Origin: Amyelois transitella
Lineage: Eukaryota > Arthropoda > Insecta > Lepidoptera > Pyralidae
NCBI RefSeq assembly: GCF_032362555.1
Contig: NC_083533.1
Coordinates: 2,671,001 to 2,735,000, forward strand
Direction of reading: 5' to 3'
Length of the DNA: 64,000 nucleotides
The stretch's first letter is position 1, and the number at the start of each line of letters is the position of its first letter. The position numbers and the translations under genes were made by a program. Below the pieces are notes generated by a model. That model did no database searches, was not told where the DNA came from, and worked only from the letters and a program-made list of their open reading frames with translations. Below, in pieces: positions 1 to 64,000 of the stretch.

Positions 1-1
1 T

Positions 2-115
2 TACAAAACTTCAAAAATAGTCATTGGTACATGGCCGAGTTGGGATTCGAACCTGTGCATTTCTGCGCATCACTCACCGGTCACCTTACCAATTCGACCA
101 CCGACGCTGTTGAAC
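2..115 (-). mobile_element. SINE-G head (tRNA-like)
   Basis: On the minus strand: GGTGGTCGAATTGGTAAGG (box A-like) and CAGGTTCGAATCCCAACTC (box B). The long insert between boxes and lack of a closing stem argue against a working tRNA. Confidence 0.6.
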
Positions 116-150
116 CTACATAATACTTAAAAGAGGGGTGTTACACTTAC

Positions 151-3100
151 AAGCATCTCCTCAAACCGCCTCTGCAGCTGATCATCGTTGAGAGCGTTGA
201 TTTTGTTCGTGTACTCCGCGGCGGCCGAGCGCTCGTCATCCTCGGCCCGGGGCTCCGCCCCCCGCGGGACCGTGTCGTACCCGCGGTCCGGACCCCCGCT
301 CGGCTTCTTCGGCCTCCCGAACCATGTGTCCAGCTGTTGGCAAGAGAGAATTGTATTTTAGTGTTAATCAAATAAGTAGAGAGAACATACATACATACAA
401 ACATTAAATCACGCCTCTTTCCCGGAGGGGTAGGCAGGGACTATATCTTTCCACTTGCCACGATCTCTGCACACTTCCCTCGCTTCATCCACATTAATAA
501 CTGTCTTCATGCAAGCTCGGCGGTTTCGGGTACTCTTGACCTGACCCTTTGCCAGGACGTCCTATATTTGATCAAGATACGTTCGTCTAGGCCTTCCCAC
601 TCCGACCTTTCCCTCCACACTCTGACTTCACACACTTGTTTCTATTTATATTTTTATATCCACGTAACCAGAAAGGCATTGTGGCCATCGTTAAATAACA
701 ATAACGTAATCATTGTCCATTCTGCTGGTAGATAATTGTTGGCGTCACCACTTCAAGCGATAAGGGATGAGGGGTCTATGCTCCTTTAATTTTTTTTTGT
801 GCTTTTAGTATGTCTAACACCGTGTGGTTCCCGGCACCAATACAAAAAAGAATAGGACCACTCCATCTCTTTCCCATGGATGTCGTAAAAGGCGACTAAG
901 GGATAGGCTTACAAACTTGGGATTCTTTTTTTAGGCGATGGGCTAGCAACCTGTCACTATTTAGATCTCAATTTTATCATTAAGCCAAATAGCTGAACGT
1001 GGCCGAACAGTCTTTTCAAGACTGTTGGCTCTGTCTACCCCACAAGGTATAGAGACGTGACCATATGTATGTATTTAGTATGTCTAAAAACACTCGCACG
1101 TCAATCACCTTTTAATCCAAAACAAAATTAGAAATCGTTTTATCCATTTGAGAGCTAAGATGCCACAGACGGACAGACATGTCCAACTTAACTTATAACA
1201 TATAACTTTTTCCGTCGGGGGTTAAAAGAGGTTTAAAGGAGGATAGACCCCCATGCTGTGGTGTTAAACAATTGGTGAATGAAGACCGAATCGCGGCGAA
1301 TATACTCGAGTGATAGAGCAATGATAGAGGATATTGATAATTTTATCGAGTGTTTTTAGCTTAACCCCCGGTGCAAGATATGTGTTATAAGTAAAAGTAT
1401 CGGAGGTTTATTTTAAAAACATATAGAATATTAATATAAAAACATATAGAATTAACCATTATGTTTCTAGATTTTATCAAATTTGTTTATATGAACATTT
1501 TTTTTTTATCATCCTTACTCTAATTAAACGTATTTTTCAAAACATTTCTGATAAAATAACATAAAAAATAATACATACACTGTTCGATTTATCAATTTAT
1601 GTTAAAAAAAAATCCGTACCTTAGAAAACTTAAGTCCACACATAAGTCTTTTTGCTTACACATCACAAAATAGTTAATTTTTATAATAATATCTCACACA
1701 CTACATACACACTCACATTTGAAAACAATCACTGACTTTTTAAATCACAATATTAAAATTATGCAAGTTTCGCATCAAATAATTTTACTGCAAACTTATC
1801 GCTTTTATGCGCATGTATCCACGATAAATTTTATAAAAAAAGAAAACTGTTTTGTTTTAATAATTCTTTTTTCCGGAAACTTTAGTATTTATGCCATTCG
1901 TTTTTCTATGATGTAAAAATGGTCTGTTCTTAAACCACTATATCAAAATTAAAAACAAAACTATAACCCTATGTAAACAAACACTAAATCGAAGTTATTT
2001 TTTAAAGTAAACCCGCGTAATTTTGAAAAAAGAACTTCTTTTTTTTTAGTTTTTTAACATTCACATAATGAGTGCTCTTGACGAATAGTCGTTAACTAAT
2101 CGTGAAATTAACTCGGTGAGGTCGCTCCATTGTGCATTGTCGCCCTTTTAGGGCTCTGAATCGATGTCAACGTAATCGATTAGTTTGGTAACGATTTCGT
2201 AATGCTCATTGTTATTTGCAATAACTTTTTAACAGCTTACTTATTAAAATTCTTAGCGAATATGATCAAAAATGCATTTTGGATGAATAAGGCTCTTCGT
2301 TTCATCCTTATTTTTCTGTCAAAACTTTACGGTGGTTAAGGAGATGGTTAAGTTTATCACTGGCGATATCATGAAATTTTTTTTGTTGTGTGTCTCTTGA
2401 GCAGGGCAGGTGACGAAAAAACAGTTAATATAGATGTTAATAATATAAGTAGATAGGTACACTCTTGAATAAATTAGGTGTTAATTATATACGAGTATAC
2501 CCATGCATATACACATTGACTACTCACCGAGAATGGAGATCTCTCCCTAACAAAATCTCCGACAACTTTAATGGTATCCATTATCACGCATTCACTGTAT
2601 ACACATCACTTTATATTTCTTTATTGCAAAAAAAAAACTAAAATATTTTAGGACGACTCACTTTAGAAAATATAAATTTATTCATAGATTCATTAAAACT
2701 GCAATATAAATATGTTATATTTTTTATATCATAACAGTGTATACCAGGACTTCCAAAAAAAAAAAGCAAAAAAATTATGGAATGAAACTTTAAACAAAAA
2801 ACTTCTAATTAAGAACAAAAATCTTTTAATAAAAAAGGCTAACATGGACATCGTCTAAGGAAAAACAACATTTAGGACTGTTTTTATATTAGCTTGTGAA
2901 AGAAAAACATCCGACAAACTCGTATATCTTCTCTTACATAAAACCCTACCGTTCGGAAAGGAGGGTTATGTATGTGTCCTAAATCTTTGAATTGGATGGA
3001 TTAGACTAAGAACTGATAAAACAAAAAAACTTAAATCACAAAATCACCTAGCCGTAAGGAACGCGATCACCTTCTCACACAGAATAAACACAGATTTTGA

Positions 3101-6100
3101 GAACACTCGCATTGCAAGATAGTTATTGCGAAAGTGCCCAGAATAGTACCCACTCAAATGCTATTATTGGCGCGAAAAAGTGACACTTTTCTCAGAGCCG
3201 ACGCTTTTACGTCACGCTTAATTTTATGGTTCACTTTTTAAATGTAAATAGATATCATCACGTCTTTATGCAGCGGGTAGACGGAGCCTCATGATAAGCA
3301 CGTATTGGCGTAATAGTATAGGGTTCAATGCGATAGTGAAGAAACAAGGTGAGGAAGCTTAAAAATAGTTTATCCCTTGCGGGGTAGACAGCGCCAACAG
3401 TTTTGAAAAAACAGAAAGGCCACGTTGCTGTTAAAGGAGCAATATTTGTTTATATACCGATCTATATTTATATAATTTATAATTTACGCATGGATGTCGC
3501 AAAATGCTTCTAAGGGATAGACTAGATAACTATAGAATTTTCTTTAAGGCGATGTCCTGTCACTATTTGAATCTCAATTCCATCATTAGTCCATGCGAGA
3601 ACGGCTGGCTCTCTCAGCCCCTTATAAAAAACGTGATTATATGTGTTATGTTGTAAGTATTCCAAATTCTACGATCTGAACTGTACCCCATGACAGGTAT
3701 AAACATACAAATCGTCACGTTGCAATGATGTTATAGCCATTTGGAGTGATTCCAATGTGGCGTTTCATGGAAACAATGTTACTTTTGCGACGCTGACATC
3801 ATTCTCATGTTGAGATAATAAACTCATAATAACTGCATGCAAATTTCTGTTAATGATAAATTGATAAAGTGAAGGCTAATAAACTTTGGATTACTCTATA
3901 GTCGATGGGCTAGCAACCACTGTCACTGTTTGAATCTCAATTCCATCATTAAGCCATACAGCCGAATGTGGCCCTTCAGTCTTTTCTAAACAGTTGGCTC
4001 CGTCTACCTCACAAGGGATATAGACGTGATTATATGTATGTATGCACCTACTTTGGGCAGCGTTAAAGTAACCTAATCATGTAAGAGTGTCAGTTCTGTA
4101 CTATTCTAAATTCTGTGACAATACTCCCAATTTATCCACTAACTTCCCGCACCATATGGGAAGCGGAAATTTCCTAGGTGTTCCCAGAAGGACATCACTA
4201 GCCTATGGAAAAATATTTAAAGCCAGGGTAAAGGTTTTAAAGGAAACCTTATATAACTATCGATTAGGCGTTGAGGAGTTTAAATTTTTTTTTTATAAAA
4301 ACACTCACAAACATTTAATGGAATCTAACACAAATTTTTTAAGCAATATAGATATTAAAAGATAAATTGAAAACAACACTATCACGAACTATAATAATAT
4401 TTACGATATCGAGACTTCGACCGATACGATAGATTTTAAAATTGGAACTGGCGCTTACCGTATGCGCTTGCGTCGATGGTTCATATTCATAGTCTAAACC
4501 TGAAGTCTAACCTTGACATTGACAATAAAGATGGCGGAAATTACAATCTCATGTGTTGATTGATGTCTGTTTGCTTATGGCTTCAACAAGGTGAAACTTT
4601 ATGACATTTATCTTTGGAATTTATCTCATAATTTTTATTATGTGCTTGTAACTTGATTGAGCCTTGCTTGGTGCTAGAGTAAATATTAATATACGTTACT
4701 ATCTAATAACTAACTACTTTAGATGTACGGAGCACGTTTCAGTGGCGCAAATCTAATAGTTTCTTCCTCCTCGTAATTTGTTAAACTAATTTTCTCGGAC
4801 GGATCGGAATCCTCAATCTGTAAATTTTGCGAATGATACACTAAAACCTACATTTAAAATCTTTATACTAATAATTTAAAAAACATAAAAAATATACATT
4901 TTGATAAACAAATGCCATCCGGACTTTTGAATCAAGATCAAAAAAACCCAGCACCCAATCCAAATTTGGAATGAGTTCATTTAAGAAGATGGCCAAAGAT
5001 GTATAATGTACATTCATACATAAAGTCACGCCTCTTTCCCGGAGGTGTAGGCAGATACTACATCTTTTTACTTGCCACGATCCCTGCAAAATTATTTCGC
5101 TTCATCCACATTCATAACTCTCTTCATGCAAGCTCGTCGATTTCGGGTGACCTGACCTTTCACCGGGACGTCACCGATTTGATCAAGGTACATTCGTCTT
5201 GACCTTCCTATTCGACGGTAAAATGTTAACGATCAAATATTTATATTAATTAGACCGAGGCTCCTTATCGGGACATTTAGGTCCAGACCAGAATCATTCC
5301 GAAACTAGACTATAGATGCGACCGCGCCTAATTACGATCATTACAAGTGATCCACACAGTAATTAGCATGTAGGACAAGCTTCCCGCATGTTTGTCTATG
5401 CTTCTCTTTCTATCATTTATCTTTGATTATAGCTGTCTCTGTCTTCTCAGCTGTGGTCGATTTGAAACACTGGATTTTGAACAGTTTTCGTAGATAAAAA
5501 AAACAGACTTCGAAAAAAATCTATTTTAACAAACTTTTAAATATACATACATACATATAATCACATCTATATCCCTTACAGGGTAGACAGAGCCAACACT
5601 CTAAAAATACTGATAGACCACGATCAGCGGTTTGGCTTACTGATAGAAGTGTGATTCATATAAAGATACAGTTTGCTAGCCCTTCGCCTAAAAGAAGAAT
5701 CCCAAGTTTATAAGCCTATCCCTTAGTCGCTTTTTACGACATCCGTGGGTAAGACAAAGAGTGGTCCTATTCTTTCTTCTATTGTTGCCGAGAACCACAC
5801 GGCAGTTTAACTTTTAAATTTAGAGGGAACAATTGAAAATTATCAATAAACACTAACTTCTGCCTGGTTTCTTTGCCTTCGTGAGAATTCCCGAAATTCG
5901 TGTTTATATAAATAAACTGATACATCCGTAAGAAATCATCTCAATCATAGAAAAGAAAAATAAATGGCGTACGCTGCAGCGCTCGCATAAAATAATCGTT
6001 TATCGCAAATCCCACACACAACATTTTTTATAAATAAAGCGTGAAGGGGTACTCAACAAACCAACAAATATACAAATTCACTTTCGCATTTTTAATATTA

Positions 6101-9100
6101 GACTGTGTATATATGACTAATATCTATGGCACGGCACGGTTACATCATGACAGAGAATAGAATATTGATAACATATACATATTGAGGAACACGTTTTGTA
6201 TTTAGGTTTGTTTTGTTTTGTGCCGTGTGGTTACCGGCACCAATAAAAAGAAGAAAAAAAAAGAATAGGACCACTCTAACTCTTTCCCATGGATGTCGTA
6301 AAAGGCGACTAAGGAACGGGATTATAGACTTGGGTGTTCTTTTAGGCGATGGGCTAGCAACCTGTCACTATTTGTTACTATTCTACGTTCGTCACTGCAT
6401 AACACTACTTTTTGCGGAAAGTCGAGTAAAAACAAGTCTAGTTCCGGCCAGCTAGCGCGCTGCGACCGCGCACACGGGGCCCTAAGAAATCGTGACCTGG
6501 ATAAGGTCAAACGAAATAGCTAACGGAACCACTACCAGTTCACCATAAATCTTCAAGTCTTGATTTATATTTAAAATATTTATCGATGTTCGTATCCGAA
6601 GTTTCAACATAGCTTTTGAATGCAACATATGAGGAATGAGGAATACCAAATAATGGGATTTTTTCTCATAGTATATTCCCAATGGTGCGACTCAAAATAA
6701 GTTTACTGGCATGCATAAACTTAAATTATAGAGTAGACAAACACTCGATTAATTACTTTTTATAATAGATTTAAATTCACCTAGAAATGAAAAGAATAGA
6801 AAAGGGTATGTTAAGATGGTTTGGTCATGTGGAGTGGATGAATGAAAGCAGGTTGACTAAACAGATATACAAGGAGAGTGTGGAGGAAAAGGTCGGAGTG
6901 GGAAGACCTAGACGAACGTATCTTGATCAAATTAAGGACGTCCTGGCAAAGGATAAGGTCAAGACTACCCGAAACCGCCGAGCTGGCATGAAGAGAGTTA
7001 TGAATGTGGATGAAACGAAAGAAGTATGCAGAGATCGTGGCAAGTGGAAAGATGTAGTCTCTGCCTACACCTCCGGGAAAAGGGCGTGATTTTATGTATG
7101 TATGCGTTTCAACTCAAGTTGGTAAGCAAGATGAGGCCTATGGTGGTGCAAGCTCAAACAATGCCTATTTACTACGTACATATGGTCACGTCTATATCCC
7201 TTGTGGGGAAGACAGAGCCAACAGTCTTGAAAAGACTGATCGGCCACGTTCAGCTATTTGGCTTAATAATAGAATTGAGATCCAAATACTGACAGGTTGC
7301 TAGCCCATCGCCTAAAATAAGAATCTCAAGTTTGTAAGCCTATCTCTTAGTCGCCATTTACGACATCCATTGGAAAGAGATGAATGAATGAATGAATGAA
7401 TAAATTTATTTGCAGGCAAACACGGTAAAAAATACATAGTAGGACAAAAGTATGTCTAGGTTTAACCGAGCAAGCGTGTTGCACCAATAGTTGGCATGCA
7501 AATGTTGAAGTCAATAATGTCTAGGTATTAAAATAAATTACAAATACGATAAAAATTACGTCAATAGTTACAATAATAAAAAAGCATTAATTAAAATTAT
7601 TTGGAATTATTTTGAATTATTTGGTGGCGCTATATGTCAGAACTTAAAACTAAAAAACTCATTAATATTATAAAAGCAATTATTGATAAGTATAGTGTGG
7701 AGTTGTTTTTTAAATTTAGACATTGGCAGTTACCTTATGTTTTCGGACAAATGGTTATATATCCTTATTGCCATGTTATAACTGTTCATTTTGAATGATT
7801 TCGTTGTATGAGGCTGGAAAGCCAGTCGGTTTGGGTATCTTAGTCCAGAAGGATACGATATTTTTTTAAATAATTGTATGTTATTCTTTACAAATATGCA
7901 GATGTCCAATATATACATAGAAGTCAATGTCAATATTTTTAATTTTTTAAATAATGGTCTACAGCTATCTAATGGTTTGGCACCACATAAGGCTCTAACA
8001 CATTTTTTCTGTATTAGGAAAACATCATCGACATTAACAGAATTTCCCCAAATGACTAGTCCATACCGCAGAGCCGAGCAAACATGACCGTGGTAAACAA
8101 GGAGTGCTGTATCTTGACCACAAGTAATTCTTAACCGATATAGAGCGTAAACAAAACGGTTTAATCTTTGGCTTAAGTATTCAACATGCTCTTTCCACGA
8201 TAAATGTTTGTCAAGCATAATGCCCAAAAACTTTGTCGAAACACACTCCTTAATTAGGTTGCCATTGTACGCTATGGACAGGTTCTGAGGTCTACCATTC
8301 TTATTTATATATTGTAAGTAAGTTGTTTTAGATAAGTTTACATATAGGTTATTATCTTCCAGACATTTTACTATTTTGCATATACATACATACATACATA
8401 AAATCACGCCTCTTTCCCGGAGGGGTAGGCAGAGACTACCTCTTTCCACTTGCCACGATCTCTGCATACTTCTTTCGCTTCGTCCACATTCATAACTCTC
8501 TTCATACAAGCTCGGCGGTTTCGGGTACTTTTGACCTGACCCTTTACCAGGACGTCCTTAATTTGATCAAGATACGTTCGTCTAGGTCTTCCCACTCCGA
8601 CCTTTCCCTCCACACTCTCCTTGTATATCTGCTTAGTCAACCTGCTTTCATTCATCCTCTCCACATGACCGAACCATCTTAACATACCCTTTTCTATTCC
8701 TGTAACTACATCTTCTTTCACATCACAACATTCCCTTATCACGCTGTTCCTTATCCTGTCACTCAATTTCACACCCATCATACTCCTTAACGCTCTCATT
8801 TCCACTGCATTTATTCTGCTTTCATGCTTCTTTTGCCATACCCAACTTTCACTCCCATATAGTATCCCTATTTTGCATATAGTGTCATTAATTTCTTTCT
8901 CATAATTACAATCTGCTCTCTTGTGAAAAACAATAGTTAGGTCATCAGCAAACAGTATACATGGATAAGATGTGATTGTTGGCAACTCATTTATGTAGAG
9001 AATAAACAGGAGAGGCCCGAGTACACTGCCTTGAGGTACACCTACTTTATTTGTTGTAATTGATGATCGGAAAACTTTAAACTCTAAATCGCCATTGAAA

Positions 9101-12100
9101 TTATTAACCTCTTAAAATTATTAACACATTGGGTTCTTGCATCAAGGTAAACCTCTGATACCATATCGCTCAAGTTTCGCTAATAGAGTTTCATGACATA
9201 CGAAATCAAAGGCGCGTGTCATGTCAAATTGTACGGAAGTTACTGGGACTCTAATATCCATATTATTAGCAATTTGCTTTACAAAGGAAAAGCAAGCAGT
9301 TGTTGTAGATCCTCCCCTCCGGAAGCCATGTTGTTCAGGTCTTATAATTTGAAATTTTTCGAGAAATGAAGTTAATAAAATAAGTTAGATGGAGTGGTCC
9401 TATTCTTTTTTGTATTGGTGCCGGGAACCACACGGCACAATGTCTATTTATTTTTTCGAGTAAACAGTATATAATGCCTATTTACTGTTTACTCGAAAAT
9501 CCCTAAGTTATATGTATGTATCGGGAAAGAGAGACGAGACGGGGACTTGACCAAAGGTGTAAAATTGCAGGAATAGAAAGGACGCCAAATCTATCAAGTA
9601 ATTCAGATTTCTGCTCATTCATTCATTCAGTCAACCTTTGCAAATCTGACAATAGATTTCTACTGGTCAATAGTTCAGACGAGGCCGCCGTACATTTTGG
9701 GTAAGTTATTAGCATTATACTACTGACCTTCGATTTAAGGTTGCTTGAATATTTGAAGACGTTTTAATGTCACAAAGTTACTTATTAAATCGGACGTGGC
9801 ATTTCAGTCTTTTCTGTGGCTGTTGGCTGTCTACCCCGTTAAGGACGAAGACGTGGCGTATGTGTATAAGTTAGTTATCTATTTAATTTTCACCACCAGA
9901 ACCACAAGAGTGAAAGGCCACATTCAGCTCGGCTTTATGATGGAATTATAATTCAAATAGTGACAGGTTTCTAGCCCATCGCCTACAAGAGGAATCCCAT
10001 GTTTATAAGCCTGTCCCTTAGTCGCCTTTTATAACACCGTGGGAAAGATATGAAGTGGTTCTATACTAAAGTGGCGGAAACCACACGGCATATTAATATA
10101 TACATACACTCATAAATACAAACACACATACATACTACAAAATATACATACATACCAAGAAATGTATCATTTATTTTTTTGTGCAATTAAGACTTTACAA
10201 ACAAACATACATACACACATAAATACATTCATACGAAATGCATGTCAAACTGAGAACCACTTTTTATAGCGGCTAATGACTACACTTTTTAATTCTTTTG
10301 AGCTTGTTTATGACTCAAATTGTTTAATGCAGAGATAAACACTCCTACGCATAGCAGGTGAGCTAAACAGTCGGCACTGACCTAAGTGATGTCACAATGA
10401 TATCATCTTAGCATACAGATCGATTCTATTACAGAAATTTCATCACTCAAATTCACCTTCAAAATTTTTATTCATTATTATTGGACACTTCATATCGCTT
10501 AATAATTGTCATATCTTTTGGTTTAACAACATTGGTTGACGTCAAATAAATTACTTGAAACTAAGTTTACCGCCGCTTACAAAGCCTGTAAACTTAGTTT
10601 CAAGCCTGTCTGTCTGTCTGTCTGTGCAGAAGCAACAGCTTCTTCTGCACAGACGCTTTGTAACTTCACAACTAACACATACTTGGAATAGAAATGTGAA
10701 AAGTAATGTCTTGGCGTGATTAAACGCCTAGTGGTGTTAAGTCACATCCAGTGCAATCTGAGCACTGTATTGTACCAAAAAAAATGAGTTCTGGACCAAC
10801 ACGATGAAGTGACAGGAATTTAAGAAATAGGTATCACAGATAAATAATAAATAAATAAATACCAAAGTGCCGTGTGGTTCCCGGCACCAATACAAAAAAG
10901 AATAGGACCTCTCCATCTCTTTCCCATGGATGTCGTAAAAGGCGACTAAGGGATAGGCTTACAAACATGGGATTCTTTTTTAGGCGATGGGCTAGCAACC
11001 TATCACTATTTGAATCTCAATTCTATCATTAAGCCAAATAGCTGAACGCGGCCATTCAGTCTTTTCAAGACTGTTGGCTCTGTCTAGCCCACAGAGGATA
11101 TAGACATGACCATATGTATGTATGTATGTAGTATGTATACCAAACTTGTGTGTCGAGATATTTATATAGAACACTATAAGATAGATTACTTTGAGCAAGA
11201 TCCATATGAAATAGTATATGATAGTTACCTAGATCAAATTAAGAACGTCCTGGCAGAAGGTCACGTCAAAAGTAGTCGAAACCGCCGAGCTTGCATGAAG
11301 AGAGTTATGAATGTGGATGAAGCGAAAGAAGTATGCAGAGATCGTGGCAAGTGGAAAGATGTAGTCTCTGCCTGCCGCTCCGGGATAAGGCGTGAATATA
11401 TGTTTGTATATAGATACCATGCGTTGGTTTCCAAGATTTTCCTGGACGTGGGTTGAAAAGACCTCGAAACGTGTCGTGATGTAGCCAAATGCATCGTGAT
11501 CAAAGGGAATGACTCACTTTTTAAATATAATCAGCGTCACTGTCCAAAAAAGTTAGTAGCTACACCACCGATTGCTTATCAAAGTATTAATTTAATTCTT
11601 CATATGCCTAATTCAGCGTGTTAATTGTTAATATTGATCGCGATAGTTAAATGACCTATATGATGAAAACGACTGCTAATTCCTATAGCTTTACAGACTT
11701 TATTCCCTCTTGCCAGGACTTCAAAGAGAACAACATCGCAAAACAATGAAGAAGACTCATCAATCCAGAAGACTGAAAATCAAGATGTCTTTCTCGTGTT
11801 TTTAACAGTCTTTAAATAAAATTCAAAAGTGAATGTCCTATTTCTCACCTTTTTTTGACGCCACGTTTCCCTCCTTTTTAGTCTAGGAACTGTTCCTGCT
11901 CCACTTTTACTAGGATGCATTTTCACTCACACAAGCACTACCTATCACTCATTAATTTAAAAAAAACTGTTACATAGTTCACTTTGGTCTAGAAAATATT
12001 GAAAAAAGCCACATCATTTAAAAACACTGGCACATAAGAAAAAAAAACTAAAACCAAAACCATAAATACATTCGAATAATGATTAAAAAAATACGTGCGA

Positions 12101-15100
12101 CAGTTTAAAAGGCGCGAAATGTACTGAAATATTTCAGGATTCTCGAGTTTTATCGGAATTACAATCAGTGGATACTAGATAGCTATACGATAAGAAGTTA
12201 TTTGAATGAATGTGCACTTAAGATTGATAAGATCTATACATATGCGTCCTCGACTACCCAATAAATAAAGTTAGTGACGAATTGTTTACTTTTAGTCACT
12301 CTTTTTAAGTCTATTATTATACATACTAACAAAATAAAATGGTTGTTTTAAAAATATATTTTCCACCATTTTATTTTCATATTTAGCTCTAAAATAAATT
12401 ATTTCTTTTTTAAATTACGCGTAGCTTAAAGTGCCGTGTGGTTTAAGGCACATAAAAGAAGGACAACTCAATCTTCTTCCCGCAAATGGATGAGACGACT
12501 AAGGGAACAAGCACGAAAGTGCTTAATCTCTACTAAGTGAAAATAAGTGCAAGGGTTACATTTCCTAACAGGGGTTCACTTGAGGCAGGCGACTACTCCT
12601 AAAAACTAAAGTCAAACAAAAGTATCGAAGGAAATAAGTATGTAACAACTGTATGTAAGCGTGTGTTTTTTACCATACATAAAACGTTACATCGACAAAT
12701 ATCTACTTTTATATCCTAACAATTTAAGCCTTTAGTAAAAAAAAAACATGTTAATGGAACGAAATAGACGGACTTTATTCTTTATTTTTGTTATGATTTA
12801 TGTCACCGTGCCCTGTAGTCTAGACACCAAGGAAAATGATCCATTTGCACGAATACGGTCCAATCTAGGTTAGCCTACCCTATAGACTGGGCCAAGGAGA
12901 TGAGCGGGAGTCGCTTCATGCAAAAACTCGACTTACCCACTCCTGGATCGAATCGAATTCCTCCGCAAAAAGAGCTTATTAGTTTCTTAACCTACGTATT
13001 TTCTATTTATTTTTCACATTAAAACTACATTTAAACACTACCTTTCATATTTTCAGTGCTTTATAAAGTTTTTCATTTATTAAAATAAATCTTTTAATAT
13101 ACATAAGAAAATACAGTTACAAAATCTGCTTTAGATATTACGTCACACAGACACGCAGCACAAAATTATTAATTCATGAATAAAAACAATCTTTTGAAAT
13201 CACTGAAAAAAAAACTGGACAGGACAGGCCTTTTCCTTTAAAAAAAAGACACAATTAGCCAATTGGAGGTCTCCTCTCAAGTAGAGGATGAGTTCAAAAT
13301 AAAACTCACCACATATCCAAGGTTTTTCCTCACTTCGTTCAAGAACATCAGTTGCTGCGCACAGGTTTTCATAATTCCTGAAATTCGCGTCCAATTTGGA
13401 CTATCGAAAGTGGGCACAACCAAAAACCGACTGACTTATTACCTCGTATTGTAATTACGCAATTCTACTCCTATTGTGCTGTAAGTTTAGTAAACATTCT
13501 TTCACGCACAATAATTGCAAAAATAGAATGACATCATAAATTTGTGATAGTACAATAATGCTCAACAGATGGTCTTACGGTAAGGGTAAACATCGTGAGG
13601 AATCCTACACATTCGGACAAGTTAATGTGTAACCCAACATGGTATAGATTCCTTTTCCCCCAATGGAGGTATGGAGATTTGAAACCATTCACTAACTTTA
13701 ATATTTAATGGTCTATCTCCTATTATGATCCAATATGAGTTAGATCCTCCTGTTAATGCAACAGAAGTCAGACGGGAGTCGCTTTATGCCAAAAACCTAG
13801 CTCAAAACCAATCGAGGATCGTTGTCACACGAGACAAACCCCAGGGGGAAAAGAAGGGTACTATTTGGCCGACGGCGCTAGCCTGATGATAAATGGAACT
13901 TGGAAATCGCAAAGAAGATAGATAGGTCTCTATAGTAACTACATATTTCCAATGAACATAATACGCTGCTTACTTCTTTAGCATTAAACATTCATCGACT
14001 AAGGACACTCCTGATTTTTTTTATCCGTCTAAGTCTTCCCTTTGAAAATCCCCATTCATACGCGGATTATACATTTGTTAAGTTAACCTGCTATCATTCA
14101 TCTAAATAAAGGGAATGCTGTAGTATTTCTGTCACAATATCTTCTTTCACATCGCAATGGTCTAAATCAATTCAGAAATTTCTAACAATGAATAATTCCG
14201 TAAAAACATTTGTGTAAACATAAATTTAACGAGAAGCATTATGATATATTAATTCGTTACGCCATAATAAACAATTAAACCCAAGGTACGTACCACATAT
14301 CGAACACAATATCGTAACCTTTTCCAAAGCGAGAACCCCATCGAAATCGATCCAGTCGAAATTATCACATTTTCAAGTCACGGATACCAAAAAAAAAAAT
14401 ATAACATTTTATGGAAAAAAATTAATGTCCATAATTTTTTTTAAGACTAATTATTTTAGGGAACTACTCTTAATTCTGTGTATTTTTTGGAACTTGAGTA
14501 AATTTACAATGAACGCACTAAATAAAACATAGTTAAAGTGAAACAGTAGTTACAATACCGATAGTTTTCGTACTAAAAGTGTAACAGTTAGGGACAGTGC
14601 CATTTTTAATGCAAACATCACGTTACTCTGTACCGTTGGCAAAAAAAATACATATTTATACTAGACAACCAACGGGGCTATTATGACACGTTCGACGAAA
14701 TTTTTAAACTATAGCTGTCCTGTTTTACGCCGTTTACCGACGGCGAAACAGCGAGTTTATCGCGCGACAAATATGTCTACGCGCGTGCCATGTTAAGCCC
14801 GCAGAACATAAGTTGGCCCAACACGGCGGTGATTATGTGCAAGTTGTAAGTGCCGTGTGGTTCCCGGCACCAATACAAAAAAGAATAGGACCACTCCATC
14901 TCTTTCCCATGGATGTCGTAAAAGGCGACTAAGGGATAGGCTTATAAAATTGCGATCCTTTTTTTAGGCAATGGGCTAGCAACCTATCACTATTTGGATC
15001 TCAATTCCATCATTAAGCCGAGCAGCTGAACGTGGCCATTCAGTCTTTTCGAGACTATTGGCTCTTTCTACCCCGTAGTAGATATAGACGTGACTATAAC

Positions 15101-15995
15101 ATTTATTCAAATATTATCAATTTAAGAGTACCAAAAACTTGCATGAAGAGAGTTATGAATGTGGATGAAGCGAAGGAAGTATGCAGAGATCGTGGCAAGT
15201 GGAAAGATGAAGTCGCAGCCTACCCCTCCGGGAAAAAGGCGTGATTTTATTATGACTGTTGGCTCCGTCTGTCCCGTAAAGGATAAAGACGTGATTATAT
15301 GCATGTTAATCTTATAAAGCATTGCATTGGTGCCGAAGCAACTTCTGAACGTAAGCGGCAAAAAAATTGAGATAATATATATGTTAGGAAGTCTAGGAAA
15401 ATACTAAGAGAGAATATTCAAAAATTTCCCACGGGAACGGGAATTGAAGCGCATTAGGAACTTTTAGTGGGGCGTGAATATCCCAAAATGCCTACGGGAA
15501 CGGAGATTAAAAGAGAATGTGCCTTTACATAGGTGGAGCTACTGATAAAATGTAGTCAAATATAAATTTTGTAATTAAATAATAATCTGTATTGAAGTAA
15601 ACTTTTTTTCTGACCATACCTTTATCTTTCAATGTCACACTTGTGTAGTGTGAGTGTGACCTAGATAAACATACGTTATGGCGCTTAAATCACATACCTC
15701 GAACACTACAAGATCTTAAAAATCCATACTTTTTGTACTAACTAATTATAGATGTGAAAGTAACTTTTTCTGTTTGTCTGTCACGCTTTCACGCCTAAAC
15801 CACTGAATCGATATTGATAAAATTTGATACAGGGGTAGCGTTAGAATATAAGCTACTTTTTATTGTGATATAGAAACAACACGGACGAAGTTGTGGGCAA
15901 AAGCTAGTTTAAAATACTTAATTGTACTTACAAAGCCGCTCTTTGCTTTCTCATGGCGGGACATTTTTCTTTTGTTAACATCCAGGTGGACCATT
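151..15995 (-). CDS. dia: Diaphanous-related formin, N-terminal exons (partial gene)
   Basis: Actin-nucleating formin of the Diaphanous group, a Rho effector that assembles unbranched actin filaments; only the extreme N-terminus lies here and the gene leaves the window on the left. Exon A, 15932-15995, has an acceptor (CTTTTCCAG) and a donor (GTAAGT) and encodes MSRHEKAKSGF from the Met at 15964; an in-frame Met ten codons upstream (15994) is also possible. Exon B, 151-333 (61 codons, phase 0 on both sides), starts LDTWFGRPKKPSGG and ends with NALNDDQLQRRFEEML before GTAAGT. As I recall it, fly Dia begins MSRHEK and continues into an LDSLFGRP segment, so the joined exons match well. The end of exon B should be the start of the GTPase-binding region; the FH1, FH2 and DAD parts are not here. 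Exon B is GC-rich in an AT-rich region. Two alternative first exons, also phase 0, are listed separately. Confidence 0.75.
388..632 (-). mobile_element. RTE-tail fragment in dia intron
   Basis: 5'-truncated copy ending in (ACAT)n on the plus strand at about 388-405; it covers the [11 protein letters not shown] to stop region with a few changes. Confidence 0.75.
818..1073 (+). mobile_element. SINE-A reference copy with target-site duplication
   Basis: 256-bp element from CACCGTGTGGTTCCCGGCAC to ATGTATGTA, bounded by a 14-bp duplication TTTAGTATGTCTAA at 804-817 and 1074-1087. The duplication and the (TGTA)n end show retroposition by a LINE machinery. Fuller copies start GTGCCG..CGGCAC, a 6-bp hairpin. 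Landmarks used for all other copies: GGATGTCGTAAAAGGCGAC, CTAGCAACCTGTCACTATT, ACTGTTGGCTCTGTCTACC. I do not see a tRNA-like head or a clear A/B box. Confidence 0.85.
1088..2527. other. AT-rich intron of dia, nothing recognised
   Basis: No exon, repeat family or RNA gene found. Long T and A runs are common. The short ORFs have no domain signal. Confidence 0.5.
2528..2581 (-). CDS. dia: Candidate alternative first coding exon of dia (18 codons)
   Basis: A minus-strand ATG at 2581 opens MDTIKVVGDFVRERSPFS and reaches a consensus donor TCG|GTGAGT in phase 0, compatible with dia exon B 2.2 kb downstream. It lies in unique, non-repeat AT-rich sequence, whereas most of the surrounding intron is repeats. 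It may be a short alternative N-terminus with its own promoter, but I have no homology support for the peptide. Confidence 0.35.
3363..4054. repeat. Cluster of old SINE-A fragments
   Basis: Minus fragment 3363-3440, plus fragment 3489-3650 (CATGGATGTCGCAAAATG onward) and plus fragment 3868-4054 ending ATTATATGTATGTATG. All are diverged. Confidence 0.6.
5008..5215 (-). mobile_element. RTE-tail fragment
   Basis: Covers the last ~65 codons with deletions, ending in the (ACAT)-type tail at about 5008. Diverged. Confidence 0.7.
5558..5803 (-). mobile_element. SINE-A copy
   Basis: Nearly full length, reversed: tail CACATCTATATCCC at 5563, head AACCACACGGCA at 5792-5803. Confidence 0.75.
6222..6373 (+). 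mobile_element. SINE-A, 3'-truncated
   Basis: Starts GTGCCGTGTGGTTACCGG and stops after CCTGTCACTATTT; the tail is lost. Confidence 0.7.
6786..7108 (+). mobile_element. RTE-tail fragment, open frame
   Basis: Encodes RIEKGMLRWFGHVEWMNESR to GKRA stop and ends ATTTTATGTATGTATG. Second longest copy here, still open over 100 codons, which suggests recent insertion. Confidence 0.8.
7176..7380 (-). mobile_element. SINE-A copy interrupted at its head
   Basis: Runs from ATGGTCACGTCTATATCCC to CATCCATTGGAAAGAGATG, where the (TGAA)n tail of the jockey-like LINE begins, so the LINE probably inserted here. Confidence 0.65.
7381..7406 (+). repeat. (TGAA)n microsatellite, LINE tail
   Basis: Five TGAA units then TAAATTTATT; on the minus strand this is the 3' end of the jockey-like LINE. 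Confidence 0.7.
8385..8867 (-). mobile_element. RTE-tail LINE fragment (longest copy), nested in the jockey-like LINE
   Basis: Reference copy of what I call RTE-tail: the C-terminal ~155 residues of a LINE ORF2 ([50 protein letters not shown] stop), then GCGTGATTTTATGTATGTA. The LYGSE.W and RWFGHV.RM pattern is typical of RTE and related LINEs. The copy is 5'-truncated and bounded by a perfect 14-bp target-site duplication CTATTTTGCATATA at 8371-8384 and 8868-8881. The ORF is still open, so it is relatively young. Confidence 0.85.
9387..9440 (-). mobile_element. SINE-A head fragment
   Basis: GATGGAGTGGTCCTATTC to CCACACGGCAC, abutting the 5' limit of the jockey-like LINE. Confidence 0.65.
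9786..10092. repeat. Two SINE-A fragments in opposite orientation
   Basis: Plus tail 9786-9864 and minus piece 9908-10092 ending AACCACACGGCA. Diverged. Confidence 0.6.
10464..10690 (+). repeat. Repeat C copy, rearranged into two hairpins
   Basis: Shares CAAAATTTTTATTCATTATT, CTTCATATCGCTTAATAATT and GGTTGACGTCAAATAA with 40818-41045. The right half is reorganised: a 17-bp perfect inverted repeat (10554-10570 / 10588-10604), a CTGT repeat, then a 12-bp inverted repeat (10621-10632 / 10642-10653). Confidence 0.65.
10867..11136 (+). mobile_element. SINE-A, full length
   Basis: Close to the reference, ending in three TGTA units. 8-bp flank repeat ATACCAAA at 10859-10866 and 11137-11144. Confidence 0.8.
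11226..11412 (+). mobile_element. RTE-tail fragment
   Basis: From CTAGATCAAATTAAGAACG to GCGTGAATATATGTTTGTA; 5'-truncated. Confidence 0.7.
11849..11920 (-). CDS. dia: Candidate alternative first coding exon of dia (24 codons)
   Basis: A minus-strand ATG at 11920 opens 24 codons (MHPSKSGAGTVPRLKRRETW then RQKK) that end exactly in phase 0 at a donor, AAG|GTGAGA. Exon B of dia at 151-333 begins in phase 0, so this exon could splice to it in place of the MSRHEK exon. The peptide is basic and without a known domain, as formin N-termini often are. No acceptor is needed for a first exon, and I see no clear promoter motif upstream. It could be a chance ORF, because ATG plus donor is a weak requirement. 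Confidence 0.4.
12430..12508 (+). repeat. SINE-A fragment, diverged
   Basis: GTGCCGTGTGGTTTAAGGCAC then ACGACTAAGGGAA; only the head is left. Confidence 0.5.
12508..14695. other. Dia intron with SINE-G pieces, otherwise nothing
   Basis: SINE-G pieces at about 12880-12960 (GCGGGAGTCGCTTCATGC) and 13566-13900 (GTAAACATCGTGAGGAA, CAGACGGGAGTCGCTTTATG). The rest is AT-rich without recognisable content. Confidence 0.5.
14696..14815 (+). repeat. Repeat E copy
   Basis: Palindromic short repeat: ATAGCTGTCCTGTTTTACG..GGCGAAACAGCG then ATCGCGCGACAAATATG and CGTGCCATG. Diverged from the better copies at 23.2 and 24.0 kb. Confidence 0.55.
14850..15096 (+). mobile_element. SINE-A copy
   Basis: Full head, ends GACGTGACTATAAC without the TGTA units. 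Followed by an RTE-tail fragment. Confidence 0.75.
15133..15250 (+). mobile_element. RTE-tail fragment
   Basis: Last ~37 codons ([18 protein letters not shown] to GKKA stop) and GCGTGATTTTAT. Confidence 0.7.
15745..15915 (+). repeat. Repeat H copy
   Basis: CACGCTTTCACGCCTAAACC, GATAAAATTTGATACAGGGG and GGACGAAGTTGTGGGCAAAA; a repeat found across many moth genomes as I know them. Ends 16 bp before dia exon A's donor side. Confidence 0.6.
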
Positions 15996-15999
15996 CTGG

Positions 16000-17100
16000 A
16001 AAAGATTAAAAAACATAATTATAAACAAATATCAGAAGATTTGATTACTTTATAGAAAATATTATTACTTTAGACCTTTTATTAGTACTTTGGACCACTC
16101 TCACATACACACTCATATTTGCACACACACATACCTTACAAATTATATAATAAGTATTACATTTTGAAAATTTTTATTAGAAAATTTAGAATGAATCAAG
16201 AACTAATAACTGATCTAAAAACTAAAAAAGTTGTGCAAAAATTCCTGAATATAAAATAAATTTTGTTCTTTGGACTCAGGAAGGTAACAATTGTACAGTT
16301 GGAATTGTATGAGATAATTGTATAGGCTTATTAGATTATACTAACATTTTTATAATCATTTAGGAAAAGTATAATGTTAGTGGGATTTTGTACATGAACA
16401 AAACCTTTCAAAATCTGAATGTTTTAAATGAAATTCTATAATCCCAATTCGAATAAAACAAGCCAGTGAAGCGTGATAAAGTTCATTCACAATTTGTTTT
16501 ATCAGCCATCCGAAGGTCGCTACCATTTGATGAAAACATTTAGGTCAAAAAGTAAACTTTTCTCGCATCTACAATACTAGTAGCTAAAAGTTCATCAAAG
16601 AATCCAGAAAATATAGCCAGAAGTAACTGGATATTCACACATTGTGAATGCAAAGATGCCCAAATTGCTGTAAACGGCCGCACCCGGCCACAATTTACCC
16701 TTTTTACAACATAAATCGCAAAAACATGGGTTCGGTCGTCTAACGACCATCATAACCTAACAAACTCTTCCATATCACTGTGTTATCAAACAAATATGTG
16801 CAGATAAGATAAGAGGTATACTTTACCACTGAAAACGCTTTAAATTAATCCAAAATATTTTCACAAACATCACTTTTTTGATAAAAACATGATAGATAAC
16901 ACAAACAACGGACAAATATCACACACATAGGCACAACTAGTGACGTCATTCGACGTTTATTTGATTGACATCGTTGACATCTTGTTAAATCATAATCAAG
17001 TAATGTTGCCATACGAACCAGAATTAATTGTGATATTCGATCGATTAAATATTACAAAATCGTTCACAAAACAAAGATGAATTATTTGATTATTATTATT
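16000..17100. other. AT-rich dia intron, nothing recognised
   Basis: No repeat family or exon seen. It includes a TTATTATTATTATT run near 17090. Confidence 0.45.
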
Positions 17101-17111
17101 ATTTTTCTTAC

Positions 17112-17551
17112 CTGTAGTTTTAGTTTACCGTAGTTTTTAAGTAAATTATTTTATGAATTTAAAAATAAATTCTGTTATATTGTTCACAAACATATTCATC
17201 GTCATCGTCTGGACCCGAAATCTGGACTATTTAAAAAGAGAGGCTAACCACACACGACGTATTTTAACATTTGTCGAAGTTAAGTTTCAGAACCATTTTT
17301 GACCGTTAATGAATCCTCAGTAAGTAATAATTTCAATTCAAGCAGTTTTTTTCTTTTTTCTTAGATTTATAATAAAATGCTGTCCATCAAACTACTATTT
17401 GAAACTTCAAAAATATACTTCTGTTCTGAAAATATTGATTTCCTTTTGTTTTATTTATCAATTCCCATTCCATCACCTTTCAAGGAAAACATCTTTTTCA
17501 ATGTAAAAAATTAAACAGTTTTTCATACCGTTATTTTATTCGAACTAAATC
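17112..17551. promoter_or_regulatory. Probable divergent promoter region between dia (-) and the LIM gene (+)
   Basis: On the minus strand a strong donor CTACAG|GTAAGA at 17111/17112 could end a 5' UTR exon of dia, paired with the acceptor at 15996. On the plus strand the LIM gene starts at 17552. About 440 bp therefore separates two head-to-head genes and should hold both start sites. No TATA box convincingly placed before either start was found. The segment is free of the repeats that fill the neighbouring intron. Confidence 0.35.
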
Positions 17552-20500
17552 ATGGAGAAACCAGAGCAGCCGAAGAAGTGTTTCTGTGCTAGATGCTTTT
17601 TGCCAATTTGTCCAGAGGATAAGGTGAACATAGATGGCCAAAGTTTTCATAGACTTTGCAGTACATGCTGTAAGTATTGAGCATACCCAACATATTTTGA
17701 TTCAAATCCTTGTCCATTGTTAGATTTGAATTGTGAATCCCCTTCTTAGCCATATAAGCCAAGATACCTGCCTTTACAATTTTATAAGACAGTTTCAAAA
17801 GACAAATATTCCTTCTTTTCAGGCATATGCCGAACAATCCCAACATCTCTGAAGATGTTCTATGGCCATGTATTTTGCACGGAGTGCTTCAACACTCATG
17901 TCCTGACGAGGTTCAGGGGGGAGAATCCTCGCATCCACTCCAACAGCTGGTGGATGCAATGGGCGCCTGGTGCCAAGCCTCAGCCTCAAGCGAAGGAAGC
18001 TGGGAGCGAGAAGAAAGAAGGTAAGGATTTTTGTTTATTTTTATTCACAATATGTTTAAAATAAATGCCTGTGCCTGTAATAGGCTAGTCAATCTCTTTC
18101 GCGTGGATATTGAGTGTTTATGCTCATTATTAGATTTTATGCAAGATGAACATATTCGTACTTGTGATTCTGATAAAATCATAAGCGGTAACATACTTTC
18201 TTAAATTTATTACAATCGTAGGTAAAATATAACATCGTGATTAATTATAGATAAAGTGCAACAAGGAACACTAACCGTGTGGTTCCCGGCACCAATACAA
18301 AAAAGAATAGGACCACTCCATCTCTTTCCCATGGATGTCGTAAAAGGCGACTAAGGGATAGGCTTACAGACTTGGGATTCTTTTTTAGGCGATGGGCTAG
18401 CAACCTGTCACTATATGAATCTCAATTCTATCATTAAGCCAACGTGGCCATTCAGTCTTTTCAAGACTGTTGGCTCTGTCTACCCCGCAAGGGATATAGA
18501 CGTGACCATATGTATGTATGTATGTAGGAACACTAAATAAAAGTTGTTCTTTCACCAAAGCACCTTTCGAAAGCTTCAACAGGGTAGCTTGTAAATGATA
18601 ACCTGAAGGGTTGGTAGGATAGTACGTAGTTTCTTCACTGACTGTAAGCCGAACTTTCTATCCTGTAAAATAATCAACATTTTTGAAACAGAAATGAAAG
18701 GTCCGCAGAAAGCCGAGGAGGTGCCGGAGGAAGCGCCCAAGAGGTGCACCTGTGCCCGATGCCTCCAAGCGGTGGAAGAGAGTAGCAGGGTCCTGATCGA
18801 CAACCAGAGTTTCCATCCACAGTGTGCTAAATGCTGTGAGTTTAGATTTACATACATATTATATTTATCTCTTACGGGAAAGACGGTCTACAATCTGGAA
18901 AAAATTTAAAGGCCACTTTCATCTGAATGACTTAATGATGAAATCGAAATTCAAATAGTTACAAATTGCTAGCCCATGGCCTGAAAGAAGAATCCCTACT
19001 TCATAAGCTTTTCCCTTGATTGACTTTTACTATCTACACGAGAAGGGAAGAAAATGGTACGCAGTCTTCAAGAAGGGTGAAGCCAGTAAGATTCTATGTC
19101 TCATGCACATTTTAATCGTGTGTTTAAAATCTCAGTTCGCCTTAACCAAGTCGAGAAAGATACTTCTGACTGCTGTAGCATACTATAGGCATCTTTTCCC
19201 CTGGGCATTATCCGACTAAAACACACATTTGAGTTTATTTATGACTGAGCTTGCCTTTACCATTTTGATAAACTGTCATTATTCCTCAAATTTCTTGCTA
19301 TTTTCCAGACTTCTGCCACAAGGTGCCCGCAACGAAAGTGAAGATCTACTACGGCCAGGTATTCTGCGAAGACTGTTTCAACCGCTACGTGCTGAGCCAC
19401 AACAAGGACAATCCCACTGAATTCTTTAGGTGACTTCTAGCTCTTAATACCAATAACTATCAAAGCATTCTTCATCAAATTATTTCAATCATCAGTTTTA
19501 GCTTTTTAATACTGTAGTCTATGATAGGTGTTATAATGTAGAACTCTGTCATTATATCTGTCCTGCCTGTTTGGCTATTTGCAATGTTTTACGGCTGGCC
19601 CATTTTGATGAAGTTTGTGTGAATATAGTTAATTATTCAATGTCAAACAAAGGTTTTACTTTTCAGGAAATTCCCACAACAACGCTAGCTTGTATGTGCA
19701 TACATATATTTCATTTAACATTGTTTCAGGACATGTTTCGAACAATGGCAAAACAACGCGCATTTCGCTGATAACATGAGGGAGTTCATGAGCGGCGGCA
19801 ACAAGGACAGCACCCCGTTCGTGTTCATGATGCAGCCGCAGCAGTTCTGCCGGTGTGGCGCGACGCCGCCCGCTCACGATAACGTGTCAGCTGAACATAA
19901 GAAATGTATGTTTGTCTTTAATATTTTTTCTCAAGTTTTATCTTCTGAAATGTTTTTTTTTTAAACTTCATTTATTATTTTATTTGGGAGAAAGGTTATG
20001 TAGGGATTCTTCTATAAGCGATGGGCAGCCAAACTAACTTAATTGTATTGAATTTGTTCGAGACCCCTACTTGTACTGTTCCATGTGGGATAAAGACTTA
20101 ATTAATTACATGTATAGATTACAAGGAATGATGGAAAATGCTACCGGACATAAACTGCGCAGACCCTGCCAGATTTATAGCACAAGTTTTTGTAACATTA
20201 CAAATTTTCTTATAGGTGCGTAAAATGGTGAAAAATTTTCAGCTGCCACACCAGCCACTGTGTCCATAGAAGAAGGCTCCAACGTTTGTCGGGATCTTTC
20301 CTTCGAGAACAGAACAGAAGTGTCTGATATTCCCGAGTCGTGCGCAGCGATGGAGGACTCTCACGACAGCTTGGGTGTGGCCGCAGCGGAAAAAATCGAA
20401 AAGCTGACGAAATATTTACACGAGAGACGCGTTACAAACAAAAGCACGAAAAAATGGAAAAATTTTGAATACGATCAAATTTCTGCGACTTCCGATCAGT

Positions 20501-20640
20501 CGTTTTATGCGTGGATTGATTTTCAGAATCCCAAAACGGCCGGTGTTCGGTCGGATTGTCCAAAGTGTTTGTGGCAGTGTGGTCCAATTTACGTAAACGG
20601 TGATATTTTTCAAAAAGAAGTTTGTTGTGAAGAAAATTGA
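17552..20640 (+). CDS. Two-LIM-domain protein of unknown function
   Basis: Six exons, 17552-17669, 17823-18020, 18692-18835, 19309-19429, 19730-19905 and 20243-20640, join in frame at GT..AG sites to 384 residues. LIM1 has zinc ligands C12, C15, H33, C36, C39, C42, C58, C61. LIM2 has C126, C129, H147, C150, C153, C156, C173, C176. These fit CxxC-x17-HxxCxxCxxC-x15/16-CxxC. Each LIM domain is followed by a CFNxxVL...NP stretch and a Trp-containing tail. After LIM2 come a CRCG motif, an acidic Ser/Glu-rich segment, and a Trp/Cys-rich end (DCPKCLWQCG, VCC). LIM domains bind proteins, often at actin structures or in transcription complexes, but nothing here fixes a partner. I see no signal peptide, membrane helix or homeodomain. 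Start chosen as the first Met before LIM1. I do not recognise a named orthologue. Confidence 0.8.
18275..18525 (+). mobile_element. SINE-A in LIM-gene intron, with target-site duplication
   Basis: 251 bp, CCGTGTGGTTCCCGG to four TGTA units; 11-bp duplication AGGAACACTAA at 18264-18274 and 18526-18536. Young copy. Confidence 0.85.
18862..19028 (-). repeat. SINE-A fragment, diverged
   Basis: Reversed middle part (AAAGGCCACTTTCATCTG, TTGCTAGCCCATGGCCT) in the intron between LIM exons 3 and 4. Confidence 0.55.
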
Positions 20641-20646
20641 GATTTG

Positions 20647-20669
20647 AATAAAATGTGGTGTTCAATAAA
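20647..20669 (+). terminator. Poly(A) signals of the LIM gene
   Basis: Two AATAAA hexamers at 20647-20652 and 20664-20669 follow the stop codon by 7 and 24 bases, and a T-rich stretch follows. They imply an unusually short 3' UTR. Confidence 0.6.
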
Positions 20670-20670
20670 T

Positions 20671-21575
20671 TTGTTTTCTTTTATATTATTTTTCTTTCTC
20701 TTGACGCTTGTCTCGATTATATCATAACTCTGGACAGAAGTCCTTTTTACACGTAGCGACTTCCGTCTGACCTCTGCACTCTGTTAGAAGTGAACCGTAT
20801 GGATCCCTTTAGATTCACTGTCTCTGTAAAAAGACCGTAGTTAAATGATGCAAGTATAGATCCCCGTAGGTTATTGTATTAGGTTGGTAATGTACATACC
20901 TTATGCACTTTGTTATATATTATTCCGTTCCGTTATATAGACCGTGGCATTTTTATGTTATTGCCTATGGTCACTGTGCTAGTCCTCGACCATGTGCAAT
21001 AAAGGCCTCAATCTGTTCCATGCGGGACAAACACGTAATTACATGTACAGATTACAAGGTATTACGGTACTAACCGTCTACAATAATCACGCCTCCTATC
21101 CAATATCCTTTGCGGGGTAGACAGAGGCCACAGTCTAGAAAATTGTGGTTTAATGATGAAATTGAGAATTAGTATCAGGTTACTAACCTTTCACCTACAA
21201 AAAGCATCCCAAGCTTATTTAGCCCTTCCCTTAATCGCCTTTTACGACATCGAGTTTATTTTTAAATCGACGAAGACAGAAAACCTCGGACATGTAAGTG
21301 GCAACACTAAATTAAACGTCGAAACGAAATATCACCAAAGAAACGAGTCAACGACCGACTTACAGGCGTGGCCTAATAGTAATAATATGTTTTTAACTAA
21401 TAGTAAAGTTTAATAAGTTAATTATTTAGTTGTAGTGATTACTAATTGTAATCAAAAGTATGAACCACCATTTCTAGTGCCGGCGTGCGATTTAATGTGA
21501 TTAAAAGTGCGGGCAAGATCGCTTCTGAAAAAGGCGTCGTCTTCGTTGTAATATTGTTTATTTTGAAACGGAACA
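20671..21575. other. Intergenic, LIM gene to tetraspan gene
   Basis: Contains a reversed SINE-G piece (ACTTCCGTCTGACCTCTG at about 20760) and a reversed SINE-A fragment at 21090-21252. The rest should include the tetraspan promoter and 5' UTR; no motif stands out. Confidence 0.45.
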
Positions 21576-24500
21576 ATGTACGGAAGAAAGACTCCTTCCA
21601 CTTACCGCTCCACGCCTTCTGTATACTCTCATTACACGGGAAAGTAAGTTGTTTGTGTACTTGTATCAAAATTTGCCATTAAGATGAAGGCATATCCAAA
21701 TCCTCACATCGGATTTCTACACAAATTCTCCATTTCAAGTCTACAAAGACTAAGCAAATTCATACAATGTTCATGTTTTTGAATAATTAGATTGTTTTCT
21801 TATTAATTAATCATTTTAAAGTACTTATTTACTATTTCAAACATGAATATGATTAAATCCAGTTCATTTTATGTTTATTTAACTCTTTAATGAATGCTTG
21901 TGAGAGATCTAGTAATACATGCGAGAGTTTCATTACAGATCAACCACAAACCTTCGGTCCACTAAATCGGTGCGGTCTTTGCATGTGCCATGGTACCAGA
22001 AACCATTACTCCACGATGCGTTCTTCCTGGATCTGCAAAGAGGATCGCTGCTCACCGGATTCATATCACTTGTAAGCTTATTATTGAATTTTGTAGTTTT
22101 TGTTTAATATATATTCTTCCATAGATATCAAGTGGATCAGGCCTGTTTGTCTGTTTAGTTATTAACCTTACAAAGTGAAAGGCTAATGTATTACTGCTGT
22201 GTGGTTCCCGGCACCAATACAAAAAAGAATAGGACCACTCCATCTCTTTCCCTTGGATGTCGTAAAAGACGACTAAGGGATAGGCTTACAAACTTGGGAT
22301 TCTTTTTTAGGCGATGAGCTAGCAACCTGTCACTATATGAATCTCAATTCTATCATTAAGCCAAATAGCTGAATGTGGCCATTCAGTCTTTTCAAGACTG
22401 TTGGCCCTGTCTACCCCGCAAGGGCTATAGACGTGACCACATGTATGTATGAAAGGCTAATTAACTTGGGATTGCTCTTGTAAGTGATGGATAAGCAGAT
22501 TCTACTCACTATTTGAATCTCAATTCCATCATTTAGCCATACAGCTGAATGTGAATTCTTTAAGACTGACACGTCTACCCGCAAAGGGGCATAGACGTGA
22601 TTATATGTATTAAAAAAATATATTATTTGACATTTAATTTGTTTTACACATACATGTAAAACAAAGGTAAAATCTGAATATAGTTAGTTACCTACAGCTC
22701 ATTTTTAATCAACTTGTAATTGTTTTATTGGAGTTTGTGTCATTAAGGTCCAGGTAAGGATGATTAGACATAATTAAAAAAATCATAGAATAACAACAAT
22801 CTTTATTAGACTAGTTTTATAATTTTTTAAGAGAGCTGGGTTTAGTTTAAACATGAGATTTGATTTTTTTTAATTTATATTCCAGAATGCATTATGTTAA
22901 AGAGATTTAATAATTTACCGGCCAAATCGTAACCAATAGTTTCTCGTTGCAGTTCATAGCGCTGTTCACGTTCGCACAGAGCATCTTCGACCTGTACTGC
23001 CTGGGCATGGCCACGCCCGGCTCTGTGCACTACGGCTACTACGTCATCAGCTTTCAGTTCGTCTACGTGGGAAGTACACCAGGTAAGGTCATACGGACAT
23101 CTTAGTGTATTGACAAATAAATTAAACAAATTAAAAAAATATATATTTTTAAAAACAATGTATTGCCCAGCGAAAAACTATTGCTGTCCCGTTTCACGTC
23201 GTAATAGAAAGAGAAACAGCGATATTTTCTCGCGCGATATAAACGGCGTCGCTCGTTACATGCTATGGGAGCTGGACTTCCACCAGACTTTGTAATCAGA
23301 AAGAATAAAGATTAATAGTTTATTTAGTTTGCCTAAGACACAGAATACCTACTTATTAATAATGCGAAAGTAACTGTCTCTCTGTTACGCTTTCACATAT
23401 AAACCTGAACTGATGAAACTGAACCGATTCTGACGAAATTTGGTACAGAGACAGAATTGACCTTGAGGAAGAACAAAGATTACGAAGAACGAACTAAAAA
23501 AAGAACGCGGACCAAGAAGCAAACAAAAGCTTTTATTTAATAAAAATACAATTTTTTGCTAATGAAATTGTTTATGTTTTTTTCCAGTTCGCAATGTCCT
23601 GATTGTGTTTTCACTGTTCTCATGGATTGGATCGGTGGCTGTTCTCATCACTAGTATTATTCTCATCAATGCTTTGCGGAAGGTAAATAAATAAATATCC
23701 GGTTAGTTTTAAAGATATGTAGTAACTTTTTCTTACTCTACCATATTTTCACTACCAAATTGATTATTGATTTCCTTTTAAATTGCACTAAAGTAGAAAA
23801 ATCACATACTTATTCCTTAATCTTCAATTTGTTTCTAACTAAATCTATTTACTTGCCACTTCATTACGTAATTCTTTTGTGTCATTCATATTCATCAATC
23901 TTTTCATGTACTCTCACTGTAAAAAATCATAAAAAAGATAGTTACCCTTGTCACGTTGTGACCCTTTAACGCTTAATCTACTAAACGGTTTTTGATGAAA
24001 TTAAGTACATGGGCAGAATAAAACCAGCCCCCGTAGCATGGCACGTGCGATGCTGTTTTTATAGCGTGAAAAACTATCGCTGTTTCGCTTTTTATCATGA
24101 TTTGAAACGGGACAGCGATAGTTTAACGCGCGATAATAACTGCGTCGCTTGTGCCATGCTTCGGGAGCTGGTATGGCAAGGATATTTATTCTGATATTCC
24201 CAAGAGAGAGTAGTCCCGGGACACAGCTAGTATAACTATATTTAGAACTTCATCATTTTCATCTAAGTAGGTACTTCTCAAAGTTGTTTGCACATCACTA
24301 AACATCTCATTGTCATTCACACATGCCGCTATTTTAGCTTGTACAGCAAAACAAGAATAAGGTATGTTTGTTATTATGTGTATATCTATACTAATATTAT
24401 AAAGCTGAAGAGTTTGTTTGTTTGTTTGAACGCGCAGTATCTACTGGTTCGAATTGAAAAATTCTTTTGCGTTGAATAGACCATTTATCAAGGAAGGCTT

Positions 24501-26211
24501 TAGGCTATATAACATTACTTTGCAACTTTTAGGAAAGAAATAATGGACAAAGTGACAAGACAAGAAAAAAAAACGGGGAAAATTATTATTCATCCTTGAA
24601 GGCTTCAATGATGCCCAAAATAACTATTCCACGCGGAAGAAGTCGCGGGTACTTTATGTTACATAAGTGTTTATTATTTTGTGTAAGAACGTCGGTGGTC
24701 GAATCGGTAAGGTGCCTGGTCAAAATGTGGTTGTTATGTACAATAGTTTGATAACTAACCGATCCTCTTACGGTGAGGGAAAACATCGTGAGGAAACCTG
24801 CACATTCAGGCAATTGGATGTGTAATATTTAAGTATATTAAAGTAATTTATAGTTTAAAAAAAAATGTTAAGGGTAAACCATAATTAAGGGTCCTTATCA
24901 CTATAAATAAAGGGGTATGAAAAATAGATTTTGGCCCATTATCAGACCCCTATATGCTCACAAAGTTTCATGAGAATCAGTCAAGCTGTTTTGCAGGAGT
25001 ACGGGAACGAACATTGTGACACGAGAATTTTATATCAATTTTTATGATGTATGGAAAATAATGAATACTTTCTTCCCGTCTCAGGAACACGAGAAACGCA
25101 TAGTACCATGGTTGTACACGTTCGGCGTGTTCACTTCATTCCGCCTCGTGGCGTTCATATTCGCCGCCATTGTGAACGACATGATATTCGGCTACAACAT
25201 AGTGATGTGCCTGTGCTGGATCGTGTTCGTCGTGATCGGCGCTTACGGCTGGCTGCTGGTGTACAGCTTGTATCTGGAGCTGGCCGACTTGACCAAACTG
25301 GAGGACTTGGCGCATTTGAGGGTGAGTCACCTAAGCCTAAAAAGGTCGCCCCTTTATTGATTTGGAAACCAGTTATTAAATACTACTGCACAGGCTGATA
25401 AAGCAGAATGCATACATCAAGTGAGTATTGGATTGCTGATGTCAGATTGACATTGACAGATAGAAACGTCATATTGACTATAGCGGTAATTGTGAACGAC
25501 ATGATATTCGGCTACAACATAGTGATGTGCCTGTGCTGGATCGTGTTCGTCGTGATCGGCGCTTACGGCTGGCTGCTGGTGTACAGCTTGTATCTGGAGC
25601 TGGCCGACTTGACCAAACTGGAGGACTTGGCGCATTTGAGGGTGAGTCTTATGCAGATGCAATAATTATTATAAGATTAATCAGGTGGCAGAAGTATGGA
25701 AATAGTAATGACACCTAAGCATAAAAAGGCCGCTTCTTTAGTGATTTGGTAACCAGTTACTAAATCTGCCTGTGGCTGTGATTTGGCTGAAAGCACTGGC
25801 TGATAAAGCAGAATGCATACATCAAGTGAGTGTTGGATTGCTGATGTCAGATAGAAACGTCATATTGACTAAATAATATAGTGATGTGCCTGTGCATTAA
25901 TTATGATAATTTAATATTAATTATTATAACATTAATCAGGCAATCTGTCACTACATATTTGAATCTCATTTCTATCAATAAGCCTAACAGCTGAATAAAA
26001 ATGAAAGACTGACTGGCCACTGTCTAAAAGGAAACAAACTTATGACTCATTTCACGCGCTACTGATGTATATATTTTTTCTATTTCATGTTATGAATTTT
26101 TCTTTTATATTACAGATGGGCACAATGGCGTCATTAAACGCGTCTCTGGCGGGCTCCAGGCCGACGACGCCCCACAGCACGGTGTCCACGATGCCGGCCT
26201 CGCAGATCTGA
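21576..26211 (+). CDS. Four-helix integral membrane protein (insect tetraspan, possibly pasiflora-like)
   Basis: Six exons, 21576-21643, 21939-22071, 22953-23082, 23588-23682, 25085-25321 and 26116-26211, join with correct phase to 252 residues. The cytosolic N-terminus is Ser/Thr/Tyr-rich (MYGRKTPSTYRSTPSVYSHY). Four hydrophobic helices follow at about residues 62-84, 112-138, 150-172 and 180-206, the last ending YSLYLEL. The C-terminal tail is hydrophilic with SRPTTPHSTVST, a likely phosphorylation cluster. The four-helix plan with a long second extracellular-type loop recalls insect septate-junction tetraspans of the pasiflora type or DUF4728 proteins, but this is from topology and general resemblance only. 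Start chosen because MYGRK..YTGK joins in phase 2 to the next exon and no better Met exists. Introns carry SINE-A copies and repeats D, E and G. The 160-bp core of exon 5 is duplicated downstream. Confidence 0.75.
22188..22612 (+). mobile_element. SINE-A inserted into an older SINE-A
   Basis: Young copy 22188-22449 is flanked by TGAAAGGCTAAT (22176-22187 and 22450-22461). The right flank continues as a diverged SINE-A to 22612, in the same orientation. Confidence 0.75.
23163..23283 (+). repeat. Repeat E copy in tetraspan intron
   Basis: AAAAACTATTGCTGTCCCG..AGAAACAGCGATATTTTC forms an inverted pair; then CGCGCGATATAAACGGCGTC and TACATGCTATGGGAGCTG. Confidence 0.6.
23350..23500 (+). repeat. 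Repeat H fragment
   Basis: AATGCGAAAGTAACTGTCTC, TTACGCTTTCACATATAAAC and GACGAAATTTGGTACAGAG. Confidence 0.5.
24036..24180 (+). repeat. Repeat E copy, best inverted repeat
   Basis: AAAACTATCGCTGT pairs with ACAGCGATAGTTT around a ~45-bp middle; then AACGCGCGATAATAACTGCG and TGTGCCATGCTTCGGGAGC. Confidence 0.6.
24386..24650 (-). mobile_element. Repeat D copy
   Basis: Reversed: CTATACTAATATTATAAAGC to CCACGCGGAAGAAGTCGCGG. In forward sense it begins with the CCCGCGACTTC motif and ends AATATTAGTATAG. Confidence 0.65.
24686..24832 (+). mobile_element. SINE-G head (tRNA-like)
   Basis: GGTGGTCGAATCGGTAAGGTG (box A-like), then CTCTTACGGTGAGGGAAAAC and CATCGTGAGGAAACCTGC, a chain typical of a lepidopteran tRNA-derived SINE. 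Confidence 0.6.
25169..25900 (+). repeat. Three-fold tandem repeat around tetraspan exon 5
   Basis: Beyond the identical 160 bp, the downstream intron block (CACCTAAGC...TAAAAAGG...ACATCAAGTGAGT...GTCATATTGACTA) occurs after copy 1 (25329-25480) and again, diverged and longer, after copy 2 (25711-25873). A third exon fragment of about 20 bp (ATAGTGATGTGCCTGTGC) follows at about 25879-25896. The intron parts are visibly diverged while the exon parts are identical. Confidence 0.65.
25489..25648 (+). pseudogene. Perfect duplicate of the end of tetraspan exon 5
   Basis: Bases 25489-25648 are identical to 25169-25328 (160 of 160, offset 320). The copy holds codons 171-221, helix 4 and the donor GTGAGT, but lacks the start of exon 5 with helix 3. 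A fortuitous acceptor-like TATAG lies just upstream at about 25480-25484. If used as an extra or substitute exon it would repeat or replace helix 4. It is either a very young duplication, a converted copy, or an assembly artefact. Confidence 0.7.
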
Positions 26212-26442
26212 TGCCCGGGCCCCGGGCGCGGGAGCCCCGACAACGAACCGGACGAGGCGATGCCGCTGGCTGAAGGCAGTTTGGAGACACCGGTTTAGTT
26301 TTGGGAAACATTATATAATTTTTTTTAACTATCAGTTTAACTCATGCGCACACGACGCCTCATTGAACAGTAAAACTTTAATGTTTATACATACATAAAT
26401 CATTCTGGCAAATGGTCAGGTAAGAAGTACTCAAAACCAAAG

Positions 26443-26555
26443 GGTTGCATGAAGAGAGTTATGAATGTGGATGAAGCGAAAGAAGTTTGCAGGGATCGTG
26501 GCAAGTGGAAAGATATAGTCTGCCTATCTCTCCAGGAAAGAGGTGATTTATGTAT
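26443..26555 (+). mobile_element. RTE-tail fragment in tetraspan 3' UTR
   Basis: CATGAAGAGAGTTATGAATG to GAGGTGATTTATGTATGTAT. Confidence 0.65.
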
Positions 26556-27603
26556 GTATATAAATAAATCATGCCTACCACCCACGTCATCCTATTCATT
26601 TGCCATGATCCAGCATAATTATTTTGTTTCATCAATATTTTCATGCAATGACGGTTTAGGACCTTATCGACCTGATCTTTCCACCAGAATGTCTCCGATT
26701 TCTTTATAGTCTATAGGATTTACTTCAGACCATATAATTTCGTATTATTTTAAAAATAGCTTTAACTGACTTGTCTACGCCCCCTAACATATAGTAAATA
26801 CATATTTGTAAGACATTATTCTATATCTATACATATATACGGAATTTGTCTGTGTAACCAGCAACATCGTCATATCACACATATTAAATAGCGGAACCCG
26901 GGCTCTAAAGTAATACCGCTTAGGATATAACCGGGATTGGAACACACAAAAAAAAAAGACTTTAAAAAAATACTATACTTATTAGGAAAAAAAAGATAAT
27001 GACAGAAAGTGCCATTTTTTATCTGTCCACCGTTTTACTTTAAAAAAATATATATTCTTATATATTTATAAATTGAGAACCTCTTCTTATTTTAATTCGG
27101 TTAATAAAGAGACGAAAAAAAAAAACAATTTTTACGTTGACATTAAACAAAAGAGGATAAACAAAAAGAGTGAGAATCTATACAACATTTAAAAAAAAAT
27201 TATAATAAAAGATATTTTCCTATATGCCCTTATTTGTTATTGTAAGTCCGTCCAATTTATTTACCATTTAGTTCTTTATTATAGTTTAGGTTTAATTAAG
27301 TAAGAAAAATTAGTAATTTTTAATATCTAAGTTCATGTTTGACAAAATATTATTGTATTCTTTTTCAACCTAAAGTTTTGGAGTAAATTTTTCTAATACT
27401 GTGTTATTCTGGCGTTCTATTTGTTTCATTTTTTTTTTCAAATTAACTTATTTTTTTATAAATGTATTGAATTTTTTTAACTTATTTATACTGCACCTAA
27501 TATACTGCCACGAATATGTTAATTAATAGAATTAAGTCGAACTTTGCATTTTCTAGATAAGTGTGAAAAGTTGAGTGTTAAGAATAATTAAAGGAATTGA
27601 TAC

Positions 27604-27672
27604 CTGTGGCGCAGTGGTTAACTCGCCAGGCAGTCCCTCTGGTGACTTGGGTTTGATTCCAAGTGCAGTTAA
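27604..27672 (+). repeat. tRNA-like SINE head
   Basis: CTGTGGCGCAGTGGTTAAC (box A-like) and TTGGGTTTGATTCCAAG (box B-like) resemble the head of SINE-F. Not a functional tRNA: the ends do not pair into an acceptor stem. Confidence 0.5.
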
Positions 27673-28679
27673 TTTTTAACTTTGTTTTATAGACTTTGGC
27701 TGCTGTACTGAATGAGTTCATTAATTAATGTATAATCGAATCCACGATAAAATCATAATGTTGCCCGTTAGATTTATGTTTGCGGTTAAATTTTCCCATT
27801 CCCAGGAAACTCCATCTCAGTCTTATTTTTAATTTACACAACAAATTTAGTTTATTTAAATAAATTTAAAATTGTTGCATTTGTGCCTTTAGAGTGCCTA
27901 AGAATATTTTGAGAATCTCAGAACTTTTACTATAATCGTAATTATATTATTATAACATGTGTATAACTGTCTATTGACACTAGAAGTATGTCTTTTTTGA
28001 TAATTTCACAATAAAGTTATATTTAACAGAAAAAATATTTAATATAGTGAAGAAAAAAAACTGTTAAAAACAACAGTGATTTGTCTACAGTGCTGTATGT
28101 AACAATAATAACAAAACTAATCTTTGTTCTAATTTAGTAACTATTTATTCATACGAAAATCATTCACGTTTTGTACAATAGGTACAATATCTTAATTTTA
28201 AGAAGAAACAAATCGAATATTATTCCTTTTCACAAAGAAAATTCGAGAAAAATGTATCACTTATATTCTATAATCAATTTATTTTATTTAAATTTTATTG
28301 ACCCTTAAAGCTGATGGTTTTTCTTTTATTTACAAAATTATGCAATATCTGTTTGTAGTGCAATAAAAATATTATAAAGAATTTGTGTTTCAAACTTTGA
28401 AAATATATAAACTTTATTTATTTTATTTAAAATTTCCATCTCGGATGCTTTGTAATGAATAACAATGGATGTTATAGTAATTATATCAAAGAAATTATTT
28501 GGTGTAAATATTAATCAATATTATTAATTATAATTTGGTGTAATTTTAAGTATGTGTAATGTATTGTTAATGTACTAAAGGACTGTAATTGTACTGAATA
28601 ATTGTAAATGAACCGTCCACTATATTTTTTTCTGCAATAAATGTTTGCAAATTATAATTTTTTTTTTTATGTATACTCT

Positions 28680-30440
28680 TTGTTGAGAAGCCACTTCTGA
28701 CCAACTTCTATTTAAATGGGGGAAAATGTATATCTGTATGTAACTGATTCACACTTTTTCGTATTTCATAAAAATTGTCTTTTGAGTTCCTTGCTAGTTT
28801 TAACTTTATTGTTCAAGGGCGAGCTGTTATTAGATTACACACTTGAGTGAAGTCGCGGGCAAAAGCGTAATAAGACAGAGAGAGAGGCAGAAATTCGGTC
28901 ATGATGGGTGCAACCTATTTATATTTATGTCTAAGGCTAAGCTAGTAAATATATACAGGACGAATCACCAGATTGAACGTAGTTTTCATCATTGGGTTTT
29001 AGTGATGAACATAAGTAAAACACAAAAATATTGAAATAGATTTTATCAAACATATTCACAGGTATAGGTACATTTTACAAACATACATCTTTATATAATA
29101 TCATGTAGTCACCTTGACAAATTCTTTGAGGTATTAACGATCCCAAGCTCAAATACTAATAGATATATATACATACATTGATATATAAACTTTATTAGGT
29201 ATTACGCACTCCTTAGTCTGAGAATATTAATTCCAAGGAATTTCTATAACATATCTTCTAAAAACGATAACTTATCATATATGCAAAATTTTAATTTAAA
29301 AATAATAATTTTCATTTTATCTTCCATCATCATGTAGACTGTTAGCTCAGTCTACTCGGTAATAGGATGGAGAAGTGATTGTATGTATGAATTTTCTTAG
29401 TTTTTTACTTTCACAGCGCTTTAACACCAATCAAAAAAAAAGGTAGAGCCATTTGTGAAAAGCGTCAGCGAACTACGTTAGAACCCTATCCAAAATTTTT
29501 ACCGTACATTATAAAGCTTATATTTCAATGCGGTAATATTTAAAGCGATTAGCCGAGGTAAATACTTTCTAGGTACCATGGTAAGGGAGTGAAAAAATAC
29601 TTGAATTAAACTTAAATGTATATTTTAATAGTATATCTCATCCCGTGGTCTAGTGGCACGAATCCCAACATCAGGATTATGAAATAAGACTATTATTTTT
29701 CACTCCCATAATCTCCATGCAGATAGATTTGTTGCACAGACGCCAGATTTTTGGACTGTGGATTGAACAGTATTAATTACCCGAAGTCAAATATGAGTCG
29801 CTTTTCTTTGGAATTACTCACGGGAGCGAGGCCCCGAGCGAAAGTCAATTTTTTAGGCAGAACAGCCATTTTTTAGAGAACCACAACACAATGGAAAAAT
29901 AAAATAGCCTGGCCCTGTAACTACTAGACATAATAATACAACATTATTTTCTACAATTCTAGCCTACAATGCGTAGAGTACAAAAATAAATTGAGAATAA
30001 TCAATGATATCTCTTCAACAAGAATAATAACAAAGTATCATTATTATCACACCACATTGATCTAACAAAAAATACGAAGAACATTTTATTTCATTGGCAT
30101 GAAAAAAAATAGCCATATTCGAAAGTATATTTGTACACGAGAACATAAAAATGTAATGTTTTTGTTAAACTACTTTTATGTTCAAATAAGAGACCATAAT
30201 ATTTTATGTTGCACAATAAAGAGGTAACAACAGAAGTTATACTTTTTGTATTAAAAATAATTGTGACCACAATTGATCGATGTGAAAAATGAACGAAAAA
30301 TATTTATTATTGTTTTATTAAAAATGAATTTTAACCAAAGAGTGATTATATATGAAGAGCTCACATAACTCGATACCTATAGATTAAAGGCATAACAAGG
30401 TTTTTAAATCTATTAATTTTACTAAAAGTTATAAACTCAT
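28680..30440. other. Intergenic, AT-rich
   Basis: Pieces only: repeat H end near 28848 (GTCGCGGGCAAAAG), a SINE-A tail at 29333-29389, and a tRNA-like piece at 29640-29665 (CCCGTGGTCTAGTGG). No gene recognised. Confidence 0.45.
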
Positions 30441-30464
30441 AGCAATATAATATATACATACATA

Positions 30465-30618
30465 CTACATACATAAAATCACGCCTCTTTCCCGGAGGGG
30501 TAGGCAGAGACTACCTCTTTCCACTTTCCACGATCTCTGCATACTTCTTTCGCTTCGTCCACATTCATAACTCTCTTCATACAAGCTCGGCGGTTTCGGG
30601 TACTTTTGACCTGACCCT
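30465..30618 (-). mobile_element. RTE-tail fragment with target-site duplication
   Basis: Almost identical to the matching part of 8385-8867. The flank repeat AATATAATATAT lies on both sides. Confidence 0.75.
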
Positions 30619-31224
30619 TAATATAATATATGTATATAATAAATGCGAGAATTCACTGCCCGAACCAAGAAATTCTTGGACCTTATACCATTTGGTTAAA
30701 AGCTATAATAAAATATACCTACCTGCCCTTCCATTCAAAATTAAAGGTAAGATAAAATTTTATTGTAAAACAAAATTTTCAATAGACAATTTCAAAAATT
30801 GACTAATACGCAAATAAATATAATACAAATTTCAGCATTTACTAAAACATCAGGGCTTTATTAAAATATTTTCGTACATTATATTAATATGAAGTAGACA
30901 CAAAATGTACATATTTTGCAAAGAAGTACGAACTTTCAAAACAATTTAAAGAAATTGAAATTAATTAAATTTTAGACTCAATTGGGATAGAAAAATATTT
31001 ATAATTTCATCATTGAAAAAAAAACAACTAAATTCTCTTTAGTGATTCGTCTTCGAAGTCTAGATGGCGCCACATCCTGAAAAAATATTATTTAGTTACT
31101 GTAAAAAAAATGGCGGTTTATTTTTCTTGCCGTAATCTTGGCAAACCCAAGGTAAATTTAGATGTAAGTGTATTTTGAATGTCAAAAATGATTCTTTCGC
31201 TTTATTTTTATCTTTTAAATCTAA

Positions 31225-31230
31225 TTTATT
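31225..31230 (-). terminator. Candidate poly(A) signal of DEGS
   Basis: AATAAA on the minus strand, about 355 nt after the stop codon. A second lies at 31201-31206. Choice between them cannot be made from sequence. Confidence 0.35.
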
Positions 31231-31284
31231 TCATTTTTAACCCTTATAAAAATATCCACAACCTTTGCTGGGGAGGTTCCCCTG

Positions 31285-31400
31285 CAAAGGTTGCAGATAT
31301 CAGATGGGAGTCGCTTCGTGTTTAAACCTGACCACCCAATCCAGGATTCATGGTCAAGAGGTGCGCAAAGGTGAGGATGTAGCCGGAACTGACGCCAGGA
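31285..31400 (+). repeat. SINE-G 3' part
   Basis: CAGATGGGAGTCGCTTCGTG and CCACCCAATCCAGGATTCA, next to the decayed DEGS exon copy. Confidence 0.55.
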
Positions 31401-31487
31401 GAGATACAAATGATCACCTACCCTGGCTGCCAAGCCCACTTCCTCACGACCCTGTCGTAAAGGCCGATACCGGAATCCATGACATGA
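31401..31487 (-). pseudogene. Decayed copy of the last DEGS exon
   Basis: 31401-31487 resembles 31562-31656, the end of DEGS exon 8 with its stop region. Shared blocks include GATACAAATG, TCACCTACCCT and GGCCGATA; on the coding strand the stop TAG reads CAG in the copy. Several substitutions and a short gap show it is not recent. It lies 98 bp downstream of the DEGS stop, probably inside the 3' UTR. Confidence 0.6.
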
Positions 31488-31584
31488 ACACATATAATAA
31501 TGTAGCCAAGTCGCCTTCGAATCTTGTGCCTATTTGTTGTCTACCCCGTAACAGATAGAGATGTGATACAAATGGTCACCTACC

Positions 31585-34500
31585 CTAGCTATCGAGCCCG
31601 TGGTGCTTCCTCTTGATCCTGGCGTAAGGGCCGATATCGGGATCCATCACGAAGTCGTACAACACTGAAGACCAGCTGTGATGCTGTGGCAGGTCGTCGT
31701 AGAACTCCGACGCTATTCTCTTCACCTGAAAGATGAGAAGTAATGGTTACATTCAGACATTGATGTCGTAAAAGGCGACTAAGGGATAGGCTGATAAACT
31801 TGGGATTCTTCTTATTTTAAGGGCTAGCAACATGAGTCTTTTTGAATCTCATCACTCAGTCATATAACATATTTCAATTATATACTGAACTATATAATTG
31901 AACGCGACTTTTTGCTCTGTCTACCTCGTCAGGTATAAAGACGTGATTATATATGTGTATGCACATTTAGACAAAATTTATTCTAATCTTTTTTCCCCTG
32001 ATTTTAATCTGACGAGAAGATAGAATGGTCCCTTTAACATAACATATATTTGTTCACGGTTCTGAAATGAAATAGTGTTCAACAAATAAAAAAAAATCAA
32101 ATCAAATTATTATAAATACCGATATGTTACATACATTTAAATCTAAATCATGGACGAATGCACATTGTCTACATTAAAAGTAATGATTTCAATACGAATA
32201 GGTATATCGTGTGGAGGGAAACGTCAGAGTGGGAAGACCTAGACGAACGTATCTTGATCAAATTAAGGACGTCCTGGTAAAGGGTCAGGTCAAAACTACC
32301 CGAAACCGCCGAGCTTGCATGAAGAGAGTTATGAATATGGATGAAGCGAAGAAAGTACCTATGCAGAAATCGTGGCAAGTGGAAAGTGGTAGTCTCTGCC
32401 TGTTCCTCCGGGAAAGAGGCGTGATTTTATGTATGTATGTATAGGTATATCGTCATACATACATACATACATATGATCACGTCTTTATCCCTTACGGGGT
32501 AGACAGAGCCAACAGTCTTGAAAAGACTGATAGGCCGCGTTCAGCTGTTTGGCTCTATGATAGAATTGAGATTCAAATAGTGACGGGTTGCTAGCCCATC
32601 GCCTAAAAGAAGAATCCCATGTGTATAAACCTATCCCTTAGTCGCCTTTTACAACATCCATGGGAACGAGATGGAGTGGTCCTATCCTTTTTTTTTTATT
32701 GGTGCCGGGAACCACACGGCACTATATATCGTCAAATTAAAAATATTTGTAAATCACCTCAGGCAACCTTCTCCCGGGTACAGCGGGGAAATCGTGATGT
32801 TCATTATGATAGCCCACATTGAATGTGATCCAATTCAGGGGGCCGTAGTAGGAATATGTCTCGAATCCTTTGCGAAACATATAGTGCTCCGATATGAAGT
32901 GGCCTGAAACGGAAATGCATAAAGTTAAAATCCTATGCGATATGGTAACACTATAACATTACATTACTTATAGTCACGCTTATACTCCATCTCTTTCCCA
33001 TGGAGTGCCGTGTGGTTCCCGGCACCAATACAAAAAAAGATTAGGACCACTCCATCTCTTTCCCATGGATGTCGTAAAAGGCGACTAAGGAATAGGCTTA
33101 CAAACTTGGGATTCTTTTTTAGGCGATGGGCTAGCAACCTGTCACGATTTGAATCTCAATCCTAGCCAAATAGCTGAACGTGGCCTATCAGTCTTTACAA
33201 GACTGTAGGCTCTGTCTACGTATTTGACATAAAGACAGAATTGAGATTTTTTGGTTCCCGGCACAAATAAAAAAAAGAATAGGACCACATCGTTTCATTC
33301 CCATGGATGTCGTAAAAGGCGACTAAGGGATAAGCTATAAGCCTAACTTGAGATTCTTCTTGTAGGCGATGGGCCAACAACCTGTCTCTATTTGAATCTC
33401 CATTCCATTATAAAGCCTTAGCTGCTAAACGTAACCTTTCAGTTTTTTTCAAGACGGTTGGCTCTGTCTACCCCGCAAGGGAAATAGACGTAACTATATG
33501 TATTTGCGTACAAATAAAAACTAATACCTGCTACAGGATGCACTCCCATCGCCATCAATGAACCAAGTACTAGATAAGCGAGCACCTTCCAACCTGAAAT
33601 ATAATTAAACACGTTATTTTTTTACATACATACATACATAAAATCACGCCTCTTTCCCGGAGGGGTAGGCAGAGACTACCTATTTCCACTTGCCACGATC
33701 TCTGCACACTTCCTTCGCTTCATCCACATTCATAACTCTCTTCATATTTTTTCATTAGTTCATAGTTATTTTCTTTCATATAAAAATATTTATTTTCAGA
33801 AAATTTAACATTTGACAGGTTTATCTCTACTCAAAAATTTTAAATCGTATCACGACTATATTTCCACACAAAATTTAATTAAACAAGTTGGAACATGATT
33901 GGAGTTAACTAAATATTATGTAGTTTATAGCTGTGCCCGCGACTTTGTCCGTGTGAAATTGTTATTTTGGGCATCAAGGGTGAATAATTTTCCCCGTTTT
34001 TTTTTCACATTTTCCATTATTCTTCACTCCTAAAAGTTACAGCGTGATGTTATATAGCCTAAAGCCTTCCTCGATAAATGGTCTATTCAACACAAAAATA
34101 AAATTCAATTCGAACCACTAGTTCCTGAGATTAGCGCGTTCAAACAAACAAACAAACTCTTCAGCTTTATAATATCAAGTATAGATGAGAAACTTACCGA
34201 AAATTTTAACGACTAGGGCGTCGAAGAACAGCTGTATGACAGCATTCACCAGCTCCAGCGGTGTAGGGGGCTTCGGTCTTACCACCAGAGGGCGCACTGT
34301 TCCACATTATCAAAATACATTTATATGTTTAACAAACAAACTTTTTATCATGATCTTTTAGTAGCACTGTGTGGTTCACGGCACTAGTATAAAAAAAGAA
34401 TAGGACAGCTCCATCTCTTTCCTGTATGTCGTGAAAAACGACTTAGGGATATGCTTATAAACTTGGAATTCCTTTTTTGGGCAATTGGCTAGCCAGCTGT

Positions 34501-37500
34501 CACTATTTGAATTTCAATTCTATCATTAAGCCAAACAGCTGAACGTGGCCTGTCAGTATTTTACAGACTGTTATTACATACTAGCTGTGCCCGCGACTTC
34601 GTCCGCGTGGTATAGTTATTTTGGGCATCATTGAAGCCCTCAAGGATGAATAGTTTTCCCCGTTTTTTTTTTCACATTTTCCATTATTTCTTGGCTCCTA
34701 ATAGTTGCAGCGTGATGTTACGAGTATATAGCCTAAAGCCTTCCTCGATAAATGGTCTATTACGCAAAAAGAGTTTTTCATTTCGAACCAGTACTTCCTG
34801 AGATTAGCGCCTTCAAACAAACAAACCCTTCAGCTTTATAATATTAAGTATAGATATTTGTGCGAATATGAATGAAGCGAAGGAAGTATGCAGAGATCGT
34901 GACTAGTTGAAAGAGGTAGTCTCTGCCCACACCTCCAGGAAACAGGCGTGATTTTATGTATGTATGTATGTTTATTTGTGCGAAGCCAGGCGGGTCGCAT
35001 GTAACCTAAAACACTGACCTGTATAAAACAACGGTTGCAAAAACAACCACAGCAGCTTTCCGCCTGTGGTGTTGAACAGCTTCGCTTCTATTAGGGTGGG
35101 GAGGTCAGTGTCTATCACCTCGTCGCCTTGGTACTGCAAGCGTAAATACGATTGATTGTTTAAAAGGCGATTAAGGGATAGGCTTGTGAACTCGGGATGT
35201 GGGGAGGTCAGTGTCTATCACCTCGTCGCCTTGGTACTGCAAGCGAAAATTAATACGATTAATTGTTTTAAAGGCGACTAAGGGATAGGCTTGTAAACTT
35301 GGGATTCTTCTTCTAGCTGCCTGTCTCTATTTGAAACTCAATTCTATCATTAAGCTAAACAGCTTAACGTGGCATAACAGTCTTTTCAAGAATGTTGGCT
35401 CTGTTTTCCTCGCAGGGAATATAGACGTACGTATGTATTTGTTTAAAAAGAACTCAATAAATTAGTATGTGTGAGTGAAACGGATTAAAACTTTAAATAG
35501 TACACAAACAACTTCATTATAGGTATTAAAGATAATATTACGTCTATATCTCGTACGGAGTAGACAGAGCCAACATTCACGAGAAGACTTGAAGGCCACG
35601 GCCAAATGTTCAGCTTATACATACATACATACATAAAATCACGCCTCTTTCCCGGAGGGGTAGGCAGGGACTACCTCTTTCCACTTGCCACGATCTCTGC
35701 ATACTTCCTTCGCTTCATCCACATTTATAACTCTCATGCAAGCTCGGTGATTTCGGTTACTTTTGACCAGACCCTTTACCAGGACGTCCTTAATTTGATC
35801 AAGATACGTTCGTCTAGGTCTTCCCACTCCGACCTTTCCCTCCACGCTCTCCTTATAATATGTTATAGCTTATAATATGTTGAGTATAGTAAAAAATAAT
35901 AATATTTCTTTATTTGCATAAACATGGTAAGTACAATTTGCTGTTACATTTTACAAGTATCACATGTCTGCCTTTGCGGCATGTAAAAAATATTTGTAAG
36001 ACGCTGTATGCAGTCATAATGAAGGTTGCTATAATACTATAATAGTAGATATTTACCCGATGATGTTCCAAATGGTACTTTTTGAAGCTGATCGACACTG
36101 GCAACCCTATTGGGAGGTTCGCGAAGAATCCGAACAGCCTGTTGTGGAACGGCCGGTTGTGGCCGAACGCCAGGTTATGAGCTATCTCGTGGATTGCTGC
36201 AATAGAGTAAATTGTTATATTCATCGTCTACTTATTACATAATTATACTAATATTATAAAAGTTTGTTTGTTTGTTTGAATGCGCTAATCTCAGGAACTA
36301 CTGGTTCGAATTGAAAAATTCTTTTTTCGTTGAATAGAACATTTATCGAGGAAGGCTATAGTGGAAGCTAGTGTGGTTCCCGGCACCAATACAAAAAAGA
36401 ATAGGACCACTCCATCTCTTTCCCATGGATGTCGTAAAAGGCGACTAAGGGATAGGCTTACAAACTTAGTATTCTTTTTAAGGCGATGGGCTAGCACTGT
36501 CACTATTTGAATCTCAATTCTGTCTTTAAGCTGAACGTGGCCTATCAGTTTTTACAAGACTGTTGGCTCTGTCTACCCCGCAAGGGATATAGACGTGATT
36601 ATATGTAGTATGTACATAGATAAAATTTCAAATTAGGTTCAGTAACTGGTTGAGAAATAAGAAAAAAAAAACATGTTCGTATAAAGAGTAAAGAGTTTGT
36701 ACCTACAAATAATAATCTCAAACATAAGGTGGTTTTAACAACTCTACACATTACTCCGTATTCCGATAAGTTATCGTTATCGATTATTAAACATAATATA
36801 TGTATTGTTGTGAATTATCGTATCGTGAATCGTTAAAGTATTGATAATATTTTATGGAATGTTTTCAAAATATGTGCAGGTTCTTAAACGCAAAATTGTA
36901 TAAATGAAAGTCAAGAGCACCCGAAATCGCCGAGCTTGCATGAAGAGAGTTATGAATGTGGATGAAGCGAAGGAAGTATGCAGAGATCGTGGCAAGTGGA
37001 AAGAGGCAGTCTCTGCCTACCCCTCCGGGAAAGAGGCGTGATTTTATGTATGTATGTAAAAATGATCGAGTGTAACAAGTATTATTATAAAGTTTGTCAG
37101 GATGTGGGTTGGTAACTCTTTTACGCAAAAACTACTGGTACTACTACATAATATATATATAATCACGTCTATATAATTTTCGGGGTAGATAGAGCCAACA
37201 GTGTTGAAGAGACTACAACACTACGTTCACCTGCATCGCTTTATGATGGAACTGAGATTCGTTTAGTGACAGGTTGCTAGTCCATCGCCTATGTAAAAGA
37301 GGAACTACATGCAAAGGAAAGATGTCCTAGTCTCAAGTGACGTAAACCACAAGGTTTTTTCGCATTTATAATATTAGTGGAAAGTAGGATAAGAGATGGA
37401 TATCAGTCATAGATTATTCTTTGTAGCATTACTTATGTAATTTCACATTTGAATAAATACTTATACATAATATTAGTATCTCTCACAGCTCGGAAAAATC

Positions 37501-40500
37501 TAGTCGCTTATTATTTAGGAGTTATTGATCGTATACCTTGAAAGTGAAGACCAAGGTTACACATACAGTCATCACTTAAACATACATATATGACACATTA
37601 TAATAGTGTATACAGTATATCTACTTGAATTTGTAGGTATGTCTTTGACATAACAACTAGTTAAATAAATAGATAAATATATACGGGTCAAATTACACAG
37701 ATTGAGTTAGCCTCGAATTAAGTTCGAGACTTGTGTTACGAGATACTAACTCAACGATACTACATTTTATAATACATACATCCAAGACCCGGGCCAATCA
37801 GAAAAAGTTCGTTTCTCATCATGTCCTGGCCGGGATTCGAACCCGGGACCTCCGATCACAAAGAAGCGTACTACCGCTGCTCCACAGAGGCCGGCTAAAT
37901 ACTGTTACTATGTACTAGGTACTCTTACTACATACATATGTTAAGGAAAAGTTTCATTTTATATGATAAATTTTATTCCGCAGATTATGTTAGTTGTTGC
38001 CGTGTGGTTTCCGGAATGAGGAAAACAATAGGACCACTCCGTTTCGTTCTAATGGTTTTAGTAAAGGCGACTAAGGGATAGGCTTGTAAACTTGGGCTTC
38101 TCCTTTTAGGCGATGGACTTGCAACTACTTGAATCTCATTTCAATCGTTAAGCCAAACAGCTGATTGTGGCCTATCAGTCTTTTCAAGACTGTTGACTCT
38201 GTCTACCCCGCAAGGGATATAGATGTGATTATTATATATGCGTTTAAAGCGACATAAGTAATTGCTTATCCCTGAGCCACATTTACAGATAGGCCTCGTT
38301 TCTGTATACCCCGCAAGGGATATAGACGTGGTTATATGTATGTATATATGTTGTAAGACTCGGGACTAAGCACTTTTGTCGTGCAATAATCAAAGCACGG
38401 ACTAACTTTCACTGTTATCAGGTTTGCAGAAGAGAAACTGGAGTCAATTTTTGAGTTAATCACACTTGGATCATGATTATTGGCGGACCTTGGACTCTTC
38501 CCCTGAAAATTTTTTAACTGGTAAAAAGCTTATTGAAAAATTTTTAGTTAACGTTTATCTTGTCTATGTTTTTGTAAACCAAAATTTCTTAGTTAATATT
38601 TATCTATATCGTTATCATATGTATCTCTTAACTGTTTGAATTTTTCTTATATGGTCTTCGTATGTACACTGTTTGAATTGTAGTGTGTCGATCGTAAACT
38701 TATAATTTTATTACTATGTATAGTTTTACTACAATTTGTTATGTGTATTTAAATAAATAAATAAATGAATGACGCAAACGGGACAAGCACCAGGTTATAG
38801 ATGACCAACTAAACTATTTTACTAATCGCTCACAGATTTCCAGGGTCAAAAATAAACCATGACAAACGAAGACTCCTGTACGCACAGTCTCTGTGGCGCA
38901 GCAGTATACACAAGTCTGTGACACCGGGAGTCCCGGGTTCGAATCCCGGCCAGGGCGTGACGAGAAAAGAACTTTTTTTGGATCAGAAAGCGACTTGCCC
39001 AGCATGAGACAAAGTTTAACCATTTGATAGTCCCCAAGATTTGAGACAATGGTTGATGATTTGATAATCCCATACCCAGCATCAGAGAGTGGTTGATGAC
39101 GCCGCCGAAGCAGTACGCGAGGAGCAGCATCGCCGGCCAGCTGAGATGCTGGACGACGGGCAGCATGGCGAACTGGGTGAACACCATGGCAGTCACCACC
39201 CATTTGAACAGCGGGTCGTAGCCGAAGAGCTGTTTGATTTCCGGGTATTTTTCTGTAACGAACGATTTTTTACATCATTTTTTTGTATGTACAAGAATGA
39301 AGGTTGTCGGAACCAATAAAAAAAAGAATAGGACTCCATCTCGTTCGTAAAAGGCGACTAAGGGATAGGCTTATAAACCTGGGATTCTTTTAGGCGATGG
39401 ACTAGCAACCTGTCACTGTTTGAATCTCAATTCTATCATTAAGCCAAATAGCTGAACGTGGCCATTCAGTCTTTTCAAGACTGTTAGCTCTGTCTACCCC
39501 GCAAGGGATATAGACGTGACTATATGTATGTATTTATCTTCCTTTTTCATTTTCAATGCAAAATGGGGCACTAAACAGCCATTGCTTACACGAAATATAA
39601 TTATTGCCAATTTACTTGCTAGTGAACGGTGTTAAAAGCTAATTATAGATACTAATTTCAGTTACACGATAACAGTATGCATGAATACGTGACCACGCAA
39701 ACGTATACATACCTTAAAGTCACAGGTGTTAGTCTAAAAATACCTTTATCTTATATCTATATTTTATTTATTTATTATTTATCACACATAACAGAATACA
39801 ACTTAGTACATATCTATACTAATATTATAAAGCTGAAGAGTTTGTTTGTTTGAACGCGCTAATCTCAGGAACTACTGGTTCGAGTTAAAACATTCATTTT
39901 GTGCTGAATAGACAATTTATCGAGGAAGGCTTTATAACATTACGCTGCAACTATTACGAGCGAAGAAATAATGGAAAATGTGAAAAAACCTTTTTTCTTT
40001 TAAGCGGACAGGCTAGCTACCTATCACTATTTGAATCTCAATTCCATCGTAAGGCCATACAACTGAACGCGGCCTTTCAGTCATATTGAGATAGTTGGCT
40101 CTGTCTACCCCGCAAGGGATAAAGACTATATGTATGCAGAGGCGTGTGTAGACGTATTCTAGTACATACATACATACATACATATGGTCACGTCTATATC
40201 CGTTGCGGGGTAGACAGAGCCAACAGAGTTGAAAAGACTGAATGTATGTATTCTAGTTATATAGGTATATATGAATAACACAAACATTCTATGCTAACAA
40301 TGGTCGGTTGTTATAACACAGTTCGTCACTTACGCGAATTCCAACTAATACAAGTATAACAAACAAATAAGAGTATTACAAACGCGAAACTTTTTTTGTT
40401 TATTTATTTATGATTTTTTTTTGTGCTGTGTGGTTCCCGGCACCAATAGAGAAAAGAATAGGACTACTCCATCTCTCTCCCATGGATGTCTTAAAAGGCG

Positions 40501-43500
40501 ACTCAGGGGTAGGCTTATAAATAAACTTGGGATTCTTCTATTAGGCGATGGGCAAGCAACTTGTCACTATTTGAATCTCAATTCTATCTTAAAGCCAGAT
40601 AGCTGAACGTGGCCTATCAGTCTTTACAAGACTGTTGGCTCTGTCTATCCCGCAAGGGAAATAGACGTGATTATATGTATGTATGTTTATGATTTTTCAC
40701 AGGTTATCTGCTCAATAAATTTTCATGAAACGTGATATTCACGTTTACGTATAATTAAGAGTCTGGAGAAGGACACAGGGTACCTTTTATACCTACAAAA
40801 AACATGTATTATTTTTTCCAATTCAAAATTTTTATTCATTATTATAGGATACTTCATATCGCTTAATAATTGTCAAAACTTTTGGTTTCACAACATTGGT
40901 TGACGTCAAATAAACTACTTAAAACTAAGTGTACCTACTGCCGCTTCCAAGGCGTCAGTGCAGAAGAAGCGGCGGTAACAAACTGCACAGCAGCATTTTC
41001 CTCAACAACGTCAACTTCACAAATATCCGAACTTAGAATAGAATGTGGACGAGAGAATACCTTGTTCAAATTAATATATAGAAAAAAAAAAAATATTTTC
41101 TCAGCACCCATAATATTTTTTATTTATTTAATATTTGTTTCTGCAGGTACACAAGAGGTACCAAATCTACATATACAGTTTACTTACCTACATATGCTAA
41201 CTAGAAGTACACCCGCGGTCCTGACGTCAGGATGGCGGGTGTACCTATTTTATTTAAAATCTTTACATAGAAGGAGGTAGACAGATTTTTAGGACAGGTA
41301 CACTGAGGTACACATCAAGTACGTTTTTAATCCAAAACAGATATTAAAATCCGTGAGGTACACCCGCCATTCTGACAATTTGTGAAAATTTATGTTACAC
41401 AAAGGTGGTTCTGTGAATCTGCGGTCGGGTCAGAGTCACATCAAAGTCATACCGGCGCCAGGTGGGCAATTCTCTGATTTCATATCCACCGAAATGATTC
41501 ACAAACGTGATTAGTTTGTTAACTCTATTAGCGTTACGATTTTCGTAGTAAACCACTAGTCACTGAACTGTTAGATGCGTTAATTACTTTTTAAGGGCGG
41601 TCATATACGAGCTTTTGAGAAACGATCACATATAGAGATTCGACAGATATAATTTTTTTTTTTTTTTTTTTATAAAAAAAAGTGTGTGATGTTTTGTATC
41701 TCTGTCTCAAATTGACACCTGATATATTATCAGTTTTCTAATTTTTCTGTAGATTGACTGGTAGTATGCTATTATTTATTTATTCTTTATCCACTCCATC
41801 TGTTACCCATGGATGTCGTAAAAGGCGACTAAGGCATAGGCTTATTAACTTGGGATTCTTCCTTTAGACGATGGGCTAGCAACCTCACTATTTGAATCTT
41901 CAATTCTATCATTATGACAAACAGCTGAACGTGGCCTATCAGTCTTTTCAAGATTGTTGGCTCTGCCTACCCCGCATGGGATATAGACGTGATTATATGT
42001 ATGTATATGTTTTCTTAACGAGAACAAATGTGATAATGTAAAGATACCAACAACTTGTCGAATCTCGATTATACTTCAAGAATAAATCGCTCGTATGCGG
42101 CAACCCTTATACAGGGTGATCGCACAAAATTCTCGAGTGACTTATTAACACCCCATGCAGGTACATGAAGCATCTTAAATTTCAAATTTCAACGAAAACA
42201 TTCATAATACTCCCGCTGCAAAGGTATAAGATGGTGCAGTCCTGTTCATAAATTCCATTTTATAAACTACACGGCATATAAATGTACTCATTCAAAGCTT
42301 CGCCCGCGTGAATTTTTTTTTTAAATAAATATATACGGTACAAATTACACAGATCGAGTTAGCCTCGAATTAAGTTCGAGACTTGTGTAACGAGATACTA
42401 ACTCGACTATATTTTATAATAATAAATATTTATATAGACAAACATCCAAGACCAAGGCTAATCAGAAAAGTTATTTTCTCATTTCTCAACTCTTCAGCTT
42501 TATAATATAAGTATAGATAATAACAGTTTGGCCGTCGCTCATAGTCTGAGACACACGTGACATGTAAATCAAGTGTTGAATCATTCACATGTTTCAATGA
42601 TGGTTTCCATTTAAATTACGGCCAAGTGCGAGTCGTTAGGTCATATTTTTTTAACTGACTGTTGGCCGCGACTTCGTCCGGCTTAAAACAATAAAAAATG
42701 GTGACCGGATATGGGGAGTGGAGAGCCAAAAGTCAAAAAAAGACATATATTAAGTATACATATATAAGTATGATTGCTTATATAAGATTAATTTTCATTA
42801 AACCTCACAATAATATATTACTAAATCATGGGAATAACATAATAAGTAATAATTTATGGAGGTTTACGGCGGACAAGATGCTGGCAACAGCTTGTTGCGA
42901 ACTCCTCTTTTTAAAGAACCATAAAGTATTTAAATACATATACTTATATATAATTGAAAAAAAAAGTAAAAACAAAAAAAAATATTTTAATTATTGCAGC
43001 ATATTTTCTATACAACTAGTGTTCTGTACATATATGTGTTTAGACACACACATAAATAATGCCAATTGACAAAATTATATTATAAGGTTGATGACTGACT
43101 TGTTGATGGCAAATTTCAATGACAATTTATGACATATATATTTGTTATAATGTATAAATGTTTAATATTCATTCAAAATACGACAGAGAAAAAAAGATAC
43201 ATATGTAGTAGAAACATACATTATGAATATGTTGAGCAAAGGCGGACTTATCGCTGAGCAATCACTTCCAGCCATTAAGAATTGAAATAGATTTTAAGAC
43301 TAAATAGTTTCGCCATACAAACTGTAGTATGACAAACGTTGAGCGCCGCTCACAACGTTGGCGGCTCGCTCCTAATTGTTACTAATTAATGGGCTTGACT
43401 AGTTAGGGACAGACACGAACGACTTTGAAATACCGTTTTACTAATTTGGTTTGTGTCAAAATATCGGCTCATAAACACTGACCCGACGACTGTACGCAAT

Positions 43501-46500
43501 ATTCGCCAATTGTTATGTAATATTTGTTCTTTCAATGTTGACTGGAAGAGATCCTTTTGGGACAAGTCTGCCATTTTGCTAAAAACTAGGGAAAAATTAC
43601 ATTACATACATCATAATAATCTTATGATTCAGCGCTATGGCGACTTGGAATTTTACTAATTGATTTGAAAAAAAAATAGAAATGATGTGGTAGCAAAAAA
43701 AAACTAAGTTCAACATATATACATATATAGTCACGTTTATATCCCTTGCGGGGTAGACAGAGCCAACAGTCTTCATAACACTGATAGGCCACATGTCGCT
43801 GTTTGGCTTAACGATAGAATTGTGATTCAAATAGTGACAGGTTGCTAGCACATCGGCTAAAAGAACCCCAAGTTAAATCCCAATACAGTTCAATTCAAGT
43901 CAAAATTTTTTATATTAGTATTGGGACATTTCAAACATCACTTTTAATCATCAGCTACTTCTTTTCCCGTGTAAAAGTTAATCAAGGAAGAGGCAAACAA
44001 ACATCGGATTCTTCTTGTAGACGATAGACTAGCAACTTATTTGAATCTCACCTCCATTATAATGCCACACCTACAACAGAATGTGGCCTTTCAGTCTTTT
44101 TTATCATGTTATAGATCAGTACCTATTTGTGAAGAAAAAAAGTATAACAAAAGCATACACGGTATTATTAACAGTAATAAAAGCTAAAAACATGGTAGGT
44201 AAGTTTGTCAGTTAATCACGAATGGCTTTAAAATTCCGTGCACCAACCGCCTTTCCACAGATTAAATTGTTTATAGTGATAAGATGTCTAGGTAAATGTT
44301 TGTAGTAGTTTTACTACTCCATCAGTAAAGATGTGAAAGATTATAAAAGAAGTATCACAAATTTCTTTTTTTTAACATAGAACTTCGCGAAACCCTTAAT
44401 GCACCCATAGACCGAAGAAACTACATGTCCGATTTCAAATTTCGAGATCTTGTCACTTAGTCACCTAACGGAAGAGTTATATGGTGTGTGTTTTTAATAT
44501 AATTTCAATAACCCATTTTTTGAATTGATGCTGTGTAGAAGCAGTTACCCATAGGTACTAATATGTATAATACACCGTCATCATAACATCAAATGCCTTA
44601 CTTATACTAGCTTACTTACTCCATCTTTAGCCGAATAGCTGAATGTGGTCTTCTAGTCTATTCAAGACTATTGGCTCTGTCTACAACGCAATGTATGTAT
44701 GTACGTTATACTAACTTATTAGCATCCTAGTAAATGTTTACTAAAAGTGCCTCTTTATAAGGTACTCTTAAATTTGACCTCCAAAACTAATGATGACATC
44801 TGGTAAGGTTTAGAAACAAAAAAAAGATATTTAGAGTTGACAGCTCGTGACCTGCTTTTCCTTACGAAGGTCACAGCACAGAACCTTAACCGAAGTTGAC
44901 CTGCATGCACATTTTTTATTCATTAAACTAGGAGTCTAGGGAGGCATAGTGTAATGAGCAAATACTAAAAGAAAATATTTATATGTATAGTAAAAAAAGA
45001 ATATAAAAAAAAAGCAGTTCATACAACAAATCTCTGGAACTACTGGACGGATTTAATTTTTAATAGTTATAACCAGAGGACGCTCGCGGTTCCGCCCGCA
45101 TAAAACGAAAACTCAGCATAATTCCCGTTCCCGCGGGAATTTCGGGAAATCCTCTCTTATATGCATCCATTTAGACAGAACCAACAGTCTTGAAAAAACT
45201 GAAAGGCCATGTGGCTATGTCAGCTATATGGCTTTATGATGAAAATTTATTGTGACAGGTTGCTAGCCCATCGCCTACAAGATAAATCCCAAGTTGAGAA
45301 GCCTATCCCTTAGTCGCGTTTTACAGCATCCATGGGAAAGATAGTGGTCTTAATCTAAAGTTCCAAACCACACAGCACAAAGCAATTAAACATGTCGATA
45401 ATTGATTATATTTGATAAGAAAATGTATTATTTGTGGTATAAATAGGTACTAAAAAATTTATTGCTACAATAAAATTTGTTACAATCTTACATATACATA
45501 GTTAAAAGAGTGTAAAACATTTCTTTAGAGAAGTGATAAATAAATCCATACAAGTGAAAGTGTGTTTGTTTGTTACCTCTTCACCCGTTATCTATTGAAC
45601 CAATATTCTTGAAATTTGTCATAGATTTTACTTAGAGTCTGGAGAAGGGCATAGGATATACTGTTAATCCCGGTAAAAACAAAAGTTTCCATGGGATTAG
45701 TGAAAAGCTCGTGTTCTTTTGTAGATGGTGTTTAATTCGCGAGTCTAGGTGGGGCTAACTATATACATTAACTATATACATATTACATATGGTCACGTCT
45801 ATAGTCCAATAGTCTTGAAAAGACTGAACGGCCACGTTCAGCTATTTGGCTTAATGATAGAGTTGAGATTCAAATAGTGACAGGTTGCTAGGCCATTGCA
45901 TAAAAAAGAATCCCAAGTAAGCCTATCCCTTAGTCGCCTTTTATGACATCCATGGGAAAGAGATGGTCCTATTATTTTTTGTATTGGTGCCGGGAACCAC
46001 TATTCAAACTATATACACAGCAGAAACTATATGTATATAAGATATAGTTTGTGCTGTGTGGTTTCTGGCTCTATGGAATAGAGCAACTCCATATCTTACC
46101 CATGGCTGTGGTAAAAGGCGACTGAGTAATAGGATTATTAACTTGGGATTCCCCTTGTAGGCAATGTTAGGTAGGTAAGGCTAGCAATCTGTCACTGTTT
46201 ATCATAAAGCCATACAGCTGAATGCAGCCATTCAGTTATTTCAAGACTGTTGGCTCTGTCCACCCTGCAAGGGATATAGACGTGATTATATGTAATGTAT
46301 GTATTTTAGTAAGAGCCTACACTATTAGGTACATTTAGGGTTAATGTCATAGTTGTACTCCAGGTTTTATTAGTTTGTACTGGATATAAAGTATTTTATA
46401 CATAATTTATACATAAACACACAATCACGTCTTTATTCATTACGGGGTAGACATAGTCAACAGTATCGAACTGAAAGGCCACATTCAGCTGTATGGCTTA

Positions 46501-46763
46501 TTGAGACGGTATCAAACTTTGGACCTGCGACAGTGAAAGCGTATCAATCAAGCTCAATAAAATACGAAAACAAGAACAGATACAAAAACATTGTTCAAAT
46601 ACCAATGATAAAATAAATATTGATAAAAGCACTGCATGTTTTACCTAATCTGTTTAAATATACGTGACGTAATATACTTACCTAAAATAATTTTACGGCG
46701 TGAAGCGTGCGGTTCTTCGGTGTATACCCATTCGAAGTCGGTTCTAGACACTTTTGCACCCAT
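31585..46763 (-). CDS. ifc: Sphingolipid delta(4)-desaturase DES1 (DEGS1 / infertile crescent)
   Basis: Converts dihydroceramide to ceramide by introducing the 4,5-trans double bond; a multi-pass ER membrane di-iron desaturase. Eight exons, 46682-46763, 39076-39252, 36057-36196, 35019-35133, 34198-34296, 33528-33593, 32758-32903 and 31585-31725, join with correct phase to 321 residues, close to the 323 of human DEGS1. The three histidine boxes that bind the iron pair are intact: HEIAH at 89-93, HLEHH at 128-132 and HNEHH at 259-263. The N-terminus [20 protein letters not shown] matches the family, including Gly2, a possible myristoylation site. [27 protein letters not shown] and [17 protein letters not shown] are further family segments. 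Intron 1 is 7.4 kb and, like the others, is full of SINEs. Partial copies of exons 4 and 8 lie nearby. Confidence 0.95.
31757..31962 (+). repeat. SINE-A, head missing
   Basis: From ACATTGATGTCGTAAAAGGC to ATTATATATGTGTATG, in DEGS intron 7. Confidence 0.65.
32207..32446 (+). mobile_element. RTE-tail fragment
   Basis: GTGTGGAGGGAAACGTCAG to GCGTGATTTTATGTATG, in DEGS intron 7, opposite to the gene. Confidence 0.75.
32456..32724 (-). mobile_element. SINE-A, full length, with target-site duplication
   Basis: 10-bp duplication TATATCGTCA at 32446-32455 and 32725-32734. It ends 34 bp from DEGS exon 7. Confidence 0.8.
32987..33511 (+). mobile_element. Two SINE-A copies in tandem
   Basis: Copy 33004-33228 and copy 33250-33511, both forward; a 17-bp internal SINE-A piece (TCCATCTCTTTCCCATGG) precedes the first. 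Confidence 0.7.
33625..33747 (-). mobile_element. RTE-tail fragment
   Basis: (ACAT)n then AAAATCACGCCTCTTTCCCG to CATAACTCTCTTCAT; sited 32 bp past DEGS exon 6 acceptor. Confidence 0.75.
33928..34186 (+). mobile_element. Repeat D copy
   Basis: AGCTGTGCCCGCGACTTTG to TTTATAATATCAAGTATAG; its end abuts DEGS exon 5 by about 10 bp. Confidence 0.65.
34374..34572 (+). repeat. SINE-A, tail missing
   Basis: GCACTGTGTGGTTCACGGC to TTACAGACTGTTA; joined directly to a repeat D. Confidence 0.65.
34580..34856 (+). mobile_element. Repeat D, full copy
   Basis: ACTAGCTGTGCCCGCGACTT to ATAATATTAAGTATAGAT. Confidence 0.7.
34866..34972 (+). mobile_element. RTE-tail fragment with target-site duplication
   Basis: 107 bp, 11-bp duplication TATTTGTGCGA at 34855-34865 and 34973-34983. 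The insertion lies at the junction with repeat D. Confidence 0.8.
35199..35309 (-). repeat. Tandem duplication over the 3' splice site of DEGS exon 4
   Basis: The block 35096-35198 recurs at 35199-35309. It carries the first 38 nt of exon 4 (copy at 35199-35236), its acceptor, and a piece of SINE-A. The copy lies upstream in the transcript and has an intact AG. Use of it would add 12 exon-4 codons, then read through to a stop after 21 codons. Confidence 0.65.
35310..35441 (+). repeat. SINE-A remainder
   Basis: Continues from the duplicated block: CTTCTAGCTGCCTGTCTC to ATAGACGTACGTATGTA. Confidence 0.55.
35540..35855 (-). mobile_element. SINE-A tail piece and RTE-tail fragment
   Basis: SINE-A piece 35540-35618; RTE-tail 35619-35855 with (ACAT)n at its left end and TCCCTCCACGCTCTCCTTAT at its 5' truncation. 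Confidence 0.7.
36242..36366 (-). repeat. Repeat D, truncated
   Basis: TATACTAATATTATAAAAGT to TATCGAGGAAGGCTATAG, followed directly by a SINE-A. Confidence 0.6.
36370..36606 (+). mobile_element. SINE-A copy
   Basis: AGTGTGGTTCCCGGCACC to GTGATTATATGTAGTATG. Confidence 0.75.
36906..37057 (+). mobile_element. RTE-tail fragment
   Basis: GAAAGTCAAGAGCACCCGAA to ATTTTATGTATGTATGTA; last ~46 codons. Confidence 0.75.
37160..37355 (-). repeat. SINE-A, diverged
   Basis: AATCACGTCTATATAATTTT to GTAAACCACAAGG. Confidence 0.6.
37671..37895 (-). mobile_element. SINE-F (tRNA-derived), full copy
   Basis: On the minus strand: GCCTCTGTGGAGCAGCGG (box A region), GGTCCCGGGTTCGAATCCC (box B), GAAACGAACTTTTTCTGATT, GTATCGTTGAGTTAGTATC, then ATTTATTTAAC tail. 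tRNA head plus A/T tail is a classical SINE. Confidence 0.75.
37999..38349 (+). mobile_element. SINE-A copy and a second tail
   Basis: 37999-38240 (TGCCGTGTGGTTTCCGG to GTGATTATTATATATG), then only the last ~47 bp of another at 38303-38349. Confidence 0.65.
38889..39060 (+). mobile_element. SINE-F subfamily copy beside DEGS exon 2
   Basis: CTCTGTGGCGCAGCAG, GTCCCGGGTTCGAATCCCGG, then AACTTTTTTTGGATCAG and CATTTGATAGTCCCCAAG. It ends about 16 bp from exon 2 and runs into its donor region. Confidence 0.65.
39308..39532 (+). mobile_element. SINE-A copy
   Basis: TCGGAACCAATAAAAAAAAG to GTGACTATATGTATGTAT, head shortened; 55 bp from DEGS exon 2. Confidence 0.7.
39812..40250. repeat. Repeat D (-) followed by SINE-A pieces
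   Basis: Repeat D reversed 39812-40000; SINE-A plus 40005-40136; SINE-A minus tail 40167-40250 with four ACAT units. Confidence 0.6.
40419..40685 (+). mobile_element. SINE-A with target-site duplication in DEGS intron 1
   Basis: 12-bp duplication TTTATGATTTTT at 40407-40418 and 40686-40697; complete head and tail. Confidence 0.8.
40818..41045 (+). repeat. Repeat C copy
   Basis: CAAAATTTTTATTCATTATT, GTTGACGTCAAATAAACTAC, CTGCCGCTTCCAAGGCG, CAGAAGAAGCGGCGGTAAC. Other copies at 10.5, 62.7 and 63.6 kb; a short piece at about 43905. Confidence 0.65.
41207..41244. repeat. 38-bp near-perfect palindrome with a TGACGTCA centre
   Basis: GTACACCCGC..TCCTGACGTCAGGA..GCGGGTGTAC, with one 2-bp mismatch pair per arm. 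A single arm (GGTACACCCGCCATTCTGAC) recurs at about 41357-41376. Confidence 0.7.
41785..42007 (+). mobile_element. SINE-A, head missing
   Basis: CACTCCATCTGTTACCCATG to GTGATTATATGTATGTAT. Confidence 0.65.
42324..42488 (-). repeat. SINE-F body without tRNA head
   Basis: AAATAAATATATACGGTACA, GAATTAAGTTCGAGACTTGT and ATCCAAGACCAAGGCTAAT; stops at TTTTCTCATT. Confidence 0.6.
42490..43720. other. DEGS intron 1, unique AT-rich part
   Basis: Only a short repeat D piece (GGCCGCGACTTCGTCCGGC at 42663) is seen. No gene recognised. Confidence 0.4.
43726..44105. repeat. SINE-A fragments with a repeat C piece
   Basis: Minus 43726-43872, repeat C-like 43905-43950, and plus 44000-44105. Confidence 0.55.
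44622..45380. repeat. SINE-A tail, repeat H piece and SINE-A (-)
   Basis: Plus tail 44622-44703; repeat H-like text at 45030-45150 (GAACTACTGGACGGATTTAA); minus copy 45166-45380 ending CAAACCACACAGCAC. Confidence 0.55.
45786..46305. mobile_element. Two SINE-A copies head to head
   Basis: Minus 45786-45999 (ATGGTCACGTCTATAG to TTGGTGCCGGGAACCAC) and plus 46051-46305 (TGTGCTGTGTGGTTTCTGG to ATGTAATGTATGTA). Confidence 0.65.
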
Positions 46764-48733
46764 ATTTCACAGATGTGATGTCCGATTTAGACGAACATAA
46801 TCAACACAACAGTATCAAAGAAATGTTATAAACATAAGCGAAAATAACGAGAAATCAAGATTCGGCGCTTAAAATTAAATTATCACTACTCAATCAAGTC
46901 GCCCACTTTTACTGAATGACAGTTATCTACTAAAATCAAAACTAAAATCTAAATTCATTTCTCTGGTCTGGAAGTTTTTTGACATTGACAATGACATAGA
47001 CAAGATAGACATAGCCGCGGTTGTAGCAATGTAAATAATGAGCCATAGTCGTGCCCTTATGAATGAGATATAATGGGTCGGTTACATGAGGCCATTTTTC
47101 GAGCCATTCCATTAAGACAATCCAATATGCCAATCCAACAGCCTTCTTAGCATGAGACGTGCCTGTGCATTGAGGTGTGGGGTCATGGCTTGCCACTCAG
47201 ATTCTTTGTCCAAGGTTTGTCATGGTCTAGTTTCGCCAAGAACCCAAGATATAAGAGGGAAGCTATAATTTATATATGTAATCATATTTTGTCGCAACCT
47301 ATATTAATATCTTTCCGCACAAATATCGAGTGAACACACACGCAGCTATAATTTATCTCTCCGTGACGTCACCAAGCTATAATTTTGAACTAAATAACTT
47401 ATGCCAATTAAATTTCTTTGTTTGTTACCTCTTCACAGTTACACCACTGAACCGATGTCTACAAAATTTTGTATAAATATAGTAATCGACTACTGAAAAT
47501 AATGTTTTTGATGAATTCTGATCACATACCGGCTAATCCTTTTAATCGACACTTAGCGAGTAATTGCAAGAAAGAAGTAATTCATTCGTTTCGTTTAGAT
47601 GTGAATTACTACTATGCTGTAAGACCTTTGCATTGTGAATATACGACAATTTTGTTCATAGTGTAATATAATCTACTTCTAAAGCCCTTTTATTTGATAA
47701 TAATACATTCTATTAATAAAGAGAAAAAAATTGTATTTTTGTATGTTTGTAACGAATAAACTCAAAATCTACTGGGCAGATTTTCACGAAATGTGGCACA
47801 GATTTTGAATAGACCTTCGGGAGTGACATCTTTCTACTTTTACTTTTACTCAACTATCGGTAGTGGACTATAGATCGGCAACGCTAAAAGTAGTACTTTG
47901 TCAAAGTCACACGCAATGTTTCTGTACACGTCCAGCTGCAATGTTTTGAAAATTATTTTCACGATTTAAAGCCCACCTTTATGATATATATTACAACAAC
48001 GAGTGTGACGTCTTTGAAAAAAAAAATGTCTATGATTTATTTCAATGTTGGTAAAACATTAATATTCCCCAAAATTTTGTAAATATGCGCGGCACCCGCG
48101 GCTCTGCCCGCATGAAAATACCCCATGTAATCCTAGACATTAGGTCTTAAATTTTCATTATATATGTACTAAGGCAATTATTTTACGTTATTAGCATCAC
48201 TTATCCGTGAGCGTGCAACGTAAAGTTAGTCATCCATGACTGAAACATGCTTTGACTTTAATAGCTTTCGTCCTATGCCATAGGAATTACCAAAAAAATA
48301 GTTCATGTTTTTTGCAAGATGTTAAATACTACAATTATAATTATAGCTGCATGTGTAGTCAGAAGACATTTGTAAATAAATATTATTATATCTTGTAAAT
48401 ATAAGATGTTACAGCTATATATAATATAGCTAGGTGTGGAGTGTGGGTGACATACCATAAGATTCCTATTACACTATCCGTTATTCAGCAAGTGATATTA
48501 AAACTGTCTGAGAATCTAACTAGACTACTCACTATTACAATAGTATGAAAAACCTCCTAGTAGGAGCTGATGACCTCGATTTTATCTTTAATTTATTCAA
48601 TTTAAGTTTTAAGACTAAGACAGTCTTATTATTGAATAGTCTAATAACGGCTTAAGTTAGACGAATTGGGTATCGTCAATTCTGAACTGGCAACATTAAT
48701 ACCATACACTTCAACGACTGTCAGATTACGAGT
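46764..48733. other. Intergenic, DEGS to RpS3A (divergent)
   Basis: Head-to-head spacing of about 2 kb should hold both promoters. Repeat H pieces at about 47395-47480 (CCTCTTCACAGTTACACCAC) and 47745-47830. No exon or strong promoter motif recognised. Confidence 0.45.
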
Positions 48734-48740
48734 CTTTCCA
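48734..48740 (+). promoter_or_regulatory. Candidate 5' TOP start of RpS3A mRNA
   Basis: A C followed by pyrimidines (CTTTCC, 48734-48739) lies 18-23 nt before the ATG. Ribosomal-protein mRNAs typically start at such a C with a pyrimidine tract and have short 5' UTRs, which gives them growth-dependent translation control. No TATA box is evident. Confidence 0.4.
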
Positions 48741-48756
48741 AAGTTTGTGTTTGATC

Positions 48757-51700
48757 ATGGCGGTGGGTAAAAATAAAGGCCTATCGAAAGGCGGCAAGAA
48801 GGGTGTTAAGAAGAAGATGTAAGTTTGCAATATGGTCATAATATATTGGGTAAATCATTATACTTTCGATTTATCATTTATAGAATCCTTGTTTATTTGT
48901 GATCGCCACGATAAATGTAGATAAGACTGAGCGATCTCGTGTCTTAGATCTTTTTTAATGTTTGTATATTTGTGGATATTATACAAGTTCTGTGACAGGC
49001 AAACCCTTATTTGGAATCAGTGGTTAAAAGTATTGTGCTAGGAATTGCATTGCTACAAAATTCTTCGAGATATGAGACGAACAAATTAAGGTTAACTTCA
49101 AGTAATTTTTCAGTGTTGATCCCTTCACAAGAAAAGACTGGTATGATGTCAAGGCACCGTCCATGTTCACCAAGAGACAGGTGGGAACCACCCTCGTCAA
49201 CCGTACCCAGGTGAGTTTGTTTATATGTTTGGTTAAAAAAATAACCTAAAACTTAGTGTATTTTATAACCTACCATAGTAAACAATTAAAGAATTGTTTC
49301 TTTTTGCAATTAGCAAATTATATTTCCTTACTCTAAAGAAAGTCCAAATATCAACCACTACTGTTATCCATCGTGATTCAATATCTCAGTTCGCTATCAT
49401 TTTCACACGAACATTACTTTCTCTTTTATTTTTGAAAGATACATTAAGTTTTGGAAAAATATTACAAATTTTTGGGCTTTTGATTTACCCAATAGGGCCG
49501 TAAACACGTGAAAACGAAATTTTGTCTAGAATTTAGTTTACAGTAACTTGTATTAAAACTTTTGAGTGTATAAGAGTAAATAAAAAAAACTAAATGATGA
49601 CACACCTAGCTCGCAATGAAACAGATCTGATGAAAACTTCTGTTCCCTTTTGATTTATCACTGACAATATACATGCAAACACTTTGTTTTTTCACATAGT
49701 AACTGTGAGTCTAAAAAGGTAATTTATCTTAGGGTACGAAAATCGCTTCGGAGGGGCTGAAAGGCAGAGTGTTTGAAGTATCGCTGGCTGATCTTCAAGC
49801 TGACACTGATGCTGAAAGGTATGCTTCTTTTTCCATCTAGCTTTAACCCTGGTTACATCCTCACTTCTATGGAGAAGTGTCTGGGTCACACCTATGATGA
49901 TGAAAAAAGGTTTTTAGATGAATTCACTCTCATCTGACTTCTGCAACCTTTGTGCAAGGAAAAATGTGTTATGGGCAGGCTACTTAAACTGCATAAATTT
50001 ATGTTATGAAAGTTGTATTTTGTATGTTTGACCTTTACCTAAAACAACTATTTAATTTCAACATAACTTTCCCAAAACTATCTCTATTTAGCTTTTTATT
50101 ATGACTTGAAATGGGAGGAAGATAGTTTTCTGTACGATAAAAACTGTGTGGCGCGTGCCATTCTATGGGGGCAGGCATATAGCAATATTACACATAATTA
50201 AAAAAAAAATACCCTGCAGTCCAGCTATATGATGCACCATTTTGGTCTCCATATCGTTACAAACTGCAGATATTACTGCTGCCACATAATATTGTGCCTG
50301 CATACACTTGTGTAGGCCTTTTATGTCGTTGCTACAGTTTTGTGAGCACCATGTGCTTTTTGCCAGGGAAAAATGTGACTCCTCCATTTCTTGGATATGT
50401 CCATTAGCCCTAACAGTTAATAATAAATAAATAATTGTTTATTTATTTTTAGCTTTTAACAACTAGTGTTAGAACAATTTGATAACAGTCTTGTTCCATA
50501 GAAACTAAATCTTTTGGAGTAGATATAAATTGATGCTTTTGGTCACAATATGTTGACCACACTTTTACTGAAGTAATAATCACAAAAAAATAGTTTCATC
50601 CTACACAAACACCTACATTGTTGAACTATTAATTGTAGGTCTTTCCGCAAGTTCCGGCTTATCGCTGAGGACGTGCAGGGCCGCAATGTCCTGTGCAATT
50701 TCCATGGCATGGACCTCACCACTGACAAGCTCAGGTAATGTAACTTATTCTCTTGTCAATTTCCTAGTATCTATCCTAGTTTTGTTCCTGTTTCAAATGT
50801 TGGAAAGGGGTTGCTGGGAAGGGTATAAATATCTATCTATCTATAAATAAACACACATAACAATAATAAACATATATTTATAAATAAACACAGGTAACTT
50901 AACTATTTTATCTCAGACATTTCAAAGAATGATCCATCCATCATTATAATGATCCATGGTCACATTGTTACATGATTTGGAACATTATTATAATTATAAA
51001 TAGTATAATATACATGAAAGTTTGAAATCAGTTATAGGTCTATATCTATTAATGCTACCATTGAAAAGCTCCGATCAGGTCACTAGTATTAGTATAGATA
51101 AGCCGTTTCTAATGCCAGGTCTGCAGTCCAGCTATATGTTGAGCCCACATGGTCTTCATATCGTTTCAAACTGCACATATTGACGCTGTCACATGATGTA
51201 GTGCCTCTGTGTGTGTACATATACGCCTTTCATGTCATTGCTACATTCATTATCTGAGCTTTCTGCTCGCTATATTAGCTAGTTATGCTGTTTTTTATGA
51301 GCTATGATTACATTAAGACTGCATCTTATTAGTCAAAAGTGATAAAGTAAATGTCACACATCACTGTGAACCTTTTTCGTTCTTAAAACCTGTCTGCTGT
51401 TGAATGGAGCAGATTTACTTACTGTAGGAATTTGTTTGTGGCCTACTAAAAAGACCTGCTTGTACAGATTTTGTGCTACATTACAATTATAATATTAAAA
51501 ATTATTGCCTGTAGGTTTCATTCAAAACATAACTTTAATTTGATATAATCAGATTCAGAATAGCCGAAGAATAATAATTCGCAGTTACTGTTTAGTGGGT
51601 TATTCACTAATTATCGTTACTTGCCAACAGATGGATGGTAAAGAAATGGCAGACCCTAGTCGAGGCCAACATTGATGTTAAGACCACGGACGGGTACCTC

Positions 51701-53020
51701 CTTCGCGTGTTCTGCATCGGATTCACCAATAAGGACACGTTGAGCCAAAGGAAGACCTGCTATGCCCAGCACACTCAGGTAAATTGATTTATCTCTGCGT
51801 GTTCCCGCTCGCACCCTCAACAGAAGTGTTTCGGGGCCCGGGGTCCACTTTCCGACTTTTCCGGTTTTCGGCGTCCTCGGAGTTCAGTCCGTTAGGCTCA
51901 CATCATACATACATAAAATCACGCCTCTTTCCCGGAGGGGTAGGCAGGGACTACCTCTTTCCACTTGCCACGATCTCTGCATACTTCCTTCGCTTCATCC
52001 ACATTCTCTTTGCTCACATCATCTTTTGCAATATCATCTTTTCTTCGAAACTTAAATGATTGGGAAATAAACTACATTTATATTAGTAAGTTGTGATACA
52101 ATTATGCCAGGCATAGTGATGTCATTATTTTTAAACTGTAACAGTAATAGAAATGTTTATGGTCAAATTAGTATTCAATTTTTTACGAAATACGACGCGA
52201 CAAGGTCTTTAAAAAAAAGCTAGGAAAAGCATGTTGTTTTTTAAGTATTTTTAATTATTTATTAATTTAAATATTTTATTCAACCCACAGGTGCGAGCCA
52301 TCAGGAAGAAGATGTGCGAGATCATCACCCGTGACGTGACCAACTCTGAGCTGCGCGAGGTGGTCAACAAGCTGATCCCGGACTCCATCGCTAAAGACAT
52401 TGAGAAGGCCTGCCACGGCATCTACCCTCTCAGGGATGTTTGCATCAGAAAGGTGAGTTTGGTTAAATGAGTTTGATAATTTTCCTGCTGTACCGATTTG
52501 TATGTAAACCCCGTCTTGGGCAAGACTGACTTTGTTTTGGTATTTTTTTGCCACCTACTTGTAACAGCATATTTAGTCATATTCTGGAAATTCCCTTGTT
52601 AAGAAGTGCCCCTTTAATACATATGCACATTCTGCAATATGTAATTTTTTTCATTTGTCAGTCCATTTAAACTTGCTTATAACCTCCAAATAAAGAATTG
52701 TAGGTATATACTTTGTATCCCACTCCTATTTTTTTAAATGATGACACACCTAGCTCGCAATGACACATACATGATGAAAACTCATGTTCCCTTTTGATTT
52801 ACCGCTGATGGTCCCCACACTTGACTTGACAACCTCTTTTCTAGATCATGTGCTGACAGTTTATGCCTATTTCCAGGTGAAAGTGCTGAAGAGGCCGAGG
52901 TTTGAGATCTCTAAACTGATGGAGTTGCACGGGGAGGGAGGCGGCGGTAAACGCGGGGAAGTCGGGGACAAGTCGGAGCGTCCCGAGGGGTATGAACCGC
53001 CCGTGCAAGAGAGCGTATAA
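48757..53020 (+). CDS. RpS3A: 40S ribosomal protein S3A (eS1)
   Basis: Small-subunit ribosomal protein of the platform region. Seven exons, 48757-48818, 49114-49210, 49733-49818, 50639-50734, 51631-51778, 52291-52452 and 52877-53020, splice in frame to 264 residues, the normal family length. The protein begins [20 protein letters not shown] and continues [18 protein letters not shown], then [29 protein letters not shown] and [20 protein letters not shown], all recognisable S3A segments; it ends [11 protein letters not shown]. The Lys-rich start and acidic end are typical. AATAAA follows the stop by 4 nt. Introns 2, 3, 4 and 6 each hold a snoRNA-like gene, intron 3 also a repeat E copy, and intron 5 an RTE-tail insertion. 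Confidence 0.97.
49594..49664 (+). ncRNA. C/D-box snoRNA candidate in RpS3A intron 2
   Basis: Box C ATGATGA (49594-49600), an internal C' TGATGAA (49628-49634) and box D CTGA (49661-49664) are spaced as in a ~70-nt C/D snoRNA, which guides 2'-O-methylation of rRNA. It has a close paralogue in intron 6: the box C region through CTAGCTCGCAATGA and the stretch TGTTCCCTTTTGATTTA before box D are the same in both, while sequence between and around has diverged. Vertebrate RPS3A introns host the C/D RNA pair SNORD73A/B, so the same family is possible but untested. The terminal stem is weak. Confidence 0.75.
50067..50178 (+). repeat. Repeat E copy in RpS3A intron 3
   Basis: CCAAAACTATCTCTATTTAG..GGAAGATAGTTTTCTGTACG and GTGGCGCGTGCCATTCTATG, 35 bp before the H/ACA RNA. 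Diverged. Confidence 0.5.
50214..50339 (+). ncRNA. H/ACA-box snoRNA candidate in RpS3A intron 3
   Basis: 126 nt with the two-hairpin H/ACA plan. The 5' hairpin is closed by CTGCAGT pairing with ACTGCAG. A hinge ATATTA fits the H box ANANNA. A second hairpin contains ACATAA/TTATGT and GCCT..AGGC pairings, then ACA at 50334-50336, three bases from the 3' end. Such RNAs guide pseudouridylation of rRNA or snRNA. A diverged paralogue sits in intron 4, with the stems kept by compensating or shared bases. Confidence 0.75.
51121..51248 (+). ncRNA. H/ACA-box snoRNA candidate in RpS3A intron 4
   Basis: Paralogue of the intron 3 RNA, 128 nt. The basal stem TGCAGT/ACTGCA, the internal CCAGCTATATG/CATATCG pairing, the ACATGA/TCATGT stem of hairpin 2, and TTGCTACA with ACA three bases from the end are all kept. 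The ACATGA/TCATGT pair replaces ACATAA/TTATGT, a covariation that supports a real stem. The hinge reads ATATTG, one base off the H-box consensus. Confidence 0.72.
51907..52011 (-). mobile_element. RTE-tail fragment in RpS3A intron 5
   Basis: 105 bp, 11-bp duplication GCTCACATCAT at 51896-51906 and 52012-52022. The only LINE/SINE-type insertion found inside RpS3A. Confidence 0.8.
52738..52808 (+). ncRNA. C/D-box snoRNA candidate in RpS3A intron 6
   Basis: Paralogue of the intron 2 RNA: box C ATGATGA (52738-52744), C' ATGATGA (52771-52777) and box D CTGA (52805-52808). The two conserved blocks shared with intron 2 are the likely rRNA-pairing parts; the three bases just before box D differ. It ends 68 nt before exon 7, a usual position for an intron-encoded C/D RNA. 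Confidence 0.75.
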
Positions 53021-53024
53021 GTTT

Positions 53025-53030
53025 AATAAA
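53025..53030 (+). terminator. Poly(A) signal of RpS3A
   Basis: AATAAA starting 4 nt after the stop codon, giving the very short 3' UTR usual for ribosomal-protein genes. Confidence 0.7.
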
Positions 53031-53434
53031 ATGTAAAAGGAATTTCTGTGTTTTATTTTCTTTCATTTGTTTTTTATGTTATATATGTCACCGGAAAGAA
53101 CATAATATGTTTATAAACTTTCTAGGAAATTTAACTTTCGTAAGATTCTAAACGAGAAATGAACAATCTATTTAATTGTACTATTTTACGTTCATATTCC
53201 CGTAAATTTATAATACACGTAAACATATATATATATATAAATATAATATTGATAATTTACCAAACTTGCGCGTGTAAGTAAAAATCAAACGACATACGCG
53301 CTCTGATTGGTTGAAACCGTCAGCTATTCCGTCTCTCTGATATTGATAGCAACCAATTAAGTCTCTACGGAGCATAAATGTTACGGGTGATAATTTTGTA
53401 GTTACTGAGTAAAAATAAAATTCAAACAATCTTT

Positions 53435-55100
53435 TATTCTTTACAGAACACGTAGAGAGCTTACAATTGATCTTTCTTACAAAAATTCAACCTTAAAATC
53501 TATATTTACAAATAAAATTAAGCATCTGATATTCAAAAATATGTTTACAAACTTTCAATTGGCTTTTGTAAAAAATAGAAGTATTTCAAACAACACGAAT
53601 TTTAAAATATTTACATAATTTTGTATTTTTGCACAAATAACTTCACGCAGAACACAACTGAAACTAGGTATAAAAATAATAAGGCAGTTGTCGCTTACTT
53701 ATTGACTGTTCCAGTGAAAGTGTTTTTGTTCAAGAAAGTACTTATAATATACAATACATACTAAAAAAAATATGCATACCTTCTACTTAATTGAATAATC
53801 CATACCAAATTTTGCAAGCCAACATACATACATATAGTCACGTCTATATCCCTTACGGGGTAGGCAGAGCCAATAGTCCCGAAAAGACTGAATGGCCACG
53901 TTCAGCTGCTCGGCTTAATGATGGAAAAATTACATAAATTCTCTCAATATACATGCTTTTAATTAAAAATATTGCCTACATAATGAAATGAACAAAATCT
54001 TTAAGGCGAAGTATGCGGTATTACTCTAAGTACATACTTACGATTATATATTTTTAAATTACCAATAGGATAAAAATCACTGGCAAGACCAAAAGTTCTA
54101 GCTTTTCTTTCTTTTTTTATGTTATACTTAGTTTATTAGCCTTATGATAATCTCAGGTATTAAATTACCTCTTGGTACGGGGGATCTCCGTGTACCAAGA
54201 GTTCATGTGTGAAAAACCAGGGTTGCCAACATTTGTCTTCGTTATTTGTCCATATTCATACAAAAAAAGCGATTAAGCGTTTTAGCTGTAAATCCTCACA
54301 GGCAATGACAAACTTTCAAATTACTTACACAATTATTTATTTTATTATTAAAAAAAATTAAATTATTAGATCTCGTCACTACATTAAGGGAATGTTTTGT
54401 TAAATAGTATTTTAAGCACCTATAAGATTCATTTACCACTAAGATTAAGATCTAGAATGTCTGTCCGAGGGAATTTCAAATCTGATAAAGGGAAATCCTA
54501 ATAATCTTACTAAATGTACTGTTTAATTCTATAACTTGTTCTTGAGCTTTTTAATGACATTGTACAGAGTCTTTTAGGCCTGAATTTGTCACAGACAGAC
54601 AGTTTCATTTTTTATTAAAGGTGTACCTAATAGGGATTATGTCTACACTTCTTTTTCACTTCACTCACATGAAATAGCTTTCAAAACCGCTTGCATACTT
54701 ACACGGAGTCTCATTTCAGTTTTTAAAGAGCAACAAATAAATAATTATGACATTAAATAAAATATGTAGATACTCTTACTAACTAAAGCGGATCAATTTT
54801 TCAATCAGTAGGCAGAATCGCCAAGCCTTATATTTTTTTCATATTGAATCATTTAAAATAACTTTTTTTTTAACATAACAATATAACATATAATATTGAC
54901 AAACCAACTCTTTTAACCGACAAATTTTAAAGGAAATCGTACTTTACTCGAAATGTATGTTACCTTTACTAAGTACTAGGTACTCTCTTTGACTTCAAGT
55001 ATAGGTACCTACGAGTGCCTACTTGGTGTAAAAAACGTCAAGGTATTCATTTGCTTAGTATTTATCGCCACGCTGATTTCAAACTTAGAACAGTTTTCTT
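53435..55100. other. Between RpS3A and the CD36 gene (tail to tail)
   Basis: AT-rich; possibly the long 3' UTR of the CD36-family gene. One SINE-A tail piece, reversed, at 53824-53926. Nothing else recognised. Confidence 0.45.
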
Positions 55101-55104
55101 TTCA

Positions 55105-55110
55105 TTTATT
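55105..55110 (-). terminator. Candidate poly(A) signal of the CD36-family gene
   Basis: AATAAA on the minus strand about 117 nt after the stop. Another is at about 53434-53439, which would give a 1.8-kb 3' UTR covering the otherwise empty 53.4-55.2 kb stretch. Confidence 0.35.
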
Positions 55111-55226
55111 TTTTAAAAATATGTATCTATTTTGGCGGGAACAAAAAAAGGCAGAGACTCCCGAGAAGTCAAGCGAATCAGTTGTCACTTTAAAATCACT
55201 CCAACATCTAACAAATTAGACTTAAA

Positions 55227-58200
55227 TTACGAAAACTGCGCTTTTTCCGTCGGTACTTTCAACGTTGCACACGGCTTCGGCCGCCTCCCAAAGAGAAGCA
55301 TTAATAGACAAATGGCGGAGACTACTAAAGCCACTACGCAAGTGACAGTTAGTCCTAATTGGACCGCGGCGGTTGAGTATGTGCCGTGATAGATGAGCGA
55401 GCGAAGACTTTCTGGTAGCTCGTCCAGGCTCTGGAATTAAAAAAGTTAAAATTTAATAGTTATGAAAGTCAAAATGAATATTTTCATAAAATTACTGCGT
55501 AGATAGAAATGTTTCACTGAATTTTCAAGAACAATTTAAACTACGAACACTAGTACTACTTATTACATAACCATCTCATTCTGATTGGGTATCTTTAGAG
55601 ACGTATCGAAAACCATCAATATAGGTAGGTAATAGATGAGAGATTTCGAATCATTGGAAAATACATACACTCAAGATTAATAAGCCTATCCCTTAGTCGC
55701 CTTTTACGAAATTCATGAGAAAGATACGGAGTGGTTCTATTTGATAGTGCTGGAAACTAAAATACCTTAGGTAAAATACCTTACCATTTCTATCCAGGCG
55801 ACTGGTAGGATGATGCCTTGTTTCAGGAACCCGAGAGAGGTGAACATACCGGTTTTTCTCACTTGAAAGTTGATTTGAAGGCTGGAAATAAGGAACAGAT
55901 ACGATTAATGTAGAGAACACCAACGTAACGAAGGAATTTAGGAGAAGTTTCATAGATCAGCAAAATTGTAAAATTTCCACATTCCATACTAGGTAACATA
56001 GGGATTTTTAAAAGCGATTAGATTTGTGTTTTGTTTATAATTAATAAAATCGAAAATCACAAAACAAATAAACTTATTATATATGTTACAGTTAAAACTA
56101 GTTTTTAGTTGGAACGCGTTTTCCCTAGTTAGAGCTAGTTTTAACTAAATGCCTTTGTTAAAACTAGAATTAACAATGCTCAAAATTAAACATCAGTTAA
56201 AACTAGTTCTTACTAGATAGACAACACGCGTTTTTCCGAAGAGAGCCAGTTAAAACTGTTCTGACCAAGGTCAAAAAGGTGTCCCTGCAAGAAAAAAGGT
56301 AGCCTTTGTTACACAAAGTGCCACGATAGTTTGTCTTGTAATAACAAGTAGATCCTCATCCTTTTTATAAATTTAAGATTGTTTAATTTTTATATTGTAT
56401 GACAGAGTTGAGAGGACTGAATTGTGGTCAGCACTTTCTATGCCGTGTGGTTCCCGGCACCAATACAAAAAAGAATATTTATCACATTTAAAAAAATATT
56501 TATCACATCTTCGCATAAGGTGGTGGTAAATGAGTGGTTTAAGACACTCATTCCTCTCAACTCTGTCATACATTATAAAAATTAAACAATCTTAAATTTA
56601 TAAAAATGAGGATCTACTTGTTATTACAAGACAAACTATCCTGGCACTTTGAGTTAGAAAGGCAACCATTTTTATTGCAGAGACACCTTTTTGACCTTGG
56701 TCGGTACAGTTTTAACTGGCTCTCTTCCGAAAAACGCGTGTTGTCTAGTAAGAACTAGTTTTAACTGATATTTAATTTTGAGCATTAGTTAATTCTAGTT
56801 TTAACAAAGGCATTTAGTAAACACTAGTTCGAACTAGGGAAAACGCGTTCTAACTAAAAACTAGTTTTAACTGTAACATATATAAGTATAAATATTATTT
56901 TATTAAAAGTTTATGGTAATTTAATATAATAGTTTTTTAATTCTACTTAATCCCCTATATACAAAATAAAATAGGTAAATAATGTAACAGATCCGTGAGA
57001 AAAGTAACGGATACAGATACCGATCTTAATTGTCCCTCGGATATCCGCGGATACGGATATCCGGAACATCACTAGTACATACCTGGATTTTCCATTGAGT
57101 GACAGTCCCAGCGTCGGATGGATATCGAGGTAAGAGTCGTGGAGCACCGGGTCGGGGCGGAGCCCTAAGATCTCCTCTCGAAGCTGAGGGTCGCCCAGGT
57201 AGAAGTGGGGGAATGAGACCATGGCTGGGGCACCTGCAAACATTTATTTTTTTGTCACGTCTTGTGTGCCGTGAGGTTCCCGGCAATTTGCAAAAGGACC
57301 ACTTCATATCTTTCCCATGGATGTCGTTAAAGGCGACTAAGGGAAATGCTTATAAACATGGGATTCTTCTTGTAGGCGATGGGCATGATGTTGCAACCTG
57401 TCACTATTTCAATCTTGATTCTATCACTACGCCAGTTTGGCTGAACGTGGCCTTTCAGTTTTTCAAGACTGTTGGCTCTGTCTACCCCGCAAGGGATATA
57501 GATGGGACTATATGTATGTATGTTTGTGCAGAATAAATTGTTGGTTTCAAAGCTTAAAGGCTCGCTTCTAATGTAACTACCTGACCTACCTGAAGATCGC
57601 GTATGACTTTGAAGAGAGATATATATACCTGGTATCCATATGTCAGGGCATTACCGGGACAAACGTTAGTACGCTAATGTCGAACTTATGACTATTGTTA
57701 ACTCTGACGTACCCATAGTACAAGCCGTCACGTTGATAACTCCTCTCGGGGGACAAGTGGCGGTGTCAATCTCGCAGTAGCACTGGTTCTGAGGGTTGTG
57801 TTCTGGGTCGTCGAAGACGTCTAAGGGAAGCCGGTACCTCAAGAGTGGGATGCCGTCCACCTGAACAAAATGGGTACTTTATAAAATAACTAGCTGTGCC
57901 CGCGACTTCGTCCGCGTGGAATAGTTATTTTGGGCAACATTGAAGCCCTCAAGGATGAATAATTTTTCCCGTTTTTTTCACATTCTCCATTATTTCTTCG
58001 CTCCTAATAGTTGCGTGATGTAACATAGCCTAAGGCCTTCCTCCATAAATGGTCTATTCAACAAAAAACTAATTTTTCATTTCGAACCAGTAGTTCCTGA
58101 GATTAGCACGTTCAAACAAACAAACTCTTCAGCTTTATAATATTAGTATTTTAGTAAGTTATGTTATCCCACTGCTGCCACCATAAATTCTAGCGCTTCT

Positions 58201-61200
58201 TATACTTTCGATATAGGTTGGTATATACAAAACAAAAATGATTGCAGCAGATTGCCTACGGGAGTGAAATCTAAGACAAAGCTTCAAATTAACCTTCATT
58301 TTGCAATGGGTAGTATAAAGTCTTGTAATAAATTAGTGTATTGCCTGTGTATTATTAACAAAGTCACGTCATTTTACATCAAACATGGCGGGGCGTCAAA
58401 TTTGGCGGGCTTTTTGAAAGTTTGCTTTAATTATTGGTTTTATAACTCACTTCAATGTCCTTGTCATAAATGTACGGCAGCCTTCTACACAGGTTGGGCA
58501 TGAAGACGTGAAGAGTCCTGTTTCTGTCCAGCTGGGAAGGCGGAAAGATGGATCCGTCGGAGCCTTCTATGCTGGAAGGGAAAAAGCAGCCTTATTGGAA
58601 GTGTTTAGAAGGCAGAGGGGTTTTCTCTGTAGCTTCAAGTTTTCTAAAACGTGGGTACGTAATATTTGCTTATGTATACATTTATTTCTTGTGGAATAGA
58701 CAGAGCCAACAGTCTTAGAAAGAATTAAAGGCCACGTTCAGCTCTTTGGCTTGATAATTTAATTGAGATTTAAATAATGACCGGTTCATCACTTGCCCAT
58801 AACTTACAAGAAGAATCCCAAGTTTATCAGCCTATTCGTTTCGTTTCGTTTCTCATTCACTCAAAAACTACGAGACGGATTTTGATAAAATTTGGAACTT
58901 TAACTTATTCCAGTACATATCGTAACAGGCGACCAAAGAGAACCTTCGAACGTTACGTCTTCGGACGTTACGACATGAGGATTATACAATCTGTGTTCAT
59001 TTATATGCAATTTCACACCGCTTTCTCTCATACATACATACATATGGTCACGTCTATATCCCTGCGGGGTAGACAGTGACTTTTTCTCATAGAGGGTTAC
59101 AATTTTAAAGCGCCAGCAATATAGGCCATTGATAATCTCCCTTCAATGAATATAGAATAACATTTATACCTACTTACTTAATTACCAGAGGGCATAAGTT
59201 TATCACAATAAGATAACTGTTGTGCACGTTTAAACGGGAATCACGTATGTTTCTTGGAAATATGTTATTTTGTTATGTAAATTATGTTTTTTTTAACATA
59301 CATATGGACACGTCTATATCCCTTGCGAGGTAGACAGATCCAACAGTCTTTGAAAATACTGAATGGCCACGTTCAGCTATTTGGCTTAATGATAGAATTG
59401 AGATTCAAATAGTGACAGGTTGCTAGTCCTCAGTCGCCTTTTACGACATCCATGGGAAAGAGATGGAGTGGTCCTATTCTTTTTTGTATTGGTGCCGGGA
59501 ACCACACGCAACGCACACACATCTCCGCCGTTAAAGGCGTCTAAGGGATATGCTTATAAACTTTGGATTCTACTTTAAGGCGATAGGCTATCATCCTGTT
59601 ACTATGTATTCGAATCTAAATTCTGTTACTAAATAGTTGAACGTGGCCCTTTCAGTCTTTTGTAGACTTTGGGTCTGTTTACCCCGCATGGGATATAGAC
59701 GTTATATATAGGTATGTATGTTCTTCTTTTAGGCGATGGGCTAGCAACCTGTCACTATATGAATCGCTGAACCTGGCTCTTTAGTCTTTTCAAGAATCAA
59801 TAGTCTTAAGAGCCAACGCTTTGTCTATCCCGTAAGTGATAAAGACGTGATTATATGTATGGTTACAGTTGACTCCGGCCTGCTCTCGGCAACATGATGA
59901 TAAAGAATAACATACCTGTTGCATTCGGGACTTCCCCAGAAATTGAGGTGGTCCTCCCCCTCCAGCTTTTCAATGAGGTTCATCTTGTCTTTGTCCACCT
60001 CACCCGTGTTTATGGTCATTCTGTCTGATAGGGTGTCGTTTTTCTAAAGAGAAGAGAACATAGGACTTGTGAGTATTATGTTTAGTAGTTACCTAATTAC
60101 AGGAACAAAATCCGAGTAGGTTTAGATAACTTTACATAAAAAGTGATTTTTGAAATGTCCCATAAAGGGAAAAAATTGAATTTGAATACCTATAGAGACT
60201 TATACATTAGATACCTATAGTTTTGCAGCGTGCGTTTATTTATATCAGCCTACGTTTTTACATGAAACGATTCCCGTCTGACCTCCGTCACATTTGAAGG
60301 AGTAACCATTGAATCTTTCATCTAGCCAATATTTTACCTCGAAGAAGTAATGTGTTCTAGTTCAATAGAATTTGGTGGCAAAAAATAGCAAATGTTAGAA
60401 TATAATAAAATAGAATCTTTATTTGCTTCTGATAAGGGTTTACAAAAGATGTGAAAAAGAATAATACATATTTCCTCCTGATCATCCATTAATTATAGCA
60501 TTCAAATATTAAGTAGACATAACAAAGGCATTAAAACATTGACTTATATATTACTTGCACTTATATGTAACCTCTTGCAATCAATCTGGTGATATTACAC
60601 AATCTTTACAGCTTTTTTTTATATTTAATCTGTTACTCAGTGATACATAGGTCTCCATTTATCTGATAGGTTAGGTAGCTGCTATCAAAATTCTCTAATC
60701 GGAGAGTATTCCTGACTGCATATTTAAATTTATTAATCTTAAATCTGTAGACCTAAGGATACAGTGATACATTAAGGTGCTACATATGAGTAAAATATGC
60801 GCTGAAAATATTATAAGTAAAATATTTATAGAATTGATTTTGGGACTTTTCATCGCAACACTCGAATGTAATTTTATTCTTGATCGCCTCCTACGATTGA
60901 CCATAGCCAAAAATTATCCATAAAATGACTCCCTGGAGAAAACCTGAGTTCCTATCTATATCCGCGCTCCAGAATTCAGAAAAAGGTATGAGGTCAGGTT
61001 ATTAAAAAGGAGTTGACGGGTGCTGACCTCTGAATCAGAAGGAGTTCGATTCCGGTCAGGTCATGATGGAAAATAAACTTTTTCTGATTAACCTGGGTTT
61101 TGAATGTTTATCTATATAAATATTTAGTATTAAATATAGTATCGTTGAGTTGGTATCTCGTGACACAAATCTCAAACATACTTCAAGGCTTACTCAATCT

Positions 61201-64000
61201 GTGTAATCTGTCCTGTATATAATTATCTCACCGTAGCTAGGAGTCCAAATTGCTTGAATTTCAATTTGCCCTGAAGACTGAGTATCAGTTTGGTGGAATC
61301 TATGATGGTGTCTTCATAACCCCACAGGAATCTGTAGAAATTAAAGTCATTAAATTATATGTGCTAATACTATATACATATAATAACTATACTATTTATA
61401 GCCAAAAAGCTGAACGTGGCTTTTCAGTTTTTCATGACTGTTGGCTCTGTCTAACCCGCAACGAATATAGACGTGACTATATGTATGTATGAGGTAAAAT
61501 CTGCACGGGAAGAGAAGCAGTTGGCGCACACTATGTTTATTCTTCGCAATCAGGCCAGCACGGAAGCTCGCCCTATGCCCTATACTCGCCTTTTACGACA
61601 TCCAAGACAAAGACATGGAGTCAGTAAGCTAACCAATTCATGAGTTCTGTCTAACCCGTAAGGTATGAAGTCGTGATTGTATGTATGTATGTATGAATTG
61701 CGACTAAGCGACCAGTTCTCCCCGCCTGTTGACATTTCATCAAGTAAATTACTAACTGTTTGCGACGTTACTACTTTTTCTAATTGTCGATCTAGAATGT
61801 ACTATTAATCTTAGAGTGGTATTCCATTAATGAAATAGCTTTGTTACAATTTCTACGTACATGATACGTCAAAACATTACAAGCGTAAGTACAGTATCTA
61901 CTACCTGTACCTACCTACCAAGTTTATAAGTCGCTAAGATAAAATTCGATGGCACAGATTAGTGCAACCTACAGACGAATCAAACCGCGAGAAAACTCAA
62001 CAAAATGACGATCCTAGCACGTTCAACTTAAAATAAAAAAAAAAATATCCTGCTATCTCGCTCACATTAGTAAATAGCGGACAGTTCATGTTCGCGGGTT
62101 TAAATGTCGCGCTCTGAACGGCTTAAATATATTTTCGCGCCATAAAAAAAAAACAAAGTAACTATCTGAAAAAACTTAAATTTGAATAAAGTGTTTGTTA
62201 AGCGAGCGCGATCGCTATTTCACTTTTTATTATGACGTGAAACAGGACAGCGATAGTTTTATGCGCTTTAACAACGGCGTCGTAAATATAAATAATAAAA
62301 TAAATAAATATATACGGGACAAATTACACTGATTGAGTTAGCCTCGAAGTAAGTTCGAAACTTGTGTTACGAGATACTAACTCAACGATACTATATTTTA
62401 TAATAAATACTTATATAGATAAACATCCAAGACCCAGGACAATCAGAAAAAGTTCTTTTCTCATCATGCCTTGACCGGGATTCGAACCCGGGACCTCCGG
62501 TGTCACAGACAAGCGTACTACCGCTGAGCCACAGAGGCCGTCGTGCTTACCATGCTTTCATTCATCTCTTACAGATCACTAACCATAGATAAGAATATTT
62601 TCTGTCACTAACCACCATCATATTAAATATGTGATATAGAAAAAAATCTTTGATAATTCATGTTTTTCGTAATTCTGAGCATTATACCTGTTTTTTTTTT
62701 AATTTATTTTCAAAATTGGATACAAGCTATCACTTGTTGACGTCACATCACTGAAATCTAATTATAACTACTACCGCTTCCAAAGCGCATGTGTAGAAGA
62801 AACGGCGGAACAAACTATACTGCAGCATTTTCGCCACACGTCAATTTACAAATTGTTTACATTAAAAAACATAAATTAATGTAAAGAAGTTATGAATGTG
62901 GATGAAGCGAAGGAAGTATGCAGAGATCGTGGCAAGTGGAAAGAGGTAGTGTCTGCCTACCCCTCCGGGAAAGAGGCGTGATTTTATCTATGTATGTATG
63001 TATTAATGTAAACACCTGTGGACCGGGAGCCTGATGAAAGCGTCCTTGTTCTGCACGAAGTTGAGAGCTGTCTGCAAGGAGAATTCCTGGAAACGGTTCA
63101 GATCCATATCCTTGGCTTTTGAAATTACACCCTGTAACAAGAGAATGGTTAAATATTTGGAATGATTTCTCCGCAATATGTGACAAAACAAAGTGCCGTG
63201 TGGTTGCCGGCACCAATAAAAAAAGAATAGGACCACTCCATCTCATTTCCCATGGATGTCGTACAAGGCGACTAACGGATAGGCTTATAAGCTTAGGTTT
63301 CTTATTTTAGGCGATTGGCTAGAAACCTGTCACTATTTGAATCTCAATTCTATCATAAACCCAAACAGCTGAACTTGGCCTATCAGTCTCTTTAAGGCTG
63401 TTGGCTCTGTCTACCCCGCACGGGATATAGACGTGACTATAAAAATGAATGAATGAATGAAAATAAAAATCAGAAATTAACATTAATCAACTCAATATTT
63501 TGAAAATTCATGTTCCTTGTTTACTGTGTCATTTCATGACTGTGATTAGCAATGACTCTTTTCTCTGTTATAATAGTATAGAATAGAGTTATTTTCAAAA
63601 TTGGATACAAGGTATCACTTATTGACGTCAAATCTAATTGTAACTACTACCACTTCCAAAGCGCATGTGTAGAAGAAGCGGCGGAACAAACTACACTACA
63701 GCCTGTTAGTTGATTCTTACTGTGCAGAAGAACGTCGTGAGGAAACCTCTACATTAATTCAGTGCCTCGTGTATAAACATAACTCCACAGAGACTCACTT
63801 CTCTGTCTCTCAACCAAGAATCACGTCAGAAGGTAGCTGATGGTAGGAATTTAGAAGAAATTCTGGACTCACAAGTAGTGGTAAGTTGGGTACGACGACT
63901 TGGTCAAAATGCGCCCCCGAGGTCAATTCAGGCATATACCTGAAGTAGTTCCTCTCTTGGAAGCTGAGTTGGTCTCCTTCGAAGTCTATGTTCACACGTT
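55227..64000 (-). CDS. CD36-family scavenger receptor class B, C-terminal part (5' end outside window)
   Basis: Lipid-binding cell-surface or lysosomal receptor with a large extracellular loop between two membrane helices. Exons from right to left: 63873-64000 (open), 63016-63131, 61232-61331, 59916-60043, 58451-58571, 57713-57860, 57083-57233, 55785-55881 and 55227-55430; all phases agree and give about 397 residues, so roughly 100 N-terminal residues are missing. Family marks: QERNYFRYMPELTSG, VVVPNLPLL, FLWGYEDTI, NFWGSPECN, DGSIFPPSQL, GAPAMVSFPHFYLGDPQL and a C-terminal helix LGLTVTCVVALVVSAICL. Six extracellular cysteines (ECN, NLC, QCYC, TC, AC) fit the three conserved disulfides. N-glycosylation sites include NDT, NRT and NVT. 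The cytosolic tail ends TEKAQFS. Which SR-B subgroup (SNMP, ninaD-like, croquemort-like) cannot be told. Confidence 0.93.
55676..55758 (-). repeat. SINE-A fragment next to a CD36 exon
   Basis: AAGCCTATCCCTTAGTCGCC to GGAAAC, ending 26 bp from the exon at 55785. Confidence 0.55.
56078..56889. mobile_element. Long inverted-repeat (fold-back) element in a CD36 intron
   Basis: Left arm about 56078-56418 and right arm about 56550-56889 are reverse complements with scattered mismatches; ends are TGTTACAGTTAAAACTAG and CTAGTTTTAACTGTAACA, flanked by TA-rich sequence. Inside each arm the motif GTTAAAACTAGTT or its complement recurs about six times. The loop holds the first ~35 bp of a SINE-A. There is no coding capacity. 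It looks like a non-autonomous fold-back or MITE-type DNA element. The intron RNA could form an ~330-bp hairpin. Confidence 0.8.
57266..57526 (+). mobile_element. SINE-A copy in CD36 intron
   Basis: GTGCCGTGAGGTTCCCGGC to ATATGTATGTATGT, 33 bp upstream (in gene sense) of the exon at 57083-57233. Confidence 0.7.
57889..58148 (+). mobile_element. Repeat D, full copy
   Basis: ACTAGCTGTGCCCGCGACTT to TTTATAATATTAGTATTTTA; the best copy of this repeat, 29 bp from a CD36 exon. Confidence 0.7.
58688..59085 (-). repeat. SINE-A pieces and a repeat H piece
   Basis: 58688-58832 diverged minus SINE-A; repeat H-like 58850-58920 (GAGACGGATTTTGATAAAAT); 59035-59085 only a minus tail. Confidence 0.5.
59297..59863. 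mobile_element. Three SINE-A pieces
   Basis: Minus 59297-59508 (nearly full), plus 59530-59722 and plus 59728-59863, the last two lacking heads. Confidence 0.65.
60405..60930 (-). other. CD36 intron stretch, possible old LINE 3' end
   Basis: AATAAAATAGAATCTTTATTTGC at its left resembles the A/T-rich 3' end of a reversed LINE. No RT motif is visible. Confidence 0.25.
61013..61229 (+). mobile_element. SINE-F copy beside a CD36 exon
   Basis: Degraded tRNA head, GGAGTTCGATTCCGGTCAGG (box B), AACTTTTTCTGATTAACCTG, GTATCGTTGAGTTGGTATC, ATCTGTCCTGTATATAATT. It ends 2-3 bp before the splice donor of exon 61232-61331. Confidence 0.65.
61402..61695. repeat. SINE-A tails
   Basis: Plus 61402-61488; mixed pieces 61560-61695 ending in four TGTA units. 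Confidence 0.55.
62200..62286 (+). repeat. Repeat E copy
   Basis: GCGATCGCTATTTCAC..GTGAAACAGGACAGCGATAG; cut by the SINE-F that follows. Confidence 0.5.
62291..62540 (-). mobile_element. SINE-F, full copy
   Basis: On the minus strand: GCCTCTGTGGCTCAGCGGTA, CCCGGGTTCGAATCCCGGTC, the same body as 37671-37895, and an ATTTATTT tail. Confidence 0.75.
62705..62850 (+). repeat. Repeat C copy
   Basis: TTTTCAAAATTGGATACAAG, CTACCGCTTCCAAAGCGCAT, GAAACGGCGGAACAAACTA. Confidence 0.6.
62886..63001 (+). mobile_element. RTE-tail fragment at a CD36 splice donor
   Basis: 116 bp, 11-bp duplication ATTAATGTAAA at 62875-62885 and 63002-63012. The right duplication lies at positions +4 to +14 of the intron after exon 63016-63131. 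Confidence 0.8.
63194..63460 (+). mobile_element. SINE-A followed by (AATG)n
   Basis: 63194-63440 nearly full (GTGCCGTGTGGTTGCCGGC to GACGTGACTATA); the tail is AATGAATGAATGAATG instead of TGTA units. Confidence 0.7.
63590..63705 (+). repeat. Repeat C copy
   Basis: Close to 62705-62850 (TTTTCAAAATTGGATACAAG, GAAGAAGCGGCGGAACAAAC), only 0.8 kb away. A SINE-G piece (CGTCGTGAGGAAACCTCTAC) follows at 63735. Confidence 0.6.

Follow-up and report, generated by a model that had tools for sequence, protein, structure and literature searches.

Two probable intronic guide RNAs, each duplicated within RpS3A of Amyelois transitella, are predicted to address sites two nucleotides apart in 28S rRNA

Human 28S rRNA carries a pseudouridine at position 4491 and a 2′-O-methylated adenosine at position 4493 (psi4491 and Am4493; sections of PMC6182160). 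The methylation of A4493 is guided by U29 (RF00070), and that of the equivalent yeast position by snR71, according to sections of PMC3511168. In the chicken, the box H/ACA RNA GGgACA30, which is of the snR37/ACA10 type, guides modification of 28S-3976 by means of a 5′ pocket of 4+7 nt (sections of PMC2653536). The same sections place U73b, which is listed as an orphan, in intron 5 of chicken RPS3A.

The RpS3A gene of Amyelois transitella very probably hosts four intronic guide snoRNAs, namely two RNAs that are each duplicated and that, judged by complementarity, are aimed at 28S sites two nucleotides apart. All coordinates refer to the window, the 64,000-nt stretch of NC_083533.1 that was analysed (positions 2,671,001 to 2,735,000, forward strand).

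48757..53020, + strand: RpS3A host gene, coding exons (seven exons, six GT-AG introns)
48757-48818, 49114-49210, 49733-49818, 50639-50734, 51631-51778, 52291-52452, 52877-53020, + strand: RpS3A exons

The seven exons join into a 264-aa protein, which matches the Pfam family Ribosomal_S3Ae with 262 bits and aligns end to end with 40S S3a/eS1 chains. RNA anatomy, pairwise conservation, compensatory changes, splice-site distance, complementarity and the fit to modified positions were computed. The original prediction of two C/D and two H/ACA guide RNAs, arranged as within-gene pairs in the RpS3A introns, is borne out by the alignments and boxes.

Introns 2 and 6 share a box C/D RNA with two conserved blocks and boxes C, C′, and D, as had been proposed and as the gapless alignment and the letters of the boxes confirm.

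49593..49665, + strand: box C/D RNA, copy a, in intron 2; 67 nt from its end to the 3′ splice site
49594..49600, + strand: box C ATGATGA, copy a
49604..49614, + strand: D′ guide ACCTAGCTCGC, copy a; predicted pairing with 28S GTGAGCTGGGT
49616..49619, + strand: box D′ ATGA, copy a
49627..49633, + strand: box C′ CTGATGA, copy a
49641..49657, + strand: second conserved block TGTTCCCTTTTGATTTA, copy a
49661..49664, + strand: box D CTGA, copy a
52737..52809, + strand: box C/D RNA, copy b, in intron 6; 67 nt from its end to the 3′ splice site
52738..52744, + strand: box C ATGATGA, copy b
52748..52758, + strand: D′ guide, copy b; identical to the copy a guide
52760..52763, + strand: box D′ ATGA, copy b
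52771..52777, + strand: box C′ ATGATGA, copy b
52785..52801, + strand: second conserved block TGTTCCCTTTTGATTTA, copy b
52805..52808, + strand: box D CTGA, copy b

The two copies are identical at 64 of 72 positions without gaps, and the local alignment of the introns (49591-49664 with 52735-52808) has a score of 108, compared with a maximum of 36 among 200 shuffles. Boxes C and D are exact in both copies and are positioned 67 nt apart, start to start, and box D′ is in both copies one change from CTGA. The 60-nt flanks are identical at 16 of 60 positions before the RNA and at 12 of 60 after it, which corresponds to chance. Despite the divergence of the flanks, both copies end at an equal distance of 67 nt from the 3′ splice sites. 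As a rule, intronic box C/D snoRNAs lie roughly 70 nt upstream of the 3′ splice site. No terminal stem beside boxes C and D was seen in the letters or folds of either copy, and the folds are no better than those of shuffles (z 0.58 and 0.08); many intronic C/D RNAs lack a terminal stem or have an outer one. The scan of the six introns for a further RTGATGA...CTGA pair returned none, except for alternative pairings in intron 6.

The second pair, a box H/ACA RNA, occupies introns 3 and 4.

50214..50339, + strand: box H/ACA RNA, copy a, in intron 3; presumed 3′ end 3 nt past ACA
50218..50226, + strand: 5′ pocket, left arm (9 nt), copy a; predicted pairing with 28S AGCTGGGTT
50255..50258, + strand: right arm CGTT of the 5′ pocket, copy a; 4 nt
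50270..50275, + strand: box H ATATTA, copy a
50334..50336, + strand: box ACA, copy a
51121..51248, + strand: box H/ACA RNA, copy b, in intron 4; presumed 3′ end 3 nt past ACA
51125..51133, + strand: 5′ pocket, left arm (9 nt), copy b
51162..51167, + strand: right arm CGTTTC of the 5′ pocket, copy b; 6 nt
51177..51182, + strand: hinge ATATTG replacing box H, copy b; not canonical
51243..51245, + strand: box ACA, copy b

The local alignment of introns 3 and 4 pairs 50214-50336 with 51121-51245 and stops exactly at ACA; its score is 100, whereas shuffles reach at most 34, and the flanks are identical at 13 and 16 of 60 positions. Both copies contain TTGCTACA and have one U between the lower stem and ACA, and the architecture is hairpin-hinge-hairpin-tail. 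Two of the 22 drawn pairs differ between the copies by compensatory change. Copy a folds with a z of -3.46. A single one of the 22 pairs is broken in copy b, yet the fold of this copy is no better than those of shuffles (z -0.08). The stems, box ACA, and alignment uphold the claim of a common H/ACA RNA in these introns, with the qualification that the hinge has the canonical box H (ANANNA) solely in the intron 3 copy.

It is conceivable, though on balance unlikely, that the intron 4 copy is a decaying duplicate and that three of the four RNAs work. The departure of ATATTG from ANANNA, the broken outermost pair of the 5′ lower stem (C-C), and the difference in fold between the copies are consistent with decay. 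However, the intron 4 copy has the better pocket (6+9 nt versus 4+9 nt), two of its pairs are compensated and not broken, and its ACA is intact. The reading of four guides is preferred here. Two further H/ACA candidates, one in intron 1 (TTGCTACA near 49050, fold z 0.36) and one at 51362-51495 in intron 4 (fold z 0.00), were rejected because their folds were no better than those of shuffles. A dispersed repeat adjoins the H/ACA copy in intron 3.

The DNA search of the 327-Mb genome found each RNA at its two places only, all of them in RpS3A and in the sense orientation. Models of both RNAs recovered the known copies in the window, and the model R1 additionally matched two chance-level places (E 2.2). 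Intronic sequence had been said to be unlike outside the islands, and the flanks of both pairs are indeed at chance identity. The islands themselves appear to have been kept by selection, as had been suggested, given that similarity is restricted to the RNAs. Similarity that ends at the ends of the RNA is also expected of mature-RNA retroposition, and together with the repeat beside the intron 3 copy it could indicate that the islands, instead of being maintained guides, are copies of a mobile or retroposed small RNA such as a SINE-like snoRNA retrogene. We consider this highly improbable, because each RNA has two copies genome-wide in one gene and in the sense orientation, the splice-site distances are equal, and compensatory changes and intact guides are present. 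A retroposed origin followed by use as guides is possible. The C/D pattern was absent from the collections viral_contigs and genome_contigs; the 17-base H/ACA pattern occurred in five viral contigs, none of which fits the covariance model.

The 28S letters at the target site were taken from L015, a 125-nt fragment that comes from another record and not from this genome, and the target scan covered 18S, 5.8S, the initial ~1 kb of 28S, and L015. At a single offset, L015 fits eight of eight yeast and nine of nine human modified positions, and the next best offsets fit 5 and 6. The D′ guide forms an 11-bp duplex with L015, in which the D′+5 rule selects A34, whereas the next best match elsewhere in the scanned targets is 7 nt long. 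The shuffle fraction of the D′ guide is 0.0005 within the L015 fragment and 0.036 over all four targets, which is not an unbiased test because L015 was sought after the D′ match had already been recognised. By the D′+5 rule, the guide reads as addressing the 28S adenosine that corresponds to yeast Am2946 (snR71) and human Am4493 (U29).

Pockets of the H/ACA RNA were evaluated for two-part pairing on either side of UN, with box H or ACA following about 14-16 nt later. The 5′ pocket is located 15 nt before H and pairs by 4+9 nt in copy a and 6+9 nt in copy b. Its best fit among all U in the scanned targets is U32 of L015, with scores of 29 for copy a and 32.5 for copy b, a match that had been noticed by eye ahead of the scripted scan; the runners-up score 15 and 15.5. 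The 99% quantile of 2000 shuffled copy-a pockets is 24.5 and their maximum 31, and scoring against the opposite strands of these targets gives at most 21.5 for copy a and 16.5 for copy b. Judging by sequence, both copies use the 5′ pocket to address the uridine that lies two positions 5′ of the predicted methylation site and corresponds to human psi4491. The predicted methylation and pseudouridylation targets are both within 28S ACGUGAGCUGGG, two letters apart. The alternative site Gm2791/Gm2793 (snR48, SNORD60) was rejected because of its misfit to the spacing of mapped positions, and the offset test points to 2944/2946. The 3′ pocket of copy a fits 18S U1861 by 7+4 nt, with a score of 18.5 that is below the 95% quantile of 21 obtained from shuffles of the 5′ pocket; copy b lacks this fit, and the 3′ pockets are treated as non-guiding. 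The proposed search of the guides against rRNA thus yielded complementarity to 28S, in the L015 fragment, for both the D′ guide and the H/ACA 5′ pocket. The idea of a compact modification cassette gains force beyond the original proposal, as the two RNA classes are predicted to address one and the same 28S spot.

The four putative guides are new members of known guide families, and both RNA types are well known. Covariance models, which had been put forward as a check, assign no family at gathering score in RpS3A and give weak matches in narrow searches alone; Rfam returned no snoRNA, whether run with curated cut-offs on the window or with E up to 10 on the 4.5-kb gene. The closest counterpart of the C/D RNA is SNORD29/U29/snR71 (RF00070, RF00479, clan CL00051), with which it shares the D′ guide CUAGCUC followed by AUGA and the same target A by D′+5. 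It differs in its host, RpS3A, and in the extra conserved block before box D. Copy b matches SNORD29 with 17.0 bits (E 0.32) against a cut-off of 48, and SNORD29 is absent among the matches of copy a, where the clan is present only as snR61 (13.1 bits). The SNORD29 match alone would prove little because snR56 reaches 17.6 bits (E 1.1) in the narrow search with copy b, and several other C/D families are listed at a similar level for each of the copies. Across the whole genome, the SNORD29 model, for which 62 of 102677 first-look candidates were scored, listed four weak places, all outside RpS3A and the best with 26.5 of 48 bits. The C/D RNA is therefore a functional counterpart of SNORD29 and not a proven ortholog, since copy b is below threshold, copy a is unlisted, and the genome places are elsewhere. 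The top match of copy a by bits and E-value is DdR11 (RF01561, a Dictyostelium C/D RNA), in which AGCUC of the D′ guide and UGUUCC of the second block align; its scores in the narrow searches, 17.2 and 16.1 bits (E 0.19 and 0.34), are far from the cut-off of 65 and could be due to chance.

The H/ACA RNA shares its 5′ pocket guide for the same uridine with snR37, ACA10 (SNORA10), SNORA82, and chicken GGgACA30. It differs from them in having no Rfam match by that name in the narrow searches and in its host, which is RpS3A here and EIF4A2 in the chicken. The best Rfam match of both copies, and the sole H/ACA family listed for either, is the nematode RNA ceN36-1 (RF01627), with the pocket letters UCCAGCU and CGUU in register but with 24.9 and 22.5 bits against a cut-off of 48. 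The weak, sub-threshold matches to SNORD29 and ceN36-1 agree with the assigned 28S targets.

The vertebrate gene RPS3A hosts SNORD73/U73, and the shared host gene and RNA class had suggested kinship and an old linkage. Descent of the C/D RNA from SNORD73, in a host unchanged since the common ancestor, is hardly credible and the suggestion is not supported: searches of the gene at E up to 10 list no RF00071 match, none of the seven places listed for this model across the genome is in RpS3A (63 of 157571 first-look candidates scored; best hit 29.5 bits, cut-off 42), and the D′ guide reads as the U29/SNORD29/snR71 type and fits the site of U29/snR71. The literature search found no paper on a snoRNA in Bombyx RpS3A and nothing on 28S-3405 / A3407, which we take to be the Drosophila names. 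Five searched strings of these RNAs are not printed in any of the main texts, and two probe strings are absent from the main-text sections of the Spodoptera Sf-15 / Bm-15 paper (PMC6458620).

A mechanism can be proposed in which the introns of RpS3A are spliced and trimmed, and the C/D RNA from introns 2 and 6 would enter a fibrillarin particle. Its D′ guide would pair with 28S GUGAGCUGGGU and direct 2′-O-methylation of the A in it that corresponds to A2946 in yeast and A4493 in human. The H/ACA RNA from introns 3 and 4 would enter a dyskerin particle, and its 5′ pocket would pair with ...AACG and AGCUGGGUU, so that the U located two positions 5′ of that A, equivalent to U2944 in yeast and U4491 in human, would become pseudouridine. 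We infer expression, processing, both modifications, and sequential particle binding; the two particles should act in turn because the C/D and H/ACA duplexes overlap on 28S. That one gene may host both guides for one pair of 28S sites appears to be a mild surprise and a modest new detail. The conserved islands thereby become four putative guide RNAs with nucleotide-exact, testable targets, and none of these RNAs reaches an Rfam cut-off. If other insects share both guides in RpS3A, the gene would be a natural place to ask whether guides of overlapping sites need linked expression.

The second block of the C/D RNA, which spans 17 nt ahead of box D, matches the D′ guide in conservation, and its target was not established among the scanned 18S, 5.8S, ~1 kb of 28S, and L015. 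For the guide adjacent to box D, the matches of 9-10 nt on 5.8S and 18S were rejected because they include G-U pairs, are discordant between the copies, or begin 3 nt off the box. The conservation of this block would fit snoRNAs that act mainly on an mRNA, an snRNA, or another rRNA site through it, with the 28S match being secondary. Such a role is improbable, because both classes point independently to two positions that are modified in human, and U6, the snRNA scanned, yields no match better than 9 nt with G-U pairs. For the preferred reading, in which 28S is the main target, we speculate, with considerable doubt, that RpS3A is a dosage-matched module: mutually exclusive particles would act in order, and two copies of each RNA in one transcript would equalise their supply. 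The second block may contribute pairing (GTTCCCT with AGGGAAC) immediately 5′ to the D′ duplex and so aid the following or displacement of one particle by the other.

Two pairs of candidate small RNAs, one of the box C/D and one of the box H/ACA class, are located in introns of RpS3A:
49593-49665, RpS3A intron 2, C/D copy a
52737-52809, RpS3A intron 6, C/D copy b
50214-50339, RpS3A intron 3, H/ACA copy a
51121-51248, RpS3A intron 4, H/ACA copy b
The host gene lies on the plus strand, and its seven exons, separated by GT-AG introns, encode an unbroken protein of 264 amino acids that matches Pfam Ribosomal_S3Ae with 262 bits (cut-off 29.3) and aligns over its full length with eS1/S3a chains. Local alignment of introns 2 and 6 gave a single ungapped island (49591-49664 and 52735-52808) with a score of 108, against a maximum of 36 in 200 shuffles, and that of introns 3 and 4 covered 50214-50336 and 51121-51245 with a score of 100 (shuffle maximum 34). 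The paralogous islands of the original prediction are thus real. Its claim that the introns are not alike elsewhere also holds, since the 60-nt flanks are identical at 16/60 positions before and 12/60 after the C/D pair, and at 13/60 and 16/60 around the H/ACA pair. The window is C29:2671001-2735000 of a genome with 327 Mb in 33 contigs. A DNA search of that whole genome, which skips simple and very common words, located each RNA nowhere but in its two introns; there were two candidates per RNA, and both were scored.

The C/D RNA carries boxes C, D', C' and D. Its copies are identical at 64 of 72 positions and share two identical blocks, the first 27 nt (box C, D' guide and D') and the 17 nt before box D. 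The RNA ends 67 nt before the next exon in both introns, which is about the distance expected of intronic C/D RNAs. Neither copy has a visible terminal stem, and with z of 0.58 and 0.08 their folds do not surpass those of shuffled sequences. The H/ACA RNA consists of two hairpins, a hinge and an ACA tail; against shuffles, its folds have z of -3.46 (copy a) and -0.08 (copy b). The structure that we drew from pairs common to both copies forms 22/22 pairs in copy a and 21/22 in copy b, where one pair is broken. In two pairs both partners differ between the copies (C-G to U-A and A-U to G-C), which is supportive and does not amount to a covariation test, because we chose the structure ourselves and from two sequences. 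Differences between the copies are concentrated in the apical parts (10/18 and 18/33 columns kept); in the 5' hairpin, 18/19 columns are kept across both guide arms and the left-hand strand of the upper stem.

Targets were sought in 18S, 5.8S and 996 nt from the 28S start, all from one genome locus (L013), and in a 125-nt 28S fragment of record L015. The genome has four 5.8S copies on contigs C26 and C30 (L009-L014), and the 28S of two rDNA units on these contigs is N from a round coordinate onward. The D' guide could pair with a universal 28S motif. L015 was located by looking for this motif in public viral contigs, and the motif lies at the end of the record. The initial 125 nt of L015, which is not a record of this genome, are recognisable as eukaryotic 28S. 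At a single offset, the letters of the fragment fit 8/8 modified positions of yeast and 9/9 of human, the next best offsets reaching 5 and 6. The yeast list combines three pseudouridine positions with five ribose sites given in PMC5199042, and the human list comes from PMC6182160.

The complementarity to rRNA was found for both classes. A duplex of 11 base pairs (-20.0 kcal/mol), including two G-U, joins the D' guide to GTGAGCTGGGT of the L015 fragment, and the fifth nucleotide from D' faces A34, which is yeast A2946 and human A4493. The next best match of the guide, in the other targets, is 7 nt. Of 2000 shuffled guides, 0.05% reached the observed score in the L015 fragment and 3.6% across all four targets; the latter is the fairer figure, because the fragment was chosen for the D' match. 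Am2946 is assigned to snR71 (PMC5199042), Am4493 is listed in human 28S (PMC6182160), and U29 (RF00070), whose clan includes snR71, is given Am4493 (PMC3511168).

The 5' pocket of the H/ACA RNA, defined from the fold after opening its weak AGC/GUU pairs, fits U32 of L015 (yeast U2944, human U4491) with a score of 29 in copy a (4+9 nt) and 32.5 in copy b (6+9 nt). This match was spotted by eye ahead of scripted scoring. The best other U in the scanned targets scored 15 and 15.5, and the antisense strands 21.5 and 16.5, for copies a and b. When the copy a pocket was shuffled 2000 times and scored against all targets, the scores had a 99% quantile of 24.5 and peaked at 31; 0.02% of 5000 shuffles over the L015 fragment alone reached 24. 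PMC6182160 lists psi4491 for human 28S. According to PMC2653536, chicken GGgACA30 guides 28S-3976 through its 5' pocket (4+7 nt), with snR37 and ACA10 as functional homologs. Chicken 3976 is human 4491 minus 515, the same shift as between human 4331, the ACA23 site (PMC6466398), and chicken 3816.

By separate anatomy, the two RNA classes point at sites that lie two nucleotides apart and each carry a modification in human, and this agreement is the strongest evidence for the assignment. The predicted duplexes overlap in L015 numbering (C/D 31-41; H/ACA 26-31 or 28-31, plus 34-42); therefore, both particles could not occupy the spot together, and we infer that they act in order or compete.

Conservation of the 17-nt block preceding box D is as strong as that of the D' guide, and no convincing target beside box D was found for this block in 18S, 5.8S, the 28S start, L015 or U6. 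Its GTTCCCT could form seven Watson-Crick pairs with the AGGGAAC that adjoins the D' duplex on its 5' side (equalled by 3.7% of shuffles), a lead to extra pairing next to that duplex. Such pairing beside the guide duplex has been described for yeast guides. The stretch TGTTCCCTTTTGATTTA at 49641-49657 and 52785-52801 is identical in both C/D copies, and its UGUUCC is similar in the Dictyostelium DdR11 model.

In narrow Rfam searches of each copy (4227 families), nematode ceN36-1 was the best match of both H/ACA copies, with pocket letters in register and scores under the cut-off of 48 (24.9 and 22.5 bits, E 0.0076 and 0.027). C/D copy b matched SNORD29, aligned on CUAGCUC and AUGA, at 17 bits (E 0.32, cut-off 48), and other C/D families scored similarly. 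For copy a, DdR11 came first (E 0.19) and snR61 of the SNORD29 clan matched weakly; SNORD29 was not among the matches listed. The matches listed for the SNORD29 model in the whole genome were four places other than RpS3A, all under the cut-off. The kinship with vertebrate SNORD73 suggested originally was not borne out, as none of the matches listed for that model in Rfam searches of gene (E up to 10) and genome lies in RpS3A. Kinship being weak and sub-threshold, the putative guide function was assigned through guide and target, and orthology is not proven.

In the literature examined, partly in excerpt, we saw no single gene that hosts the guides of two sites paired in this way; fly and silkworm catalogues were outside this scope, and we do not claim absence in print. 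It is already on record that ribosomal-protein genes carry guides in their introns, that intragenic duplication places copies in adjacent introns, and that one such gene can host both classes. The known snoRNA hosts include 27 ribosomal-protein genes of the fly (PMC2246290), chicken snoRNAs were duplicated mainly within the host gene, and chicken RPL21 hosts one C/D and one H/ACA RNA (PMC2653536).

A dispersed SINE-like repeat occupies 50074-50176 of intron 3, upstream of H/ACA copy a. The query 50000-50400 found 41 places: the window itself, H/ACA copy b, and 39 other copies of approximately this stretch (75-85% identity). By eye, tacatacata ... cacg ... ggggtaggcag is similar at about 51905-51960 (intron 5) and 53820-53870 (downstream of RpS3A), probably another dispersed repeat. 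The window also contains a tRNA gene:
62467-62538, minus strand, tRNA-His with anticodon GTG (ARAGORN, with a coinciding Rfam tRNA match)
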